64,000 nt of DNA, taken from assembly GCA_017615325.1 (NCBI GenBank), contig JAGAAI010000013.1, positions 1 through 64,000 of the forward strand, read 5' to 3'. Below the pieces are notes generated by a model, which had not been told where the DNA came from, ran no database searches, and saw only the letters and a program-made list of their open reading frames with translations. The position numbers and the translations under genes were made by a program. This document shows, piece by piece, positions 1-64,000 of the stretch. Source of the DNA: Clostridiales bacterium (GTDB lineage: Bacteria > Bacillota > Clostridia > Saccharofermentanales > Saccharofermentanaceae). Each line of letters begins with the position of its first letter. Within the stretch, counting starts at the first letter, position 1.

Positions 1-67
1 CAACTTCCCATTCTCCTTAACGTTCTCTTGGAACAGTAAAAATGACGAGTTAGTATCTACTCTGTCT

Positions 68-94
68 CACTGTTGCTTGAAGTTTACAACAGTG
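68..94 (-). terminator. hairpin after the lipid operon, possible terminator
   Basis: An 8-bp perfect inverted repeat (CACTGTTG / CAACAGTG, 11-nt loop) lies about 10 nt past the stop codon of the last gene of the minus-strand lipid operon. No T-run follows it, so an intrinsic terminator is only possible. Nothing else was recognised in 1-103. Confidence 0.3.
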
Positions 95-103
95 ATGAAG
101 CTT

Positions 104-2359
104 TCACATCTCCCTGTTTAACTTTTTATCATGCCTCCTTACTATCTCTATCTTACCCGAAGTCCCGTCGATCTTAACGGTATCTCCGGTCTTTATTATA
201 TCTGTCGCATCAGTTACTCCGACTACTGCCGGTATCCCTAATTCTCTTGATATTATCGCAGTGTGCGAGAGCAAAGAACCCTTCTCTGATATTATTCCTG
301 CGGCCGACGCTAGGAGGAATACCCAGCCGGGGTCGGTCATCCTGGCGATAAGGATCTTGCCTTTGACATCCTTTGCATCTTTGACATCCTTTATTACCAG
401 AGCTTCGCCTTCAGCCTGTCCCGCTGAGCACGGAACACCTGATAATCCGTTGAAAGATCCTCCCCTGTCATAACCTTCGACCAATACACCTGTCTTATCG
501 AATTCCTGCCCTGCGAAAATGAGCCTTGAATATGCGGGGAGCTTGGCGAAGACTTCATACTGGGCTTTCCTGTCATCAACGAGATCCGTCATGTCCCTGC
601 CTTCTTTTGCAAGTGCAAAGACTTCATCAAGAGTCAGCATGTAGATGTCTTCTTCTGATGCTATGTATCCGGCTTGCTTATAGTGCTTTGCCATCGTATC
701 GATCATGAGTCTTACGATTCCGTAGATCCTGCTCCTGTTAAGGCGCGAGATCTCACGGTTGGAGATACCTTTACAGCAGCGCTTAAGATAACGGTTGGTA
801 ATAAGATCATGAGGCATGTCGTCCTTATGGACTTTGGCAAATCTCTCTTCCGTGGCTTTAAGTCTGGCAGGATCTTTCTTAAGTTCTTCTATCCTCATAT
901 CAAGAAGTTCGGGGTTGCTCCTGAATGTACGGCTCTCGAGCTTTAATTCCTCGAGATTCCTGTCACCGAACACCTTTATGTATTCCTGCTTTTTCTCAGC
1001 TGAATCGTCTTCAGCCGCAAGCTTTATAAGAGCCTTCACGGGCTTCATGCTCTCGATATCTGAGATCCCGCTTATCAGCGAATTGATCCTGCCGTCATCG
1101 AGCCCGTATTTCTTCTTAAGACGCGACTTTAATAGACCCGTATAAATGAAAGCATACATATCGTTAAGAAGGGTTACATCCCAGCAGGCCAGGAGCTTGA
1201 CCTTAACGTCGTCAAACATAGCGATGAGCTCATCAGGCGTCAGGTCTTCACGGTAACTCTTATAGAACTCGTCGTTGACTTCCGTGAACCTTTTTTCGAG
1301 CTTTCGCATATTGCGGGGAGCCGATAAGAGTTCAGCAAAAGAATTGATATAAGTACCCATTCTGACAAAAGGATTCAGTTTTAATCCGTCGTCGTTATAA
1401 GACTTCGTCTTGACGCCCATCATCTCCTGCCAGATGGGGATTATCTTCTTCGAGAATGGAAGGAATTTTATAACCGTGTACCAGTTGGATATCTTGTAGT
1501 AGACCCTGCCGTTGGCGTGGCCCGTCATGTTGGATATGATGTCTTCCCTCTTGGCAAGTTCTTTCCTGTTCTTAAGGACTCTGTAGGACAGACCGCGGAA
1601 TACTCCCGAATAGACCATGTCAACAAAAGAGATCGTCAGAGGCAGCGAGAGGTTAGGATAGCTTTCTACTATGTTGCTGTTATCCAATATCGTCGGATTG
1701 TCAGCATTAAGAGTCGTGATATCCCGCGCCTGAAGGATAAATATCTTACCGTTTTTAACTGCGAATTCTATATCGATAAGATTGCCTAAGACAGCCTTTA
1801 TCTTCTCGGAAAGTTCAGCCAGTTCCAATGCAAGTTCTTCATGCAGGATATCTTCTTTGCCTTCATAGCAAAAGACCTTGTCAGTCTGGTTCCAGTAGTA
1901 AGTCACAGTATCGGAATCCGTCGATACGACGCCCTGGCCAGCACCCTGCCCTGCGACAATAACAGTCTCGTTTAGTATGCCCTGAGGATTGGCCGTGAAG
2001 ATAACACCTGATATGTCCGCATCGACCATCTCCTGGATGATGACGTTCATGCTGATATCTTCCTTGGGGATATTCATTTTCGCAACATAGGCAAGGATAC
2101 TCTCCGAACCTGCCGAATCGAAGACATCTTTTACCCTGTCGGGAACTTCTGCGGAAGGGACATTAAGATATGTCTCGAACTGCCCGGCAAAACTCGTATC
2201 CGCACTGTCTTCTATATTGCATGCACTCCTGACGCTGAATAACTTTGCGTCAGAAGGAAGTTTTATCTCATCTGTTATACTGCCGAGAATTGTAAAGGGC
2301 GGGACATTAAATCCCGCATCAGAAAGTTTTTTCAGATTGTCGATCTTCTTGCCGTACAT
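104..2359 (-). CDS. rifampicin-phosphotransferase-like dikinase (ATP-grasp plus swivelling-His domain), second copy
   Basis: 751 residues. The N-terminal ~215 residues are a PPDK/PEP-synthase ATP-grasp domain: SVRSACNIEDS, SFAGQFET, IQEMVDADISGVIFT and FILQARDIT are visible. The last ~90 residues are the phosphohistidine swivel domain with the acceptor His699 in SHTAIISRELGIP. Between them is a ~400-residue mostly helical region. The PEP/pyruvate-binding TIM barrel that follows the His domain in PEP synthase and PPDK is absent. That layout matches rifampicin phosphotransferase, which transfers the beta-phosphate of ATP to a small molecule. The substrate here is unknown. It is the last gene of the lipid operon, starting 3 nt after the UbiA gene, so a lipid or lipid precursor is a reasonable inference. 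It is a diverged paralogue of the protein at 4736-7219. The family call is firm; the reaction is not. Confidence 0.8.
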   Translation of the reverse strand: MYGKKIDNLKKLSDAGFNVPPFTILGSITDEIKLPSDAKLFSVRSACNIEDSADTSFAGQFETYLNVPSAEVPDRVKDVFDSAGSESILAYVAKMNIPKEDISMNVIIQEMVDADISGVIFTANPQGILNETVIVAGQGAGQGVVSTDSDTVTYYWNQTDKVFCYEGKEDILHEELALELAELSEKIKAVLGNLIDIEFAVKNGKIFILQARDITTLNADNPTILDNSNIVESYPNLSLPLTISFVDMVYSGVFRGLSYRVLKNRKELAKREDIISNMTGHANGRVYYKISNWYTVIKFLPFSKKIIPIWQEMMGVKTKSYNDDGLKLNPFVRMGTYINSFAELLSAPRNMRKLEKRFTEVNDEFYKSYREDLTPDELIAMFDDVKVKLLACWDVTLLNDMYAFIYTGLLKSRLKKKYGLDDGRINSLISGISDIESMKPVKALIKLAAEDDSAEKKQEYIKVFGDRNLEELKLESRTFRSNPELLDMRIEELKKDPARLKATEERFAKVHKDDMPHDLITNRYLKRCCKGISNREISRLNRSRIYGIVRLMIDTMAKHYKQAGYIASEEDIYMLTLDEVFALAKEGRDMTDLVDDRKAQYEVFAKLPAYSRLIFAGQEFDKTGVLVEGYDRGGSFNGLSGVPCSAGQAEGEALVIKDVKDAKDVKGKILIARMTDPGWVFLLASAAGIISEKGSLLSHTAIISRELGIPAVVGVTDATDIIKTGDTVKIDGTSGKIEIVRRHDKKLNREM

Positions 2360-2362
2360 CTT

Positions 2363-3271
2363 TTACCAGCTGATCCTGCCGAAGACGAGGAAACATACGA
2401 TGGTAAGGAGCATCGTCGACTCCTGAAGATATGTGTAGATCTCAACCCTGGAGACGATCGTAAACTTGTTGGGATCCTTCATGAAGCGGATGAACTGCCA
2501 GGTCATCCAGGATGCCAGGAGGAAGAGTACCGCAACGGAGATCTTATTCAGGTTCCAGACAAGGATGAAATTCGTGATGATGTCAACGATCGTTAAGATC
2601 ATGACAAATCTTGTAGCCTTCTTATATCCGAAAAGCTTGGAATAAGTTGTGTAGTCGTTCTCATCCTTGGGCGCTTTTATCTTACGTGATACTTCCCAGA
2701 TAAGGGCCGGGAAATAAAGGGTCCACAAGGCCATGATGTTGGTTAAAGTCACCCAGGGCAGATCGTACTTAATAAGAGTAAATGCGATGATGTAAAGGTT
2801 AACGAAAGCCTGGACCGGATTATGGGTTATGAGCGCCAGCGGGAGCGAAGGCTGGATCTTGGCTCTCTGGAAGAACCACTTGCTCATGAGGTAACCATAG
2901 ATATAAAGGATTATGAAGAAGATAATGTTCTCGCGCATGAAGATTATGTTCAAGGCAACAGTTATCACCTGAACGACAACGCATGCGACCATGACGTCTT
3001 TCTTCTTGACGCGTCCCGACGGCAGGGGCCTGTCCGGGAACAATTCCTTATCGGTCTCAAAGTCTTTCAGGTCATCTGCGATACGGAGCCAGAGAAGGAA
3101 TGCGAATACTGTCCAGGCACCGACGAATTCCTGAACACCGATATGAAATTCAGTTACGCCAAGGTTCAAAAGGATTATGAAGTGGATCTCCAGGAAAACG
3201 ATCACTCCCAGAAGGAGCCTCGGTAAGATTGGATATCTCTCCTTGAAATAAACGTGCAGACGCTTTAACAT
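2363..3271 (-). CDS. UbiA-family membrane prenyltransferase
   Basis: 302 residues with about 8-9 hydrophobic segments. The first aspartate-rich motif is present (D66, D67, D70, D74 in RIADDLKDFETD), followed by RPLPSGRV, as in UbiA-superfamily enzymes that attach a polyprenyl chain to an acceptor. The second conserved region reads SRKIKAPKDE...TYSKLFG, known from a bacterial UbiA subgroup whose acceptor is often unassigned. Quinone synthesis is unlikely to be its role because all its neighbours act on CDP-activated phospholipids. Archaeal UbiA relatives (digeranylgeranylglyceryl-phosphate synthase) prenylate a glycerol lipid, which would fit this operon better. It overlaps the 3' end of the psd gene by 7 nt. 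Confidence 0.8.
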   Translation of the reverse strand: MLKRLHVYFKERYPILPRLLLGVIVFLEIHFIILLNLGVTEFHIGVQEFVGAWTVFAFLLWLRIADDLKDFETDKELFPDRPLPSGRVKKKDVMVACVVVQVITVALNIIFMRENIIFFIILYIYGYLMSKWFFQRAKIQPSLPLALITHNPVQAFVNLYIIAFTLIKYDLPWVTLTNIMALWTLYFPALIWEVSRKIKAPKDENDYTTYSKLFGYKKATRFVMILTIVDIITNFILVWNLNKISVAVLFLLASWMTWQFIRFMKDPNKFTIVSRVEIYTYLQESTMLLTIVCFLVFGRISW

Positions 3272-4107
3272 TTCTGTCCGATCCTTTCTCCGTATTTAAC
3301 TTCAGTCTCTATCCCCTTCGAAGACTCTTCCATTATATCATTATCGACGGCAACGCCCTCGGGCACGATAACGACTATCGTCGATCCGCCGGGCTCAAAA
3401 TATCCTTTTTCTTCGCCCTTCCCGAAAACCTTTTTGCCGTGGTCTACTATCTTGCCAACAAGTATCGCGCCGACTTCTATATAGCAGAGCTTGCCGAATT
3501 CTTCCGTATCTAAGAAAGATACTTTGCGGCTGTTCTCTTTGTAGATCTTATAAGCCTGCGACAAAGGGCTTACTGTATGAAGTTTTCCCTTGATATCGTA
3601 CTGTTCTATAACGGTGCCTTTTGCAGGGAAACAGTATCTGTGACCGTCGTCGATGCAGAGCCTGAAAACAAGAACTTTGCCTCCCTTATATTCATCCATG
3701 TTCCTGCCTGTTATCTCAGATAGATAATACTCTCTTCCCTTTACGTTTATCCTTGTATCTTTGTCCGCAGGATATACAAGTAATTTTGAATCGGCAGGAC
3801 TTACGAGACCGTCACCTATAGGCCTTACGCCTTCCCTGAACTTGCGGGTGAAAAAGTCGGTGAAGGATTCAAATTCGCGTTCTTCAAACTGGGTCATGTC
3901 GATGCCGTGATCCTTTATGAAAGAAGGCACTTCTTTAGCAGATCTTTTGGATGCTTTCTTCCTGCCGTAGATCTTTGACGGTAACTTGGATATAGCAAGT
4001 CTTAAGAGGATCCTGCCAAATGCGTTGCCGTAGAGAAATTTAAGCGTGTCGGATCCGTACTGGACGACCTCCTTATATTCCCCTGTCTTACGCACATATA
4101 CTTTCAT
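3265..4107 (-). CDS. psd: phosphatidylserine decarboxylase proenzyme
   Basis: 280 residues, the usual length for the family. Phosphatidylserine decarboxylase converts phosphatidylserine to phosphatidylethanolamine on the membrane with a pyruvoyl group made by self-cleavage. The self-cleavage motif is visible as GGST (cleavage between G241 and S242), with SPADSK near 103 and the DDGHRYCFP histidine segment near 153-161. GGST replaces the commoner LGST. A good ribosome binding site (GAGG, 5 nt before ATG) fixes the start. It starts 7 nt after the CDP-alcohol phosphatidyltransferase gene, which would supply its substrate. Archaetidylserine decarboxylases belong to the same superfamily, so the lipid tail is not settled by the sequence. 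Confidence 0.9.
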   Translation of the reverse strand: MKVYVRKTGEYKEVVQYGSDTLKFLYGNAFGRILLRLAISKLPSKIYGRKKASKRSAKEVPSFIKDHGIDMTQFEEREFESFTDFFTRKFREGVRPIGDGLVSPADSKLLVYPADKDTRINVKGREYYLSEITGRNMDEYKGGKVLVFRLCIDDGHRYCFPAKGTVIEQYDIKGKLHTVSPLSQAYKIYKENSRKVSFLDTEEFGKLCYIEVGAILVGKIVDHGKKVFGKGEEKGYFEPGGSTIVVIVPEGVAVDNDIMEESSKGIETEVKYGERIGQKC

Positions 4108-4114
4108 AAGATCC

Positions 4115-4723
4115 TCAGATGACGAATAAGAATACTGCCAATAGAACTATCGCGATAACGCCCAGGACTGCATACGCAATGCCGTGTGGCTTGGGAACTT
4201 TTACCTTAAGAACATACAATACAGTGACCGCAAGGATCACAAAAGCATAGATGATCGTGAATATAAGATTTTCGAGAGGCAATGACAGAAGATAGAAGAG
4301 AGGGAATATCAAAGCCGCGAACGTAACGGGCAATCCCGTATAGTATTTGACGGGGCCTTCAGAGTCAGCCGTCACCGCATTAAAATATGCAAGCCTTGCG
4401 GCACCTGCTACGGCATAGAGGATATAAAGGATAACAAAGGGCCAGAAGTTCATTCCCATAGCGGTAAAGATTGCGATCGGAAGTGCGATAAAACTTACCG
4501 CATCGACGACTGAATCTATCTCGATGCCGAACTTCTTCTCTTCTTCGTTCCTCTTGAACTTTCTAGCGACGGGCCCGTCGAAAAGATCAAATATACCTGC
4601 CAGCATAAGGCAGACAAAAGCGTATGTTACCTTGCCTCCCGTAACAGCCAGAAAGATGCCGGTTACGGCACACGCCAGCCCCAGATATGTCAGTACTACC
4701 GATCCGTTCCATTTGCCTATCAT
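4115..4723 (-). CDS. pssA: CDP-alcohol phosphatidyltransferase, likely phosphatidylserine synthase
   Basis: About 202 residues from the ATG at 4723, preceded by GAGG at 6-nt spacing; an upstream GTG at 4735 has no better site. Multi-span membrane protein. The family catalytic motif is complete: D46-x2-D49-G-x2-A-R, then G66-x3-D70-x3-D74. AARLAYFN and YYTGLPV are typical of the phosphatidylserine-synthase (type II) branch, which joins CDP-diacylglycerol and serine. Archaetidylserine synthase looks alike. It sits between a dikinase gene (12-nt gap) and psd, giving a two-step serine-to-ethanolamine head-group route. Confidence 0.87.
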   Translation of the reverse strand: MIGKWNGSVVLTYLGLACAVTGIFLAVTGGKVTYAFVCLMLAGIFDLFDGPVARKFKRNEEEKKFGIEIDSVVDAVSFIALPIAIFTAMGMNFWPFVILYILYAVAGAARLAYFNAVTADSEGPVKYYTGLPVTFAALIFPLFYLLSLPLENLIFTIIYAFVILAVTVLYVLKVKVPKPHGIAYAVLGVIAIVLLAVFLFVI

Positions 4724-4735
4724 GTCGATCCTCAC

Positions 4736-7219
4736 TTACAGCATTCTGACGTGCCCTGTGGCGCCGTCGATCTCGATGGTCTGTCCGTCCTTTATCTTAG
4801 CCATGGCATCCTTGCAGCATACGATCGCAGGGATACCATACTCTCTTGAAACTATCGCGGCGTGACAGAGGATTCCTCCGTATTCTGTTACGATGCCTGA
4901 CAGGATCGCAAACTTGGGTGTCCAGCCGGTATCGGTGAATCTCGTTACCAGGATGTCGCCTTCGCAGAGCCTGTCGATCTGACTGAAATCTTCTATTACT
5001 CTTGCCGTGCCTTTGATCTTGCCGTTGTTTGCGCCAAGGCCTTTTAATGTGTTCTTGTCTTCGGGAGAAGTTACGACGGCTGTGAAGTTATGGCCGATCT
5101 CATTCTCGCTTATATAGTTCCTGTAAGCATTGTAATAGATCCTGTTCTTATGGACTATCTCCTTAAGGTCAGATGCGGTCTTTTTGCCGTCAAGATAATC
5201 CCAGATCTCGCCGACTTTTATGAACCAGATATCGTCCTCTTTATCTATGACTTTTTCTGCAGCCAGGAGCTTGGAAAGTTCAACCGTATAGACTCTTATC
5301 ATGTAATAGAATCTCGTTGATACATCCCTGAATTCCTCACGCCACCAGAGCATGCTCCTCATCTTGGTGACCTTGGAATTGATCTTCTTGTAAGCGCCTG
5401 CGGATACTTGGGGCTTGAGTTTTGCCATTATGGCATCGAATTCCTTTTTGCCCCTCTCCTTATCCTCTTGCGGCGAATAGGAATCGTCGAGCAATACCAT
5501 ATCCTTTATCATTCCTATGACCGTCTGCGGATCTTCAGAATAACAGGGATAGGATACGTCGAGTTCCTTATCGGAATGGTAACCGTAGTCGTCTAAGAGT
5601 TTTCTTACCTTGGGCATGAGATATTCATCAGAATCCATTGAGTCCAATATCTCTTCGATGCTCTTGTCATTCCAGAAAGATCTTGTCTTATCTTCAGTTC
5701 TTATCTGCCTTGTTATATCCCACATATCGTAGAAAGGCAGGAGATGTGAGATGTTGTCTATGTTTGCAAGGAGCGTTAAATATTCACTCTCGGATACATA
5801 CTTTAAGAGACTGTCCTTATACATCGACTGGTGGATCGTGTTGATGAAGATCTGCCAGAAATAAGTGGTCTCACTCCTAAGATAAGTCTCGTGGGTCAGG
5901 CGGTAAAAATCCTTCTTGATATCAGCCGTCTTATCGTCGTAGCCCTTCTTATATCCGTAGTAAAGATCCAGCAGTTCCTGCTTATATTTTTCTGCGTTTT
6001 CACGCCTGTCCTTAAGAAGGTCTGACTGCTTCTTTGCGATCACGGCCATACGGGCAAGAGTCACGGGATTTACACCGGTTACCTGACCTTCGCCTTCATA
6101 GTCGCCTACGATGCCGTACTCGCTGTCAAACTCCCTCTCGCGGTAACCGATGATGCGGCTCATTGTCTTCTTGACAGCGGACAGATTCCAGTAGCATCTG
6201 CCGTAGTACATGTTGCCTAATTTACGGGGCAGTTCATCGTCGCGGAGGATCCTGGAATCAACAATGAATTTACGAAGGGAATATTCCCAGATGTATTCGT
6301 ATAAACTCCACATGTAGGGTGTGCAGACGGTTGCCGAGACACCGCCGTCCTTAAAGTCCGCGGTGGTCCAGACATCCTCTATCCCGGTGTAGTTGAACTT
6401 GGTTATTGCGCGCGACTGCAGAACGAAAATAACACCATCCTTGATCGCGAATTCTATGTCGCAGGGGAAGCCGAAATGAGTAGCAACTTCCAGAAAGACT
6501 TTGGCAGTCTTATCGAGCATTTCATTGCTCAGGAGCTTGTTCTTCTCATCTGTTCTGACCTGCTTGCTCTCGTACCAGTCATAGTAGTAATCCTCCGGTT
6601 TATTCCTGCCTGATACGATGTCTTCACCGATGCCTTCCGCGACCTCGATCAGCATGGTCTTGTCGTCGCCCGTGACAGGGTCTGCCGTAAAACAGATGCC
6701 GCTTAAGTCAGCGTCGACCATCTCCTGAACAACGACAGACATCTTAAGATCTGATGCATCAATGTCGTGGTCAGCAAGATAGCTTAATACAGTCGGACTA
6801 AACATCGACTTGTAGCAGTCGATTATCCTCGCGGGAACATCCTCCGGCTTGGTAAAGAGAAAGGTCTCATACTGGCCTGCGAAAGAAAAACCTTCCAGGT
6901 CCTCTTTGGTACCGCTGCTCCTTACTGCATAGAGCCTGTCTTCCTTAAGGAAAGTTCCGAGATCTGCTGTCGGCTTTACGTCATCGAAAAGCGCGGTCAC
7001 CTTTTTCGATATTTCATCTATATTGCTTCTGTTAAGACCGCCTGCGGCTTCCCTGATCTGATCTTCTATCCCTGATCTTTGAACCGTCTTATCGTACTCA
7101 TCAGAATCTAATGCAAAACCTTCCGGAACATTGAAGCCGGAAGCCTTCATATCACTTAAATATCTGCCCTTATTACCTGCTTTTTCCGAAAAGTCTTTGT
7201 CTCCTAAAATCGATATCAT
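4736..7219 (-). CDS. rifampicin-phosphotransferase-like dikinase, first copy
   Basis: 827 residues. The ATP-grasp domain spans about 1-275 (AVRSSGTKEDLEGFSFAGQ, VQEMVDADLSGICFTADP, IFVLQSRAIT). A long helical middle region covers about 300-730. The C-terminal swivel domain has His786 in GGILCHAAIVSREYGIP. As in its paralogue at 104-2359, no PEP-binding barrel follows, so PEP synthase or PPDK activity is unlikely although automatic annotation would suggest it. Rifampicin phosphotransferase has the same three-part order and about this length. It is the second gene of the operon, 16 nt after the CarS-like gene. The substrate is unknown; a polar-lipid precursor is an inference from context. Confidence 0.82.
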   Translation of the reverse strand: MISILGDKDFSEKAGNKGRYLSDMKASGFNVPEGFALDSDEYDKTVQRSGIEDQIREAAGGLNRSNIDEISKKVTALFDDVKPTADLGTFLKEDRLYAVRSSGTKEDLEGFSFAGQYETFLFTKPEDVPARIIDCYKSMFSPTVLSYLADHDIDASDLKMSVVVQEMVDADLSGICFTADPVTGDDKTMLIEVAEGIGEDIVSGRNKPEDYYYDWYESKQVRTDEKNKLLSNEMLDKTAKVFLEVATHFGFPCDIEFAIKDGVIFVLQSRAITKFNYTGIEDVWTTADFKDGGVSATVCTPYMWSLYEYIWEYSLRKFIVDSRILRDDELPRKLGNMYYGRCYWNLSAVKKTMSRIIGYREREFDSEYGIVGDYEGEGQVTGVNPVTLARMAVIAKKQSDLLKDRRENAEKYKQELLDLYYGYKKGYDDKTADIKKDFYRLTHETYLRSETTYFWQIFINTIHQSMYKDSLLKYVSESEYLTLLANIDNISHLLPFYDMWDITRQIRTEDKTRSFWNDKSIEEILDSMDSDEYLMPKVRKLLDDYGYHSDKELDVSYPCYSEDPQTVIGMIKDMVLLDDSYSPQEDKERGKKEFDAIMAKLKPQVSAGAYKKINSKVTKMRSMLWWREEFRDVSTRFYYMIRVYTVELSKLLAAEKVIDKEDDIWFIKVGEIWDYLDGKKTASDLKEIVHKNRIYYNAYRNYISENEIGHNFTAVVTSPEDKNTLKGLGANNGKIKGTARVIEDFSQIDRLCEGDILVTRFTDTGWTPKFAILSGIVTEYGGILCHAAIVSREYGIPAIVCCKDAMAKIKDGQTIEIDGATGHVRML

Positions 7220-7235
7220 CTTCCAGTTCCTATTG

Positions 7236-7823
7236 TTAAAACATATTTTTGCGGAGCTTCATGAAGTAGAGCATCATGTTTAAGATCAGGTGGGTTGCCG
7301 CTCCGACAAGGACATACCCCAGATACAATAATACACCAAGATCGTAAAAGCACCATACGACCAGCGCCACGCCGAAGATCGAATCCGCCTGATCCAGGAA
7401 TATGAAGAAGACTTTAGTAAATCCCGAGACGGTCTTGCCGGGCTTGATGTCAAATCTCCTCTTGAGAAAACTGTTCGGGAGCTCGGCCAGTGAATAGCCC
7501 AGGCCCAGCAGCACACCTATCAGCAGATTAAATGGAACTGTATTTGCGTGGTTGATATAAAAGAAATCCAAGTGCTCTATCCCGCAGCCTGCGCAGACAA
7601 AGCCCCAGATGACCGTGAATACCGTGTTGAAGAGAAGATAGCCTATTATCCCCTTCCAGGTCTTGTTGTCTCCGAAGATCCTCCTGCCGTCGACGAAGTT
7701 CCTTCCAAAATCGACGGGCTTGGATGCGAACTTTAATATGGGAAGTTTGACCCATATCATGTTAAGGATGCCCGCAAGTATCACGGGTACCAATGTGACA
7801 TACATCATCAGGATGATCGTCAA
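7236..7823 (-). CDS. CarS-like CDP-lipid synthase (CTP transferase, DUF46 type)
   Basis: 195 residues and about five membrane spans. The signature DGRRIFGDNKTWKG (45-58) is the CTP-binding region of the CDP-archaeol synthase (CarS/DUF46) branch related to CdsA. These enzymes activate a phosphatidate-type lipid with CTP. The chosen start is a TTG at 7823, because GGAGG lies 9 nt upstream while the in-frame ATG at 7808 has no site. It is the first gene of the operon and would make the CDP-lipid used by the Pss-like enzyme two genes later. A CarS-type rather than CdsA-type enzyme in a bacterium is notable. Family confidence is high; the lipid substrate is unknown. Confidence 0.82.
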   Translation of the reverse strand: MTIILMMYVTLVPVILAGILNMIWVKLPILKFASKPVDFGRNFVDGRRIFGDNKTWKGIIGYLLFNTVFTVIWGFVCAGCGIEHLDFFYINHANTVPFNLLIGVLLGLGYSLAELPNSFLKRRFDIKPGKTVSGFTKVFFIFLDQADSIFGVALVVWCFYDLGVLLYLGYVLVGAATHLILNMMLYFMKLRKNMF

Positions 7824-7857
7824 AACTCAATTCCTCCCTGGCTTTGTAACATTGTTA

Positions 7858-7863
7858 ATTATA
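7858..7863 (-). promoter_or_regulatory. -10 box of the lipid operon promoter
   Basis: TATAAT on the minus strand, 35 nt before the TTG start of the CarS-like gene. No convincing -35 hexamer sits 17 nt upstream. The preceding bases (GAATAATAATG) resemble those before the -10 box at 26678-26683. Confidence 0.5.
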
Positions 7864-7927
7864 CATTATTATTCGTGGATCATATTAGAAACTGATCTGG
7901 AGGCCCAAAGTCGTGAACAATCTTTGT

Positions 7928-7982
7928 GAGTCACCCAAACGCTTCACCAAATCTGCATTCCAGTGACTAAATCAGGTGACTC
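7928..7982. repeat. inverted repeat upstream of the lipid operon
   Basis: GAGTCACC (7928-7935) and GGTGACTC (7975-7982) form perfect 8-bp arms, 39 nt apart and about 65-120 bp upstream of the -10 box. It could be a regulator site or just a loose hairpin. Confidence 0.35.
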
Positions 7983-7995
7983 GAGGAGTCCCCGC

Positions 7996-8030
7996 CAAAA
8001 ATAAAAGAGGGCTGCCATTTGACAGCCCTC
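7996..8030 (-). terminator. intrinsic terminator of the blaI-blaR1-like operon
   Basis: Perfect 8-bp stem GAGGGCTG/CAGCCCTC followed on the minus strand by TTTTATTTTT, 20 nt past the stop of the M56 protease gene. Confidence 0.85.
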
Positions 8031-8049
8031 CGCGTGGATCATCTGATCT

Positions 8050-9915
8050 TTATTCCCAGTTTGTCGTAAAATCAGTCTTAATGATATTGATCTTTCCGTC
8101 TTCGGTGTAGTTAAAGTAGATATCGATCGTTCCGAAGTAGTCGAACTTGCCGCCTTCTGTTCCGCAGAGGCCCTGCCTTGCGATCAGGCATTTCTGACCG
8201 TCTGCCTTGGCAGCCTTGACATCCCAGACACCCCAGTCACAGGGACCGCCGATCTTATCGCCTGAAGAGAACTTAACTCCTTTAAGATATCCTTTAGCGA
8301 TCTTATCAAGATCGTTTCCATTTTCATTTTCTTCAAGCTGCTTATAATGATCCTTAAGATCGAAAGTGATCTTAATATCTGTGTTGTCGATGCTTACGAT
8401 TCCCTCATCGCGGTCATTTCCGACAGATACACGGATCGGGAAGGAATTACAGGGATCACCGTTCTCATCGGTCATGCCGAAATCGTCTGAATTCTCAAGC
8501 TCGACCCAGCTGCCGGACGACTTTTTCAGGACAACGTATTCAGTAAGAGGCATGGAGTTGACATGGGGATACTTTACAACGATTATCTCTTCTGCGTCAT
8601 CCTTATCAAGGTCCGTATACCAAATATCGAAATCTGTCACAAGAGCGAGCTTTCCGCTGTAGATCTGGTCATCGTTCAGAATCAGATACCATTCACCGGC
8701 ACCTTCATCGGTATATCTGTTTACTTCGATCCTGTCTTTGCTGCCGTCCTTGTCGATATCTCCCTCGAAAACAACATCCATAGAGACAACATCGTTTGCC
8801 GATGCAGCTGCATCTGTCTTAGGGGGATCTTTATAAGGCTGCTGTTCTCCTTCGGTAACAGCGGTAGTCTTTGCCTCATCCGTTGCCTTTGTTTCTTCGG
8901 GATCCTTATTATCTGCAGGATCTGTCACTGCTGCTTTTATCTTTACATCACTGCTGTCAACGACAGCCTTGGCCTGTCTCGGGTTTGTCAGCAAAAGGAC
9001 TGACAATACAGCACAACATACAAGTCCCGTGGCTATGAGCCAGAATGCGGGCTTTTTATAATTCAATACACTTTTCACTCTTTCTTTCACTCCTATCTCA
9101 GCAAATGCGACGGGACAGGCACTGACAAGATTGCCGGGGTATGATAGTTCCAAAAGGGACTTCGAATAACCGATCTTATCCGCCTTGCCCATCTGTCTTA
9201 CGGCTCTCTCGTCACAGGCGAGCTCTATGTCCCTGCTAAAGAGGATATAGGCTGCCCAGCAGAAAGGATTGAACCAGTGCAGGGCAAGCAGTGTGAAGCC
9301 AAGGGGCTTCCACCAGTGATCGCGCCTAGCAAGATGAGCCTTCTCATGTTTCAATACATATTCCATTGTTTTTTCGTCAAGACCTGACGGCAGGTATATC
9401 ACGGGTCTTATGATCCCCATGATGAAGGGACAATCGATATCATCAGATATCCTGATCCCGTCAGATGTCTCAACGGATGCGGCTAACTTCTTCTTGAGCC
9501 TTATGTAGCTTACGGTCCCGTAGATTGCGAATGCCGCAACGCCTGTGAGCCACACTGCAGTAACTATGGTGATCATCATCTGCGTTCTGGCCTGCGCGAT
9601 CGCGGGGGTCGGTGTCGCTGCCGTTCTTGCGCCCTTGGGGCTTCCTATCAATTCGTTTGCAACCGAATCGATCAGTTCCACTCCGGAATCAACGTAGGGG
9701 GATGCGTTGATCTTGACCGGCTCGGCACTCGGTACCAGGCTCCACTCGGTCTCGAATGTTACCGGACATAAGAGCCTTACGGCGACGAGAGCCCAGAGAA
9801 GGCAGGATATCCACTTGGGCGCCTTTTTGAAGAGCAGCCTCAAGAGTATGACCGCCAGTATGATCAGGACTGCCGTCATGCTCATGTTAAAGAGCTTTAA
9901 GAAAACATCGTTCAT
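8050..9915 (-). CDS. BlaR1-like M56 membrane metalloprotease sensor
   Basis: 621 residues. The first ~310 form the M56 (BlaR1/MecR1) domain: paired N-terminal helices, a helix near 112-135, the zinc motif H190-E-K-A-H194 with E231 in RDIELACDE, and a helix near 290-310. BlaR1 family members signal by cleaving a BlaI-type repressor. The extracellular part (about 320-621) is not a penicillin-binding sensor domain: no SxxK/KTG set is seen. It has an acidic low-complexity stretch and a repeat-like region with DIDKDGSKDR and DLDKDDAEE, resembling VCBS/FG-GAP calcium loops. It therefore probably senses something other than a beta-lactam. It starts 2 nt after the BlaI-type gene, whose 3' end carries its GGAGAG site, and the same operators control it. 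Confidence 0.85.
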   Translation of the reverse strand: MNDVFLKLFNMSMTAVLIILAVILLRLLFKKAPKWISCLLWALVAVRLLCPVTFETEWSLVPSAEPVKINASPYVDSGVELIDSVANELIGSPKGARTAATPTPAIAQARTQMMITIVTAVWLTGVAAFAIYGTVSYIRLKKKLAASVETSDGIRISDDIDCPFIMGIIRPVIYLPSGLDEKTMEYVLKHEKAHLARRDHWWKPLGFTLLALHWFNPFCWAAYILFSRDIELACDERAVRQMGKADKIGYSKSLLELSYPGNLVSACPVAFAEIGVKERVKSVLNYKKPAFWLIATGLVCCAVLSVLLLTNPRQAKAVVDSSDVKIKAAVTDPADNKDPEETKATDEAKTTAVTEGEQQPYKDPPKTDAAASANDVVSMDVVFEGDIDKDGSKDRIEVNRYTDEGAGEWYLILNDDQIYSGKLALVTDFDIWYTDLDKDDAEEIIVVKYPHVNSMPLTEYVVLKKSSGSWVELENSDDFGMTDENGDPCNSFPIRVSVGNDRDEGIVSIDNTDIKITFDLKDHYKQLEENENGNDLDKIAKGYLKGVKFSSGDKIGGPCDWGVWDVKAAKADGQKCLIARQGLCGTEGGKFDYFGTIDIYFNYTEDGKINIIKTDFTTNWE

Positions 9916-9917
9916 AC

Positions 9918-10289
9918 TTATTTCTCTCCGTTTTCGCGGAACTCGTCGATCATCTTCTGGATCTCGTCAACTTCCTTTGCGGTAAGCTTCTTCTTGGAAA
10001 CGAATGCCGCAACGAAAGCGGGAAGTGATCCTGCGAAGGATTCATCAACGATCTGCCTGCTCCTTGAAGAATAGAACTCTTCCTTGGATACGAGACTCGT
10101 TACGGTACCGTTGTCGTTTACGAGAAGTCCCTTCTCACAGAGCTTGCGGAGGACCGTGTAGGTCGTGGGCTTCTTCCAGCCGAACTCCTTTTCGCATATC
10201 CTGACGAGATCTCCCGATCCGACGGGCTCATTGGCCCATACGATATCCGCGAACCTTTCCTGTATCGCTCCGAGTTCAAAATCGATCAT
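9918..10289 (-). CDS. BlaI/MecI-family transcriptional repressor
   Basis: 123 residues from the ATG at 10289, chosen because AAAGGAGT lies 8 nt upstream; 43 further in-frame upstream codons look non-coding. The winged-helix region reads IVWANEPVGSGDLVR...GWKKPTTYTVLRKLCEKGLL, the BlaI pattern, and the C-terminal half is the dimerisation/cleavage region. It should bind the dyads at 10431-10448 and 10463-10478, repressing its own operon, and the matching pair before the LRR lipoprotein. Derepression would come from cleavage by the M56 protein encoded next. Confidence 0.88.
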   Translation of the reverse strand: MIDFELGAIQERFADIVWANEPVGSGDLVRICEKEFGWKKPTTYTVLRKLCEKGLLVNDNGTVTSLVSKEEFYSSRSRQIVDESFAGSLPAFVAAFVSKKKLTAKEVDEIQKMIDEFRENGEK

Positions 10290-10430
10290 CTTTTTTACTC
10301 CTTTCCTTTGCCCTGCGCCTTTTCCCTTATTCCATTCTCCGGGGCTTAGGCTTCCGGCCGGTTCTTTGCGGGATCCGCGGTCGTCACCGTTCTCCCGCTC
10401 TTTGCTGTACAGCTGCATCCTGTCGACTTA

Positions 10431-10490
10431 GGTTTATCCGGATAAACCCTGATGCTCTTTGAGTTTATCGCGATAAACCAAGATTGTCAA
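10431..10490 (-). promoter_or_regulatory. autoregulated blaI-type promoter with two operators
   Basis: Minus-strand promoter TTGACA (10485-10490) - 17 nt - TAAACT (10462-10467). A perfect 16-bp dyad GTTTATCGCGATAAAC (10463-10478) covers the -10 box and spacer. A perfect 18-bp dyad GGTTTATCCGGATAAACC (10431-10448) sits just past the expected transcript start. The dyad centres are 31 bp apart, about three helical turns. Confidence 0.85.
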
Positions 10491-10504
10491 GAGGTATTTT
10501 TAAC

Positions 10505-12520
10505 TTATTTTTCGTATTTGATCTGATGATCCTTACAGTATCCTTCCGCGTATGAGCCGGGCGCGACACTGAGGGTAAGATCATCTCCGCACCATGCGAA
10601 GGCACCTTCTCCTATATATGCCACACTGTCAGGGACCACTGCCTTGCCTAAGGCACTGCATTCGCTGAAGGCACCCGCATCGATCCTGGTCACGCTCTCA
10701 GGTATATAAAGTTCTGTAAGAGATGTGCATAGGTAGAAAGCGGCTTCACCGATCCTGCTAACGCTTGATGGGATGACAACAGTCTTCAGCTTTTCGCTTT
10801 CGCAAATAGCATAAGGTCCTATCATCCTGACTCCGTCCGGTATCTTATATTCAGCCGTATCATAAGCGGCGGCAGAGAAGATGAAGATCTGACCGGCTTT
10901 ATCTATCAGAGCACCGTCCCTGATCTCAAACGCTCCGTTCGATGGTGATATCCTGATGTCATTAAGAGCCCGGCAAGCAGCAAACGGATTGGCACCCATC
11001 CTGCTGACAGCCGGCCCTATCACGACCGTCCTAAGGGAATCACAGAAACCGAAAGCCCTGTCACCGATCGATATGACACTGTCCGGTATGGTCAGTTCAG
11101 TAAGCGACGAACATGAAAGAAATGCCTCCGTGCTGATCAAGGTCACGCTGTCCGGAACAGTAATGCTGACGAGTGATGCGCACTGTGCAAATGTCTGATC
11201 ACCTATCTCAGTGATGCCTTCCGGGATCTTGATCTCCTTTATGGAAGCGCATCCTGCAAAAGCAAATTCCCCTATCTCTGTGACCGTCTCAGGCAGCACT
11301 ATGTCTTCGAGGGAACTGCAGTCGCAAAAGGCCCCCTTACCGATGACCCTGACACTGCCCGGGATACTGACAGAAGTCATTACAGAGCAATTGTCAAAAG
11401 CGTAACCTCCCAATATCTCCGTACCTTCCTTCACGGCAAAACCGTCGGCGGCCTTTTGGGGCGGGCAATAGATCAGACGCCTGTCCTCCTTGCCGTAAAG
11501 AGCCCCGTCTGACATCTCAAAATACGGGTTATCAGCCGCTACGCTGATATTCTTGCTGCGGCAGTCATCCCAAAAAGTAAAAGGGTTATCACCGATCCTG
11601 CTGACAGTTGCAGGTATGTTTACGACAAGCAGTGACGGGCAGTTATGGAAGGCATGACTTCCTATAGATTCAAGCCCTTCCGGGAGTTCAACCAGCGCCA
11701 GCGAATTGCAGTAGGAAAACGTGTATTCACCTATGCTCTTAAGGCTTGAAGGCAGCCCGATCCGGATAAGCCCCATACACCTCTCAAAAGCACTGTCTTC
11801 TATCTTTTCGAGGCCTTCGGGCAGCGTGATCCCGGTAAGGTCCGTACAGTCGGTGAAAGCTCCCTTACCTATTATCTTTGTGCCTTCCGGGACACTGTAT
11901 TCCGTTACCGAAGGCTTTCCGGGAAATGTGATGAGACGCCTGTCCTTTTTCGCTATAAGGACATCTCCGTCAGCTTCCAGATAGTCACTTCCAGACGGGA
12001 AAACGAATTCACTGATCTTGAAACACCTGATGAAAGGATTGGCTCCCAGATCTGCAAGCGTTCCCGGAAGCTCCACGCTCTCGAGAAAAGAGCAGCCTAA
12101 GAAAGCCTGATCCCCGATCTCCCTTATCCCTTCGGGAACCGACAGTTTTCTTAAGCTGTTGCAGTAGGAGAATGCCTCGCTGCCGATCGTTGTAACCTTC
12201 ATCCCGTCCAGCTCGGAAGGGATCCGGATCTCGCTGTCGCTGCCCGTATATCTTACGATGGTAAGATTCCCGTCTTCATTCTTTACATACTCGTAATCCC
12301 CGCACTTGGGGTTAACCTCTTCCTCCTCCCAGGGAGTGCTGTCTTCAGATGGAACTGCCGCTTTTTCTGTCCCGCTGTCTTCTGTCGGGGCGGAAACGCT
12401 GCTTACCGGGGTCTCAAAAGATCCCCCGTCATCACTGATATTTCCGGCCCCGCATCCTGCCTGCGGCAGGATGAGAACCGATGAGAGCAGCAAAGCCAAT
12501 AACTTATCGATCTTTCTCAT
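10505..12520 (-). CDS. BspA-like leucine-rich-repeat lipoprotein
   Basis: 671 residues from the ATG at 12520 (GGAGG just upstream); an upstream in-frame ATG at 12571 lacks a site. The signal peptide ends at AGCG, giving a likely lipoprotein anchored at Cys. A Ser/Glu-rich linker follows, then about 20 LRR_5 (BspA/Treponema-type) units of the pattern IGxxAFxxCxSLxxVxIPxSVxxI, interrupted by three blocks containing NPF and DGxLxxKxxRxLIxxP. Such proteins are cell-surface adhesins or binding scaffolds. The promoter carries the same operator pair as the adjacent blaI-like operon, so this is the likely target gene of that repressor. Confidence 0.88.
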   Translation of the reverse strand: MRKIDKLLALLLSSVLILPQAGCGAGNISDDGGSFETPVSSVSAPTEDSGTEKAAVPSEDSTPWEEEEVNPKCGDYEYVKNEDGNLTIVRYTGSDSEIRIPSELDGMKVTTIGSEAFSYCNSLRKLSVPEGIREIGDQAFLGCSFLESVELPGTLADLGANPFIRCFKISEFVFPSGSDYLEADGDVLIAKKDRRLITFPGKPSVTEYSVPEGTKIIGKGAFTDCTDLTGITLPEGLEKIEDSAFERCMGLIRIGLPSSLKSIGEYTFSYCNSLALVELPEGLESIGSHAFHNCPSLLVVNIPATVSRIGDNPFTFWDDCRSKNISVAADNPYFEMSDGALYGKEDRRLIYCPPQKAADGFAVKEGTEILGGYAFDNCSVMTSVSIPGSVRVIGKGAFCDCSSLEDIVLPETVTEIGEFAFAGCASIKEIKIPEGITEIGDQTFAQCASLVSITVPDSVTLISTEAFLSCSSLTELTIPDSVISIGDRAFGFCDSLRTVVIGPAVSRMGANPFAACRALNDIRISPSNGAFEIRDGALIDKAGQIFIFSAAAYDTAEYKIPDGVRMIGPYAICESEKLKTVVIPSSVSRIGEAAFYLCTSLTELYIPESVTRIDAGAFSECSALGKAVVPDSVAYIGEGAFAWCGDDLTLSVAPGSYAEGYCKDHQIKYEK

Positions 12521-12635
12521 TTTTTCCTCCAATCCTGATATCGAAAAACTATCCTTTAAAGGGGCGCTCACGCTTCCCTTATTCCCGGGTACGGCCGTGC
12601 CGGGCCGTCTTATGCATCAGCATTCCGTCGACGTT

Positions 12636-12696
12636 GGTTTATTCGGATAAACCTCGAATGCAGTTTGAGTTTATCGCGATAAACCAGATCTGTCAA
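12636..12696 (-). promoter_or_regulatory. BlaI-type operator pair and promoter of the LRR lipoprotein
   Basis: TTGACA (12691-12696) - 17 nt - TAAACT (12668-12673) on the minus strand. The dyad GTTTATCGCGATAAAC (12669-12684) overlaps the -10 box. A near-perfect dyad GGTTTATTCGGATAAACC (12636-12653) lies at the transcript start. Centre spacing is 32 bp. The design is almost identical to the blaI-like promoter at 10431-10490. Confidence 0.83.
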
Positions 12697-12751
12697 CAGG
12701 CTTTTAGAAAAACTTCAAAACAGCCCGGGATCCGTATGAAGAGGCGGTCTG

Positions 12752-13786
12752 TTATTCACTCAAATAGTCTTTGACAAATTCATCAACGTCAGAATAGCGT
12801 CTGACGTTTAATCCTGCCTCCTGATATACCTGTTCGTATCTATTAAGACAGTGATCAAATATCTTTACGTTGTCATAAAGAGAATCCGGGTTATATTCTT
12901 CCATTACGGAAACGGGGCCGATCTCAACTCTCCCGCCTATCTCTGACAGCATTAACTGAAGACTGCACATATTCATAAATGAAGCGTAATGGTCATCATT
13001 ATCAGCTGCTTCTAAAACTTTATTCCGCCAATTCGAATAGATCTCTTCATATGTTCCGGATAATTCTCCTGAAGGGTTGGCTTTAACGATCTCCTGCCGG
13101 AAATGATCTTCCGTATAGATGATCAGGTCCTTTAAAAGATCGCGCAGCTGACTGATATCCTTAGATACAACAATTCCCCGGATCGTATCGATAAAGACAT
13201 CATCGACCGGGAGAAGCGCCAATTCTTCTAATGTCCTTTTGACACCGCGCTTAAAATACCGCCCGTGATAAAGCATCATGGCATCATTAACAAAAGTTAT
13301 CACTCCGCATGCTTCCACGCGCACCTGTCCCAAGGTCTCATAGAGGCAGGCATTTGCGTAAGCCATTTTAGCCTTACCGACCAATTCGCAGACTCTTTTA
13401 AAGCGCTCCTCCGAACTCAAGAGTTTATTGACCTCAGCTCTTAATTCCATCAACTCATCATATTTATCCTGCTTCTTAACATACACGATCCTCGAATCCA
13501 TCAGCTTAGACAGGCGCGCATGGTGACACTCCGCATCATATCTCAGTCCGCTTAAGGGCGTGCAATATATGTCGTAGCCTATATTCATGTCATCCAGGAT
13601 AAAGCCCGTTCCGAGCTTCATGCCTTCATCATCCTCGATCAATATGAGCAGATCCAGATCGGATCTTAAATACTCATCACAAGTGCCGGCCGACCCGTAT
13701 ATTCCGATCAGCGCCAGAGAATCAGGACAAATCTTATTTGCCTTGTCGATCACAGCCCGGATGATCTTCTGATTAACGTCATTCAT
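12752..13786 (-). CDS. nucleotidyltransferase-domain protein
   Basis: 344 residues from the ATG at 13786, which has GGGGTG upstream; an in-frame start 7 codons earlier is weaker. The N-terminal domain has the polymerase-beta nucleotidyltransferase signature: G-S near residues 32-33, then SDLDLLI about ten residues on, as in aminoglycoside or other small-molecule nucleotidyltransferases. The C-terminal ~200 residues are helical, consistent with a substrate-binding domain. The substrate is unknown. It is transcribed alone. Confidence 0.75.
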   Translation of the reverse strand: MNDVNQKIIRAVIDKANKICPDSLALIGIYGSAGTCDEYLRSDLDLLILIEDDEGMKLGTGFILDDMNIGYDIYCTPLSGLRYDAECHHARLSKLMDSRIVYVKKQDKYDELMELRAEVNKLLSSEERFKRVCELVGKAKMAYANACLYETLGQVRVEACGVITFVNDAMMLYHGRYFKRGVKRTLEELALLPVDDVFIDTIRGIVVSKDISQLRDLLKDLIIYTEDHFRQEIVKANPSGELSGTYEEIYSNWRNKVLEAADNDDHYASFMNMCSLQLMLSEIGGRVEIGPVSVMEEYNPDSLYDNVKIFDHCLNRYEQVYQEAGLNVRRYSDVDEFVKDYLSE

Positions 13787-13876
13787 GATTACACCCCGTA
13801 AGATCAAGATTTATCATATGAATTCCAAAGGGATAAGATCAGGGCTGATGCTAAAACTTTGGTCTTATTCATACGG

Positions 13877-14989
13877 TCATCTCATTTGCATGATCCATGC
13901 AATGAAGTACATTATCATTCTCATCGTAAGCAATCCGCCCATAACAATGCCTATGATCATGAGGATCCTCAGGAGGAATCTCATAGACTTGGGCGATCTG
14001 CCACGGACCTCACCGGACTGGCCGTTGACCAGGACCTGGTAGACCTGATCGTTATATTTGAAGGATGTTACCCAGACAGGAGCCAGGCAATACTTTGCGC
14101 GTACGTTGCTGTACTCAGGCTCGAACTTGATCTCGCCCACCCTGTCTGCTGATTCTCTGTTTATGATGCCGATCTTGATCTTGCCGCGGATCCTGTCCTT
14201 GGCGGTAAGCCAGGCTGCAGGACCGTCGATAGAATAACGCTCGGCAACAAAGCCTGCCAAAAGGTCAGGATCGTATTTTCGCATAAGGTTCATGTTGAAT
14301 TCGGATACGCTGTTCCACATGCTGTCACCCGCAAGGCGCTGGGATGCAATTATCGTCTCACCCTTAACATCGAGCTTAAACACGCCGGACCTCGTCTCCC
14401 ACTTGGTATATTCGTCGTCACCGCTCCCGTATGTGTAACCGAACTTGCCGGAATAAGCTGAATAGGTATTCGCATCGAAGACCCAGTAAGGAACATAGAC
14501 TCCGACAAAACCCGCAGCCCTCGCCTTGGTCAGAAGATCCGCCGGAGAGAAACGCTGCTTTGCAATCCAGTTCTCGAAGATCTTCGTAGCCTCATCCTTG
14601 CTGATCTTGAAGGGCAGGACACCGGTAGGTTCCAGCATTCCTGTCACGTCATCTGTCTCATTAAGGGAGTTAGATCCGCAGTAAGGACAGTTGGCCGCAA
14701 TCGATTGGGCAGTCAGGATGAACTTGCCTCCGCAGGTAGCACAGCATACGATCTTGGCTTGCTGCAGATAATGAGCGCCGGCATGTGTATTAAGATCTTC
14801 TAAGGAATAACCGACTCCCGGGGGCTGGATCTGCTGATGGATGTCAACGCTCCTGCCGCAGAACTCGCATGAGAGGCCCCCTGTTGCAGGGTCAAACTTC
14901 AATGTCGCACCGCAGGAAGGGCACTTCCTGTTGTCCGCGCTCTCTGAATTGGGATTGATAACCGTAGCGGCAGTATTGACGTTTTCCAT
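13877..14989 (-). CDS. double zinc-ribbon protein with C-terminal membrane helix
   Basis: 370 residues. Two zinc ribbons open the protein: CPSC...CEFC (about 24-45) and CATCGG...CPYC (about 82-105). The middle (about 130-330) is a beta-rich domain often annotated in Clostridia as a TFIIB-type zinc-ribbon protein, including YVPYWVFDA and LAPVWVTSF. One hydrophobic helix lies near 340-365. GGGGG upstream of the ATG fixes the start. The function is not known, and it is not a real transcription factor IIB. Confidence 0.75.
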   Translation of the reverse strand: MENVNTAATVINPNSESADNRKCPSCGATLKFDPATGGLSCEFCGRSVDIHQQIQPPGVGYSLEDLNTHAGAHYLQQAKIVCCATCGGKFILTAQSIAANCPYCGSNSLNETDDVTGMLEPTGVLPFKISKDEATKIFENWIAKQRFSPADLLTKARAAGFVGVYVPYWVFDANTYSAYSGKFGYTYGSGDDEYTKWETRSGVFKLDVKGETIIASQRLAGDSMWNSVSEFNMNLMRKYDPDLLAGFVAERYSIDGPAAWLTAKDRIRGKIKIGIINRESADRVGEIKFEPEYSNVRAKYCLAPVWVTSFKYNDQVYQVLVNGQSGEVRGRSPKSMRFLLRILMIIGIVMGGLLTMRMIMYFIAWIMQMR

Positions 14990-15032
14990 AACTAACCCCC
15001 TTCAATAGTTCCTCGGGCCTTTGTCCGTTAAG

Positions 15033-15038
15033 ATTATA
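15033..15038 (-). promoter_or_regulatory. -10 box before the zinc-ribbon gene
   Basis: TATAAT on the minus strand, 44 nt upstream of the ATG at 14989. No clear -35 is seen. Confidence 0.45.
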
Positions 15039-15075
15039 CCACGCGGACGCCCTAAGCCACTAAGGGAGATTAGTC

Positions 15076-15103
15076 ACAAAAAAACAGGGGCTTTAAGCCC
15101 CTG
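15076..15103 (-). terminator. terminator of the 48-residue gene
   Basis: Inverted repeat CAGGGGCTT/AAGCCCCTG (15085-15103) followed on the minus strand by TTTTTTTG, just past the small ORF at 15114-15260. Confidence 0.8.
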
Positions 15104-15113
15104 CCAATATTCA

Positions 15114-15260
15114 TTACATATATTCTCTTTCCGCCATCATTGTGAGGAAATCCAGCTTCTCCAGTTCGGAGAGTTCTTCAGCTGACAGTATTACCTGTCT
15201 TGGTTTCTTGACCGTGTTCTGGTCCTTCTCCATCTTTGCTTCGATCGCTTTCTCGCCCAT
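15114..15260 (-). CDS. 48-residue acidic small protein
   Basis: ATG at 15260 with AAGGTGG upstream. It encodes 48 mostly charged residues (start MGEKAIEAKM, end MMAEREYM) with a likely helix rich in Glu and Leu (LSAEELSELEKLDFL). The ribosome binding site, the closing terminator 11 nt past the stop and the lack of other coding sense here support a real gene. No family was recognised and no membrane helix is present. Confidence 0.6.
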   Translation of the reverse strand: MGEKAIEAKMEKDQNTVKKPRQVILSAEELSELEKLDFLTMMAEREYM

Positions 15261-15374
15261 AATCGATCACCCACCTTACAAGCTGATATTTTTATTCTAC
15301 ATTTTTAAGTCTGTTTTTTTATGTCATTGTTGTTTCATTTATCAACCCGTCAAAATCCTTGCAAAAAAATTCAC

Positions 15375-15412
15375 GAAAAAGCACTCTCCCGGAAAATTCT
15401 CCGGAAGAGTGC
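15375..15412 (-). terminator. terminator of alanine dehydrogenase
   Basis: Arms GCACTCTCCCGG and CCGGAAGAGTGC (15381-15412) form a stem with a small mismatch, followed by TTTTTCG on the minus strand. A run of A before the stem could make it work in both directions. Confidence 0.8.
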
Positions 15413-15434
15413 AAAAAAGATTCATTTTCGATTA

Positions 15435-16550
15435 TCAGTCTAAGAGCTCGCCCAGTCCTACGTATTCGTAGCCAAGAGCATCGGCAACATTTTTGTTGGT
15501 GATCTTGCCTTCGTAGCAGTTGACGCCTGTTGCGACAACGCCGCTCTTCCTGCATGCTTCTTCAAGACCTGCCTCAGCGATCCTTAAGCCGTAACGCAGT
15601 GTTGCATTGGTAAGAGCGATGGTACTTGTTCTCGGAACTGCACCGGGCATATTGCCTACGCAGTAGTGGACAACACCGTCTTCGACATAGATAGGATCGT
15701 CGTGGGTCGTAACGTGGGAAGACTCACCACAGCCGCCCTGGTCGATGGCAACGTCAACAAAGACTGCGCCGTTCTTCATCTCAGGGAGATACTTGCGCTT
15801 GAAGAGTTTAGGTGTGGAGCCGCCGGGGATAAGGACAGAACCAATTACGAGGTCAGCTGTCTTAACTGCATTCTCGACGTTGGTATCGTTTGAGACCAGA
15901 GTCTGGATGTGGGCTCCGAACCTGTTGTCGAGTTCTTCGAGTCTCTTGAGGTTAACGTCGAGGATGGTAACGTTAGCGCCCATACCTACAGCGATCTTAC
16001 ATGCGTTCATGCCGACCGTACCGCCGCCTAAGATAACGACGTTAGCCTTGGGAGTACCGGGAACACCTGCGAGGAGGATTCCTTCGCCGCCGAACTTCTT
16101 CTCCAGATACTTAGCGCCTTCCTGGATAGAAAGACGTCCTGCGATCTGGGACATGGGGGCGAGGCAGGGAAGCGATCCGTCAACTTCCTGGATCGTCTCA
16201 TATGCTACTGCCTTGACCTTGCCGTTAAGAAGCGCATCTGTCTGCTCCTTATCTGCTGCAAGGTGGAGATATGTATAAAGGATAAGACCTTCTCTGAAGA
16301 GGGGGTACTCTTCCGGAAGGGGCTCTTTGACCTTGACCATCATGTCAACCAGGGCCCAGATGTCTGCAGCATTGTCGATGAGGGAAGCTCCCGCCTCAAC
16401 ATATTCGCTGTCGGTAAATCCGGAACCTACACCGGCGCCCTTCTCCATATAAACATGGTGGCCTGCTGCGATGTAAGCCTTAACGTTGTCAGGGGTAAGT
16501 CCTACACGGAACTCATTGTTCTTGATCTCTTTTACGCATCCGATCTTCAT
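15435..16550 (-). CDS. ald: alanine dehydrogenase
   Basis: 371 residues, the standard length. It reversibly deaminates L-alanine to pyruvate and ammonium with NAD in the cytoplasm. The N-terminal half has MKIGCVKEIKNNEFRVGLTP and the YTYLHLAAD histidine segment. The Rossmann domain shows VVILGGGTVGMNACKIAVGMGA with the NAD-selective aspartate in TILDVN. VAIDQGGCGESSHVTTHDDP is characteristic of this enzyme rather than of transhydrogenase alpha subunits. AAGGAT precedes the ATG. Its own promoter lies upstream, back to back with the HigBA promoter. Confidence 0.95.
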   Translation of the reverse strand: MKIGCVKEIKNNEFRVGLTPDNVKAYIAAGHHVYMEKGAGVGSGFTDSEYVEAGASLIDNAADIWALVDMMVKVKEPLPEEYPLFREGLILYTYLHLAADKEQTDALLNGKVKAVAYETIQEVDGSLPCLAPMSQIAGRLSIQEGAKYLEKKFGGEGILLAGVPGTPKANVVILGGGTVGMNACKIAVGMGANVTILDVNLKRLEELDNRFGAHIQTLVSNDTNVENAVKTADLVIGSVLIPGGSTPKLFKRKYLPEMKNGAVFVDVAIDQGGCGESSHVTTHDDPIYVEDGVVHYCVGNMPGAVPRTSTIALTNATLRYGLRIAEAGLEEACRKSGVVATGVNCYEGKITNKNVADALGYEYVGLGELLD

Positions 16551-16607
16551 AATCTTGATATCCTTTCTTAATCAGATTGATTGCTTTCATACCACGAAAA
16601 CATTCTA

Positions 16608-16636
16608 ATTATAAAGGATGCGGAAAATGTTCTCAA
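16608..16636 (-). promoter_or_regulatory. promoter of alanine dehydrogenase
   Basis: TTGAGA (16631-16636) - 17 nt - TATAAT (16608-16613) on the minus strand, giving a leader of about 50 nt before ald. Confidence 0.75.
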
Positions 16637-16668
16637 TTGTTTATAGGTTTCTTTTTCCAAAACAGATA

Positions 16669-16717
16669 TTGACTTTCTCTGCAAATGCAGTATGATTTAC
16701 TTACCTGTTAGGTAAGT
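16669..16717 (+). promoter_or_regulatory. higBA promoter with dyad operator
   Basis: TTGACT (16669-16674) - 16 nt - TATGAT (16691-16696). Three bases further on is a perfect dyad, ACTTACC-TGTTA-GGTAAGT (16699-16717), which covers the expected transcript start. That is where a HigA-type antitoxin would bind to repress its own operon. Confidence 0.75.
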
Positions 16718-16740
16718 ATTTCTGCATTAGGGGAAAAGAT

Positions 16741-17115
16741 CTGTTTGTAGAATATGAAGACCTGAAAGTTAAAGAACTGTTTGATGACCTAAATGATATA
16801 CGTTATTCCGGGAATCTGATGCGGAAAAAAGCGGGAGCGGAGATCACTAAGGCAGTCAAGAAGAGATACAACCAGATCGTTGCATTCTCCAATTTTGAAG
16901 AGTTATTAAATTCCGGGTTAGGCAAACCGGAAGCAATGGAAGGAAATCTGAAAGGATATTACTCACTTAGAGTATCAGCGAATTACAGACTGATAGTAAG
17001 ACCTATAACAGATGATCTGAGCATAGAAAAACTCAAGGAATGTGACACAGTAATAGTTAAGGGAGTTACAGATTACCATGGCAAGAACAACAAACACAAT
17101 TGGATTATCCCGTGA
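16741..17115 (+). CDS. higB: HigB-like toxin (RelE/ParE fold)
   Basis: 124 residues if translation starts at CTG 16741, or 98 from the first ATG at 16819. The earlier start is preferred: AGGGGA lies 6 nt before the CTG, and the extra residues (FVEYEDLKVKELFDDL) match the N-terminal strand and helix normal for this family. The core reads LGKPEAMEGNLKGYYSLRVSANYRLIVRP, the HigB/RelE pattern of ribosome-dependent mRNA interferases. The 3' end overlaps the antitoxin gene by 38 nt, so the two are translationally linked, with toxin first as in higBA. The non-ATG start would keep toxin output low. Confidence 0.82.
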   Translation: MFVEYEDLKVKELFDDLNDIRYSGNLMRKKAGAEITKAVKKRYNQIVAFSNFEELLNSGLGKPEAMEGNLKGYYSLRVSANYRLIVRPITDDLSIEKLKECDTVIVKGVTDYHGKNNKHNWIIP

Positions 17116-18136
17116 CCTGATAATACACCCGGGGGAAACACTGGCTGAGCTTCTGGAAGACAGAGAAATGTCTCAAAGAGAACTCGCCATAAGGACAGGG
17201 GTTACAGAGAAGCATATAAGCACGGTTATAAGCGGATACAAAAACATCTCGCCAGTCTTTGCAAGACGTTTGGAATACGCACTCGGGATCAAGGCTTCAT
17301 TCTGGATGGACCTGCAGGCGAACTATGACCGTGAACTGCTTTTGTCAGAAGAGATCAACAGTATCTCCGATGAGGAATTAGCTGTTTTGGACAATCTCAA
17401 GGAAGTAACATCTTTATGGACTTCATGGGGTTGGATCCAAAAGTCAAAAGACCCTAATAGTTACGTTTTGGATTACCGTCTTATGCTGGGTATCAGCAAT
17501 CTCCTAGACACCCCGAAGATCTTCTCCTCAGCTGCACAACGGGTCCTGATCGAAAACTCCAAGGCTGACCCTTATGTCCTTCTCGCATGGCAAAGAATGT
17601 GTGAGATCCTTACACGCGACATCACCTCCTCAAAAGAGGTCGATACAGAAAAGCTTCGCAGTAAGATCGCAAATATCAAAAAGACGATGTTCCTTGATCC
17701 TGATAAGATCCCGGACAAACTGTGTGCCATATTCAAGGAATGCGGTATAGCATTCAGGACCGTACCTACCCTGAACGGTGCACCTGTCAGAGGCTTTATC
17801 AAGAAGACAGGCAGCGGCAGCATCATCCTCTGTATTCCCGTAAAAGATGAATATACGGATCTGTTTTGGTTTTCTCTTTTCAGGGAGATAGCACATATCA
17901 TCAACGAAGACACAAAACGCGAATATATCGATTGCGGAATATCATCAGACAGAACGGAAAAGAAAGCAGACAAAGCTGCATTCGAATACCTTATCGATAA
18001 CAAAGACTATAAAGTATTTATAGAAAACGAAGAATACTTAAAGCCACATGGGATCGAAACCTTTGCCGAATCCCAAAAGGTTAGAGACTTCATTATCAGA
18101 AGAAAACTTATAAGCTCAGGGCTTATAGATGAATAG
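17078..18136 (+). CDS. higA: HigA-family antitoxin with degenerate ImmA/IrrE-like C-terminal domain
   Basis: 352 residues. The N-terminal XRE helix-turn-helix lies at about 14-75 (IHPGETLAELLEDREMSQRELAIRTGVTEKHIS), as in HigA. The C-terminal half resembles the ImmA/IrrE (DUF955) metalloprotease-like domain. The zinc motif expected as HExxH reads R269-E-I-A-H273, so the first His is lost, although the later ADKAAFEYLI helix is kept. Peptidase activity is therefore doubtful. As antitoxin it should neutralise HigB by binding and repress the operon through the dyad at 16699-16717. Confidence 0.85.
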   Translation: MARTTNTIGLSRDLIIHPGETLAELLEDREMSQRELAIRTGVTEKHISTVISGYKNISPVFARRLEYALGIKASFWMDLQANYDRELLLSEEINSISDEELAVLDNLKEVTSLWTSWGWIQKSKDPNSYVLDYRLMLGISNLLDTPKIFSSAAQRVLIENSKADPYVLLAWQRMCEILTRDITSSKEVDTEKLRSKIANIKKTMFLDPDKIPDKLCAIFKECGIAFRTVPTLNGAPVRGFIKKTGSGSIILCIPVKDEYTDLFWFSLFREIAHIINEDTKREYIDCGISSDRTEKKADKAAFEYLIDNKDYKVFIENEEYLKPHGIETFAESQKVRDFIIRRKLISSGLIDE

Positions 18137-18568
18137 TCACAGATCCTTATGCATCCTCACGCAGTCGAAGCTGCCGCAATGCTCGATGGGCCCATTGTCC
18201 AACACATATCCGAGCTTGGCATAAAAGTCCGTCACCTCAAGACGGCTGTCGATGAGGACTGTCTTATAGCCTGATTCTGCGATCCATTTCTCAGCTTCCG
18301 TGACGACCTTACGGCCGAGACCATGGCCGCGGTATTCAGGAAGGATAACTACTCTTCCAAGGATCACGGATCCGGAATCATTTTCGTAGAAGCGGCAGGT
18401 GCCTATGGGGTAGCCGTCGTCGAGCAGGACGATGTAATTCGTACCGTCGCAGTCCTTGTCGTCGAACTCATCTCTTAAGGAGATATGATGCTGGCGGTTC
18501 ATGCCCTCGATCCTTACGGAATATGCTCCGGCGCGCTGCCATTCTTCCGTCGCTCTCATCACTTCCAT
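18137..18568 (-). CDS. GNAT acetyltransferase (ElaA/YjcF-like)
   Basis: 143 residues from the ATG at 18568, with GGGGG upstream and a 4-nt gap after the transglutaminase-like gene. The acetyl-CoA pocket VVILPEYRGHGLGRKVV and the later FYAKLGYV segment are those of GNAT enzymes. HISLRDEFD...IGTCRFY resembles the ElaA/YjcF group. The substrate is unknown. It is co-transcribed with the upstream lipoprotein gene. Confidence 0.82.
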   Translation of the reverse strand: MEVMRATEEWQRAGAYSVRIEGMNRQHHISLRDEFDDKDCDGTNYIVLLDDGYPIGTCRFYENDSGSVILGRVVILPEYRGHGLGRKVVTEAEKWIAESGYKTVLIDSRLEVTDFYAKLGYVLDNGPIEHCGSFDCVRMHKDL

Positions 18569-18572
18569 CAGA

Positions 18573-19634
18573 TCAGCCCCCGTAGTATAACTCCAGCACA
18601 TCATCATACGGCTGGTACTTTAATATCTTCTTTTCGGTATCCATGCCCTTATATATAGCATATTCGTGGAGAGGTTTGAACCTGTCATCTTTGACCCTGT
18701 ATCGGGTCCTGTCATAATCAGGTTTAAACCAGTTCACAAGAGCCAGATAAGACTCTTCCACGTCACACCCGTCATTTATGCGTTCCTCATCGTTCTGCAT
18801 AAAGTATGTCAGAAGAAGATTTCTATCGCCGAAGTCAGTGGTACCCCATGTCGAATCGACATAATATCCTTTGCCCTCACATACGACATAGGTCCAGGCA
18901 TGATAGAGCTTACTGAACTCACTTACCTCCAGGGCATCGACACCGACCTGGAGCAGGAGATACGCATAGGATGCCGCAAACTCAGTACAGATCCCCTTCT
19001 TAGTCATAAGGCAGGCATAAGTGCCGAACTCTTCTATGGTGTTACCGTCGATATCGCTGTAATCGTATTCAAAGTTGTTTTCGACAAATTCGAAGATGCC
19101 CATGATCTTCTCGAAGTCCGTATAGTCAGAGCGGACGGATTCGTTCAGCATCCTTTCGATCTCTTTCTCGAAATTCTTCTCCCTTTCAAGGAACTTATCC
19201 TTATCCATCTTGTACTTGAGCTTGCCTACGCCGTCCTTAAATCCGTTTCCCACGACCATGGCACAAGCCGCCGGGTAGAGTGCGCCGAAGATGATCTCGT
19301 CCGTTGCAAATTCATAGGCTTTCTTGTTCTTGCACTCGAAAGTGTCCCTGCCCTCGCGGATCGCATCTACACAATTGTAGAATGCTTCCCAGTATTCGTC
19401 CTTGGCGTATTCTTTCGATAAGATCTCCGAACGGATGTGCGGGTTGAACTTGATGGGTTCGGGAGCCTTGGTCGGCTCGGGCGTAGGTTCAGCGGTGGTC
19501 GTTGTTGTGGTAGCTTCGGCCGTTGTTTCAGTCGTTTGGCTAGAACTGACTGTGGTGGTCTCCCCGGGCTCTGCCACACTGCAGGCCGAGACCATAAATA
19601 CAAATGCCAACAATAAGGATATCGCTCTTCTCAT
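18573..19634 (-). CDS. transglutaminase-like lipoprotein
   Basis: 353 residues from the ATG at 19634; a GTG four codons upstream is the alternative. The signal peptide ends in VSAC, so it is probably lipid-anchored outside the membrane. A Thr-rich linker follows (about 24-60). The transglutaminase-core triad is visible: C216 in GICTEFAASYAYLL, H245 in YHAWTYV and D260 in YYVDSTWG. Proteins of this type act as peptidases or cross-linkers at the surface; the substrate cannot be read. A TATAAT at 19666-19671 lies upstream. Confidence 0.82.
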   Translation of the reverse strand: MRRAISLLLAFVFMVSACSVAEPGETTTVSSSQTTETTAEATTTTTTAEPTPEPTKAPEPIKFNPHIRSEILSKEYAKDEYWEAFYNCVDAIREGRDTFECKNKKAYEFATDEIIFGALYPAACAMVVGNGFKDGVGKLKYKMDKDKFLEREKNFEKEIERMLNESVRSDYTDFEKIMGIFEFVENNFEYDYSDIDGNTIEEFGTYACLMTKKGICTEFAASYAYLLLQVGVDALEVSEFSKLYHAWTYVVCEGKGYYVDSTWGTTDFGDRNLLLTYFMQNDEERINDGCDVEESYLALVNWFKPDYDRTRYRVKDDRFKPLHEYAIYKGMDTEKKILKYQPYDDVLELYYGG

Positions 19635-19665
19635 GGATGATCTCACTCTCTTAAAATGTCAACAC

Positions 19666-19671
19666 ATTATA
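19666..19671 (-). promoter_or_regulatory. -10 box before the transglutaminase-like gene
   Basis: TATAAT on the minus strand 32 nt upstream of the start. A TTGACA found nearer the gene is too close to be its -35. Confidence 0.4.
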
Positions 19672-19716
19672 CCTATAGAAAGAGCAGATAATATCGGCAA
19701 TAATTCGGCAATAAGA

Positions 19717-20634
19717 TCACTGCGGTTCCCAGATGCCCTGCTGCCTTATGCCGGTTGCGCCTGCTTCTTTCTCGAGCACCGCTATCTCTTCAGCGGTCAG
19801 ATCAACATTGGCAGCGGCTGCAAGCTTGGCAGCATGAGAAGGTTTTGTGATACCGACGATAGGCACTGCGCCCTTGCCGATTACCCAGAGGATCGGGATC
19901 TGCGACGGATCGACATTGTAGTTTGCTGCAATCTCTTTCATCTTCCCCAAAAGCCCTTCGATCTTCTTAAACTTCGACTTGGGGAAAGCCAGGCCCCTCA
20001 TGGAGAATGTAGGAAAATGATCTTTCGCGCTATATCTTCCGGACAGGGCACCCTGCTCTAATACCATGTAAGCGTAGTAACGGATCCCGCGGCTGTTGCA
20101 GTAATCGATTATGGGCTGCTGGTCGTTCCTTAAGAGACTGAAATGGTTCTGGACCGCGCCCAGCTTCAATCCTTCTTTTGCGAGGAATTCCTCAGCAGAC
20201 TTTATATGGTCCAAAGATACATTGGAGATACCGATCGACTTGATCTTTCCGGATTTAATGAGCGGGACAGCTTCAGCGAGATTCTTTATAAGATCATGGG
20301 GAACATGGATCCAGAAGAGTTCTACCGACTCTCTTCCCAGGCGCGCCATACTGTCTTCGAAAGACTTCGTTAATGCGCCTTCCTTATACTTCTTGCCCGG
20401 CATGAACTTGGTCGACAGGAATATGTCGTCCCTGCCCTTGATCAAGGATCCCAGCAAGGTCTCGCAGGTTCCCATTCCGTATACGGCTGCCGTGTCCCAG
20501 TTAAGGAATCCGGCATTAACCGCTTCTTCGAAAGACTGTCTTAATACGGCCTCGTCCTGCTTATTGCCGAAGACCATCTTCGATCCGTTCGAGCCCGTTC
20601 CCCAGGCCCAGGTTCCGATCAGGATATCGTTCAT
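19717..20634 (-). CDS. aldo/keto reductase
   Basis: 305 residues from the ATG at 20634, which lies immediately after the ABC ATPase stop codon (TGATATG) with GGGGT upstream. (alpha/beta)8 reductase features: WDTAAVYGMG with the Asp and Tyr of the tetrad, LSTKF lysine, FWIHVPHD histidine, GISNVS, and a C-terminal GITKPSHA cofactor loop. It would reduce a carbonyl with NADPH in the cytoplasm. Its place at the end of an amino-acid transporter operon does not show the substrate. Confidence 0.85.
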   Translation of the reverse strand: MNDILIGTWAWGTGSNGSKMVFGNKQDEAVLRQSFEEAVNAGFLNWDTAAVYGMGTCETLLGSLIKGRDDIFLSTKFMPGKKYKEGALTKSFEDSMARLGRESVELFWIHVPHDLIKNLAEAVPLIKSGKIKSIGISNVSLDHIKSAEEFLAKEGLKLGAVQNHFSLLRNDQQPIIDYCNSRGIRYYAYMVLEQGALSGRYSAKDHFPTFSMRGLAFPKSKFKKIEGLLGKMKEIAANYNVDPSQIPILWVIGKGAVPIVGITKPSHAAKLAAAANVDLTAEEIAVLEKEAGATGIRQQGIWEPQ

Positions 20635-20635
20635 A

Positions 20636-21388
20636 TCAGTACCCCGCGAGGAATTCTTTCGTCCTCTCATTCTGAGGTGCGCCGATCAGCTGCTCGGCCG
20701 TACCTTCTTCAACGATCACGCCGCCGTCCATGAATATGATGCGGTCGGCTACGTCCCTGGCAAAAGCCATCTCGTGCGTAACTATAACCATCGTCATATC
20801 TTCTTCCGCAAGTTCTCTTATTATCTTCAGGATGCCCTGCGTGAGCTCCGGATCAAGTGCCGATGTGGGCTCATCGAAAAATATGATGTCAGGGTTCGTA
20901 GCCAGCGCCCTTGCGATGCTGACACGCTGCTTCTGGCCGCCTGACAGGTTGCAGGGATATTCATCCGCTTTCTCGTAGAGGCCTGTCTTCTTAAGAAGAC
21001 TATCGCAGATAGAGTCAGCTTCCTCACGGCTCTTCTTGTGCACGTGTATGAGGGCTTCCGTAATATTTCTTCTGACAGAAAAATGAGGGAAGAGATTAAA
21101 GTCCTGGAATACAAGACCGAACTTGCTCCTTACTTCGACTAACATCTTCTTATCGCAATACTGGGCCTTGCCGTCGACCGTCTTTACCAGAGTATCGCCG
21201 CCAATGATGATCTCACCCTTATCGATCGTCTCCAGAGTCGTTGCGCACCTGAGGAGAGTGGACTTGCCGCCGCCCGAAGGACCGATGATGGCAACCACCT
21301 CACCCTTGGCAACACTTAAGTTGATGCCTTTCAGGACATCAAGGGAGCCGAAGGATTTATGGATATCTTTCATCTCAAGTACGCTCAT
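20636..21388 (-). CDS. polar amino-acid ABC transporter ATPase
   Basis: 250 residues. Walker [12 protein letters not shown] (about 34-44), Q-loop FQDFNLFPH, signature LSGGQKQR, Walker [14 protein letters not shown] and switch VTHEM are all intact. This is the GlnQ/HisP type that powers amino-acid uptake. AGGAGG lies 5 nt before the ATG. It follows the permease gene and precedes the reductase. Confidence 0.93.
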
Positions 21389-21400
21389 TCATGCCTCCTG

Positions 21401-22072
21401 TCACTGGTAATAGCCCATGCTCTTTTCGATGCGGTTCATGACGATCTCGACTATGCCGTTGAAGACATAGTAGAAAACACCCGCAGCGACCAGAGGGATA
21501 ACCGATGTCTCTGCTGCGGCGATCTGCTTGGCGGCAGAGAACATCTCCAAAACTGTTATTACCTGGGCAAGGGATGTATCCTTGACTAAGGTTATGACTT
21601 CGTTCGTAACGGCAGGAAGAACACGCTTAAAGACCTGCGGCAATATGATCCTGAAATAGGTCTGGCTCTTGGAGAAGCCTAAGACCTGCGCCGCCTCATA
21701 CTGACCCTTGGGGATAGACTGGATGCCGCTCCTGAATATCTCGCCGAAGTAGGCTGCGTAATTGATCGAGAAGGCTATCACCGCGGCAGTGTACCTGTAA
21801 TCTACAGGTCCTATCTTGAGCTCATTGAGCCTTATGCCGAACAGATAGTAAGGTACGAAATAGACGAGCAGGAGCTGCAGCATCAGCGGCGTTCCGCGCA
21901 TCACGGAGATATAGAATCTCACGAGCGAACTTACGACGATGTTCTTACTCATCCTCCCCTTGGCGACAAGGAGTCCCAGAGGGATCGAGAAGAGAATGGT
22001 TAGCGCGAAAAGCGCAAGGGTCAGAAGAAACCCTTGCGACAGCTGGATCATTATGGTCTTAAATAGTTCCAT
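21401..22072 (-). CDS. polar amino-acid ABC transporter permease
   Basis: 223 residues and about five membrane helices. It belongs to the HisM/GlnP family: RGTPLMLQLLLVYF near 58-72 and the EAAQVLGFSKSQTYFRIILPQ coupling loop near 140-160. It forms the channel for the binding protein and ATPase on either side of it. Confidence 0.93.
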   Translation of the reverse strand: MELFKTIMIQLSQGFLLTLALFALTILFSIPLGLLVAKGRMSKNIVVSSLVRFYISVMRGTPLMLQLLLVYFVPYYLFGIRLNELKIGPVDYRYTAAVIAFSINYAAYFGEIFRSGIQSIPKGQYEAAQVLGFSKSQTYFRIILPQVFKRVLPAVTNEVITLVKDTSLAQVITVLEMFSAAKQIAAAETSVIPLVAAGVFYYVFNGIVEIVMNRIEKSMGYYQ

Positions 22073-22088
22073 GCCTTAATTTTTCGTA

Positions 22089-22862
22089 TTACTTGCCGAT
22101 GGTAGTAACATCGGATCCGAACCACTGATTCGAGATCTTAGCCAGTGTTCCGTCCTTAGCCATATCTTCCAATGTCTTCTGGACATCGTTCCTCAGGGCA
22201 TCGTTGCCGAGTTTGAATCCGACACCGTATGCTTCGCTTGCAACAGCCTCATCGAGGACAGTGAAGTTCTTGCCGGATGTCTTGATCTCATATCTTGCGA
22301 CGATCTCGTCCATGACGATAGCATCTACCGCACCGGACTCGAGTTCCATCATGGCATTAAGATAGCTGTCTTCTTCGAGGAGCTTGCCGAAAGTTGAAGA
22401 AAGAGCCTCATTATCCTTCAAGGCCTGAAGACCGGAAGAATCCTTCTGGACTGCAACCGTCTTGCCTGCAAGATCAGACAAAGCTGCAATACCGGAATCG
22501 CTGTTAACGACTACGACCTGATTGTTGTTCATATATGCATCAGTCCATGTGTACTTATCTTCACGACCGCTGATCGTAAAGCCGTTCCAGATACAGTCGA
22601 TATTGCCTGAATTGAGCTCGTTATCCTTGGCATCCCAGTTGATGGGCTGAGCTACGAACTTCAACCCTAAACGGTTTGCAGTCTCCTTGGCAAGATCAAG
22701 GTCGAAGCCGACATATTCGCCGTCACCGTTAACGAATCCCATAGGAGGGAATTCAGCATCAAATCCTACTGTAAATGTCTTCTCCTTGTTAGCTCCTGCG
22801 CAACCTGCCAGGAGAGTTACGGCCATAACTGCCGTAAGAGCCAGACTGATAAGCTTCTTCAT
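22089..22862 (-). CDS. amino-acid ABC transporter substrate-binding lipoprotein
   Basis: 257 residues from the ATG at 22862, with AGAGGTGA upstream; a GTG three codons earlier is unlikely. The signal peptide ends at LLAGC, so it is lipid-anchored. It is a family-3 solute-binding protein: PPMGFVNGDGEYVGFDLDLAKE, NSGNIDCIWNGFTI, GKTVAVQKDSSGLQAL and VGFKLGNDALR. It captures a polar or charged amino acid and delivers it to the permease. It is the first gene of the transport operon. Confidence 0.92.
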   Translation of the reverse strand: MKKLISLALTAVMAVTLLAGCAGANKEKTFTVGFDAEFPPMGFVNGDGEYVGFDLDLAKETANRLGLKFVAQPINWDAKDNELNSGNIDCIWNGFTISGREDKYTWTDAYMNNNQVVVVNSDSGIAALSDLAGKTVAVQKDSSGLQALKDNEALSSTFGKLLEEDSYLNAMMELESGAVDAIVMDEIVARYEIKTSGKNFTVLDEAVASEAYGVGFKLGNDALRNDVQKTLEDMAKDGTLAKISNQWFGSDVTTIGK

Positions 22863-22877
22863 AATGTTCACCTCTAA

Positions 22878-22909
22878 AAAGAAAATAAAAACAGGAACCG
22901 TCCGTTCCT
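22878..22909 (-). terminator. hairpin with T-run at the head of the amino-acid ABC operon
   Basis: Stem AGGAAC/GTTCCT (22893-22909) followed on the minus strand by GTTTTTATTTTC. It lies between the membrane-protein gene at 22954 and the binding-protein gene. A TATAAT (22918-22923) lies upstream of it, so it may end the preceding transcript or act in the ABC operon leader. Confidence 0.55.
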
Positions 22910-22917
22910 TCCTGCAG

Positions 22918-22923
22918 ATTATA
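22918..22923 (-). promoter_or_regulatory. -10 box of the amino-acid ABC operon
   Basis: TATAAT on the minus strand about 56 nt before the binding-protein ATG. The -35 is poor. Confidence 0.4.
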
Positions 22924-22953
22924 CCACAGATCAGATACTATGGTTATATCCCG

Positions 22954-23523
22954 TCAAAGCGCAAGAGAATATTCTTCAGCCCTGAACGCAGCTACCGCCA
23001 CATCCGCAACATAGACCACATATACCTGATCGTCCGGGGCGATCTTCTTATGCTGGTTACTTGAGACATGAGCAAACGACCCATCTTCAAAATAGAGAGT
23101 GTGGGTTTTCCCTCTCCTGGAATAGTTCTTCTCTTTGACAACGTGTTCAGCGACCACCGGAGTCTCGAAAAATCCCCGCCTCACATTGTCGCCCTGTAAA
23201 GCAACAAGTCCGCCCAATATCAGGATGGTCCCGGCGATTATCGCCAGGATGATCTTTCTGTTGCGTTTGCTCTCTTTTTTATAGCCTGTGACGATCGTCG
23301 GGATAAAGATCATGAGAACAAAGAATATCCCGAGAAGATACTTTATAAAGATCATCCACTTAAGAGCATTCAGGAAAGAAACATCTATGGTAGTCCACGG
23401 CGGAACAAAGGAAACATGATCAGTTACGATCATCCATACCAGTGCTGCCATCAGAGAAAGGAAGGTTATTGTATTAACCTTTGTCTGCTCTTCCTTATCG
23501 GTAACTAATTGTCTATAGATCAT
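22954..23523 (-). CDS. membrane protein of unknown function
   Basis: 189 residues. Three hydrophobic segments (about 18-37, 52-78 and 88-110) are followed by a soluble C-terminal domain with a Tyr/Ser/Arg stretch, TLYFEDGSFAHVSSNQH, and VYVVYVADVAVAAF. This looks like a small membrane-anchored beta domain. No family was recognised. It starts one base after the stop codon of a 12-codon remnant of an SLH-protein gene, so it probably once lay directly behind such a gene. Confidence 0.6.
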   Translation of the reverse strand: MIYRQLVTDKEEQTKVNTITFLSLMAALVWMIVTDHVSFVPPWTTIDVSFLNALKWMIFIKYLLGIFFVLMIFIPTIVTGYKKESKRNRKIILAIIAGTILILGGLVALQGDNVRRGFFETPVVAEHVVKEKNYSRRGKTHTLYFEDGSFAHVSSNQHKKIAPDDQVYVVYVADVAVAAFRAEEYSLAL

Positions 23524-23524
23524 C

Positions 23525-23560
23525 TTATCCCTTGCCGTTTATAAACTTATCGTACTTATA
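23525..23560 (-). pseudogene. 3' remnant of a lost SLH-protein gene
   Basis: Read on the minus strand these 36 bases give YKYDKFINGKG followed by TAA, the exact C-terminal ending of the SLH proteins in this window. Upstream the coding sense stops abruptly at 23561, where the hairpin element begins. The remnant differs from the intact neighbour's ending (KYDKFVNNK), so it is a separate gene copy that was deleted. Confidence 0.7.
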
Positions 23561-23643
23561 GTTCGCAAGAACACATTGCTCTTGGCTTCGAACAAGTCCT
23601 CGGAGCATACGCTCCTGCGGAACTTGCAGAGCAATGTGTTCTT
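23561..23643. repeat. long palindromic hairpin element, copy 1
   Basis: Perfect 16-bp arms AAGAACACATTGCTCT (23567-23582) and AGAGCAATGTGTTCTT (23628-23643) enclose an inner pair CAAGT/ACTTG and a top stem GGAGC/GCTCC. The 31-nt left part (23555-23585) is repeated exactly at 26710-26740. It lies just behind the LRR-SLH gene and could also end its transcript. Confidence 0.75.
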
Positions 23644-23653
23644 TCTTTAAAGG

Positions 23654-26599
23654 TTATTTGTTGTTTACAAACTTATCGTACTTATAGAGGAACGTTACCA
23701 TCTGACGCCTCAGGCAATCGCCATTTGGTCTGAATGTTCCGTCGCTATATCCTGCGAGGATCTTCTTCTCGGATGCCCATAGTGTTGCCTGATAGAAGTA
23801 ATCAGACTTCTTTACATCCTTGAACTTATTCTTGGTAGATGTGGGCTTAGGCTTATTTGCAAGTCTCCAGAGGAAGGTTACTGCATGCTTTCTTGCGCAT
23901 ACGATCTGAGGACCGAATGTGCCGTCTTTATATCCTTCAACGATGTGATTCTCATTACCCCAGATGCAGGCCTTGTAGAAATAATCAGTCTTCTTCACAT
24001 CTGAGAACTTGCACTTGGATGTCTTAGGCTTAGGCTCTCCCTGGAGTCTCCAGATGAATGTTACCATCTGTGCTCTTGTACACTTGTTTGCAGGTTTGAA
24101 CTTGGTCTGCTTGTCGTAGCCTTTTACTACACCCTTGGCAGTCAAATAGTTTGTAGGAGCATACCAGAAGTCCTTGGTATTGGTTACGTCCTTGTAGAGC
24201 ACAGTTACAGTACACTTTGCACTCTTCCCGGCTGCAGTTGCAGTGATGGTAACTTCACCTGCCATCTTGGCCTTGATCTTACCTGATGCATCAACAGTTG
24301 CGATCTTCGTATCAGAGGACTTCCAAGTAATCTTGGAAGAAGAACCCTTTAAAGTTGCCTTCAAAGTCAATGTCTTACCACAGATTATGTTTGCCGTCTT
24401 CTTGTTAAGAGCGAGCGATACAGTCGCTGCCTTGGTGGGTGCCGGAGTACCTGTCGGTTTAACAGCAGGCTTAGCTGTAGGCGAAGGTGTAGCCGTAGGA
24501 GTAGGTGTAAGTTTTGCTACGGTTGCTGTCTCGGACTTACCACATACTGAACATGTATGTATCTTCACACCAGTTTTCCCCACAGTAGCCGGGGTAGTGA
24601 CTGTCCATTCGCCCCATTTATGTCCTTTGGCGGTGACTTCGACAGTCTTGGGTTCTGTAATCGCTTCTCCGGTCCTGCTGAAATCAGGAGAAAGGCTGGC
24701 AGTATACTCCGCATTACCTGCGTTCTCACACCCGGCTGCAACAAATGACAGGTTCTTAACATCCATTTCTGATTTTACTTTATAGTCTTCCTCTCCCTCT
24801 TTGATACAATCAAACTTGGCAAATGCTTTCGTCTTTGAGGGATCATCATTATCGATTATCCATTCAACCCCACTGAATTTCCAGTCAGCCGGAGTTAGTA
24901 CTACTCTCTTGACTCCGTTTGAAGAATTATATTTTTCCGACTCTTTCGGAAGATATACCTTAATAAAAGAGTTATCTATACAATTCAGGTATGAAAGTTT
25001 TGTATTCATGCTCACATCAAGACCGGTAAGTTTGTTGTAGTTACAATACAAATCAGTAAGCTCGGGATTTTGGCTAACATCAAGACCAGTCATTGGGTTG
25101 GAATAGCACGACAAAAAAACTAAAGCAGTATTCTTGCTCACATCAAGACCGGTCAGTTGGTTGGAGTAAAAAGACAATTTTCGGAGCGCGATATTTTTTG
25201 TCACATCAAGGTCAGTCAGTTTGTTCTGGTAGCACCACAATTCAATAAGAGCGGAATTATTACTCACATCAAGACTGGTCAATTCATTAGTGCCACAATC
25301 CAAATGTTTAAGAGCAATGTTTTTGCCAACGTCAAGACTTGTAAGGTTGTTGTTGTGGCATCTCAATGTATTAAGCACAGTATTATTGTCCACATCCAGG
25401 CCGGTCAACAGGTTGGAGTAGCAAATTAATTTTTCGAGCGCTGTATTATTTTTCACATCAAGGTCAGTCAGTTTGTTCTGGTAGCACGACAATTCAATAA
25501 GATCGGAATTATTACTCACATCAAGACTGCCCAATGGATTTTCGCTACAATTTAGTGTCGTGAGTTTTGTGTTGTTTTTTACTTCCAAACCAATCAGTCG
25601 GTTTTTACTACAATCCAATTCAACGAGCGCAGTGCAACTGCTAACATCAATGTCTGCAAGTTGGTTGAGTTCGCAATGCAATACTTTCAGCGAAGTATTA
25701 TTTCCGATAATCAGGCTGGTCAGCTTGTTGGAGCTACAATACAAAGTTTCAAGAGCAGTACTCCCGCTCACATCAAGACTTGTCAGTTTGTTGAAGTCGC
25801 AATTTAACCATCTCAGCTTAGGAGCAGAATTTATATTCAGACTGGTCAGTTTGTTTGAACTGCAACCCAGATTAGTAAGTTTGGGCTTGTTTCCCAAATC
25901 GAGACTAGTCAGATTGTTGCTGTAGCAATATAACACTTCAAGCAAAGTATTCTTAGTCACATCCAGACTCGTCAGTTGATTTTCGGAGCATCGTAACTCT
26001 ATGAGAGAAGTGCTGTTGCGCACGTCCAAACTTGTAAGTTTATTATCGTAGCATCTAAGAACAGCAAGCGAAGTATGCTTGCTTACATCCAAACTGGTCA
26101 GTTGGTTGGAGTAGCAGATTATAGTTTCAAGTGCGGTGCAATTGCTCACATCAAGTTGGGTCAGTTGGTTGAGGCCGCAATTTAACCATTTCAGTCCGGT
26201 ATTAGTGCTCACATTCAGACTGGTCAGTTGGTTTTTGCTGCAACCAAGCGTTTTAAGTTTGGTGTTTTTACTGACATCCAGACTGGTCAGCTGGTTACTG
26301 TAACAGTACAAGGTATTTAGAGCCGTAAAATTCTCGATACCTGTTAGATCGGTGATGTTTTGTTCTTCTACTCTGATTTCCGTAACAGAAGCGATCTCAT
26401 CCACTGTCAGGATGCCATCTGTTCCATATGTTTGCGACTTTAACCAGTTCCTGAAATTCTCATCTGGAAAGTTCGTCTCATCAATCTGTATATCACCGTC
26501 CGCTTTAACTGTATTGACAGGCAAAACTGTTATCCCCAATGCTACAGAAGCTGCCAATACCAGCATTGAAACAACAGATAATAACGATATCTTCTTCAT
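23654..26599 (-). CDS. LRR surface protein with BIg2 and three SLH domains
   Basis: 981 residues, secreted (signal peptide about 1-33). A short NFPDENFRNWL...ILTVDEI segment resembles an EF-hand-like calcium loop. About 20 LRR units of 21 residues follow (about 75-550; consensus LDVSxNTxLxxLxCxxNxLTS), with a Cys in almost every repeat. Then come a domain with GHKWGEW and CSVCGK (about 560-700), a Thr/Pro linker, a BIg2 domain (about 735-810) and three SLH domains (about 812-975) that bind the cell-wall polymer. It is therefore a wall-attached surface protein, perhaps an adhesin. The BIg2-SLH half is nearly identical in DNA to parts of the gene at 33678-36608. A -10 box lies at 26678-26683. 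Confidence 0.9.
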   Translation of the reverse strand: MKKISLLSVVSMLVLAASVALGITVLPVNTVKADGDIQIDETNFPDENFRNWLKSQTYGTDGILTVDEIASVTEIRVEEQNITDLTGIENFTALNTLYCYSNQLTSLDVSKNTKLKTLGCSKNQLTSLNVSTNTGLKWLNCGLNQLTQLDVSNCTALETIICYSNQLTSLDVSKHTSLAVLRCYDNKLTSLDVRNSTSLIELRCSENQLTSLDVTKNTLLEVLYCYSNNLTSLDLGNKPKLTNLGCSSNKLTSLNINSAPKLRWLNCDFNKLTSLDVSGSTALETLYCSSNKLTSLIIGNNTSLKVLHCELNQLADIDVSSCTALVELDCSKNRLIGLEVKNNTKLTTLNCSENPLGSLDVSNNSDLIELSCYQNKLTDLDVKNNTALEKLICYSNLLTGLDVDNNTVLNTLRCHNNNLTSLDVGKNIALKHLDCGTNELTSLDVSNNSALIELWCYQNKLTDLDVTKNIALRKLSFYSNQLTGLDVSKNTALVFLSCYSNPMTGLDVSQNPELTDLYCNYNKLTGLDVSMNTKLSYLNCIDNSFIKVYLPKESEKYNSSNGVKRVVLTPADWKFSGVEWIIDNDDPSKTKAFAKFDCIKEGEEDYKVKSEMDVKNLSFVAAGCENAGNAEYTASLSPDFSRTGEAITEPKTVEVTAKGHKWGEWTVTTPATVGKTGVKIHTCSVCGKSETATVAKLTPTPTATPSPTAKPAVKPTGTPAPTKAATVSLALNKKTANIICGKTLTLKATLKGSSSKITWKSSDTKIATVDASGKIKAKMAGEVTITATAAGKSAKCTVTVLYKDVTNTKDFWYAPTNYLTAKGVVKGYDKQTKFKPANKCTRAQMVTFIWRLQGEPKPKTSKCKFSDVKKTDYFYKACIWGNENHIVEGYKDGTFGPQIVCARKHAVTFLWRLANKPKPTSTKNKFKDVKKSDYFYQATLWASEKKILAGYSDGTFRPNGDCLRRQMVTFLYKYDKFVNNK

Positions 26600-26677
26600 A
26601 ACGACCCCCGGTAACTACGCTTAAGCATCCAAGTCGTGAAATTACGGCTTGGCATTAGCCCCTCTTATGCAACTAGG

Positions 26678-26683
26678 ATTATA
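26678..26683 (-). promoter_or_regulatory. -10 box of the 981-residue LRR-SLH gene
   Basis: TATAAT preceded by GTG on the minus strand, about 79 nt before the ATG. No good -35 is present. The region 26600-26823 otherwise holds the hairpin elements described separately. Confidence 0.5.
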
Positions 26684-26709
26684 CACTATTATTCCCGGTA
26701 TTTATTTAT

Positions 26710-26814
26710 CTTATAGTTCGCAAGAACACATTGCTCTTGGTATTCACTCATAACTTCTCGATTGCTTAGTCCTCCGCACTGCGTTTGTGCGGAAGTCGCA
26801 ATCGAGAAAGTTAT
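26710..26814. repeat. palindromic hairpin element, copy 2 (composite)
   Basis: 26710-26740 repeats 31 nt of copy 1 exactly but only its left arm. A second hairpin follows, with arms ATAACTTCTCGATTGC (26750-26765) and GCAATCGAGAAAGTTAT (26798-26814, one bulge) and an inner stem CCGCAC/GTGCGG. The outer-arm, AGTCCTC, inner-stem order matches copy 1 although the arm sequences differ. It lies directly behind the gene at 26824. Confidence 0.65.
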
Positions 26815-26823
26815 TCGTTCGGG

Positions 26824-29094
26824 TTATCCTTTTCCGTTTACAAACTTATCGTACTTATAGAGGAACGTTACCATCTGGCGTCTCAGGCAGTCACCATTCG
26901 GGCGGAATGTGCCGTCAGAATATCCAGCGAGGATCTTCTTCTCGGATGCCCAGAGAGTTGCAGAATAGAAGTAATCGTTCTTCTTAACATCCTTGAACTT
27001 GTTCTTCGTTGAAGAAGGCTTCGGCTTATTGGCAAGTCTCCACAGGAACGTAACTGCATGCTTTCTTGCACATACGATCTGTGGGCCGAACGTGCCATCC
27101 TTATAACCTTCAACAATATGGTTCTCGTTACCCCAGATGCAAGCTTTGTAGAAGTAATCAGTCTTCTTGACATCTTTGAATTTGCACTTGGATGCCTTAG
27201 GCTTGGGCTCGCCCTGGAGTCTCCATATGAAGGTTACCATCTGGGCTCTTGTACACTTGTTGGCCGGCTTAAACTTCGTCTGCTTGTCGTAGCCCTTAAC
27301 TACACCCTTTGCAGTCAGGTAATTGGTAGGCGCATACCAGAAATCTTTGCTGTTAGTAACGTCCTTATAAAGGACTGTAACGACACACTTAGCGCTCTTC
27401 CCGGCTGCTGTTGCAGTGATGGTTACTTCACCTGCCATCTTAGCTGTTATCTTGCCATTAGCATCAACAGTTGCAACCTTTGTGTCAGAAGACTTCCAGG
27501 TTATCTTTGCAGATGAACCCTTAAGAGTTGCTTTGAGTGTCAGGTTCTTGCCGCATACGACTTCTGCCTTTGTCTTGTTGAGGGTCAACGAGACAGAAGG
27601 ATCTGTTGTCGGATTTGCGGGTTTAGTTGTAGGTGTCGGAGTAAGTTTAGCGACATCAACTGTCTCTTTCTTTCCGCATACCGAACAGGTTCTTGTCTTT
27701 GTACCGGGTTTATCTACAGATGCCGGAGCAATTATGCTCCAGTCTCCCCACTTATGGCCCTTAGCTGCCGGGATATTTACCGTATTAATTTCATTAACAG
27801 CTTTCCCGTCACGTGCTTTACCGGCAGCCAAGACAGCTTTGTATTCTACTGTTCCGGCCTTCTCACATGTTGCATCTGATGTCCGCTTAGATGTAAGATC
27901 ACACTCGATATGCTTTTCGTAATCTAAAGCATCAGGATGAGTACACTTATAGTTTGCAACAGCTTTGCTGTAACCCGAATCTTCTGAACCTGTCCATGTA
28001 ACTCCTTCATATTTCCAATCATCTTCTGTGAGAACAACACCTTCTGCATTGTTTCCCCCAAACGGGTTGGGACCAACATAACTGCTTGAAGGCTTATATT
28101 CAGACAAGGGTTTAGGAAGGTACATTTTTTCAAGATTAGGACAATTCGTACATCTGATACCGCCAAGTTTGGGGCATCTGCTCAAATCAAGTATTTTCAG
28201 ATTATGATCGGTCGAACCGTAACTCCCGCAAGTTATACTCCTCAAATTTGGGAGATTAAAATCCAATATCTCCATATTTGTCATTTGAATATCTATTTGA
28301 ACCAATTCATTACAACCGTCAACATTCAGTTCAGACAGAGGAGACCGGTCAACATAAATACGCTCTATCTTCGGGTTATTACTGAGATCCAGAGAAGTCA
28401 AATAACTGTCTTTGCAAGTGAATGTAACCAATTCAGACAGATTGCTCAGATCGATAGAAGTAGCCCTTTGGTTATCTATTGACAAGCGTTTTACTGAAGT
28501 CAGATACTCGATTCCCTTAAAATTGGTAATGTAGTCTTCATCTGAAAGATCAGTATAATTTCCGAAAAAGAAATATACAACTTTCAATTCATTTACCGTA
28601 AGTATATTGTCATCGTTAAGATCTGCATTACTTTGGATCTTTTTTCTTAAAACAGGATCAGGAAAATTGTTCTCATCAACATCAGCGACCTTCTCAGTAT
28701 CAGCCGGATATGCATTTAAAGTCGCATAATAATCTTCGTCACGTGTGTAATTGATAGATGCCTTTAACCTGTATGATCCCTTTTTCAGGAAATCGACAAA
28801 GAATGAACCATAAGATTCATAAAAATCCGGGTCATCGACCGAATACAAGCGAAACGTTGGTGATAGTATTCCCTCCCCGATAATATTTACATAAGAGTCT
28901 TCTTCGAGTGTAAATGTGAGATAGTGGACTGTATCTTCAGAATAATCGATCTTAATAGTTTCTCCGGGTTGGATAGGATCATCCACATCAGCGTTGACTT
29001 TCTTGGACGGAATGATCACCAGCCCCAATGCAAATACTACTGAAACTGCGGATAACAGTAATTTGATCAGTATCTTTCCTGACTTATTATTCAT
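26824..29094 (-). CDS. LRR surface protein with BIg2 and three SLH domains
   Basis: 756 residues with a signal peptide (about 1-35). A beta-sandwich-like region (about 36-130) carries YLTFTLEEDSYVNI, as in PPC domains. An EF-hand-like stretch DLNDDNILTVNELK and a short LRR block (about 180-350) follow. Then come the GHKWGDW/CSVCGK domain, a Thr/Pro linker, BIg2 (about 505-580) and three SLH domains (about 585-750). It is wall-bound through the SLH part. GGGGGT precedes the ATG, 22 nt after the stop of the gene at 29117, so these two may be co-transcribed. Confidence 0.9.
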   Translation of the reverse strand: MNNKSGKILIKLLLSAVSVVFALGLVIIPSKKVNADVDDPIQPGETIKIDYSEDTVHYLTFTLEEDSYVNIIGEGILSPTFRLYSVDDPDFYESYGSFFVDFLKKGSYRLKASINYTRDEDYYATLNAYPADTEKVADVDENNFPDPVLRKKIQSNADLNDDNILTVNELKVVYFFFGNYTDLSDEDYITNFKGIEYLTSVKRLSIDNQRATSIDLSNLSELVTFTCKDSYLTSLDLSNNPKIERIYVDRSPLSELNVDGCNELVQIDIQMTNMEILDFNLPNLRSITCGSYGSTDHNLKILDLSRCPKLGGIRCTNCPNLEKMYLPKPLSEYKPSSSYVGPNPFGGNNAEGVVLTEDDWKYEGVTWTGSEDSGYSKAVANYKCTHPDALDYEKHIECDLTSKRTSDATCEKAGTVEYKAVLAAGKARDGKAVNEINTVNIPAAKGHKWGDWSIIAPASVDKPGTKTRTCSVCGKKETVDVAKLTPTPTTKPANPTTDPSVSLTLNKTKAEVVCGKNLTLKATLKGSSAKITWKSSDTKVATVDANGKITAKMAGEVTITATAAGKSAKCVVTVLYKDVTNSKDFWYAPTNYLTAKGVVKGYDKQTKFKPANKCTRAQMVTFIWRLQGEPKPKASKCKFKDVKKTDYFYKACIWGNENHIVEGYKDGTFGPQIVCARKHAVTFLWRLANKPKPSSTKNKFKDVKKNDYFYSATLWASEKKILAGYSDGTFRPNGDCLRRQMVTFLYKYDKFVNGKG

Positions 29095-29116
29095 AACCAG
29101 ACCCCCTTTTTATTGA

Positions 29117-31984
29117 TCAGCCCTTGCCACTAACGTATTTATCATACTTATACAGGAACGTTACCATCTGGCGTCTCAGGCAGTCACCATTCGGGCGGAA
29201 TGTGCCGTCAGAATATCCTGCCAGGATCTTCTTCTCAGATGCCCAGAGAGTTGCAGTATAGAAGTAATCGCTCTTCTTAACATCCTTGAACTTGTTCTTG
29301 GTAGATGTGGGCTTAGGCTTATTTGCAAGTCTCCAGAGGAAGGTAACAGCATGCTTTCTTGCGCATACGATCTGAGGACCGAATGTGCCATCCTTATAAC
29401 CTTCTACTATGTGATTCTCATTACCCCAGATGCAAGCTTTGTAGAAGTAATCTGTCTTCTTAACATCTTTAAACTTGCACTTGGATGCCTTAGGCTTGGG
29501 TTCACCCTGCAGTCTCCAGATGAAGGTTACCATCTGAGCACGGGTACACTTGTTGGCCGGCTTAAACTTCGTCTGCTTATCGTAGCCTTTAACTACTCCC
29601 TTAGCAGTAAGATAATTAGTAGGAGCATACCAGAAGTCCTTGGTATTGGTTACATCCTTATAAAGCACTGTTACAACGCACTTAGCAGACTTCCCGGCTG
29701 CAGTTGCAGTGATGGTAACTTCACCTGCCATCTTGGCCTTGATCTTACCGTTAGCATCAACTGTTGCGATCTTCGTATCAGAAGACTTCCAGGTTATCTT
29801 GGAAGATGACCCCTTTAAAGTTGCCTTCAATGTAAATGTCTTGCCGCAGATGACATTGGCTGTCTTCTTGTTAAGAGCAAGTGAAACTGCTGCTGCCTTG
29901 GTAGGTTCAGCAGGAGTTCCTGTCGGCTTAGATGTGGGTTTTGCCGTCACCGCAGGATTCGTTGTAGGCTTGGCCGTAGGATCGGCAGACGGCGTGGGCG
30001 TTGCCGATATCTCAGGATCACCCGTTTTGACCTCAACGGTCTTGTCCACATGGAGCTGGTAGATATAGTTTTGTTCGAACCTTAAAACATAATCATAGGT
30101 TGTCTCTCCAACCTTATTCTCGCCTTCTTTATAAGCCCTGATGATCTTGGGGCAGCCGCTGATATCAAGAGATGTCAGTTTATTAGAGCCGCTGACCAGA
30201 TTCTCGATCATTGAATTTTTGCCTAAAGTAAGAGTTTTGAGATCATTGCTGTAACAGATAAGATCCGTAAGCTTTTGTAAGTTTGACACATCAAGCTTTT
30301 CGATCATGTTATCGGTGCACAGGATATAATTTAACTCCTTGTTATTAGCAAGATCCAGCTTGGTCAGTTTATTGTTGTTACAGTAGAGCTTAGTCAACTT
30401 GGGATTGCCGCTGATATCCAATTCTGTCAGGTCATTGCCTCCACAATACAATGTCCTGAGATTTTTAAAATATTCTATGCCTTTGAGGCTTGATATTTTT
30501 TCAGCGTAAGGATTATTTACGATCGTATAATAGAGATCAGTGATCATATCGATCTCGTTTTTCGACAGCCACCCGTCTTTATCATTGTCATATCTGCTGA
30601 CAGAATTCCTGAAGACAGGATCCGGGAAATTCGTCTCGTTGATCTCAATATAACGGTCGAAGTCGCCTGCATTTATGGTAACGACCGTCCCGTCGTTGAT
30701 CTGAAGTGTGCATATAGTATCATTGGCGCCGAAACGGTAATAGTAATATCCATAATCCGGTTCCCAGTGGGATGGATCGTATGTAACAGCAAGATATGGG
30801 CAGTCTGTCAGGTCGAGAGCCATGATACCGGTCTCTGAGCACATTAGTACCGCGAGACTGTTACATCCGGAAAGATCAAGATTTGAGATCTTATTATTCG
30901 TGATTTCTACAGAATGGATCGTATTGTTAAGCTTAAGCTCTTCCAATATCTGATTATCCTGAAGATAGAGGTAGGTAAGGCTGCTGCAGTTACTTACATC
31001 CAAAGACTTGAGCGCATTATTTGAACAGTCCATTATGCCAAGATTACGGCAATTGCTGACATCAAGGGTTTTAAGGTCCTCGTTACCCTTGCAATATAAG
31101 TATTCCAGATACCTCATCTGGGAAAGATCAAGCGACTTTAAATTCATATTGGAACAAGTCAGTTTCTTCAGCATATTGTTGCTCGTGATATCGGAAGATG
31201 GCAGGTTCACACAGTCCGAACAGGTGAGTTCCCGAAGATTCGTACAGCCTTTGATCTTAAGTGACGTCAGGGACTTATTGTTGTAAACGTTCAAGGTGCG
31301 CAACAGCTTAAGGGCGGAAACGTCCAGCGTCACGAGATCATTATTGGAGCAATCAAGATCCGTAACCTTCTCAAAATATTCAACACCCTTAAGGGATGTA
31401 ACACCGGACAAGTAGTGCGTATCGATCTTGGTTACGAGTTCCATCTCGTCACGGGTTAGTTTATCGTCTTCCGTAAAGTCAAAGGTCTTGACATAATTCC
31501 TGAAAACAGGATCCGGGAAATGCTCTTCATCTATATTAACGATAAGCTCGGAATTGGTAAGGTCTGATAACAGGATCTTGGTATCGTTGTCAGTACTTAT
31601 ATAAGAACTGCCGCTATAGGTCATAACATAGATGTAGTATGTAACACCTGCCTTGGCTACCCAGTTCATCTTGAAATTTTTCCCGTCGCCCATACCGTTA
31701 TCATTGGTTTTTTTGCGGGAAGACATCTCTTTGTTGCCCTCATAAAGTTCAACTTTGTCATCAGTCTTGCCCGAAGATGTGATCTCAACGAGTTTTGTTG
31801 CATTAGTCTCAAACTTAAACCACCAGTAGCGACCCGACTGAAAGTCTATGGCAGTCTCCTGACCTAAGATAAGCATCGGATCCTCATCGTCTGCCTTGAC
31901 ACGATTCCCCGGTATCAACACCATTCCAAATGCGAAAACGGCCGCCAGAAGACACCATGCGGCCTTAAAGATTCTTGTTCTCAT
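29117..31984 (-). CDS. LRR surface protein with PPC-like, BIg2 and three SLH domains
   Basis: 955 residues with a signal peptide (about 1-31). A PPC-like beta domain (GQETAIDFQSGRYWWFKF, about 38-145) comes first. Two LRR blocks follow (about 190-400 and 490-630), each opened by a NFPDPVFRN...D-x-DG/D-x-L-x3-E loop resembling an EF-hand. After a Pro/Thr linker come BIg2 (about 700-780) and three SLH domains (about 785-950). GGGGGAG lies before the ATG. A good promoter sits at 32032-32060. It is a surface protein anchored to the wall. Confidence 0.9.
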   Translation of the reverse strand: MRTRIFKAAWCLLAAVFAFGMVLIPGNRVKADDEDPMLILGQETAIDFQSGRYWWFKFETNATKLVEITSSGKTDDKVELYEGNKEMSSRKKTNDNGMGDGKNFKMNWVAKAGVTYYIYVMTYSGSSYISTDNDTKILLSDLTNSELIVNIDEEHFPDPVFRNYVKTFDFTEDDKLTRDEMELVTKIDTHYLSGVTSLKGVEYFEKVTDLDCSNNDLVTLDVSALKLLRTLNVYNNKSLTSLKIKGCTNLRELTCSDCVNLPSSDITSNNMLKKLTCSNMNLKSLDLSQMRYLEYLYCKGNEDLKTLDVSNCRNLGIMDCSNNALKSLDVSNCSSLTYLYLQDNQILEELKLNNTIHSVEITNNKISNLDLSGCNSLAVLMCSETGIMALDLTDCPYLAVTYDPSHWEPDYGYYYYRFGANDTICTLQINDGTVVTINAGDFDRYIEINETNFPDPVFRNSVSRYDNDKDGWLSKNEIDMITDLYYTIVNNPYAEKISSLKGIEYFKNLRTLYCGGNDLTELDISGNPKLTKLYCNNNKLTKLDLANNKELNYILCTDNMIEKLDVSNLQKLTDLICYSNDLKTLTLGKNSMIENLVSGSNKLTSLDISGCPKIIRAYKEGENKVGETTYDYVLRFEQNYIYQLHVDKTVEVKTGDPEISATPTPSADPTAKPTTNPAVTAKPTSKPTGTPAEPTKAAAVSLALNKKTANVICGKTFTLKATLKGSSSKITWKSSDTKIATVDANGKIKAKMAGEVTITATAAGKSAKCVVTVLYKDVTNTKDFWYAPTNYLTAKGVVKGYDKQTKFKPANKCTRAQMVTFIWRLQGEPKPKASKCKFKDVKKTDYFYKACIWGNENHIVEGYKDGTFGPQIVCARKHAVTFLWRLANKPKPTSTKNKFKDVKKSDYFYTATLWASEKKILAGYSDGTFRPNGDCLRRQMVTFLYKYDKYVSGKG

Positions 31985-32031
31985 ACTATTCTCCCCCTAT
32001 TCCTTTGTGATCGAAAACACAAACTTTGTTG

Positions 32032-32060
32032 ATTATACACTATAAGGCACCTTAAAACAA
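32032..32060 (-). promoter_or_regulatory. promoter of the 955-residue LRR-SLH gene
   Basis: TTGTTT (32055-32060) - 17 nt - TATAAT (32032-32037) on the minus strand. The -35 lies inside the T-run of the terminator at 32055-32089. Confidence 0.65.
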
Positions 32061-32089
32061 ACACCCGGCCCTGATGTCAGGTCCGGGTG
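32055..32089 (-). terminator. terminator now separated from its gene by IS110
   Basis: Stem CACCCGG/CCGGGTG (32062-32068 and 32083-32089) extended by CCTG/CAGG, followed on the minus strand by TTTGTTTTAA. No minus-strand gene lies directly upstream now. The IS110-family element stands between it and the SLH gene at 33678. Confidence 0.75.
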
Positions 32090-32139
32090 CCACTCATTGA
32101 ATTATACTTATGTCAGCCCTTTAGTACCATAGAAAGTGT

Positions 32140-32374
32140 AATTGTTAGAGAGTAATTAACTCAGACAGTTGCACTTTTTCTTATAATACGGGGAGTAATT
32201 GGCCTGACGAGCAGCCCTTTGGATCATGCATCCGTAAACAAAACTGTCAGCCAATCTCCTTATTATAAGCATTCGCTTAAGCAGGTAGGGATCAGCTCCC
32301 GCGTAACCAACTAAACTGAATGGTAATAAGTGCGGCTTGGAACAATTACTAATTTCAGATTTAGGAGGTATCAC
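32140..32374 (+). ncRNA. candidate bridge RNA region of the IS110-family element
   Basis: Non-coding stretch before the transposase with several stem-loops: GGCCTGAC/GTCAGCC (32201-32208 with 32246-32252, one bulge), GGAT/ATCC (32221-32233) and GGGA/TCCC (32288-32300). A TATAAT lies at 32182-32187 without a good -35. IS110-group elements are known to encode a bridge RNA in this position that pairs with target and donor DNA. Which loops would do so was not worked out. Confidence 0.45.
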
Positions 32375-33577
32375 ATGATCAGCGTAGGAATTGATGTGTC
32401 CAAAGAAAAGAGTATGGTTTGTATTCTTAAGCCCTACGGAGAGGTTGTTTGCAAGCCGTTTGAGCTACAGCACAACAAGAAATCACTGGAATCGTTAGAC
32501 GGTCTTTTACAGAGATTGGACGGCGAAGTAAAGATCGTAATGGAAGCAACAGGTATTTATAACCTTCCGGTGCTGACTTTTCTCGATGAGAAAGGTTATT
32601 TCGTTTCCGTTATAAACCCTTGTGTAATGAAGAAGTATGCCAGGAACAACAACTTTAGAAACGTAAAAACAGACAAGTTGGATTCTATTACCATTGCAAA
32701 CTATGGATTAGAGAAGTGGTTCAAACTTAAGCGGTATGAGGCTTCAGAATCCACATATACGGAATTGAAGTTATTGGGCAGACGATATCGTCACTATATG
32801 GAGATGCACATCCAGGCATTGCAGGAGCTTACACACATATTGGATTACGTTATGCCTGGTATTAAGGGATTGTTCAACAGTTGGACTGAATCTAATAACA
32901 GAGACAAGTTGAGCGATTTCGTAGAACGGTTTTGGCATTACGATCTAATAATTTCTATGAGCTGTGAAGAGTTTATTGAAGCATATAACGAATGGGCAAG
33001 ACAAAAGAAATACCATCAGAGCGAATCCAAGGCAGCGCAAGTCTACGAATTAGCATCTAATGGTATTCCGACATTACCGTCCAGTCTCCCATCGACCAAA
33101 ATGCTTGTACTGGAAGCGATAAAAACATTAAGAACCATAGATAGTTCTCTGTATACTATATTATCGCGAATGAAGGAACTTGCGAAGAGTCTGCCTGAAT
33201 ATTCAACGGTAAGAGCTATGGGTGGTGTAGGAGATACACTTGCTCCAAAGTTAATAGCAGAGATTGGTGATGTCAGGAGAATGCACAGTGCAAAGGCACT
33301 AGTAGCATTTGCAGGGATAGATCCGCCACCGCATGAATCGGGGCAGTTTGTGGGGACTAAACGCCAGATTACTAAGAAGGGCTCTTCTACGCTAAGAAAA
33401 GTAGGATATGAAGTTATGAGAGCGCTTAAATCCCACAAAGCCCCCAAAGATAGTGCAGTTTACGAATATATAGTTAAGAAAGAAAACGAGGGAAAAAGCA
33501 AAAAACAGGCAAAGATAGCTGGTCTGAACAAATTCTTGCACATCTACTATGCGAGAGTAATGGCTATATATCAGTAG
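32375..33577 (+). CDS. IS110-family transposase
   Basis: 400 residues from the ATG at 32375, with AGGAGG 6 nt upstream; an earlier in-frame ATG at 32330 lacks a site. The N-terminal RuvC-like DEDD domain shows D7 (SVGIDVSKEK), E57 (VMEATGIYN), D100 and D103 (TDKLDS). The C-terminal Transposase_20 domain has RAMGGVGDTLAPKLIAEIGDV and the serine-containing KKGSSTLRKVGY. All key residues are present and the frame is open throughout, so it may be active. Confidence 0.93.
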   Translation: MISVGIDVSKEKSMVCILKPYGEVVCKPFELQHNKKSLESLDGLLQRLDGEVKIVMEATGIYNLPVLTFLDEKGYFVSVINPCVMKKYARNNNFRNVKTDKLDSITIANYGLEKWFKLKRYEASESTYTELKLLGRRYRHYMEMHIQALQELTHILDYVMPGIKGLFNSWTESNNRDKLSDFVERFWHYDLIISMSCEEFIEAYNEWARQKKYHQSESKAAQVYELASNGIPTLPSSLPSTKMLVLEAIKTLRTIDSSLYTILSRMKELAKSLPEYSTVRAMGGVGDTLAPKLIAEIGDVRRMHSAKALVAFAGIDPPPHESGQFVGTKRQITKKGSSTLRKVGYEVMRALKSHKAPKDSAVYEYIVKKENEGKSKKQAKIAGLNKFLHIYYARVMAIYQ

Positions 33578-33597
33578 AACACTAAAGCACAGAAACA

Positions 33598-33626
33598 AAA
33601 CAGACCGGGTGATTCCGGTCTGTTTG
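33598..33626. terminator. hairpin between transposase and SLH gene, usable both ways
   Basis: Stem CAGACCGG/CCGGTCTG (33601-33622). It is followed by TTTG on the plus strand and by TTTTGTTT on the minus strand, so it could end both converging transcripts. Confidence 0.7.
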
Positions 33627-33677
33627 CCATGCTTAAATCTAAGTTCTGTAATTCTGCTAATCAACTCTTGATTTTTG

Positions 33678-36608
33678 TTAGCAGGTTTTGTTTATATATC
33701 TATCGTACTTATAAAGGAACGTTACCATCTGACGCCTCAGGCAATCGCCATTTGGTCTGAATGTTCCGTCGCTATATCCTGCGAGGATCTTTTTCTCAGA
33801 TGCCCAAAGAGTTGCAGTATAGAAGTAATCGCTCTTCTTTACATCCTTGAACTTGTTCTTTGTTGAAGAAGGCTTAGGCTTATTTGCAAGTCTCCACAGG
33901 AACGTAACAGCATGCTTTCTTGCGCATACGATCTGTGGACCGAATGTGCCGTCCTTATAGCCTTCAACTATGTGGTTCTCGTTACCCCAAATGCAAGCCT
34001 TGTAGAAATAATCAGTCTTCTTAACATCTTTGAACTTGCACTTGGATGTCTTAGGCTTGGGCTCGCCCTGGAGTCTCCATATGAATGTTACCATCTGGGC
34101 ACGGGTACACTTGTTTGCAGGCTTGAACTTCGTCTGATTATCGTAGCCCTTAACAACACCCTTTGCAGTCAGGTAATTGGTAGGCGCATACCAGAAATCT
34201 TTGCTGTTAGTAACGTCCTTATAAAGGACTGTTACAACGCACTTAGCAGACTTCCCGGCTGCTGTTGCAGTGATGGTAACTTCACCTGCCATCTTGGCCT
34301 TGATCTTACCTGATGCATCAACAGTTGCGATCTTCGTATCAGAGGACTTCCAAGTAATCTTGGAAGATGAACCCTTTAAAGTTGCCTTCAAAGTCAATGT
34401 CTTACCACAGATTATGTTTGCCGTCTTCTTGTTAAGAGCGAGCGATACGGTCCCTGCCTTGGTGGGTGCCGGAGTACCTGTCGGTTTAACAGCAGGCTTA
34501 GCAGTAGGTGAAGGTGTTGCCGTAGGCGTAGGTGTAGGAAGTCCCGTGATAAGCTTTACTGTCTTATCAAAAGCCAGGGTGTTGCCGTCATTATCCTTAT
34601 ATTCGATGATCCCGTCATGTTCAGTCCTTGTTCCTTCCTTGACAAGTTTTACAAGCTTGGGACAATTCCTTATGTCAAGCTTAGTGATCTTATTCTTGTA
34701 GCATACAAGGTGCTGAAGCAGCGGGTTCTTGCTCAGATCGAGAGAAGTTATCTGATTATCGTAACATTCGAGGAGCTTGAGCTTCGTATTCTTACTGAGG
34801 TCAAGAGATGTGATCTGATTAATTGAGCACCTGAATTCTTTGAGCTTGGCATCCCATGACATATCTGCTTTTGTAAGTTTATTATTCGAGCATCCGAACT
34901 TCTCAAGATTGGTTAAGTATTCAATACCCGTAAGATCCGTTATAGTTTTCCAGTTGTTAGCATACAAATAGCTTCTAATGGATATCTCATATCTGTCCAA
35001 CCATCCGTCTTTGTTTTCGTCATGGTATCTCATATAATCAAGGAACTCGCCATCCGGGAAATTAATAATGTTTAACTGCACAACCTTCTCGTAGGGATCA
35101 ATTTCTCCTGTAATAAGAGTTACATTGGGATCGTATTGAAGTTTGCCGGACTTATTTTTCGGGAGGTCACCTTCCCAATATCCGGTATCTTCATGCCAGT
35201 AAGCCTCATCATGAACCATTAAGAGGCTCATATTGGAACTGATATCAAGTTTAGTAAATTTATTACCTTTGTATGAGAGTTTGCAGAGATTCGGATAACT
35301 GCTGACATCCAAAGAACTAAGCTGATTGTTACTGCAATCCAAACTGTTAAGTTCCCATTCTCCTAAGGATAAAGAAGTAAGTTTATTATCCTGACACTCA
35401 AGATTATTAACGCTATTCGTACGTTCTGAAAAGGTGAGGGATTCTAATCCATTACCATTAACCGACACTTCCCTTAGCCGGGGAAGATCCAGATGCAATG
35501 TTTTTATCTTATTCCCTCCGCAGTCAAGATTCTGAAGATTTAAATTGTTGGAAAGTTCCATTTCTGTCAGGCCGCAGTTCGGGCAATCAAGTGTAGCAAG
35601 GTCCTTACATTTAGAAATATTCAGTGAAGTAAGATTCGGATTATCACCAATATACAGGGTTCTCATCTTGGTGTTTTTAGAAAGGTCCAATGATTTGAGA
35701 ATAGAAGAATTGCACTGAAGGAAATCAAGTTCCGTGAAATATTCTATACCTTTAAGACTGGATATATCCTTCTTATACAAACTGATCATAGTCGTAGCCT
35801 GGACCTCATCAGAAGTTAAGACATTATTATCATCAATGTCGATTTTTTCCAAAACATAATTTCTGAAGACATCATCCGGGAAGGAATCCTTATTGATATC
35901 CACGATCTTTGTCTTGGGGGCTTCAACAAGTTTGGCTTTAACATCCCCTGCAATGGTTGTATTACCATAAGAGCTAATGCAAAAATAATAAGTTTCCCCA
36001 TAATAGCAAGTCACTTTGGCACTTGCATTATTACCCGTCTCACGCGTACCAACCAGACTATAATTATGGCCTATTTTATGTGCCTCAACAGTTGAACCAT
36101 CAGAACCTGTTACCTGCAGAGCAACATTGATATTTTTTGTCGGAGTATATTGGAACCAATAGTACTTTTGTTTGTTATAGTCGCAGGAGACGGTTTCCCC
36201 CAATTTGATCTCAGGGTGCTTATTAAATGTGATCTTTGTATCACCGACATTTACTTCAGAACAGCGGCTAACCCGTATGTAATATGTCTTCCCGGATTCA
36301 CAAAACGGATAAAGAGCATATCGGGTAATTTCTATTGAAGAAGCGATTTCGTTTTCATAATGCGCATCACGGTACACAAAAACGTCACACATGTCGCTTC
36401 CTGTCACCTGAATATATAGATAGGAATCCTTCGTCGGATTGTACTGAAACCAATAACCTGCAGCATCAGTAAAATCGCATGACATCGTGTCACCGAAATT
36501 AATCTCAGGGTCATCCGCCTTGACTTCCCTGTTTAATATCCCCTGCATCCCGAAAACGGTAGTCAACATCAGAGCAAGAGCAATAATATAGCGCAACTTT
36601 CTTCCCAT
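33678..36608 (-). CDS. LRR surface protein with two PPC-like domains, BIg2 and three SLH domains
   Basis: 976 residues from the ATG at 36608 (GGAGGGTG upstream); an upstream in-frame ATG at 36692 adds 28 unlikely residues. A signal peptide (about 1-31) and two PPC-like domains (about 33-130 and 135-225; GDTMSCDF...YWFQY and GETVSCDY...YWFQY) come first. Then come LRR blocks (about 240-480 and 520-680) with EF-hand-like loops DIDDNNVLTSDEV and DENKDGWLDRYEI, a Thr/Pro linker, BIg2 and three SLH domains. The C-terminus ends in KYDRYINKTC, unlike its sisters. About 230 bp over the linker and BIg2 (34265-34510) match 24236-24480 almost base for base. Confidence 0.9.
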   Translation of the reverse strand: MGRKLRYIIALALMLTTVFGMQGILNREVKADDPEINFGDTMSCDFTDAAGYWFQYNPTKDSYLYIQVTGSDMCDVFVYRDAHYENEIASSIEITRYALYPFCESGKTYYIRVSRCSEVNVGDTKITFNKHPEIKLGETVSCDYNKQKYYWFQYTPTKNINVALQVTGSDGSTVEAHKIGHNYSLVGTRETGNNASAKVTCYYGETYYFCISSYGNTTIAGDVKAKLVEAPKTKIVDINKDSFPDDVFRNYVLEKIDIDDNNVLTSDEVQATTMISLYKKDISSLKGIEYFTELDFLQCNSSILKSLDLSKNTKMRTLYIGDNPNLTSLNISKCKDLATLDCPNCGLTEMELSNNLNLQNLDCGGNKIKTLHLDLPRLREVSVNGNGLESLTFSERTNSVNNLECQDNKLTSLSLGEWELNSLDCSNNQLSSLDVSSYPNLCKLSYKGNKFTKLDISSNMSLLMVHDEAYWHEDTGYWEGDLPKNKSGKLQYDPNVTLITGEIDPYEKVVQLNIINFPDGEFLDYMRYHDENKDGWLDRYEISIRSYLYANNWKTITDLTGIEYLTNLEKFGCSNNKLTKADMSWDAKLKEFRCSINQITSLDLSKNTKLKLLECYDNQITSLDLSKNPLLQHLVCYKNKITKLDIRNCPKLVKLVKEGTRTEHDGIIEYKDNDGNTLAFDKTVKLITGLPTPTPTATPSPTAKPAVKPTGTPAPTKAGTVSLALNKKTANIICGKTLTLKATLKGSSSKITWKSSDTKIATVDASGKIKAKMAGEVTITATAAGKSAKCVVTVLYKDVTNSKDFWYAPTNYLTAKGVVKGYDNQTKFKPANKCTRAQMVTFIWRLQGEPKPKTSKCKFKDVKKTDYFYKACIWGNENHIVEGYKDGTFGPQIVCARKHAVTFLWRLANKPKPSSTKNKFKDVKKSDYFYTATLWASEKKILAGYSDGTFRPNGDCLRRQMVTFLYKYDRYINKTC

Positions 36609-36710
36609 AACACCCTCCAAAATATATTCATACAAATAGTTACTGCAGCAGGAGATCATTCCTGTTGCCCTTATCCAGAGAAGATTATACACCAGATTCC
36701 TTTTCTTAAC

Positions 36711-36742
36711 ACCAAAAAGGCCGGAGTCCCCCCCCGACCTTT
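36711..36742 (-). terminator. terminator of the PASTA-SLH gene
   Basis: Nine-bp stem AAAGGCCGG/CCGACCTTT with one G-U pair, and a run of eight C in and beside the loop, followed by TTTTTGG on the minus strand, past the gene at 36800-38095. Confidence 0.65.
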
Positions 36743-36799
36743 CGGCTAAACAAGAAGTGAAGGTATCTTACCTGTCACATCTTTATATCGGATCTATCA

Positions 36800-38095
36800 T
36801 TAACCCTTCCCGTTTACGAACTTATCGTATTTATAAAGAAAGGTTACCATCTGGCGTCTCAGGCAGTCACCGTCGGGACGGAAGGTATTGTCGTCGTATC
36901 CGGCGAGGATACCCTTCTCGGAAGCCCAGAGAGTTGCAGTATAGAAGTAATCGTCCTTCTTAACATCGGTAAACTTGTTTGTCTTGGATGTAGGATTCGG
37001 CTTGCCTGCAAGTCTCCAGAGGAAGGTTACGGCATGACGTCTTGCACAGACGATCTGAGGTCCGAACGTGCCGTCCTTATATCCTTCAACGATGTGCTTC
37101 TCATTACCCCAGATACAAGCCTTGTAGAAGTAATCTGTCTTCTTGACGTCAGAGAACTTACAATTATCCGTATCAGGCTTAGGCTCGCCTGCGAGTCTCC
37201 AGATGAAGGTTACCATCTGGGCACGTGTGCACTGGTTAGCAGGCTTAAACATTGTCTGCTTGTCGTAGCCCTTTACTACGCCTTCAGCGGTCAGATAGTT
37301 GGTAGGCTTATACCAGAAATCACGGCTGTTCGTTACGTCCTTATAGAGAACTGTAACTACACAGTCTGCGCTCTTGCCGGCTGCAGTTGCGGTGATCGTT
37401 GCCTGTCCAGCCATCTTGGCAGTGATCTTACCCTTGGAATCAACGGTTGCGATCTTGCTGTTGGATGATTTCCATGTGATCTTAGCAGTAGATTCTTTGA
37501 GTGTTGCCTTGACAGAAGTATTCTTACCGCAAACAACAGTAGCGGAATTCTTATCGAGCATCAGGGAAACCTGAGGAACTTTTGCTGTCTTGCCATCATC
37601 CGGCTTAGTTGCCGTGGTAGGCTCGGCCGCATCTGTAGGCTTAGCTGCAGTTGTAGGATTTGCTGCTACTGTGGGATTAGCTGCAACCGTAGGGTTCGCT
37701 CCCGTAGGTGCGGGAGGATTGTATCCCTCGTATACCATAATAATAAAGTGGTCGATCGAAGGATCAACTTCTTCACCCGCAAGAGGCGTTGTCTCAATTA
37801 CCTGAAGGTTCTTTGCAGGATCGGAATTATGTGCCCAGCCGATGGCTACCGTTGCGTTAAGACCATTAGCGTTAATGAATTCATTCAATAAATTCTCAGC
37901 ATCCTTATAGTTCAAACCTGATAAGTCAGGCATAAAGATCTTACCCTCATCGGGAATTCCGGTAGGAGAAGGAACCGTATCACCGATCTGGATAGCGGGT
38001 CCCTCATATTCTCCTGCAGCCTTCAATACGGCAGCGGGAATAAGCATCAAGACCAATATAGCAGTAAAGCTCAACAAAGCGATTTTCTTAAACAT
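36800..38095 (-). CDS. PASTA, BIg2 and three-SLH surface protein
   Basis: 431 residues with a signal peptide (about 1-26), then GEYEGPAIQIGD. A PASTA-like domain (about 52-120) reads MPDLSGLNYKDAENLLNEF...VIETTPLAGEEVD. PASTA domains, known from penicillin-binding proteins and PknB-type kinases, can bind muropeptides. An Ala/Pro/Thr linker, BIg2 (about 172-250) and three SLH domains (about 252-425) follow. So both ends may touch the wall. Its N-terminus closely resembles the protein at 49822-50748. CGGAGG precedes the ATG. Confidence 0.88.
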   Translation of the reverse strand: MFKKIALLSFTAILVLMLIPAAVLKAAGEYEGPAIQIGDTVPSPTGIPDEGKIFMPDLSGLNYKDAENLLNEFINANGLNATVAIGWAHNSDPAKNLQVIETTPLAGEEVDPSIDHFIIMVYEGYNPPAPTGANPTVAANPTVAANPTTAAKPTDAAEPTTATKPDDGKTAKVPQVSLMLDKNSATVVCGKNTSVKATLKESTAKITWKSSNSKIATVDSKGKITAKMAGQATITATAAGKSADCVVTVLYKDVTNSRDFWYKPTNYLTAEGVVKGYDKQTMFKPANQCTRAQMVTFIWRLAGEPKPDTDNCKFSDVKKTDYFYKACIWGNEKHIVEGYKDGTFGPQIVCARRHAVTFLWRLAGKPNPTSKTNKFTDVKKDDYFYTATLWASEKGILAGYDDNTFRPDGDCLRRQMVTFLYKYDKFVNGKG

Positions 38096-38127
38096 TTTTT
38101 ATACCTCCGATTAATTCTCTTATGACA

Positions 38128-41100
38128 TCATTTGACGACCCATTCGCCGGGGTTCTTGTCAAGTTTCGTATCAGTCCTTGTTCTCCATATGAGACTGAAC
38201 ACGGTTACCTTATATGTTTCGACAAGTTCCTTATAAAGTTTCGCGTTCTGCGACTTGTAAGTTGATGCATTCGCAAACTCTTTTACCTTTAAGACAGATT
38301 TGACGAGTTTCCAACTGACAAGGGTCCTGCCTGTTGTAAAACGATGTCGTTCGGAATCATTTTCTACAGCTTTCATAGCTGCGTTGTAGATCTCTTCACA
38401 TCTGTTGATATCAGAATCCGGCATCCTGTTATGTGCGTCCAGACTTGTTGTGTAGTTCGTTCCGTCGTAATCGATCATTTCATTATTGAAGATCTGACCC
38501 GGCTTTGAATCATATCTCAGACAGAACAGTCTCCACTGATAGGGAGCGGAACAGTTGCTGCCGCACTGGTGATTCTTTGCCTGCTTGACCATGAGATCCA
38601 GGTACTCTTTTATGTAGGGAGCACCTGCTCCGTAGAATTCATTCAGGAAGAACTCGATCTCCTTGTCCACATCCGCGTCAGGATTTTCGAGAAGGACCCC
38701 TTCGATATAGAGTCTCAGATCACCGAATTCGGAATTGCAGTCAAGGTGTATGTCATTACTCTGAAGATATATGCCCTTAACTCCCAGTGACTTATAGTAC
38801 CTGATATCATGGATCGCGGATCTGATATTGGCATAAGGCATGATCGTCGAATACCAGTTCGCGTTATAGTCCCAGATCCAAAGCTGAGCTCCACTTTGAT
38901 TGCAAAGGTTTGCCCAGGTCTTGAGATAAGTACTGTCCTCAAGATTCCTCATACATGTCGTATCGTCACAATTGTGTGCATAGCAACGCATAAGTGCTGC
39001 ATAACGTACTATAACATACTTGTTGATCTTAAGGCCCTTCGGCGGCTTGATCGTATGGTCGTATGCAAGCGTATCTATATAGACATTCTTATATGCTCCG
39101 TTCTGATGGATCGCCTCGGATATCTCATTGCAAAGATCGATATAGAGAGGCGAGTAATCGTGGACTTTCGGGAAAGAGGCATTTACCTGATCCGACTTAT
39201 GGCTGTTAACGAAATCCTTACATGCCTGACATGTACAGTAGTTGGAATTATCAGCCTGAGATAAGGAGATGATCTGCATCGGCGCATTAGGATTATACTT
39301 GCTGCTGTTCAGTATCTCCTTAACATGAGATAGGATCCTGGCACGTACCTGCTTATTGGAAAGGCATACCTGTGCAGTCGAGAATTTAGCAGTCGTAAAC
39401 CAGCCGGGATTGGACGAAAGATCTGATTCATGGAAATACTCGGTAAGCAGTGTATGAACCTGTCCTTTCGAGTATGTGGCAGTATTCTTATCCGAATAGA
39501 GATACCAGCTTTCATCCCCCGCACCGATATTGGCATAATAGCCGTTCAGTCCGTTAGCGACATCGAACATACCATATTCATCCCTGCTCATGACACCGTA
39601 TGCGGCATCGATATCAGTGAATGTGAAAGGGCGCTGATAGTCGTAGTTGATATTGGTCTCATACTTGAAATTCGTCTGATTTGACTTGTATCCGTCTTCC
39701 ATTGAAAGCCAGAAGTATCCGCCGCAAAGAGACAGGAATTTGCCTGCGCCGTTAATGGTCCCTCTCTTTCCGACACCCTTGATCGAGATACCGCCCGCAC
39801 CGTCGCTGTAATAGTAGATCTTATAAGATCCGTCTGACGAATATTTGGCACTGCCGTGAGGACGGTTGGTGTTGCCGACAGAGATCTCAAATCCCTGGGA
39901 TCCTTTTGCAACAGAATCCTTTACGATCTTGGGCGTATAATTCTCTTTTCTTGACATGTATCGCTGGATCATATTCGCAGCATACTGTTCTTCTTTTGAT
40001 GCAGAAGAAGGTATTACGATGACAGCCTTAGGCATGTCTTTCGTATACTTACTGTTCTTGTATGTGGAGATACTGTCATCGATCACAGGCTGCTCCGGAG
40101 AGCCGTATGCATCGTAGAAAGCCCTGGCAGCTCCGCCGTAAGCCAAGAGCTTCTTTACGAGATCCTTGACCTGGGAGTTGTAATTTCCTGCAAGGATATC
40201 ATGAGCATAGCTTTCAACGCTGTATGTCGTTGTCGCGCTTATCGCATTATTGCCTTCCTTGAAAACGACCGTGAAAGGTGTCTTGAAATACAAAGGCGAT
40301 ATACCCTCGAACTCCATACGGTAAAGACCGGTCTCTGTATCATGCCCAAAGTCGGAAGAGTTGACCCTGATCTTCTTCTGAGCTCCTTCGATATCCTTAT
40401 AGCTTAATTCAGCATAGACATTCGACGAGGGCGCCGATGTAAAAGAAGCATAGACCACGGGATCTACAGAGTTATCGAATGAGAGCGCGATCTTCTGAAG
40501 AGTTGCCTTGGGATTCGTGAAACTTCCCTTCTTAAGGCATGTTGATGCCGAAGAAGGCAGGGCGGAAGCAACTGCTTTCTGGGCAGAAGTTAAGTCCTTA
40601 TTAGCAAGCACATTGGTATGCCTGCCGAAGTATGTTTGAGCCGCTGCGCCGTAGTTAAGAAGATCCACCATCAGAGTGCAGAGCTTCTTATCTGCATCAG
40701 TGTTAGAAGACATCTTGTAAGACAGGACATCTTCTGCGTATTTCTTAACGCTGTACTCTATGACAGAAGAAGCATAAGCCTGACTGCCTATTGAAGCACA
40801 GAAAGTGGCATAAGCGGTATTACCCATCTCAGCAGCGGATATCCCGCTGAATACGAACCTGTACTGTTTGGTGGATTCGTCGTAGGTGTAATCTTTTATC
40901 GTCGTGGTTTCCCTGGTATAGCTTCCACCCTCTCCGCTATACTTGTGGAAGGCAACCTTCAGATATGGATTTGTGAAATTCCCCGTGGATTCTATCTTTA
41001 TGTAATAGACCAGCGAGAAATTGCTGTCAAATTCACAAGTGATGTTGCTTGATACCACAACTTCCTGTGTGGGAGCTGCAGATACAGTGATCCCCGTAAA

Positions 41101-41172
41101 GACCGAGATAAACATGACCGCAGCAAGCATTGTACAGATCACTCTGTAACCAAATCTATTCAATATCTTCAT
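38128..41172 (-). CDS. secreted DUF4838 protein with duplicated N-terminal module
   Basis: 1014 residues with a signal peptide (about 1-31). Two copies of a ~150-residue module follow (about 33-180 and 205-355). Each has a beta-rich part (FSGISAAEMG / FEGISPLYFK) and a helical end (KKLCTLMVDLLNYGAAAQTYFG / VKDLVKKLLAYGGAARAFYD). From about 370 the protein resembles DUF4838 proteins: FEISVGNTNRP, GGISIKGVGKRGTINGAGKFL, then a TIM-barrel-like region with CTCQACKDF. DUF4838 proteins are related to GH20/alpha-glucuronidase-like enzymes, so glycan cleavage is plausible. There is no SLH anchor. It follows the beta-helix gene by 23 nt. Confidence 0.82.
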   Translation of the reverse strand: MKILNRFGYRVICTMLAAVMFISVFTGITVSAAPTQEVVVSSNITCEFDSNFSLVYYIKIESTGNFTNPYLKVAFHKYSGEGGSYTRETTTIKDYTYDESTKQYRFVFSGISAAEMGNTAYATFCASIGSQAYASSVIEYSVKKYAEDVLSYKMSSNTDADKKLCTLMVDLLNYGAAAQTYFGRHTNVLANKDLTSAQKAVASALPSSASTCLKKGSFTNPKATLQKIALSFDNSVDPVVYASFTSAPSSNVYAELSYKDIEGAQKKIRVNSSDFGHDTETGLYRMEFEGISPLYFKTPFTVVFKEGNNAISATTTYSVESYAHDILAGNYNSQVKDLVKKLLAYGGAARAFYDAYGSPEQPVIDDSISTYKNSKYTKDMPKAVIVIPSSASKEEQYAANMIQRYMSRKENYTPKIVKDSVAKGSQGFEISVGNTNRPHGSAKYSSDGSYKIYYYSDGAGGISIKGVGKRGTINGAGKFLSLCGGYFWLSMEDGYKSNQTNFKYETNINYDYQRPFTFTDIDAAYGVMSRDEYGMFDVANGLNGYYANIGAGDESWYLYSDKNTATYSKGQVHTLLTEYFHESDLSSNPGWFTTAKFSTAQVCLSNKQVRARILSHVKEILNSSKYNPNAPMQIISLSQADNSNYCTCQACKDFVNSHKSDQVNASFPKVHDYSPLYIDLCNEISEAIHQNGAYKNVYIDTLAYDHTIKPPKGLKINKYVIVRYAALMRCYAHNCDDTTCMRNLEDSTYLKTWANLCNQSGAQLWIWDYNANWYSTIMPYANIRSAIHDIRYYKSLGVKGIYLQSNDIHLDCNSEFGDLRLYIEGVLLENPDADVDKEIEFFLNEFYGAGAPYIKEYLDLMVKQAKNHQCGSNCSAPYQWRLFCLRYDSKPGQIFNNEMIDYDGTNYTTSLDAHNRMPDSDINRCEEIYNAAMKAVENDSERHRFTTGRTLVSWKLVKSVLKVKEFANASTYKSQNAKLYKELVETYKVTVFSLIWRTRTDTKLDKNPGEWVVK

Positions 41173-41195
41173 ATTAATTTCCTCACGTTAGCTGA

Positions 41196-44100
41196 TCATT
41201 CGACTCTTGACGGCCTAACTTCATATTCCACTTTTTGATCCCAAACCAAGGTTGTCGCGTCGTAATCTTTCGTGAAGAAATAAGAGTCATGTATCTGCGC
41301 ATAACCGGGTCTTCTCACGAATACACCTGCAAGCTTGCTGTTTCTGACCTTGGGAACATCCGGATTGATTACTTTAATGCCTGATACTGTAACTTTATCA
41401 GGAGCCTTGAGAGGGAAATAATACGGACGCTTATAGAGTTCCACAGCGTTTTGCGTACTCGTATACACCTCATACGAAGGTGCGTTCTTTCTGCTGAGAT
41501 AATCCTCATCTACTGTACCAACACCGTATATTACCTGATCAAAGACATTGAATCCACGGTTATGGAAGCCATATCCGTTATCGTTGTATAGCCCGGTACC
41601 ATCTATGGTAAGTCCATTGATCGTAACAGTTTTGGGCAGTGAAGAATAATATGTTCTTCCGTTATATTCGAACGGTTCATAACAATACTGGAAAGTCGGA
41701 TCATAATAAACCTCGAAAAAACCTCTGGAAGTTTGATCTCTGATATCCCAAGTACAGTCTACGACCTCGACATCACCGAACCAGGCGGACCCGAAATCTC
41801 TTCTTAACGAGATGAAATACGTTGCATGGTTCAGAGTATTTTCGACATGTAGTTTTCCGAAGCCGACAGTAGCGATACCATGGATACCGAGTTCTGAATC
41901 CTTAACTGTCAGATTATATACACCCTGGTGTGCATCAACACGGGATAATTTGCAGCCGATAACTTTGAAATCCTTCATGTAATTGGTTCCCATGGTTCCC
42001 CATCTGGTGGTCTCATCCATGATACCGGTAGGATCTGAAAGATTATATTTTGCAACTTTTGTAGGGTTGCATTTGCAGTTTTTGAGCGTGACATCCACTG
42101 CATACTCGGCATAGAAATCATAGGGAGCAGTCGAGTGAGATTGATCATCGTTTATGAGTTGATAATTACGCAGATGATCAGTAAACGTACATCCGTCAAT
42201 AGTTACATGGGCACAATGATCAACCCTTATAAATCCGTGATAAGGTGCTCCGGTATGTGCTTTATAGACATTTTTCTTTTCATCCCAACTTAATCCATCA
42301 ACAAACTGTTTCTCTTCGCCTGCAAGGTCGTGTTTAATATCCTTCAGTACAACATTGGAACGGCAGACTGATATACCCCTGTGAATATAGCTCTCCTGTC
42401 TGTCAGTGTTTACAATAGTCGTGAAATCACCGCCCTTGACTTGGATGGTTTCCTTATCCATGGGATACTTAACGATTATGTACATCTTTTCCCAGTCCCA
42501 GCAGAGAGGAGTGGAACTGTCCAACATTCCGTAGTTTGATCCCGACTTCGTTTTGTTAACGATAATGACCTCCTGCTGATCCTTTCCGTTGGTTCCGCCC
42601 ATATGATTTCTTCCAAAACGCTTTACGGAATCCGTCCTGATATAGTAAAGAGCATCCTCGGTAAAATTACCCTCAAACTTCGTTGTATTCTTTGAGAAGG
42701 TCTTATTCTTAAAGGTTCTTGCCATGGCATCATCCTGGCTATCATAGTTAGGGTAATTTGAAAGATTCGCATCTACACCAAGATAGATCTTCCTGGCGGA
42801 ATTGCTGTATTTATACTCGGAAGGCTTGCTGGGTTCCACCGTGAAAAGGAAACAATGACCCTCCGTGATGGTCGTTGTAGTGTTTAACTGCATATTGTCT
42901 TTGGGCTTGGAAATAGATGTGTTCCCCAGTTTCTCATCATCGATGGTAAACTTTGCATCACCCCAAGTATCGTTGCCCCATTCGGTATCGGTCTTGATCT
43001 GCGCACCCTTATAGGATCTGGGATCCATATACTTAACGTAGTAATGCGCACCGATATCAGCCTTAACCGGAAGATTCTTTGCATTAGCATAATCATGCGT
43101 CATTACGATCGCATAGTAATCATCAGCCTTGCCGTTGCCCATCGCGCCGAACTGGCGGTATGTAACGCAGCCCGTATGAAGCGTCGCTGCATATGCTTTT
43201 GCTGAATCGCCATATACCAGCATCTTCTTTACGAGGTCTTTGACGTTGTTGTCGAAGTTTCCGTCAAGGATCGCCTTAACATAGCTCTCACAGCTGTATG
43301 TGACAGTCGAACTGATGGCAGTATTGCCGTCCTTTAAAACTATGGAAAGAGCTGACTTAAGGTATCTTGACGGGATATCCTTGAACTCTATGCGGTAGAG
43401 GCCTTCAGCTTCCTGTAATTCAAAAGCAGACGATGCTACGCTTAAAGTCTTTGTGGATCCGCTGTCCTCTTTGTAACTGATCTCGGCCTTAACACTATCG
43501 GAAGGCTTATTTGCGAACTTCGCATAGAGGATGAAATCCACTGGATTTTCGAAAGACAGGGCGATCTTCTCGATCGATGCCGATGCCTGTGCAAGATCCT
43601 TCTTTGCATAACATGTGGCAGGAGTGATCGCAAGTGATGATCCCAACTGCTTCTGCGCGGATGTCAGACTCTTATTAGCAAGATCATTTGTGTTCTTGCC
43701 GAAATAGACCTGAGCCGCAGCTCCGTAGTTAAGCATATCTACGATTGCTTTGCAGAGAGCTGTGCGGTAGGTTTTTGTCTTGTCGCCGGTCAAATTGCTG
43801 TAGTAATCAAGAAGACCCATTGCATACGACTTGACCGAAGTCTCCACAGCAGAACTCTGATATGTCGTGCTGCCGCTTGTTGCGAGAAGAGTTGCCTTGG
43901 CAACTGTCGTCATCTCGGCAGCAGAGACGCCGCGGAAAGTGAATCTGTACACTCCCGTAGCAGGATCAGAAAAGTCCGCCTGCTTGATCTCGGTGGTCTT
44001 GCCTCCGAAATCAACATTCAGGCGGACATTGGAGAAATTCCCGGATGAATAGATCTTGCAGCTAAAGATCATATCAAAGTCTTCCTGGAAATCGTAGGAA

Positions 44101-44231
44101 AATCTAATGGCTGCATCAAGCGTTTCCGGTGCAGCTGCATTAACTAAAGTTCCCTGGAAGATGCCTGCGACCATAACAATAGCCAGCAAACAAACAGTTG
44201 CTTTGCGGCGCAAAGCGGAAAAATAATTCAT
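41196..44231 (-). CDS. secreted beta-helix protein with duplicated N-terminal module
   Basis: 1011 residues with a signal peptide (about 1-33). The same duplicated module as in the protein encoded next lies at about 35-350 (FRGVSAAEMT, CKAIVDMLNYGAAAQVYFG, VKKMLVYGDSAKAY). YRQFGAMGNGKADDYYAI (about 355-375) is the usual opening of pectate-lyase-like right-handed beta-helix proteins. The rest repeats VTIDGCTF, VTLKNCKC, FKVIGCKL and similar rungs. It may be a polysaccharide-degrading or -binding protein. AGGAGG precedes the ATG. Its promoter shares an extended upstream element with the SLH gene at 49822. Confidence 0.82.
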   Translation of the reverse strand: MNYFSALRRKATVCLLAIVMVAGIFQGTLVNAAAPETLDAAIRFSYDFQEDFDMIFSCKIYSSGNFSNVRLNVDFGGKTTEIKQADFSDPATGVYRFTFRGVSAAEMTTVAKATLLATSGSTTYQSSAVETSVKSYAMGLLDYYSNLTGDKTKTYRTALCKAIVDMLNYGAAAQVYFGKNTNDLANKSLTSAQKQLGSSLAITPATCYAKKDLAQASASIEKIALSFENPVDFILYAKFANKPSDSVKAEISYKEDSGSTKTLSVASSAFELQEAEGLYRIEFKDIPSRYLKSALSIVLKDGNTAISSTVTYSCESYVKAILDGNFDNNVKDLVKKMLVYGDSAKAYAATLHTGCVTYRQFGAMGNGKADDYYAIVMTHDYANAKNLPVKADIGAHYYVKYMDPRSYKGAQIKTDTEWGNDTWGDAKFTIDDEKLGNTSISKPKDNMQLNTTTTITEGHCFLFTVEPSKPSEYKYSNSARKIYLGVDANLSNYPNYDSQDDAMARTFKNKTFSKNTTKFEGNFTEDALYYIRTDSVKRFGRNHMGGTNGKDQQEVIIVNKTKSGSNYGMLDSSTPLCWDWEKMYIIVKYPMDKETIQVKGGDFTTIVNTDRQESYIHRGISVCRSNVVLKDIKHDLAGEEKQFVDGLSWDEKKNVYKAHTGAPYHGFIRVDHCAHVTIDGCTFTDHLRNYQLINDDQSHSTAPYDFYAEYAVDVTLKNCKCNPTKVAKYNLSDPTGIMDETTRWGTMGTNYMKDFKVIGCKLSRVDAHQGVYNLTVKDSELGIHGIATVGFGKLHVENTLNHATYFISLRRDFGSAWFGDVEVVDCTWDIRDQTSRGFFEVYYDPTFQYCYEPFEYNGRTYYSSLPKTVTINGLTIDGTGLYNDNGYGFHNRGFNVFDQVIYGVGTVDEDYLSRKNAPSYEVYTSTQNAVELYKRPYYFPLKAPDKVTVSGIKVINPDVPKVRNSKLAGVFVRRPGYAQIHDSYFFTKDYDATTLVWDQKVEYEVRPSRVE

Positions 44232-44297
44232 GATAACCCCTCCTAAACAGTTACTGTTTCCCCCACGAAAACATGACTATTTCCTCATAATGAGCAA

Positions 44298-44369
44298 AAT
44301 ATACCACATTCTTCACATTGGTGCAATATTGTTTTCGCATTTTTTCAAATTTCTGCCACATTTGGGAAC
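44298..44369 (-). promoter_or_regulatory. promoter with extended upstream element (beta-helix gene)
   Basis: TTGCAC (44321-44326) - 17 nt - TATATT (44298-44303) on the minus strand. The ~49 nt upstream (44321-44369) align at roughly three quarters identity with 50915-50962, including TGGCA, GAAC/GAAA-rich spacing and AATATTGC just before the -35. Confidence 0.65.
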
Positions 44370-44454
44370 GCGATATTATAATTATTAAGAAATTTTTAAT
44401 GCGCACGAAAAACTTGTCTGTCAGACAAACAATAAAAAAGGGCATTTTCGATAT

Positions 44455-44492
44455 GATAAGAACACCCGAAGCCGGATAGACTTCGGGGGTTC
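44455..44492 (-). terminator. terminator of the two-component operon
   Basis: Arms GAACACCCGAAG and CTTCGGGGGTTC (44460-44492) make a near-perfect 12-bp stem, followed by a short TTATC on the minus strand. Confidence 0.65.
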
Positions 44493-44541
44493 ACTGCAGT
44501 TAACGATCCCCCCTGTTAAACTGCATATCAATATTCAAAGA

Positions 44542-46134
44542 TCAGATCTTAACTTCAGCTATAAACTTGTCTTCTTCGGATCTTATATCAAGCTTCATAC
44601 CAAGCATCGCAAGGTTGTTATCAGCTATTGCAAGTCCCAGGCCCGTACCCCTGTTGCCACGTGTAGAACTGCCTTTGGCGAAAGGATCCTTCAAGCCCTC
44701 TACGCTCTCAATCTTCTCAGCGGTGACATTGATTATCAGGAGTCTCTTCTCATCAAGGCTGATATTGATATCTGACCCTTCCTTACTGTAAAGAACGGCA
44801 TTGCCGATAAGATTTGAAATAGCCTGCCGGAAGATCTCACGGTCAGTAATGATCTTTATATCCTTCTTGCCGTATTTTACTTTCAAAGACTTATCTTCGA
44901 TCATCTGCTCGTTATCGGATATGATCTGAGAAATAACGGCACTTATATCAACTTCTTCTTTGTTGACAGCAGTCTGCGTCTTCTCGGATTTGGAGAACTC
45001 CAGGATGTCATTGACCATCTTATTCATCTGAGAAACTTTCTCTTCAATCTTGCCCGCATAGTATTCCTGCTTATCACCGCCTATGTGGTTTGAAAGATTC
45101 TCAGCATAAGCCGATATTGCAGCCATGGGAGTCTTCAGGTCGTGGGCCATCGCATCGATCATGCGTGATCTCATCTCATAGACCTGGTATCTTCTCATCC
45201 TGACGTTGTAAACGATCGTTGCAGGGATGAAAGCTAAACCGAATGAGACCCATATGACGACGACCAGCCCGATCGTAATCTGGCTCTTAAATTTAGTCGT
45301 AAAAGGGATTACCTTATACTCTGACCATTCGCTCTTTCTAACAAGTCCTTCACTCTCAATATAGTCGCCATGAACATAATCTTCATCGTTATCAGCACCT
45401 TCAAATCCGGCAACTATACCATGGTTCAAGGTAACTCCTTCGAGAGCATTGACCAAAGTAAAACCTTCAGTATTGTCAGGTTCGATCGTTATGACCTTAC
45501 CTGTTGGTACTATATTTCCACCATTTGATATGGTGCAGATCTCAAACTCAACCGGAATGAACAAACCCTCATCAAGATTTGCATAAAACTTGCTGCAACT
45601 AAAGAAATTCTCAGGGCTTTGCTCTAAACACTCAGAACCGACATCTGTAATACCTTGCATATCTTTGACTTCCTGAGTATTGAAATACTCCATGTATTTA
45701 TCGTCAGCCAGTCTCAGGATATACGACTTGCTCATGATATACGACTTGATCTCTTCTGTTTTCAGATCACCATCGTAATAAGAATAGTACAGTATCGCAG
45801 TCCTGGATGAATCGACCTCACCGATACCTCTGAAATCATATCTGACCTTTTGTCCTGTTTCTGAATAATGGTTGACGAGAGCAGCCTTGATCTTAGAGAT
45901 ATCTGATGATACGAGTTCTTCTTTTTGAAAATCGTTTTCGAAAATGACCTCATCAATTTCTCCGGTGACATCGTAGAAATCCTTTTCATCTTCTGTTTCA
46001 TAATAATAGCTCACGTATCGAACAAGGCAAACTCCCATCGCCAAAGCCATAAGGACAGCCAGAACGATGATCAGACTTACGAAATAATCTATCAGGTAAT
46101 TAGGTTTCCTGATGATATCTTTGCGCACTTTCAT
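44542..46134 (-). CDS. membrane sensor histidine kinase
   Basis: 530 residues. Membrane helices at about 15-40 and 287-309 flank a ~245-residue extracellular sensor. The HisKA box has H331 in DAMAHDLKTPMAAI. The ATPase domain shows N-box FRQAISNLIGNAVLYSKEGS and GTGLGLAIADNN. It should phosphorylate the response regulator whose gene lies 2 nt upstream. The signal is unknown. GGAGG lies before the ATG, at the end of the regulator gene. Confidence 0.93.
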   Translation of the reverse strand: MKVRKDIIRKPNYLIDYFVSLIIVLAVLMALAMGVCLVRYVSYYYETEDEKDFYDVTGEIDEVIFENDFQKEELVSSDISKIKAALVNHYSETGQKVRYDFRGIGEVDSSRTAILYYSYYDGDLKTEEIKSYIMSKSYILRLADDKYMEYFNTQEVKDMQGITDVGSECLEQSPENFFSCSKFYANLDEGLFIPVEFEICTISNGGNIVPTGKVITIEPDNTEGFTLVNALEGVTLNHGIVAGFEGADNDEDYVHGDYIESEGLVRKSEWSEYKVIPFTTKFKSQITIGLVVVIWVSFGLAFIPATIVYNVRMRRYQVYEMRSRMIDAMAHDLKTPMAAISAYAENLSNHIGGDKQEYYAGKIEEKVSQMNKMVNDILEFSKSEKTQTAVNKEEVDISAVISQIISDNEQMIEDKSLKVKYGKKDIKIITDREIFRQAISNLIGNAVLYSKEGSDINISLDEKRLLIINVTAEKIESVEGLKDPFAKGSSTRGNRGTGLGLAIADNNLAMLGMKLDIRSEEDKFIAEVKI

Positions 46135-46136
46135 TT

Positions 46137-46817
46137 TTATTCCTCCGTTAAACGATAGCCCCTGCCTATCATGGTCTTGACCTGACCTGATGCTATGCCC
46201 AGACTCTCGCGGAGCCTTCTTATGGTGTTGTCAACGACCCTGTCATTAACATCAAGATCATCCCCCCACACATGATCGAGGATAGCCTGGCGAGACAATA
46301 CGGATCCCTTGTTTTCGATGAGATAGAGCAATAAGAAATACTCTCTCGAATTGATGGCGATCTCGCGCCCGCTGACTTTGACAAGCATGGTCCTTTTATT
46401 AAGTGTTATGGCTCCGCAGCAAAATTCTTCACTCTCTCCGCTCTTCTTTGCGCGCTTAAGAAGAGCCAGACTCTTGGCGTAAAGCTGCCGCAGTGAGAAG
46501 GGCTTAACGACATAGTCATCGCAGCCGGTCTCATAGCCTTTCAAGATATTGTTTTCGGACCCTAAGGCTGTTACGAATATGATCGGGCAGTCGTTCTTAG
46601 TTCTTGCCGCCGTACATATCTCAAAGCCAGAAGCCCCGGGAAGCATTATGTCCAATATCATGAGATCGAAATCTTCATTTAAGACCTTGGCCAATGCATC
46701 CTTACCGTCGGATGCGGTCACGACCTCCCAAAGTCCGGCGCCTTCCTCGCGATAGAAGTCGCTCGTAGCTTCGAGCAGGTCGGGTGAATCTTCAACGATC
46801 AGCAATCTATAGGACAT
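46137..46817 (-). CDS. OmpR-family response regulator
   Basis: 226 residues from the ATG at 46817, preferred because GGAGG lies 8 nt upstream; an ATG five codons earlier has none. The receiver domain has VEDS acidic residues, phospho-acceptor D56 (LMILDIMLPG), T in FVTALG and K in VVKPFS. The C-terminal winged helix (about 125-225) has REYFLLLYLIENKGSVLSRQAILDHVWG and VVDNTIRRLRESLG. It binds DNA after phosphorylation by the downstream-encoded kinase. Targets are unknown; the neighbouring secreted proteins are candidates by position only. Confidence 0.93.
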   Translation of the reverse strand: MSYRLLIVEDSPDLLEATSDFYREEGAGLWEVVTASDGKDALAKVLNEDFDLMILDIMLPGASGFEICTAARTKNDCPIIFVTALGSENNILKGYETGCDDYVVKPFSLRQLYAKSLALLKRAKKSGESEEFCCGAITLNKRTMLVKVSGREIAINSREYFLLLYLIENKGSVLSRQAILDHVWGDDLDVNDRVVDNTIRRLRESLGIASGQVKTMIGRGYRLTEE

Positions 46818-46892
46818 GTCTTCTTCCTCCATGGCTATATCTTACATTATAGATGTGTCGTGAGTATGTCACGGAAAATCTTTTATGAAAGA

Positions 46893-46918
46893 TAAAAAAA
46901 GGCCGGAAGAAGCCGGCC
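46893..46918 (-). terminator. terminator of the radical SAM gene
   Basis: GGCCGG/CCGGCC stem (46901-46918) followed by TTTTTTTATC on the minus strand. Confidence 0.88.
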
Positions 46919-46947
46919 ATGATCGTCTTATATTATTATGATCTATC

Positions 46948-48303
46948 TTACTCCAGACCTCTGATCCTTCTTACCCTGTTGGAAAGTTCCATAAGGTCGC
47001 ATTCGCACTCGGCGATCTTGGAGATTACGTTCTTATTGTCCATCGTTATCGTGTAGTTGTAAGCGAAAGCCTTCTCGACGCTGTCGTGACTTTCCGTGTA
47101 CTTCATGCTGAAAAGTTCTATAGCATATCTTATCTCATCGTGCGTAAGGTTCATCTTCATGCAGGAATTGCCGGCATTCTGGAAAGAGCAGAAAACATCG
47201 GGTGTCATATCTTCCATCCCGTCAAGATGGAAGTCGGTAAACTCGTTAAAGGCCACGATATCGCTGTCCATGTATTCAGCCAGTTTAAAGGTCTCATATA
47301 GTGTTATCCAGGTATCCTCAGGGAAGCCTATAGTATAGAAGGCCATCGTCTTGACGCCCTTGGAGCGGATCATGTCGACAGTCTTTTTCTGACCTGCCTT
47401 GTCGACTATGTTGCTCTTGTATTTGCCGAGTATCTCTTTGTTGCCTGACTTGATATCAAAGCATACGAGGAAGAGTCCTGCTTCCTTCATAAGATCTATG
47501 AGCTCTTCATCAAGACTTGAAAGTTCCGTCTCGCAGATCCAGGAGATCTTGATGCCTTCGGATATGATCCTCCTGCAAAGATCCATTATCCGTTCCTTGT
47601 CACAGGTAAAGAACTGATCCCTGAACTGGATGATGTCAACGCCCAGCGCTACAAGAGATCTTATGTCTTCCATGACCTTATCGACATCTCTTGATTCGTA
47701 AGCATTATAGTACTGGATATAAGGACAGTATGCGCAGTTCAAGGGGCAGCTGCGGCTCGCAAGGACCGTGAGCCTTATCTTGTCGTTGTCGTCCCTATAG
47801 GACTTGTAATCGACCAGGCTGTAATCCGGTACCGGCATATCGTTGATCGTGCCTTCGCGGCCGTTGACGTATCTATATATGTACTTGTCCAAAGGTTCAT
47901 CGATAACTTCATCTACCCGTGTGTTTTTGCAGATCCAGGACTTCAGGGTCCTTACCGCCTGACCTGCCAGCATGACGTAAGATCCGGGGATACTGTCCTT
48001 GATCATCCTTGCAAGTTCCAGGTCGCTCTTGATGGTCGCTGCAGCCGTCTTTATGATCAGCTTGTCGAACTTAACGGAAGAGATCTTTTGCAGGAGATCG
48101 TCAGGCAGGATCTTGCCCTCAACATAAGCATCCAAAAGAACTGCAGAATAGTCGTCAGAATCATTGAGGATCGTTGCTGCATTTATAAGAGGCAGATCCG
48201 GAAAGACATCCCTGCTGTGGAGCACAGTCCCGAATTCGCCTTGCGCGTCAGTATGTATATTTACGCCATAATATGGGCGCACCAGTAAAAATCGTTCCTT
48301 CAT
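46948..48303 (-). CDS. radical SAM protein (B12-binding-like N-terminus)
   Basis: 451 residues. The radical SAM cluster motif C186-x3-C190-x2-C193 (SRSCPLNCAYC) binds a 4Fe-4S cluster and S-adenosylmethionine. The N-terminal ~150 residues look like the cobalamin-binding-type Rossmann domain of methylthiotransferase or BchE relatives, with YSAVLLDAYVEG and KLIIKTAA, but no DxHxxG is seen. The barrel continues with DIIQFRDQFFT and ISWICETEL. The substrate is unknown. It is transcribed alone. Confidence 0.82.
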   Translation of the reverse strand: MKERFLLVRPYYGVNIHTDAQGEFGTVLHSRDVFPDLPLINAATILNDSDDYSAVLLDAYVEGKILPDDLLQKISSVKFDKLIIKTAAATIKSDLELARMIKDSIPGSYVMLAGQAVRTLKSWICKNTRVDEVIDEPLDKYIYRYVNGREGTINDMPVPDYSLVDYKSYRDDNDKIRLTVLASRSCPLNCAYCPYIQYYNAYESRDVDKVMEDIRSLVALGVDIIQFRDQFFTCDKERIMDLCRRIISEGIKISWICETELSSLDEELIDLMKEAGLFLVCFDIKSGNKEILGKYKSNIVDKAGQKKTVDMIRSKGVKTMAFYTIGFPEDTWITLYETFKLAEYMDSDIVAFNEFTDFHLDGMEDMTPDVFCSFQNAGNSCMKMNLTHDEIRYAIELFSMKYTESHDSVEKAFAYNYTITMDNKNVISKIAECECDLMELSNRVRRIRGLE

Positions 48304-48375
48304 CCTTTAACTACCCTCATAGTTATCTTACATTAGATTATATCGCATCCGACGCAATATGTATCGCACGAATAA

Positions 48376-49248
48376 TCAGGCGTGTGACAGATCAGGAAAA
48401 TATAACTTATCCTTCTCTATCGATTCAAGCTCTTCTCCCCTGTAAAAGAGCCTGTAATCCTCCGCCCCGTCGTAGAGTTCAGACGAAGTAATATATCTGT
48501 CTTTTTCAAGCGGAGTAAAGCCTAATCTTATCTTATCACCCTCGTGGTCTATGCGCCTGATAACTTCGATCAGATCTAACTTCGCGCCCGGCAAAACCGA
48601 CTGCAGAACGATGCAGTCTTCCTCATCCAAAACAGCAAAACAATCTATGTCTTCCGCATAAAAAACATTTTCGAGCCCGGCCGTATAGAAGAGTTGCAGA
48701 CCATACTTATTGATCTGCTCGAAAGATGACATATAAAAACTCTTGCGCACCCGCTCAAGATATCTCTTCTTCATGTCATCGCCCATATCTGAAATGTTTT
48801 TGAATCTGTCTCCGGACTTTTCTTTGCAGTATTCTTCTTTTACAAAATATCTGTACTGGTTCACGATGCGAAACCCCATCTTGGCGTAGAAGTCATAAGC
48901 GCTGAGATCACCGAAAAGATATATCCCGTCACAGTCAGATTCGTACTCGGCTATGACGTGCTCCATGAGCTTTCTTGCGAGTCCTTTTTTGCGGTAAGAT
49001 TCGTCCGTCATGACAGTGCCGATCTGGATGTAATTCTTTTCGATGCCGTTCTGCAAAAACTGCATACGGTTAGCCGACACGTTAGATAATATCCTGCCGT
49101 CTTCAGCCAGGGAATAAGGGATATAATCGCCTTCGAAATAACCGCCCTTGACCCAGCCGTCAAAATCAAAACCGAATGTCTTGCGGGTCAGCTCATTTAG
49201 CATCTCCCGGCATCTGTCATCCGTCATGTAGTCTGATATAAGTTCCAT
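48376..49248 (-). CDS. GNAT acetyltransferase with C-terminal extension
   Basis: 290 residues from the ATG at 49248 (AGGAG upstream); an in-frame start at 49320 would add 24 residues running through a hairpin. The N-terminal ~150 residues are a GNAT domain: GTVMTDESYRKKGLARKLMEHVIAEY for acetyl-CoA and DFYAKMGFR. The extension of ~140 residues includes VFYAEDIDCFAVLDEEDCIVLQ and looks like a second, degenerate GNAT fold. The substrate is unknown. Confidence 0.78.
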   Translation of the reverse strand: MELISDYMTDDRCREMLNELTRKTFGFDFDGWVKGGYFEGDYIPYSLAEDGRILSNVSANRMQFLQNGIEKNYIQIGTVMTDESYRKKGLARKLMEHVIAEYESDCDGIYLFGDLSAYDFYAKMGFRIVNQYRYFVKEEYCKEKSGDRFKNISDMGDDMKKRYLERVRKSFYMSSFEQINKYGLQLFYTAGLENVFYAEDIDCFAVLDEEDCIVLQSVLPGAKLDLIEVIRRIDHEGDKIRLGFTPLEKDRYITSSELYDGAEDYRLFYRGEELESIEKDKLYFPDLSHA

Positions 49249-49308
49249 GTTTAGGATAGCTCCTATCTTATTTCTATGGATAATTATATCACTCAAGCTT
49301 CGGGGGCA

Positions 49309-49365
49309 TTTGCTCACCATGTTTGCTCAACTTTCGGGATTATTTGAGCAAAGTTGGTGAGCAAA
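49309..49365. promoter_or_regulatory. double inverted repeat of TTTGCTCA boxes
   Basis: Two TTTGCTCA boxes (49309-49316, 49322-49329) are mirrored by two TGAGCAAA boxes (49345-49352, 49358-49365), giving a 57-nt nested dyad. It lies about 20 bp upstream of a TATAAT (49283-49288, minus strand) that may serve the acetyltransferase gene. It could be a repressor site or a stem-loop. Confidence 0.5.
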
Positions 49366-49388
49366 AAATCTGCAATTAACAGCTGCTC

Positions 49389-49511
49389 TTATGCCTTCTT
49401 CTTATTCTTCGCAACAAGAACTATGTCTATACCGGCAGCAGCTGCGATCAGGACAGCTATGCCGGCATAGACCAGAGGATTGCCCTTGCTGTCAGCAGGA
49501 GCAGCGGCACA
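49389..49511 (-). pseudogene. 3' tail of a lost membrane-anchored surface protein
   Basis: Minus-strand reading ending at a TAA (49389-49391) gives APADSKGNPLVYAG, a hydrophobic helix AVLIAAAAGIDIVLVA and a basic KNKKKA tail, the typical C-terminal membrane anchor of Gram-positive surface proteins. Upstream it runs directly into response-regulator sequence in another frame, so the rest of the gene is gone. Confidence 0.6.
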
Positions 49512-49726
49512 TCCGAATTCTTCTTGATGACTTCACACACGCCGTATCCTGAGATCTTGGGGATCATGATATCAAGGATCACAAGATCGAACTTCTCTTT
49601 CCCGAAAAGTTCGATCGCAGAAACACCATCCTCAGCCTGAACCACCCCGTAGCCTTCGCTATGGAGGTAACCTGCAAGGAGTTCCCTGATATCAGCCTCA
49701 TCTTCTACCACAAGGATCTTTTTCAT
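49457..49726 (-). pseudogene. truncated response-regulator receiver domain
   Basis: 89 residues. The start is a normal receiver (KKILVVEDEADIRELL, phospho-acceptor D52 in LVILDIMIP, then VPLLLLTAR). It stops being receiver-like at the switch threonine and ends after 9 foreign residues, losing the last third of the receiver and all DNA-binding sequence. The foreign part is the out-of-frame start of the membrane-anchor tail at 49389-49511. This is a deletion joining two genes. It may still make a short protein. Confidence 0.75.
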
Positions 49727-49767
49727 GATTTCATTATAGAGTAGTTTTTTGAATTTAATATGGAGAT

Positions 49768-49800
49768 GATAAACAGAGCCGCTCCATGCGAAGCGGCTCC
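49768..49800 (-). terminator. terminator of the short SLH gene
   Basis: GAGCCGCT/AGCGGCTC stem (49776-49799) followed by TGTTTATC on the minus strand, just past the gene at 49822. Confidence 0.7.
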
Positions 49801-49821
49801 GTTAGGATCATTATCTACAGA

Positions 49822-50748
49822 TCATTTCTTGTTGATGTTTTTATCATACTTATACAGGAACGTTACCATTTGGCGTCTCAGACAGTCACCGTTAGGACGG
49901 AATGTACCGTCGTCGTATCCTGCGAGGATCTTCTTCTCGGATGCCCAGAGAGTTGCCTTATAGAAATAATCGCTCTTCTTGACATCACTGAACTTATTCT
50001 TGGTTGTCTTCGGAGAAGGTTTGCCGGCCAGTCTCCAGAGGAATGTAACGGCATGCCTGCGGGCACATACGATCTGCGGCCCGAACGTTCCGTCCTTATA
50101 TCCTTCCACGATATGGTTCTCGTTGCCCCAGATGCAGGCCTTGTAGAAATAATCGTTTTTCTTGACATCGCTGAACTTACAGGTCTTCGTCTTTGGCTTG
50201 GGCTCGCCCATTAGTCTCCAGATGAACGTTACCATCTGAGCTCTTGTACACTTATTGGCGGGCTTAAACTTTGTCTGGTTGTCGTAGCCCTTGACTACTC
50301 CCTTATCTGTCAGATAGTTTGTAGGTGTATACCAGAAGTCTTCGCTGTTCGTAACGTCCTTATAGAGCAGGGTGACTTTGCACTTGGCGCTCTTGCCCGC
50401 TGCGGTAGCCGTTATCGTAACGGAGCCTGCCATCTTTGCAGTGACTTTACCGTTCTTATCTACAGCAGCTTTCTTAGTATCTGAAGATTTCCAGCTAACA
50501 GCTTCATTTGAACCTGTAAGAGTTGCCTTCAGTGTAAGGGTTTTGCCGCAGACGATATTTGCTTTGGACTTATTGAGCTTCAAAGATAATTCGCCTGATG
50601 GATCCTCCTGCTGACCCCCGGGATCTGATACATCTCCTAACTGGATCGCAGGACCTTCATATTCCCCGGGACCTTTAAGGACCACAGCCGCAATAAGGAT
50701 CGACGCCATCAAAACGGCAAGCGCGATCACCGCTATCCTTTTTAACAT
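49822..50748 (-). CDS. short BIg2 and three-SLH surface protein
   Basis: 308 residues from the ATG at 50748, which has GGGGGTG 6 nt upstream; the in-frame ATG at 50763 is itself part of that site. Signal peptide, then GEYEGPAIQLGD as in the PASTA-SLH protein, a short linker, one BIg2 domain (about 55-130) and three SLH domains (about 135-303). It has no front-end ligand domain, so it may be a minimal wall-bound unit. The promoter matches that of the beta-helix gene. Confidence 0.88.
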   Translation of the reverse strand: MLKRIAVIALAVLMASILIAAVVLKGPGEYEGPAIQLGDVSDPGGQQEDPSGELSLKLNKSKANIVCGKTLTLKATLTGSNEAVSWKSSDTKKAAVDKNGKVTAKMAGSVTITATAAGKSAKCKVTLLYKDVTNSEDFWYTPTNYLTDKGVVKGYDNQTKFKPANKCTRAQMVTFIWRLMGEPKPKTKTCKFSDVKKNDYFYKACIWGNENHIVEGYKDGTFGPQIVCARRHAVTFLWRLAGKPSPKTTKNKFSDVKKSDYFYKATLWASEKKILAGYDDGTFRPNGDCLRRQMVTFLYKYDKNINKK

Positions 50749-50891
50749 ATTCAACACCCCCATTTTCAGGTATCAGCCGCTCACTTTATATCACCACGAA
50801 AGACTATAGACTGTAATAAGCCTTTAATCCCTGATTTTATTACTTCGTGATGACCCCCTCGATAACGCGACTAATACTTCACGATGTGTTG

Positions 50892-50962
50892 AATATATCA
50901 TAACGTTCATACCGGCGCAATATTTATTTCAAATTTGTTCAGTTTAGTGCCATATTTAGAAC
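50892..50962 (-). promoter_or_regulatory. promoter with extended upstream element (short SLH gene)
   Basis: TTGCGC (50915-50920) - 17 nt - TATATT (50892-50897) on the minus strand, with a ~48-nt AT-rich upstream element that aligns to the one before the beta-helix gene (44321-44369). Confidence 0.65.
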
Positions 50963-50974
50963 AATATTTCGATT

Positions 50975-51010
50975 CAAAAAACTCAAGCGGGACTGTCCCC
51001 GCCTGAGTTT
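50975..51010 (-). terminator. terminator of the Fn3-like SLH gene
   Basis: Arms AAACTCAAGCGGG and CCCGCCTGAGTTT (one mismatch) followed by TTTTTTG on the minus strand, about 50 nt past the stop at 51063. Confidence 0.85.
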
Positions 51011-51062
51011 ACTTTAAAGATCAGGTTCCCTAAGGAACTGGCAAAGTAATGTTTTTCATCGA

Positions 51063-53513
51063 CTATTTTTTGGTGTTAATAGACTTATCGTATTTATAAA
51101 GGAACGTTACCATCTGGCGTCTGAGGCAGTCACCATTGGGTCTGAATGTGCCATCGCTGTATCCAGCCAGGATCTTCTTCTCTGATGCCCAGATAGTTGC
51201 AGTATAGAAGTAATCAGACTTCTTTACGTCCTTGAACTTGTTCCTCGTGGATGTGGGCTTAGGCTTTCCGGCCAGTCTCCAAAGGAATGTTACTGCATGC
51301 TTTCTTGCGCATACGATCTGTGGACCGAATGTGCCGTCCTTATAGCCTTCCACTATGTGGTTCTCGTTACCCCAAATGCAAGCTTTGTAGAAGTAATCGG
51401 TCTTCTTAACATCTTTGAATTTGCACTTTGATGTCTTAGGCTTGGGCTCACCCTGAAGTCTCCAGATAAATGTTACCATCTGTGCACGGGTACACTTGTT
51501 TGCAGGCTTGAACTTAGTCTGTTTATCGTAGCCTTTGACAACGCCCTTTGCGGTCAGGTAATTGGTCGGAGCATACCAGAAGTCCTTGGTATTAGTTACA
51601 TCCTTATAAAGTACTGTTACAACGCACTTAGCAGACTTCCCTGCTGCAGTTGCAGTGATGGTTACTGTTCCTGCCATCTTGGCCGTAACCTTACCATTAG
51701 CATCTACTGTTGCGATCTTTCTATCAGATGACTCCCAAGCGATCTTGGAAGAAGAGCCCTTAAGTGTTGCTTCCAGTGCTAAATCCTTTCCACAGATAAC
51801 AGATGCCGTCTTCTTATCGAGAGTCAAGGACACTGTCGAAGGTTTCGCGGTAGGATTGGATGCCGGATCATTGGAGGGCTTTTGTGTAACAGCAGGCTTC
51901 GCAGTCGGAGTTGCAGTAGCAGTAGGTGTAGCTGTCGCCGTCGGTGTCGGCTCAAAGTGGATAAGCTTAACTTTTCGGGCAGGAGTACCGTCTGCATCAC
52001 AAATGGTCTTCTTGCCGTCATCAAACTTACCGTTAACGGGCTCTATGATCTTGTTGTATCCCAATCTCAGAATATCTGTCTTCATTGCAACGGATGAATC
52101 CCCTGATGTCTCCAAGGATACCGATGCCGTCTTGTTAGCAACAGTGATCCCGTTGGATGCTGACATCGTATCTCCGTCGTCACTTGTAAAATCGACCTGA
52201 CCGCCTTGGATAACAATATTTGCTGCAACAACGGCAGACCTATCAGATCTTCCCGAAATATTACATCCGTCGGAGAAGACGACGTAACTGTCTGACTTAA
52301 ACAGTTCTGTATTAGCAGTCAGATTCGCAGTACCCTCTGCTTGAATGGCAGAAGGAGAATAGAAGAGCGGCTCTGTAAGCGATGAATAATAACCATTTTT
52401 CGTATTATCGAAATCCACAAAGACCAGCTTATTCTCAGACGATATGAATTTTAATCTCCCGTCTGCATACCAATCGAACAGATCGGCCAGGTTATCATGT
52501 GAACTGAGCTGGTGACCTGCTATATAGAGCGGATATTTGATCTCGTCATTACCGGGATAATGATAGACAATACTGTTATACAAGCATAGCTGATGATCAT
52601 TTTCATCATATGCGGTAACAAACACTCTAATATCCTGTTCGATATTTATGTTTCTTAAATGCCAGGGCATAAAGTAATCCGTGTTCCGGGTGTCCAGTGA
52701 TTCAGAGCGACTGCTGTTTGACCTCATTTTATACTTAAAACTGACAGAGTAACTTGTAGCACCGGGAAAAGCATCCCAACTGATAAGGCCGTCTTTCTCA
52801 GTCAGTCCGCTGACACCTTTGATCTCGGATGCTGTATATTTGTCAAGACTTATAGAAGTGAATCCACTTATTTGATATCTCGGGTCACTTGATCTTGCAT
52901 GCACAGAAATCCAATAATCGAATGTCCCATTTGACAGGAATGATTCAGCCGGAAGCTCCGTTGAAGTCAGATTTGTAAATTCTAACGGTAAAACCTCATT
53001 GTTATTCTCGTCATAAACACTTACTGAAACGTTATAGTTTATAACGGCTTCAGGATCAACTTCCGGGTCATTAAATTCCCATGTAACTTTTTCCCCATCA
53101 AAGGAGAGATTCTCAACTGTATTTAATTTGTGGTAATCATATACATATGTACATTCGTAATAGTATTCATCACCGTTAAGAGCCGTGGCATATAGAATAA
53201 ATTTGTAGGTACCGGGTGCAAGCATGGTATTTGATTTAAATTCGTCTTGGATATTGACTTTGGTAAGCAGACTGCTATACCCGCTTGTACCTCCTGCCGG
53301 TTCACCGGTATCACAATCACGGATCGAAGTATAGATGTATCCGTTAACATTATTTGAGATCCTATCCCAAGTGATAACATCGTCATCCGAATGCTGTAGA
53401 TTCGGAAACGCTATCCTGTTACCCGCAGAAACCTTTGACGGCATAAAGAACTGAATGCCCGCCAGGATAAAAACAACCAACAGAACACCCAAAAAGATCT
53501 TTAACTTATTCAC
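51063..53513 (-). CDS. Fn3-like, BIg2 and three-SLH surface protein
   Basis: 816 residues from a GTG at 53513, chosen because GGAGGGG lies 7 nt upstream; the only earlier in-frame ATG (53555) has no site. A signal peptide or anchor (about 1-31) is followed by about three beta domains with Fn3-like spacing (VITWDRISNNVNGYIYTS, KVTWEFNDPEV, LISWDAFPGATSYSV). A region of unknown fold with polar repeats comes next (about 330-530). Then come a TPTATA linker, BIg2 and three SLH domains. It is a wall-bound surface protein that differs from its LRR sisters in the front half. Confidence 0.86.
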   Translation of the reverse strand: MNKLKIFLGVLLVVFILAGIQFFMPSKVSAGNRIAFPNLQHSDDDVITWDRISNNVNGYIYTSIRDCDTGEPAGGTSGYSSLLTKVNIQDEFKSNTMLAPGTYKFILYATALNGDEYYYECTYVYDYHKLNTVENLSFDGEKVTWEFNDPEVDPEAVINYNVSVSVYDENNNEVLPLEFTNLTSTELPAESFLSNGTFDYWISVHARSSDPRYQISGFTSISLDKYTASEIKGVSGLTEKDGLISWDAFPGATSYSVSFKYKMRSNSSRSESLDTRNTDYFMPWHLRNINIEQDIRVFVTAYDENDHQLCLYNSIVYHYPGNDEIKYPLYIAGHQLSSHDNLADLFDWYADGRLKFISSENKLVFVDFDNTKNGYYSSLTEPLFYSPSAIQAEGTANLTANTELFKSDSYVVFSDGCNISGRSDRSAVVAANIVIQGGQVDFTSDDGDTMSASNGITVANKTASVSLETSGDSSVAMKTDILRLGYNKIIEPVNGKFDDGKKTICDADGTPARKVKLIHFEPTPTATATPTATATPTAKPAVTQKPSNDPASNPTAKPSTVSLTLDKKTASVICGKDLALEATLKGSSSKIAWESSDRKIATVDANGKVTAKMAGTVTITATAAGKSAKCVVTVLYKDVTNTKDFWYAPTNYLTAKGVVKGYDKQTKFKPANKCTRAQMVTFIWRLQGEPKPKTSKCKFKDVKKTDYFYKACIWGNENHIVEGYKDGTFGPQIVCARKHAVTFLWRLAGKPKPTSTRNKFKDVKKSDYFYTATIWASEKKILAGYSDGTFRPNGDCLRRQMVTFLYKYDKSINTKK

Positions 53514-53583
53514 AACTATCCCCCTCCGAAAAACACTTCCCCATAAGTTTATCACATAGCGGGACAGGTTTTCTGATAAAATA

Positions 53584-53615
53584 CTGAAAGATCATATAGA
53601 AATGAGGTCTTTCAG
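53584..53615 (+). promoter_or_regulatory. hairpin around the ribosome binding site of the glycosyltransferase gene
   Basis: Perfect 8-bp arms CTGAAAGA (53584-53591) and TCTTTCAG (53608-53615) enclose the GAGG (53604-53607) that would serve translation of the next gene. A TAAAAT just upstream may be the -10 box. Confidence 0.45.
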
Positions 53616-53702
53616 ATAGATACTTTTCTTATCATAATCTTATCTCTTTTTGTTGCTGTCGCATTATTCATTCTGGCGATAGTCATCTATGCTCATATCC
53701 TA

Positions 53703-54422
53703 ATGGCAAAGCGCCCGCTGACAATACTTTATGACAACAGGGCCGGCCAGGAGGATTTTTGTCCTTTAGATGATATCCCTCCGGCTTTTATACACTTTAT
53801 TCTCCAGGTCGAAGATGACGGGTTTTTCGAGCATAAGGGACTGGTTTGGCTGGGGATAAGGGATGCGATCATGCTCAACATAAAGAACCGGAAGATCGTG
53901 ACGGGTGGCAGCACTATCAGCCAGCAGCTGGTCAAAAACCTCTATTTCAGATTCCATCATAATCTCTTGAGGAAAGCATGTGAACTTATCATCACCTGCA
54001 GGATGGAACGAACTTTCAGCAAGCAGAAGATATTGGAACTCTATCTTAATACCATCTATTGGGGATTCGGGATCTACGGGATAAAGGATGCGGCAGACTT
54101 TTATTTCATGAAGGATCCGTCCGAACTTACCATAAACCAGATGTTCATCCTGGCCTGCATTCCTTTCGCGCCGACGATGGGCAATCCTTTAAGCTTTCCC
54201 GACGTTTTTTTTAGGATCCGCAACAAGAGGCTCGATCTGCTATTGAAAAGAGGCACCATCTCCGAAGAAGATGCCAATGACATCCGCTCCCACGGCTTGG
54301 ATGATCTTGATCCGTCGCTTCGCAGGGCCGATGCTTTTACGGACAATTACTCCAGGGAGATCCCCCTCAACAATGACCGCTTCGGTCCCTTCCCTGACGA
54401 TAATAAGGTAACAAGGCCATGA
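53703..54422 (+). CDS. monofunctional peptidoglycan glycosyltransferase (GT51)
   Basis: 239 residues from the first ATG. It is the transglycosylase domain that polymerises lipid II into glycan strands: EDDGFFEHKG with the catalytic Glu, GGSTISQQLVKNL, and RKILELYLNTIYWGFGIYGI-type active-site strands. No transpeptidase domain follows. In-frame codons upstream (53616-53702) encode a clear membrane helix (FLIIILSLFVAVALFILAIV), so the true start is probably near 53616, where an ATA sits 8 nt after GAGG. No ATG, GTG or TTG is available there, so a rare start codon or a frameshift is likely. It overlaps the next gene by 4 nt (ATGA), so they are translated together. Confidence 0.85.
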   Translation: MAKRPLTILYDNRAGQEDFCPLDDIPPAFIHFILQVEDDGFFEHKGLVWLGIRDAIMLNIKNRKIVTGGSTISQQLVKNLYFRFHHNLLRKACELIITCRMERTFSKQKILELYLNTIYWGFGIYGIKDAADFYFMKDPSELTINQMFILACIPFAPTMGNPLSFPDVFFRIRNKRLDLLLKRGTISEEDANDIRSHGLDDLDPSLRRADAFTDNYSREIPLNNDRFGPFPDDNKVTRP

Positions 54423-57142
54423 GATTATTACATTTCGAAGGATATATCCGTAACCGGAAGAAACTCTTGCAGGAACTTGATATCTGCGGGGGACTTTCAG
54501 AAGAAAGAACAGAGCGTAAGATCATCTTAAAGGCTTATAAGAAATGGGGTCACTTCATCGGTGATCACCTCTACGGGTCTTTTGCGATAACGATATCGGA
54601 CGAGGAGAAAGAAGAAATCTTCTGCACGAGAGACCAACTCGGTATAGAGCAGCTTTACTATCATCTAACCCCTTCAGGCCGCCTTCTGACAGGATCAGAT
54701 ATACAGGAGATCACATCCGATCCCGAATTCGAAAAGAAGCTTGATCCCTTTGCTTTCCAGCTTTACATGATCTTCGGTTACGTTGCAGGTGACAGGACCC
54801 TTTATGAAGGCATAAGAAAGCTCATGCCGGGCAGCTTTCTGATCTATAAAGAAGGGAAGGTCAGCATCACAAAATACAGCAAGATAGATTTCCGCCCGGA
54901 TAACAGAGTCACGGAAGACGAATGGAAGGATAAGATCAGCAATACTCTTCAGGAGATCCTGGATGAAGACAGGGATGATCCGGACTTTGATAGTTGCACG
55001 TCCTTCCTGTCGGGAGGCGTTGATTCGAGTTTCCTTCTTTATGCATCAGGCGCTAAGAACGCCTGTTCCATCGGATATGAAAACAGCCCCCTGTCAGAGA
55101 CCGGATATGCTTCGGAGACGGCAGAGGCACTCGGAGCCAGACTCGATCAGACGATCATAAACGCAGATGAATTCTTCGCATCGATCCCCGATGCAGTCAG
55201 GGACATAGGTCTTCCCACAGCGGATGCTTCGACCATCGCCTTCTACATTGGATGCCGGAAAAGACATGCTGACGGGGGCATATACCTGTCAGGAGAAGGG
55301 ATCGATGAACTCTTTGCAGGATATCATGTATACAGCCGCTCCGAAGAATTAGGAAAACCCAAAGCCGGAACTTATCTCGGCTGCTCGGGTCTTATGAGCC
55401 CGGATACTGCAAGGCAGCTCACTTGTCAGGAGAAAGCCGTTTCATGCGAAGAACTCGTAAAGGATCTTTATGAAGACTTAGAGGACTGCGACGGCCTGTC
55501 GCGTATGTTGTCTGTCGACCTTGCGCTCTGGTTCGAAGGCGATATCCTGCCTGGCGTAAGCAGCTCATCAAAGGCTGCAGGCATAAAACTCCTCCTTCCC
55601 TATTCAGATCAACGTATGGCAAAGCTTGCCTGTCAGATCCCCTCAAACCTTAAGAGGAAGGGTGACACAAATAAATACATATTCCGCAAGACGGCTTCTG
55701 ACTATATCCCGTATGAGACTGCGTTCAGGAAGAAGGTAGGTTTTGCTGTCCCGATCAAGGAATGGCTTACCAATGAATGCCGCATGGAAGACATTGATAA
55801 AGTTCTGTTCGGCAAGACATCATCTAATCTCTTCAACCAAAAACTCCTGCATGAATTCCGGGAAAAGTCACTCTCCGATATCCGGGACCTCTGGCGGATA
55901 TATGCCGTTTACATATTCATAATCTGGTATGAGAACTGTTTCCTAGATGACGGTAAGAATACCGTTGACTTCAGGGATTTTCTTATGGACGATCCCCGCT
56001 ATAACAGAGAAAAAGCATGGCCTGAAGAAAGATTCCCCGATGCGAATTATCATTATATCCGGGATACGGGCTGCCTGGTCTGTGCTCTTGCATACATGCT
56101 ATCAGCAAACGGGATCGAGAAAGAGTATGACATAAGATCTTTTGATCCATGGATATTAAACGGGCGTCTTATTGAGTGCGGTGCCTTCACGCCTGCCGCA
56201 GATCTTGATCTTTTCGCGATCAGCAGGCTCTATCCACTCCTGTATCAGGGTCCCGTAATTTATTCGGAAGAGAGACTCAAAGAGTGTGTAGATAATGGCG
56301 ATCTCTGCCTTCTCACGGTCCCGGGGCAGAAAGGGATCCACCACTTCATAGCATTGGATCATCTTCTTCCCGGAGACGCATCTGTATTTGATCCCAAATC
56401 CGGCATGAGGCTCTTAAGCGATTATGAGCGCGTCCTGGAGATACGCCCTTTCAGACCATACACGGGGGAGATCAAAAGGCCGGTACAGGTCGGAACAGCA
56501 CGCAGCGATAAAGACCGTCATCCTCTTTCCGATAAAGCTCTCAAAAGAGTTGCACTGACCTTTGATGACGGACCTTCGGGAGAGACTACCTTAAGGGTAA
56601 TGGAGTGCCTGACGAGGCATTCTGCAAAAGCTACTTTTTTTGTGATCGGTGAAAACATCATTGAACACAGCGGCCAGTTAAAGCTCATGCGGGAGTCAGG
56701 CTTTGGTATAGGCATCCACACATGGGATCATGAGAGCATCTGTTACATGAACGAAGATGAATGCCGTGAAAACCTGAAGCGAACGGCTGATGCCGTCGCC
56801 GATGCCTGCGGGGCAACTGTCTCAATGATGAGGCCTTCCTACGGACTTACCTCAGAAAGCACACAAAAAGTGGCAGCGAATCTGGGACTTGCGACGATAG
56901 GCTGGAGCATCGATCCGGGCGATTGGCGGTTAAGGGATCCTCTGAAGATAACAAAGTCGGTTTTGGAAAATATATATGACGGCGATATTGTGCTTTTACA
57001 CGATATTTACAAGGAAACTGCCGAAGCAGCTGACATACTGATCCGCAAATTAAAGGAAATGGGATTCGAGTTAGTTACCGTGGAAGAACTTGCCTCATCT
57101 TACGGGGGGCTGGTTCCGGGAAAGATCTACAGTTATTTCTGA
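54419..57142 (+). CDS. fusion of Asn-synthetase-like ligase, C39-like peptidase and NodB deacetylase
   Basis: 907 residues in three parts. About 1-160 is an N-terminal-nucleophile (GATase_7) domain without the catalytic Cys2; it begins MRLLHF. About 170-515 is the AsnB-type ATP-pyrophosphatase with S198-GGVDSS and GEGIDELF (292-299). About 540-685 is a C39-like papain-fold domain: C552 (DTGCLVCALAYML), H641/H642 (GIHHFIALD) and D658 (VFDPKSG). About 708-890 is a NodB polysaccharide deacetylase: TFDDGP (714-719), H767 and H771 (GIHTWDH), RPSYG, DPGDW and LLHD. There is no signal peptide. Translationally coupled to GT51, it may amidate or otherwise tailor cell-wall material. A lasso-cyclase-like peptide role is the alternative. 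All catalytic motifs except Cys2 are intact. Confidence 0.87.
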   Translation: MRLLHFEGYIRNRKKLLQELDICGGLSEERTERKIILKAYKKWGHFIGDHLYGSFAITISDEEKEEIFCTRDQLGIEQLYYHLTPSGRLLTGSDIQEITSDPEFEKKLDPFAFQLYMIFGYVAGDRTLYEGIRKLMPGSFLIYKEGKVSITKYSKIDFRPDNRVTEDEWKDKISNTLQEILDEDRDDPDFDSCTSFLSGGVDSSFLLYASGAKNACSIGYENSPLSETGYASETAEALGARLDQTIINADEFFASIPDAVRDIGLPTADASTIAFYIGCRKRHADGGIYLSGEGIDELFAGYHVYSRSEELGKPKAGTYLGCSGLMSPDTARQLTCQEKAVSCEELVKDLYEDLEDCDGLSRMLSVDLALWFEGDILPGVSSSSKAAGIKLLLPYSDQRMAKLACQIPSNLKRKGDTNKYIFRKTASDYIPYETAFRKKVGFAVPIKEWLTNECRMEDIDKVLFGKTSSNLFNQKLLHEFREKSLSDIRDLWRIYAVYIFIIWYENCFLDDGKNTVDFRDFLMDDPRYNREKAWPEERFPDANYHYIRDTGCLVCALAYMLSANGIEKEYDIRSFDPWILNGRLIECGAFTPAADLDLFAISRLYPLLYQGPVIYSEERLKECVDNGDLCLLTVPGQKGIHHFIALDHLLPGDASVFDPKSGMRLLSDYERVLEIRPFRPYTGEIKRPVQVGTARSDKDRHPLSDKALKRVALTFDDGPSGETTLRVMECLTRHSAKATFFVIGENIIEHSGQLKLMRESGFGIGIHTWDHESICYMNEDECRENLKRTADAVADACGATVSMMRPSYGLTSESTQKVAANLGLATIGWSIDPGDWRLRDPLKITKSVLENIYDGDIVLLHDIYKETAEAADILIRKLKEMGFELVTVEELASSYGGLVPGKIYSYF

Positions 57143-59226
57143 GCAGGATGGTCCTGTGTCTCCTCACAGTAAAGCTCCCTATATTCCTTGCATTTTTCCA
57201 TAAGCTCGGAATGCGTGCCTGATGCCAGTATCTTTCCCTTATCCATAAAGAATATCCTGTCACAGTCCTTAACCGTTGACAGACGGTGAGCTACCATGAT
57301 GATGGTCCTGTCACCTGAGATATTGCCAATGGTATCCATTATAGAAGACTGGGTCAGGTTATCTAAGGCTGATGTAGCCTCATCCAGGATGATAACGGGA
57401 TAATCCTTAAGAAGGACCCTTGCCAGTGCCAAACGCTGGCGCTGGCCGCCTGACAGGGTAATGCCGCTCTCACCTATAACAGTGTCATAGCCCTGAGGAT
57501 ATGTTTGGAAATCGTCGTATATGCAGGCCATCCTGAAAACCCTGTTCAGATCCTCATCCGTAAGATCTTCCTTAACGATATTCATGTTGTCACGAATGCT
57601 CATGTTAAATATATAAGGTGACTGCCCAACCATTGCGATATTGCCGCGGACCGTATCTTTATCGAGTCTCCTAAGGTCAACGCCATCCAGCATCACACTG
57701 CCACTGTCAGGATCATAAAGGCGAGTTATGAGGGACAGGAGCGTACTCTTTCCGCATCCGCTCCTCCCGACGAAAGCAACTTTTTCACCGGCATTTACCG
57801 TCAGGTCGACTCCCTTAAGGACTTCCACACTCCTGCCGTTTTCATGAAGATAGGAGAAATAAACATTCTTTAAAGAGATCTCACCCCGGGCATCATGGAT
57901 CTTCTCTTTCCCGAAGGATTCCTTTGCAAAATCCGGGCTTTCCAAGAGCTGATAAACACGTTCGGATGACAGCAGAAGGCCATAGTAAGTATCCATGATC
58001 CCTGTGATCGATCTGGCCGACACATATGCCCTGCCGTTGTAGTTATAAAGAACAAGGGCCGTAGCCGGAGTGATGATGCCAAAGGAGAGCTGGAGAGCAA
58101 GAATACTCATATAGATAAAATCCGTAAAACCGACGTATTCGCTTCTCAAAAGGATATATTTCATAGACCTTATGCGCATATGGTTTACGAGTCCCACGCT
58201 CTCGTCTATGCCGCCCTTCATCTTGGACATAAAAGAATCTTCGGCATGAAGCAGTTTGATGTCACGGTGCGCACGCACCATCTCGCTGGTAAAACCTGCC
58301 ATTTTCTCATTCACGGATCTGACCTTACGGTCATCTCTCGCGATACTCCTCGTCTGTGCTCTCTGGATAAGTGCGTAAATGGCAAACAGAGCGATCTCAA
58401 AAAGCATCATCTGCCATGACACGATGGCAAAGGCTATCATGAGGCTTACAAAGCGGAAGACCTCAGTAAGGTCTGTAAGCAGTTCGTCAAGATCGTCAGT
58501 CATGTTATCGACTTCCGAAAGGAGTCTCTGGGTAAATACACCGCTGCTGTTGCGGTCCATGCATTCCGTCTTGATCATAAGGACATTAGAGACGATGGAT
58601 CTTCTCATATCCTTTGCCATGGAACTGTACGATTCCCTCAATAGCCTGCTCGAAAAGTAAGTGATCAGCCCGCTTGCTATGGCCTGACCCAGGATCAGGG
58701 CTGCGAGCATGAAGATCTTAGTTATATCCGATGCTGCATATGCCGTGATTATATATGCCGACAGGATAGGCTCGATCGTGGTGAGCACCATGTTAACGAG
58801 TCTTAGGACAGACGCAAAGACAAAGGCCTTTTTCTTCTTCGCCATATACCTGAGTATGTAAATGAGACTGTTCTTCTCAGGGACAATGGCATCCTCTTCG
58901 AAATGATAGATATTCTGATCGCCCCGTAAGTGCCACTTAGGAGCAATATCCGTATTCTCCAGGAGATTTTTGACTATCACGCTTCTCGGCTTTTCGAGAT
59001 CGTTAAATGGATCGCCGTCGATCTTAAGATCGATACAGACCTTCTTCTTTTTCCTTATGGAATCCACCGCAAAGGAAACTGCTTTCTCCGAGGCAAGATG
59101 ATCCAGGATTATCGCTTCGATGAGCAACTTCAAATGCAGGCAGCGCTTTGAATCGATACTGCTCTGATCCAGGAATTCTCCTAATTCCTCAACGGTCTTA
59201 TGTATGTTTTCTCGTGACAGTTCCAT
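57133..59226 (-). CDS. ABC exporter (fused membrane and ATPase domains) with N-terminal extension
   Basis: 697 residues. An unusual soluble N-terminal region (about 1-120) has a His-kinase-like-ATPase-style helix (LKLLIEAIILDHLAS) but no clear nucleotide motif. Six membrane helices follow (about 135-410), then the ATPase: Walker A GRSGCGKSTLL, LSGGQRQR, VIILDEATSALD and VAHRLST. It is of the lipid/peptide exporter (MsbA-like) type. It lacks the C39 leader-peptidase domain that peptide exporters often carry at this position. It converges on the ligase-peptidase-deacetylase gene with a 10-bp overlap of 3' ends. Co-function is possible but not shown. Confidence 0.85.
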   Translation of the reverse strand: MELSRENIHKTVEELGEFLDQSSIDSKRCLHLKLLIEAIILDHLASEKAVSFAVDSIRKKKKVCIDLKIDGDPFNDLEKPRSVIVKNLLENTDIAPKWHLRGDQNIYHFEEDAIVPEKNSLIYILRYMAKKKKAFVFASVLRLVNMVLTTIEPILSAYIITAYAASDITKIFMLAALILGQAIASGLITYFSSRLLRESYSSMAKDMRRSIVSNVLMIKTECMDRNSSGVFTQRLLSEVDNMTDDLDELLTDLTEVFRFVSLMIAFAIVSWQMMLFEIALFAIYALIQRAQTRSIARDDRKVRSVNEKMAGFTSEMVRAHRDIKLLHAEDSFMSKMKGGIDESVGLVNHMRIRSMKYILLRSEYVGFTDFIYMSILALQLSFGIITPATALVLYNYNGRAYVSARSITGIMDTYYGLLLSSERVYQLLESPDFAKESFGKEKIHDARGEISLKNVYFSYLHENGRSVEVLKGVDLTVNAGEKVAFVGRSGCGKSTLLSLITRLYDPDSGSVMLDGVDLRRLDKDTVRGNIAMVGQSPYIFNMSIRDNMNIVKEDLTDEDLNRVFRMACIYDDFQTYPQGYDTVIGESGITLSGGQRQRLALARVLLKDYPVIILDEATSALDNLTQSSIMDTIGNISGDRTIIMVAHRLSTVKDCDRIFFMDKGKILASGTHSELMEKCKEYRELYCEETQDHPAQK

Positions 59227-59303
59227 TCAGATATAATAACACAAATATATAACTTCAAGGAGACGGGACAGTCTCAATCAGACATCTTCCCTTCTGATCT
59301 TAT

Positions 59304-59714
59304 TTAAATTCTCTTGATATAAAAATACTTGCTCAGTCTGGGATCATCATCCTCACGGACAAACTCCAATCCATATCCGAGCTTTTTGTAAAACTCCGGA
59401 GCCTGGAATCCGAAAGTCGTCAGCGTGATCTTCTTATATCCTTTGCCGCTATATTCTTCTTCAACAGCCTTCACGAGCTTCGTGCCGATATCCTGCCCTC
59501 TGCTCTTCTTATCAACGATCAGGTCAACGATATGGACATTGTTATAGTATGCGCGGCCGGTTACAACACCCAGTATCTCCCCTTCCTCTTCAGCCACAAA
59601 ACAAAACTCATCAAAATTGAGTTCCACGTTGTTACTTAATGCATAGTCCGCGAAAGCCTGATCGAGAAATTCCCCGATCCTATCATTAGTTTCCTTTACG
59701 TTTTTAATGATCAT
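59304..59714 (-). CDS. GNAT acetyltransferase
   Basis: 136 residues. It is a single GNAT domain with VHIVDLIVDKKSRGQDIGTKLVKAVEEE for acetyl-CoA binding and APEFYKKLGYGLEFVRED near the end. GAGG lies before the ATG. It follows the acidic protein gene at 59740 by 25 nt and may share its transcript. The substrate is unknown. Confidence 0.85.
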   Translation of the reverse strand: MIIKNVKETNDRIGEFLDQAFADYALSNNVELNFDEFCFVAEEEGEILGVVTGRAYYNNVHIVDLIVDKKSRGQDIGTKLVKAVEEEYSGKGYKKITLTTFGFQAPEFYKKLGYGLEFVREDDDPRLSKYFYIKRI

Positions 59715-59739
59715 TTATTGTTACCTCTATTCTTTCTTT

Positions 59740-60183
59740 TTATCCAAACCGGGATTTTAATTCTTCGGCTCTCTCCGGTCTCCCATAGAAATCACTTATA
59801 GATTTATAGATAGCTCTTCTTGTGTTGACACCGCAATATGGAAGGATCGATTCCAAGTCAACATATGTTTCCGAAGCCAATACTTCAAGGAGCGTGGTAT
59901 CAATATCTTCAATCAGCATACTATTACCTGACAACTGTAACTCCTCGATAAAATCGAAGAAGCGTTTCCACTCATTATGCAGATCTGGTTCTTTGTTGTA
60001 CTTCTCAATGAACTGATGATTGATCACATCATCCATCAAAACTGTTGACAAACCTTTTATATCGTCATCAATTTCTTCATCGTTTAAACGCAGCCAATCA
60101 AACCTGCTCCTGAACTCATTCAGAAGATAGTCATATATCTTTGCACTTTCCAATAAGTTCAGTTCAAACAAGTCTGAATCCAT
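59740..60183 (-). CDS. acidic protein of unknown function
   Basis: 147 residues, strongly acidic and probably all-helical, with no signal peptide or membrane helix. Features are WLRLNDEEIDDDIKG, a Trp-centred EWKRFFDFIEEL and a Cys near the end (ILPYCGVNTRRAIYKSI). Size and charge resemble contact-toxin immunity proteins, but no toxin is nearby and no family was recognised. GGGG precedes the ATG. Confidence 0.55.
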   Translation of the reverse strand: MDSDLFELNLLESAKIYDYLLNEFRSRFDWLRLNDEEIDDDIKGLSTVLMDDVINHQFIEKYNKEPDLHNEWKRFFDFIEELQLSGNSMLIEDIDTTLLEVLASETYVDLESILPYCGVNTRRAIYKSISDFYGRPERAEELKSRFG

Positions 60184-60304
60184 GGCATCCCCTTTTCAAA
60201 CTACTTCTCCAAATTTGACAATCTTTTAACGGCCCTCATTATAATCGGTGTATCTTAACAGGTATCCAGTCCACCGGTTCTCCCATGCCTTGTATCGGTA
60301 GAAA

Positions 60305-62659
60305 TTATTGTCTCTCTTTTATTACTGTCCCGGCACGATTGTTCATTATCTTAATTGTATCATCAAGTGACTTGTCCCGCGCAAGGAATGGCTGGATATC
60401 CTCGTAGATGATGATGTCAATATCGCTGTCTGATCTTACTATATGGTTAACCGATTCGGTTACAGTCCTTATAGTGTCCAAGGAATCCGCTCCTATTTCA
60501 TCTGTTGAGTCTGTGTCCCAGACCATGAAGCTGGTCCTGTTTTTCATTTGACGGTTATATCGTTCAAGGCAAACTTCACCAACCGCATCAAAGGCCTTGC
60601 GATTGACCGGGAAAGAATTCTGGGTGGCAAGATCTTCTTCCGGTCTGCAAAGATCGGTTTGGACATCCTGACTTAAGAGCTTTTCTATAAATCTCCAAGC
60701 CCCTTGTGGGCATTTAGAACCCTGCGATACCGATACGAACCTTCTTATCTCGGCTGCAGGTCCGCGTCCGTCACCAGACGGGAATCCGACAAGATCTGCA
60801 TTTTGGAGATTAACGGAAACATCATAAACACTGTTGAACCACCCCAGATAACCCTCTACACCGAGGGATGGTGCATAGTCCTTCTTAAGGCTGTTGAGAT
60901 AATCATCCAATTCGAGATCATCTATATTTTCCAAACTGTATTCAACAACATCCCTAAATGCGGGACAGTCAAAATCGAAGGCCCCGTCATGCTCCAAAAG
61001 ATCGTATTCGCATTTGAGACATTCACTGATGAAATCGGTTTTCGATCTTGCGATGACATTTATTCCGTTGCTGTATGAATCCGTAAACTCTTTGAACTGC
61101 TCAAACGTCATTCCAGAGCCTTCGACATCATACTTGGATCTGTCCACGATAATGCCATCCAGTACAAAAGATAATGGAACCGCGTACAAAGCTCCATTGT
61201 TTTCGCAGGACTTGATCACATTGTCAAAGACTTCATCCTTCAATTTGCTCGACTCATAATAAGGCTTTAGATCCATCATGCATTTTCCGTTATTCAGTTG
61301 CCCGTATTTAGAAACATAGAAGACGATATCTGGGCTGTTTCCGGATTTAAGATCCACCATCATTCGGCTCGAGACTTCTCCTTTGGTATAGATCTCAGGA
61401 AGATCCGATCCGTATGAGCTGTGTTCCTTGTCCGAGTAGATGTTCGGAACTATCTTGATGAAATAATCCTTATCAGTCTTATTGAAAGAATAGATGGCAT
61501 CATAGATCGCATTTTCGGGATACCCGTCAGTCGTTATAAGGATCTTTCCGGCATTGGGATTCGTTTTTGCTCTTGTTGCTTTACAGATGTCAATTACAGT
61601 GTTGCAATCCTTCAGGCAGCTGTCGCAAACCGCAAAATCAACCGTTTCCTCATTGGCATTCATTACTTTGCAGATAGTTGCATTCATTGTATTTACAAGA
61701 GTACGGTTTATATCAACGTTTTCGAGCATGACGATATCATTCATACGCTTGTTAACGAAATCCGGAGTTGAAAAACCATCCGGAGTGACAAAGTATAACT
61801 GACCGTCCATGCCTATATTATGGGAGATGTCTTCTCTATACCATGTGAAATAGGGTTTGATCCAATCGTAGTCCGATGTGTTTTTTGAAAGTTTCCTTTG
61901 GGCAGCATCGTATATAAAATAGTTATATTTCTGATAATCATAGAAGAGCACCTGTGTGCTGCTTACGGGTATAAGATCAGATACAAATCCAGACAGGTCG
62001 TTAGCAAATTCACTCCCGGGAGCAAAACAGAAATCACTGCCGTCAGGGCCGACAGTAAGAATGCTGAAATCCTCATACAGACTGGTATAAAGATCGTACT
62101 CACCACACCTGGTCCATCTGACCTGATCACCTTCATAGACGGAAGCCAGGCCGCGGGAAAACTCATACGAATCCAACAAGACAACGGAATCTGACTTTAT
62201 ATCGATGTCGAATACCATTACCGTTTTGTCACTGTAATTATTTGCTTTCATCTTGAGGAATCCGTCAACGACATATAGATCATCCGCGATAGAAAAAGAT
62301 GACATATTAATATTGGGATATGATTCCCTGATCTTTGAGCGAAGATCCATTTGGGCAAGAAGACCGCCCTTCTCGGAATATAGATAGAGATTCAGCACTG
62401 AAAGGTCGTATCCCTTAACCGCAAAGATATAACCATCTGAGATCTTCCCGACCGGACACTGATAGGTATCGTTTTCGACAAAAGCATTTTCATCGATCTT
62501 TGCGGAACATTCTAAAATTTCACAATCGTACCAGGGTTTATCAGCGTTGATCTTCTCGCCTGCAGATTCTGTCTTATTCGCGAAAAATGAACAGCCATAT
62601 AGAGAAAGCGACATGGCACAAATTACAAACAAAGCAATAAACTTTCGAATGTTCTTCAT
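60305..62659 (-). CDS. large solute-binding lipoprotein with extra N-terminal domain
   Basis: 784 residues. The signal peptide ends at LYGC, giving a lipoprotein. The C-terminal part (about 370-765) is a family-1 extracellular solute-binding protein: KILITTDGYPENAIYDAI, SGNSPDIVFYVS, ALYAVPLSFVLDGIIVD, and VSVSQGSKCPQGAWRFIEKL. The N-terminal ~330 residues repeat beta-strand motifs such as ISDGYIFAVKGYDLSVLNLYLY and DDLYVVDGFLKM, like a small beta-propeller. No permease genes follow, so it may sense or bind sugar rather than transport it. GGAGGGG precedes the ATG. Confidence 0.75.
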   Translation of the reverse strand: MKNIRKFIALFVICAMSLSLYGCSFFANKTESAGEKINADKPWYDCEILECSAKIDENAFVENDTYQCPVGKISDGYIFAVKGYDLSVLNLYLYSEKGGLLAQMDLRSKIRESYPNINMSSFSIADDLYVVDGFLKMKANNYSDKTVMVFDIDIKSDSVVLLDSYEFSRGLASVYEGDQVRWTRCGEYDLYTSLYEDFSILTVGPDGSDFCFAPGSEFANDLSGFVSDLIPVSSTQVLFYDYQKYNYFIYDAAQRKLSKNTSDYDWIKPYFTWYREDISHNIGMDGQLYFVTPDGFSTPDFVNKRMNDIVMLENVDINRTLVNTMNATICKVMNANEETVDFAVCDSCLKDCNTVIDICKATRAKTNPNAGKILITTDGYPENAIYDAIYSFNKTDKDYFIKIVPNIYSDKEHSSYGSDLPEIYTKGEVSSRMMVDLKSGNSPDIVFYVSKYGQLNNGKCMMDLKPYYESSKLKDEVFDNVIKSCENNGALYAVPLSFVLDGIIVDRSKYDVEGSGMTFEQFKEFTDSYSNGINVIARSKTDFISECLKCEYDLLEHDGAFDFDCPAFRDVVEYSLENIDDLELDDYLNSLKKDYAPSLGVEGYLGWFNSVYDVSVNLQNADLVGFPSGDGRGPAAEIRRFVSVSQGSKCPQGAWRFIEKLLSQDVQTDLCRPEEDLATQNSFPVNRKAFDAVGEVCLERYNRQMKNRTSFMVWDTDSTDEIGADSLDTIRTVTESVNHIVRSDSDIDIIIYEDIQPFLARDKSLDDTIKIMNNRAGTVIKERQ

Positions 62660-62741
62660 ATTCCCCTCCGAAAAACACCCTTTGTCACAACACGATTAAA
62701 TTATAACACCCCGATTTGAAATATCTTTGCTCCCAATAAAA

Positions 62742-63368
62742 TTATTGTTCGCCTGTGTAATTATCTCTAATATATCGTGCTTGTTTTTCCAGTGCCTCCA
62801 TCTCAGAATCCAAAACTTTGCCGGATACTTTGAACGAAAACGGCTCGTTTATTTGCTCAGGAAAGGTTTCCATAAAATTTCCGTCAAATTCGATCTGAAT
62901 AACAGACCCGGGCTTCAGATTGCTAACCATCTCCTGAGAAAACCATTGTTCCGGGAGCATCAGACAACTGTCATAATCTGTAACACCACCGTCCCTGCGA
63001 CTTACATATATGACAGTAGCATTTGAAAATAGATAAACTAATTCTTGAGAAAATGAAACGTAAAGACACTCGATCTTCTCAGCATCGTCAGAGCTGAACT
63101 CTGCAACAAGAAATTTGTCGTTATAAGACCAGACAAGTCGGTAGCTTAAAGAATCTCCGGCAATGGGAGTTCCCCAAGAATCCAACAGGTCTTGTCTGGT
63201 GAAGTTATAATTCTTAATTCCATGCGGATCGCTGTCCGCTTGACAAATTGCGAAAATTTCTTCCTTGGCCGGAACTTGATTCTGTTTATTACATCCTGCA
63301 AAAGAATACCCCATAGCAATTATGAGCAAAACAGCTACTATTCGGTAGAAAGTATTGTCTTTCATCAT
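62742..63368 (-). CDS. small lipoprotein of unknown function
   Basis: 208 residues. The signal peptide ends at SFAGC, so it is lipid-anchored. The rest is beta-rich (LVWSYNDKFLVAEFSSDDAEKIECLYVSF) and not recognised. Its first codon overlaps the stop of the 36-residue ORF at 63365 (ATGA), which ties it to the operon that begins with the TOPRIM-like gene. Confidence 0.6.
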   Translation of the reverse strand: MMKDNTFYRIVAVLLIIAMGYSFAGCNKQNQVPAKEEIFAICQADSDPHGIKNYNFTRQDLLDSWGTPIAGDSLSYRLVWSYNDKFLVAEFSSDDAEKIECLYVSFSQELVYLFSNATVIYVSRRDGGVTDYDSCLMLPEQWFSQEMVSNLKPGSVIQIEFDGNFMETFPEQINEPFSFKVSGKVLDSEMEALEKQARYIRDNYTGEQ

Positions 63369-63475
63369 GTGATCAATCCTCTGGAAACTATTTTGTCTTC
63401 ATTCTCAATTAGAAAATCATACAGCCACTTTGATCGGTGTGATATATCAACTATTTCTTGCCAAATATCCTTCAT
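63365..63475 (-). CDS. 36-residue small ORF
   Basis: ATG at 63475, 10 nt after the stop of the TOPRIM-like gene, with stop TGA overlapping the ATG of the lipoprotein gene (ATGA). It codes for a short peptide with Trp, Asp and Lys residues (start MKDIWQEIVD) and no recognisable domain. The ribosome binding site is weak (GAGTGATG). The tight spacing is the main support; it could be a coupling ORF rather than a functional peptide. Confidence 0.45.
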   Translation of the reverse strand: MKDIWQEIVDISHRSKWLYDFLIENEDKIVSRGLIT

Positions 63476-63485
63476 GTTCTGATCA

Positions 63486-63983
63486 TCACTCTTTTATCAA
63501 ATTGCCATTTTGTTCTATAAAGCCAAAGATTCCAGAAGGTTTTTGTGTCCACAATTTATTATGATCAAATCTGTGTTTTTTTAATGTACTCCTGCAGTCC
63601 GTGAGTCTGCTGAAATCACGTTTGAAATCAGTACTGCTCTTACTCTGTGTCAGATCCTTAGCTTGCTTAACATCCGTGCTCCTCACTATCTCTGCCTCAA
63701 AATTCGGAACCTGAGCGACAGTCAGGATCCTGACGATTCCACTGTATTTCTTAACGTTCGAAAGATTCGTTTTGAGTATATCAGTTTGCTGAACATCTGT
63801 GTCAAAAACAAATATTACATTCGTTTTCGGTTTTATCGACAGAAGTTCTGATTTAGGAATAATCTCGGATATAACATTTCTTACTTTTACCTTTCCGGGC
63901 AACACCAGAGAAGGCTGCTCTTTTAATGCAGACAGCAACTTTCTCTCACATTCACCCTCGACAAAGTAAATGCTATTAATCAT
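63486..63983 (-). CDS. TOPRIM-like protein at the window edge
   Basis: 165 residues. FVEGECERKLL near the start and FVFDTDVQ near 52-59 match the Glu and DxD of TOPRIM folds, as in OLD-family and RloB-like nucleases. The rest is basic (FKRDFSRLTDCRSTLKKHRFDHNK). GGAGAAG lies before the ATG, so the start is inside the window. Such TOPRIM proteins often work with an AAA ATPase; any partner would lie past 64000. The call rests on two short motifs. Confidence 0.5.
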   Translation of the reverse strand: MINSIYFVEGECERKLLSALKEQPSLVLPGKVKVRNVISEIIPKSELLSIKPKTNVIFVFDTDVQQTDILKTNLSNVKKYSGIVRILTVAQVPNFEAEIVRSTDVKQAKDLTQSKSSTDFKRDFSRLTDCRSTLKKHRFDHNKLWTQKPSGIFGFIEQNGNLIKE

Positions 63984-64000
63984 AAAGACTTCTCCAAAGA

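Follow-up and report, generated by a model that had tools for sequence, protein, structure and literature searches.

The question raised by this locus was whether an AsnB-type amide ligase, a C39-like peptidase and a NodB-type deacetylase, enzymes usually produced as separate proteins, are genuinely encoded by a single gene, and upon what the resulting protein might act. The window, meaning the whole stretch of 64,000 nucleotides that was analysed, contains the fusion gene directly downstream of a glycosyltransferase gene, whose stop codon overlaps the fusion start by 4 bp (Table 1).

Table 1. Coordinates of features at the fusion locus (positions refer to the window, residues to the fusion protein)
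Feature	Position	Strand	Basis
Monofunctional GT51 peptidoglycan glycosyltransferase (probable start)	53616..54422	+	Pfam Transgly 4.2e-49; N-terminal TM helix
Three-domain fusion gene	54419-57142	+	907 aa, one open frame end to end
AsnB-type synthetase domain, residues 1-510	54419..55948	+	Profile matches; PP-loop SGGVDSS 198-204; lacks first ~70 glutaminase residues
Putative C39_2/papain-like domain, residues ~515-699 (C552, H642, D658)	55961..56515	+	Triad alignment, hhalign, AF2
NodB/CE4 polysaccharide deacetylase domain, PgdA-like, residues 700-907	56516..57139	+	Pfam 1.5e-29, PDB match, motifs
ABC exporter-type protein, convergent	57133..59226	-	10 bp overlap with fusion end

The fusion gene is real, and its frame runs uninterrupted throughout. 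Codon usage across both domain junctions favoured this frame over the two other forward frames, and third-position G-C content (AsnB 0.53, middle domain 0.51, NodB 0.50) was ordinary in comparison with other genes in the window; nothing in these two measures suggests a frameshift or misjoin. The three-part chain of the preliminary description was upheld. That three genes were joined during assembly is highly improbable: with 99 contigs the assembly is fragmented, and the architecture had no second copy in the genomes searched, but such an artefact would need two in-frame misjoins with matching codon usage and third-position G-C, and the frame overlaps the GT51 gene in the usual 4-bp manner.

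Pfam identified Asn_synthase at residues 193-503 (E 1.9e-45), a partial GATase_7 at 4-98 (1.2e-15) and Polysacc_deac_1 at 709-826 (1.5e-29). The catalytic motifs previously described as intact were all present, i.e., SGGVDSS (198-204), SGEGIDELFAGY (291-302) and RKKVGF (437-442) in the synthetase, candidate catalytic residues C552, H641/H642 and D658 in the middle domain, and TFDDGP (714-719), HTWDH (767-771), RPSYG (805-809) and LLHD (859-862) in the deacetylase. As also noted before, there was no signal peptide; a hydropathy scan of the whole chain found no stretch suitable for an export signal or for a transmembrane segment, the highest 19-residue value being 1.18.

The first domain belongs with AsnB and the mDAP amidotransferases by virtue of an ATP-PPase synthetase domain that carries the SGGxDSS and SGEGxDE motifs. 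By profile matching, the first ~70 residues, and with them the N-terminal Cys glutaminase of AsnB type, are absent; the GATase_7 match starts only at position 26 of the 123 in its profile, that to the asparagine synthase model TIGR01536 at 73 of 517. It was therefore incorrect to describe Cys2 as replaced by Arg, because the entire segment that would hold it is missing. The same shortening was observed in more than 50 stand-alone homologues from gut and rumen Clostridia, which are 33-43% identical to the fusion ligase. When five of these were aligned, and four were run through Pfam beside a full-length protein, the truncation point was equal to that of the fusion ligase and the similarity extended over ~505 residues. 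The loss of the glutaminase most likely preceded the fusion and was inherited from this stand-alone family, to judge from the shared truncation. Its absence is therefore uninformative about the amine used and, the shortening being common to so many stand-alone homologues, ammonia is as likely a donor as another amine. The earlier view that the ligase uses an amine other than glutamine-derived ammonia was thus left unsupported, for free ammonia would serve.

Short AsnB homologues numbered four in a class sample of 291 genomes and approximately 50 in named genomes ([Ruminococcus] torques and Ruminococcus flavefaciens among them), and 30 of 397 genomes in one family rich in the short ligase carried one. 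All stood alone, at ~510-540 aa, with no fusion to other domains seen, and their genes had no widely kept neighbourhood nor any conserved neighbours related to the wall. No description of these proteins was found in the literature searched. In a phylogeny, the fusion ligase paired with that of a rumen Lachnospiraceae bacterium (L102), with support of 100/100; G1090 (from locus L248), at 43% identity, is at least as close but lies outside the tree. At L248 (3738-10278), the short AsnB gene follows genes for a SpoIIE phosphatase, a STAS protein, a MATE transporter whose C-terminus weakly matches HATPase_c_2, and a protein of 311 aa without a Pfam match. The fusion ligase was only ~27% identical to Listeria AsnB and was not specifically near the mDAP amidotransferases.

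Neither another AsnB synthetase nor AsnA was found in the source genome or in the genus relatives checked; the ligase therefore looks accessory, and not like a housekeeping enzyme established in the genus. One explanation is that a horizontally acquired short AsnB was joined, through deletion or read-through, to C39-like and deacetylase genes, after which the domains would keep their own activities or decay, and the ligase may just make asparagine from ammonia. The singleton architecture agrees with such an uncoupled fusion, as do the separate relatives of each domain, the short AsnB standing alone elsewhere without conserved neighbours, and a genome in which the lack of any other AsnB or AsnA leaves room for an ammonia-dependent asparagine synthetase. 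However, each of the three domains retains its motifs and the coding signal continues along 907 codons, when decay should have begun if the fusion were useless, and this origin was considered fairly unlikely.

The middle domain (~515-700) had no sequence match in Pfam, PHROGs, PDB, plasmids, phages or viral contigs, and a PF13529 profile search of its own genome gave no match at E<=0.001. In alignment with C39_2 proteins from related genomes, C552, H642 and D658 corresponded to the invariant Cys, His and Asp, with the order and spacing of the C39_2 triad; H642 is therefore the putative catalytic His. Comparison with C39_2 by hhalign gave a probability of 41.5%, over the His-Asp half. Structure prediction by AF2 was uninformative without an alignment (pLDDT 39); supplied with the C39_2 alignment, it reached pLDDT 70-81 in the core, the model being steered by those relatives. 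Foldseek matches to this model were weak (E>=0.2), though many of the best were papain-like (PCAT1, ComA, CtaG, C70 and a C39-like peptidase). A profile of the C39_2 relatives had the endoisopeptidase PeiR as its best PDB match, and is dominated by the relatives rather than by the query. The C39-like peptidase proposed initially is thus weakly supported, by profile and model evidence, of which the structural part is not independent of the alignment.

In the deacetylase domain all five CE4 motifs were found, as in PgdA. The NodB/CE4 region lies at residues 709-891. Across 199 residues the domain shared 43.5% identity with Listeria PgdA, its best PDB match was 2c1g, a peptidoglycan GlcNAc deacetylase, and it was 32-42% identical to the genus's own deacetylases. 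By sequence, the domain is closest to peptidoglycan deacetylases.

The upstream gene encodes a GT51 domain and a TM anchor, without a transpeptidase, and is a monofunctional GT51. Its frame does not begin at the annotated ATG (53703): upstream of it, codons for a strong TM helix follow in frame as far as an ATA at 53616, and a GAGG lies at 53604-53607. Support for the N-terminal extension came from monofunctional GT51 homologues in other Clostridia (30-37% identity), whose alignments begin at residues 3-8 of the lengthened protein. The true start is probably this non-ATG codon, which would provide the membrane anchor, the choice of codon itself being provisional. A cytoplasmic GT51 beginning at ATG 53703 was discarded once the in-frame upstream helix had been found. 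The ATG at 53602 opens a frame of only five codons, and a sequence error or frameshift within 53601-53703 is also possible. No close GT51 partner was found when 85 genus genomes were searched. Among 11 other monofunctional GT51 loci, one (L260, 650-2223) had a polysaccharide deacetylase gene directly downstream, adjacent and on the same strand.

Downstream, the convergent ABC exporter-type protein had one relative at E<=1e-100 in 84 genus genomes; the searches of 85 genus genomes used the ABC and GT51 proteins only. The ABC gene is at most a possible associate of the fusion. Its product has an N-terminal extension of ~120 residues without a Pfam match, and a genus relative (L218, 9156-11243) likewise has an extension; a GHKL-ATPase-like N-terminus common to it and the L248 MATE protein was unsupported by hhalign. 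Elsewhere in the window, the reverse strand at 23654-53555 carries a cluster of large surface-type proteins with a near-identical C-terminal module of Ig-like and SLH-type repeats, several having leucine-rich-like repeats as well, and at 46948-48303 a B12-type radical SAM protein, which resembles PhpK-family methyltransferases at a sub-threshold level, adjoins a GNAT gene. PADLOC gave no match to the fusion or the GT51, and a defence system was set aside.

In a further explanation the enzyme is dedicated to a small peptide-like metabolite: the ligase would form an amide, the C39-like domain would act as a peptidyl transferase or peptidase, much as CtaG or C39 enzymes do, the CE4 domain would remove an acyl group and the ABC protein would export the product. 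CtaG has been called a peptidyl transferase of closthioamide biosynthesis (PMC6772006), and it appeared, together with the C39 peptidases of PCAT1 and ComA, in the weak Foldseek matches to the model of the middle domain. The exporter-type ABC gene is nearly absent from the genus, and the nearest ligase relative (L248) has genes for a MATE transporter and a GT2 protein beside it. Conversely, the genes next to the fusion include none for a carrier protein, adenylation, RRE, lasso B or radical SAM RiPP maturation, no small ORF is left over that could encode a precursor (none was unassigned in 53400-60500), the deacetylase domain is a typical PgdA, the ABC gene is convergent rather than co-directional, and the CtaG match (E 0.23) came from a model steered by the C39_2 alignment. 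A metabolite enzyme was accordingly judged unlikely. The nearby precursor peptide or RRE domain that had been suggested as a check was not present at the locus, nor was a lasso B domain, and a lasso or other RiPP reading was rejected.

Architecture searches agreed with the earlier statement that no described protein with this domain order is known. No second fusion protein was found in 58 other genus genomes (59 with its own) with the middle domain or whole chain as query, in 397 genomes of the family rich in the short ligase (AsnB and middle domains), in samples of 291 genomes from the class (AsnB domain) and 398 from the phylum (middle domain), or in named genomes, plasmids, phages and viral contigs. 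A phage origin was rejected, as the middle domain had no match in phages or viral contigs; matches of the AsnB and deacetylase domains in 'Listeria phage' records are, at a guess, host DNA. The best reading is that the fusion is lineage-specific, found in one genome only within the samples searched.

The explanation tentatively preferred, with a probability somewhat short of even, is that the fusion is a lineage-specific enzyme for the modification of peptidoglycan precursors, either cytoplasmic or lipid-linked, and is co-transcribed with the membrane-anchored GT51. Amidation of peptidoglycan mDAP by enzymes of the AsnB family is known from Listeria, B. subtilis, C. difficile, L. plantarum and C. 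glutamicum (PMC8554201), and this activity, together with the GT51 partner and the PgdA-like domain, suggests a role in peptidoglycan. The synthetase would activate a stem-peptide carboxylate with ATP and amidate it, probably using free ammonia, a step modelled on AsnB/LtsA, which amidate mDAP with glutamine; the C39-like domain would trim or transfer the stem peptide, the CE4 domain would de-N-acetylate the precursor hexosamine, and these edits would be tied to polymerisation by the GT51. In favour of the wall are the 4-bp overlap with the GT51 gene, its homology-supported anchor, the PgdA-like CE4 domain, the PeiR profile match, the absence of other AsnB or AsnA from the genome and the gene order at L260; against it are the distance of the ligase from Listeria AsnB, the lack of conserved wall-related neighbours around short AsnB genes and the lack of a second genome in which the coupling would be conserved. 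Of the two targets entertained in the preliminary description, the wall precursor was strengthened by the anchored, overlapping GT51 and the PgdA-like domain, while the peptide gained no support as a RiPP.

Topology is the main difficulty for this role in the wall. GT51 enzymes work outside the cell, as CE4 peptidoglycan deacetylases usually do; since the fusion chain has no export signal, its deacetylase domain would be cytosolic and on the opposite side of the membrane from the GT51. A stricter form of the proposal, in which a single cytosolic enzyme edits three positions of lipid-linked precursors (amidating a carboxylate with ammonia, cleaving or transferring the stem peptide, and N-deacetylating a hexosamine) before they are flipped and then polymerised by the GT51, was considered distinctly unlikely; if true, peptidoglycan would be deacetylated inside the cell, ahead of assembly. 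If the domains cooperate, amidation, peptide trimming and N-deacetylation of the wall would be coupled in one chain, the last of these possibly taking place inside the cell, and this would offer a handle on the common glutaminase-less AsnB family; if they do not, the gene is an unusual but functionally ordinary fusion.

Among known systems, the lasso cyclase with its B protease resembles the fusion in combining an AsnB-like ligase, with degraded glutaminase, and a Cys protease-type domain; however, the fusion scored 107 bits against the cyclase model NF033535 (cut-off 525), and the RRE, Transglut_core3 and precursor ORF of lasso systems are all absent from the locus. With respect to C39_2, C39, CtaG and PeiR proteins, the 16-residue His-Asp spacing of the triad matches the CtaG H128/D144 variants named in PDB, while the oxyanion Gln usual in C39_2 and C39 is replaced by Asn or Arg, depending on the alignment. 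The window GT51 consists of a TM helix and GT51 domain only, like other monofunctional transglycosylases, and differs in its probable non-ATG start and in being followed by the fusion gene. Whereas PgdA is exported and anchored in the membrane, the deacetylase domain of the fusion is C-terminal to a cytosolic-type ligase without a signal. The AsnB/LtsA mDAP amidotransferases share the AsnB superfamily synthetase with its PP-loop, but depend on glutamine, carry an N-terminal glutaminase and are unfused. The short AsnB proteins of gut and rumen Clostridia (for example L248, L102, L103 and [Ruminococcus] torques L132) have the same truncation and synthetase motifs as the fusion, yet they always stand alone where the window ligase is fused. 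The individual enzymes belong to known families, and it is their combination that is a new architecture.
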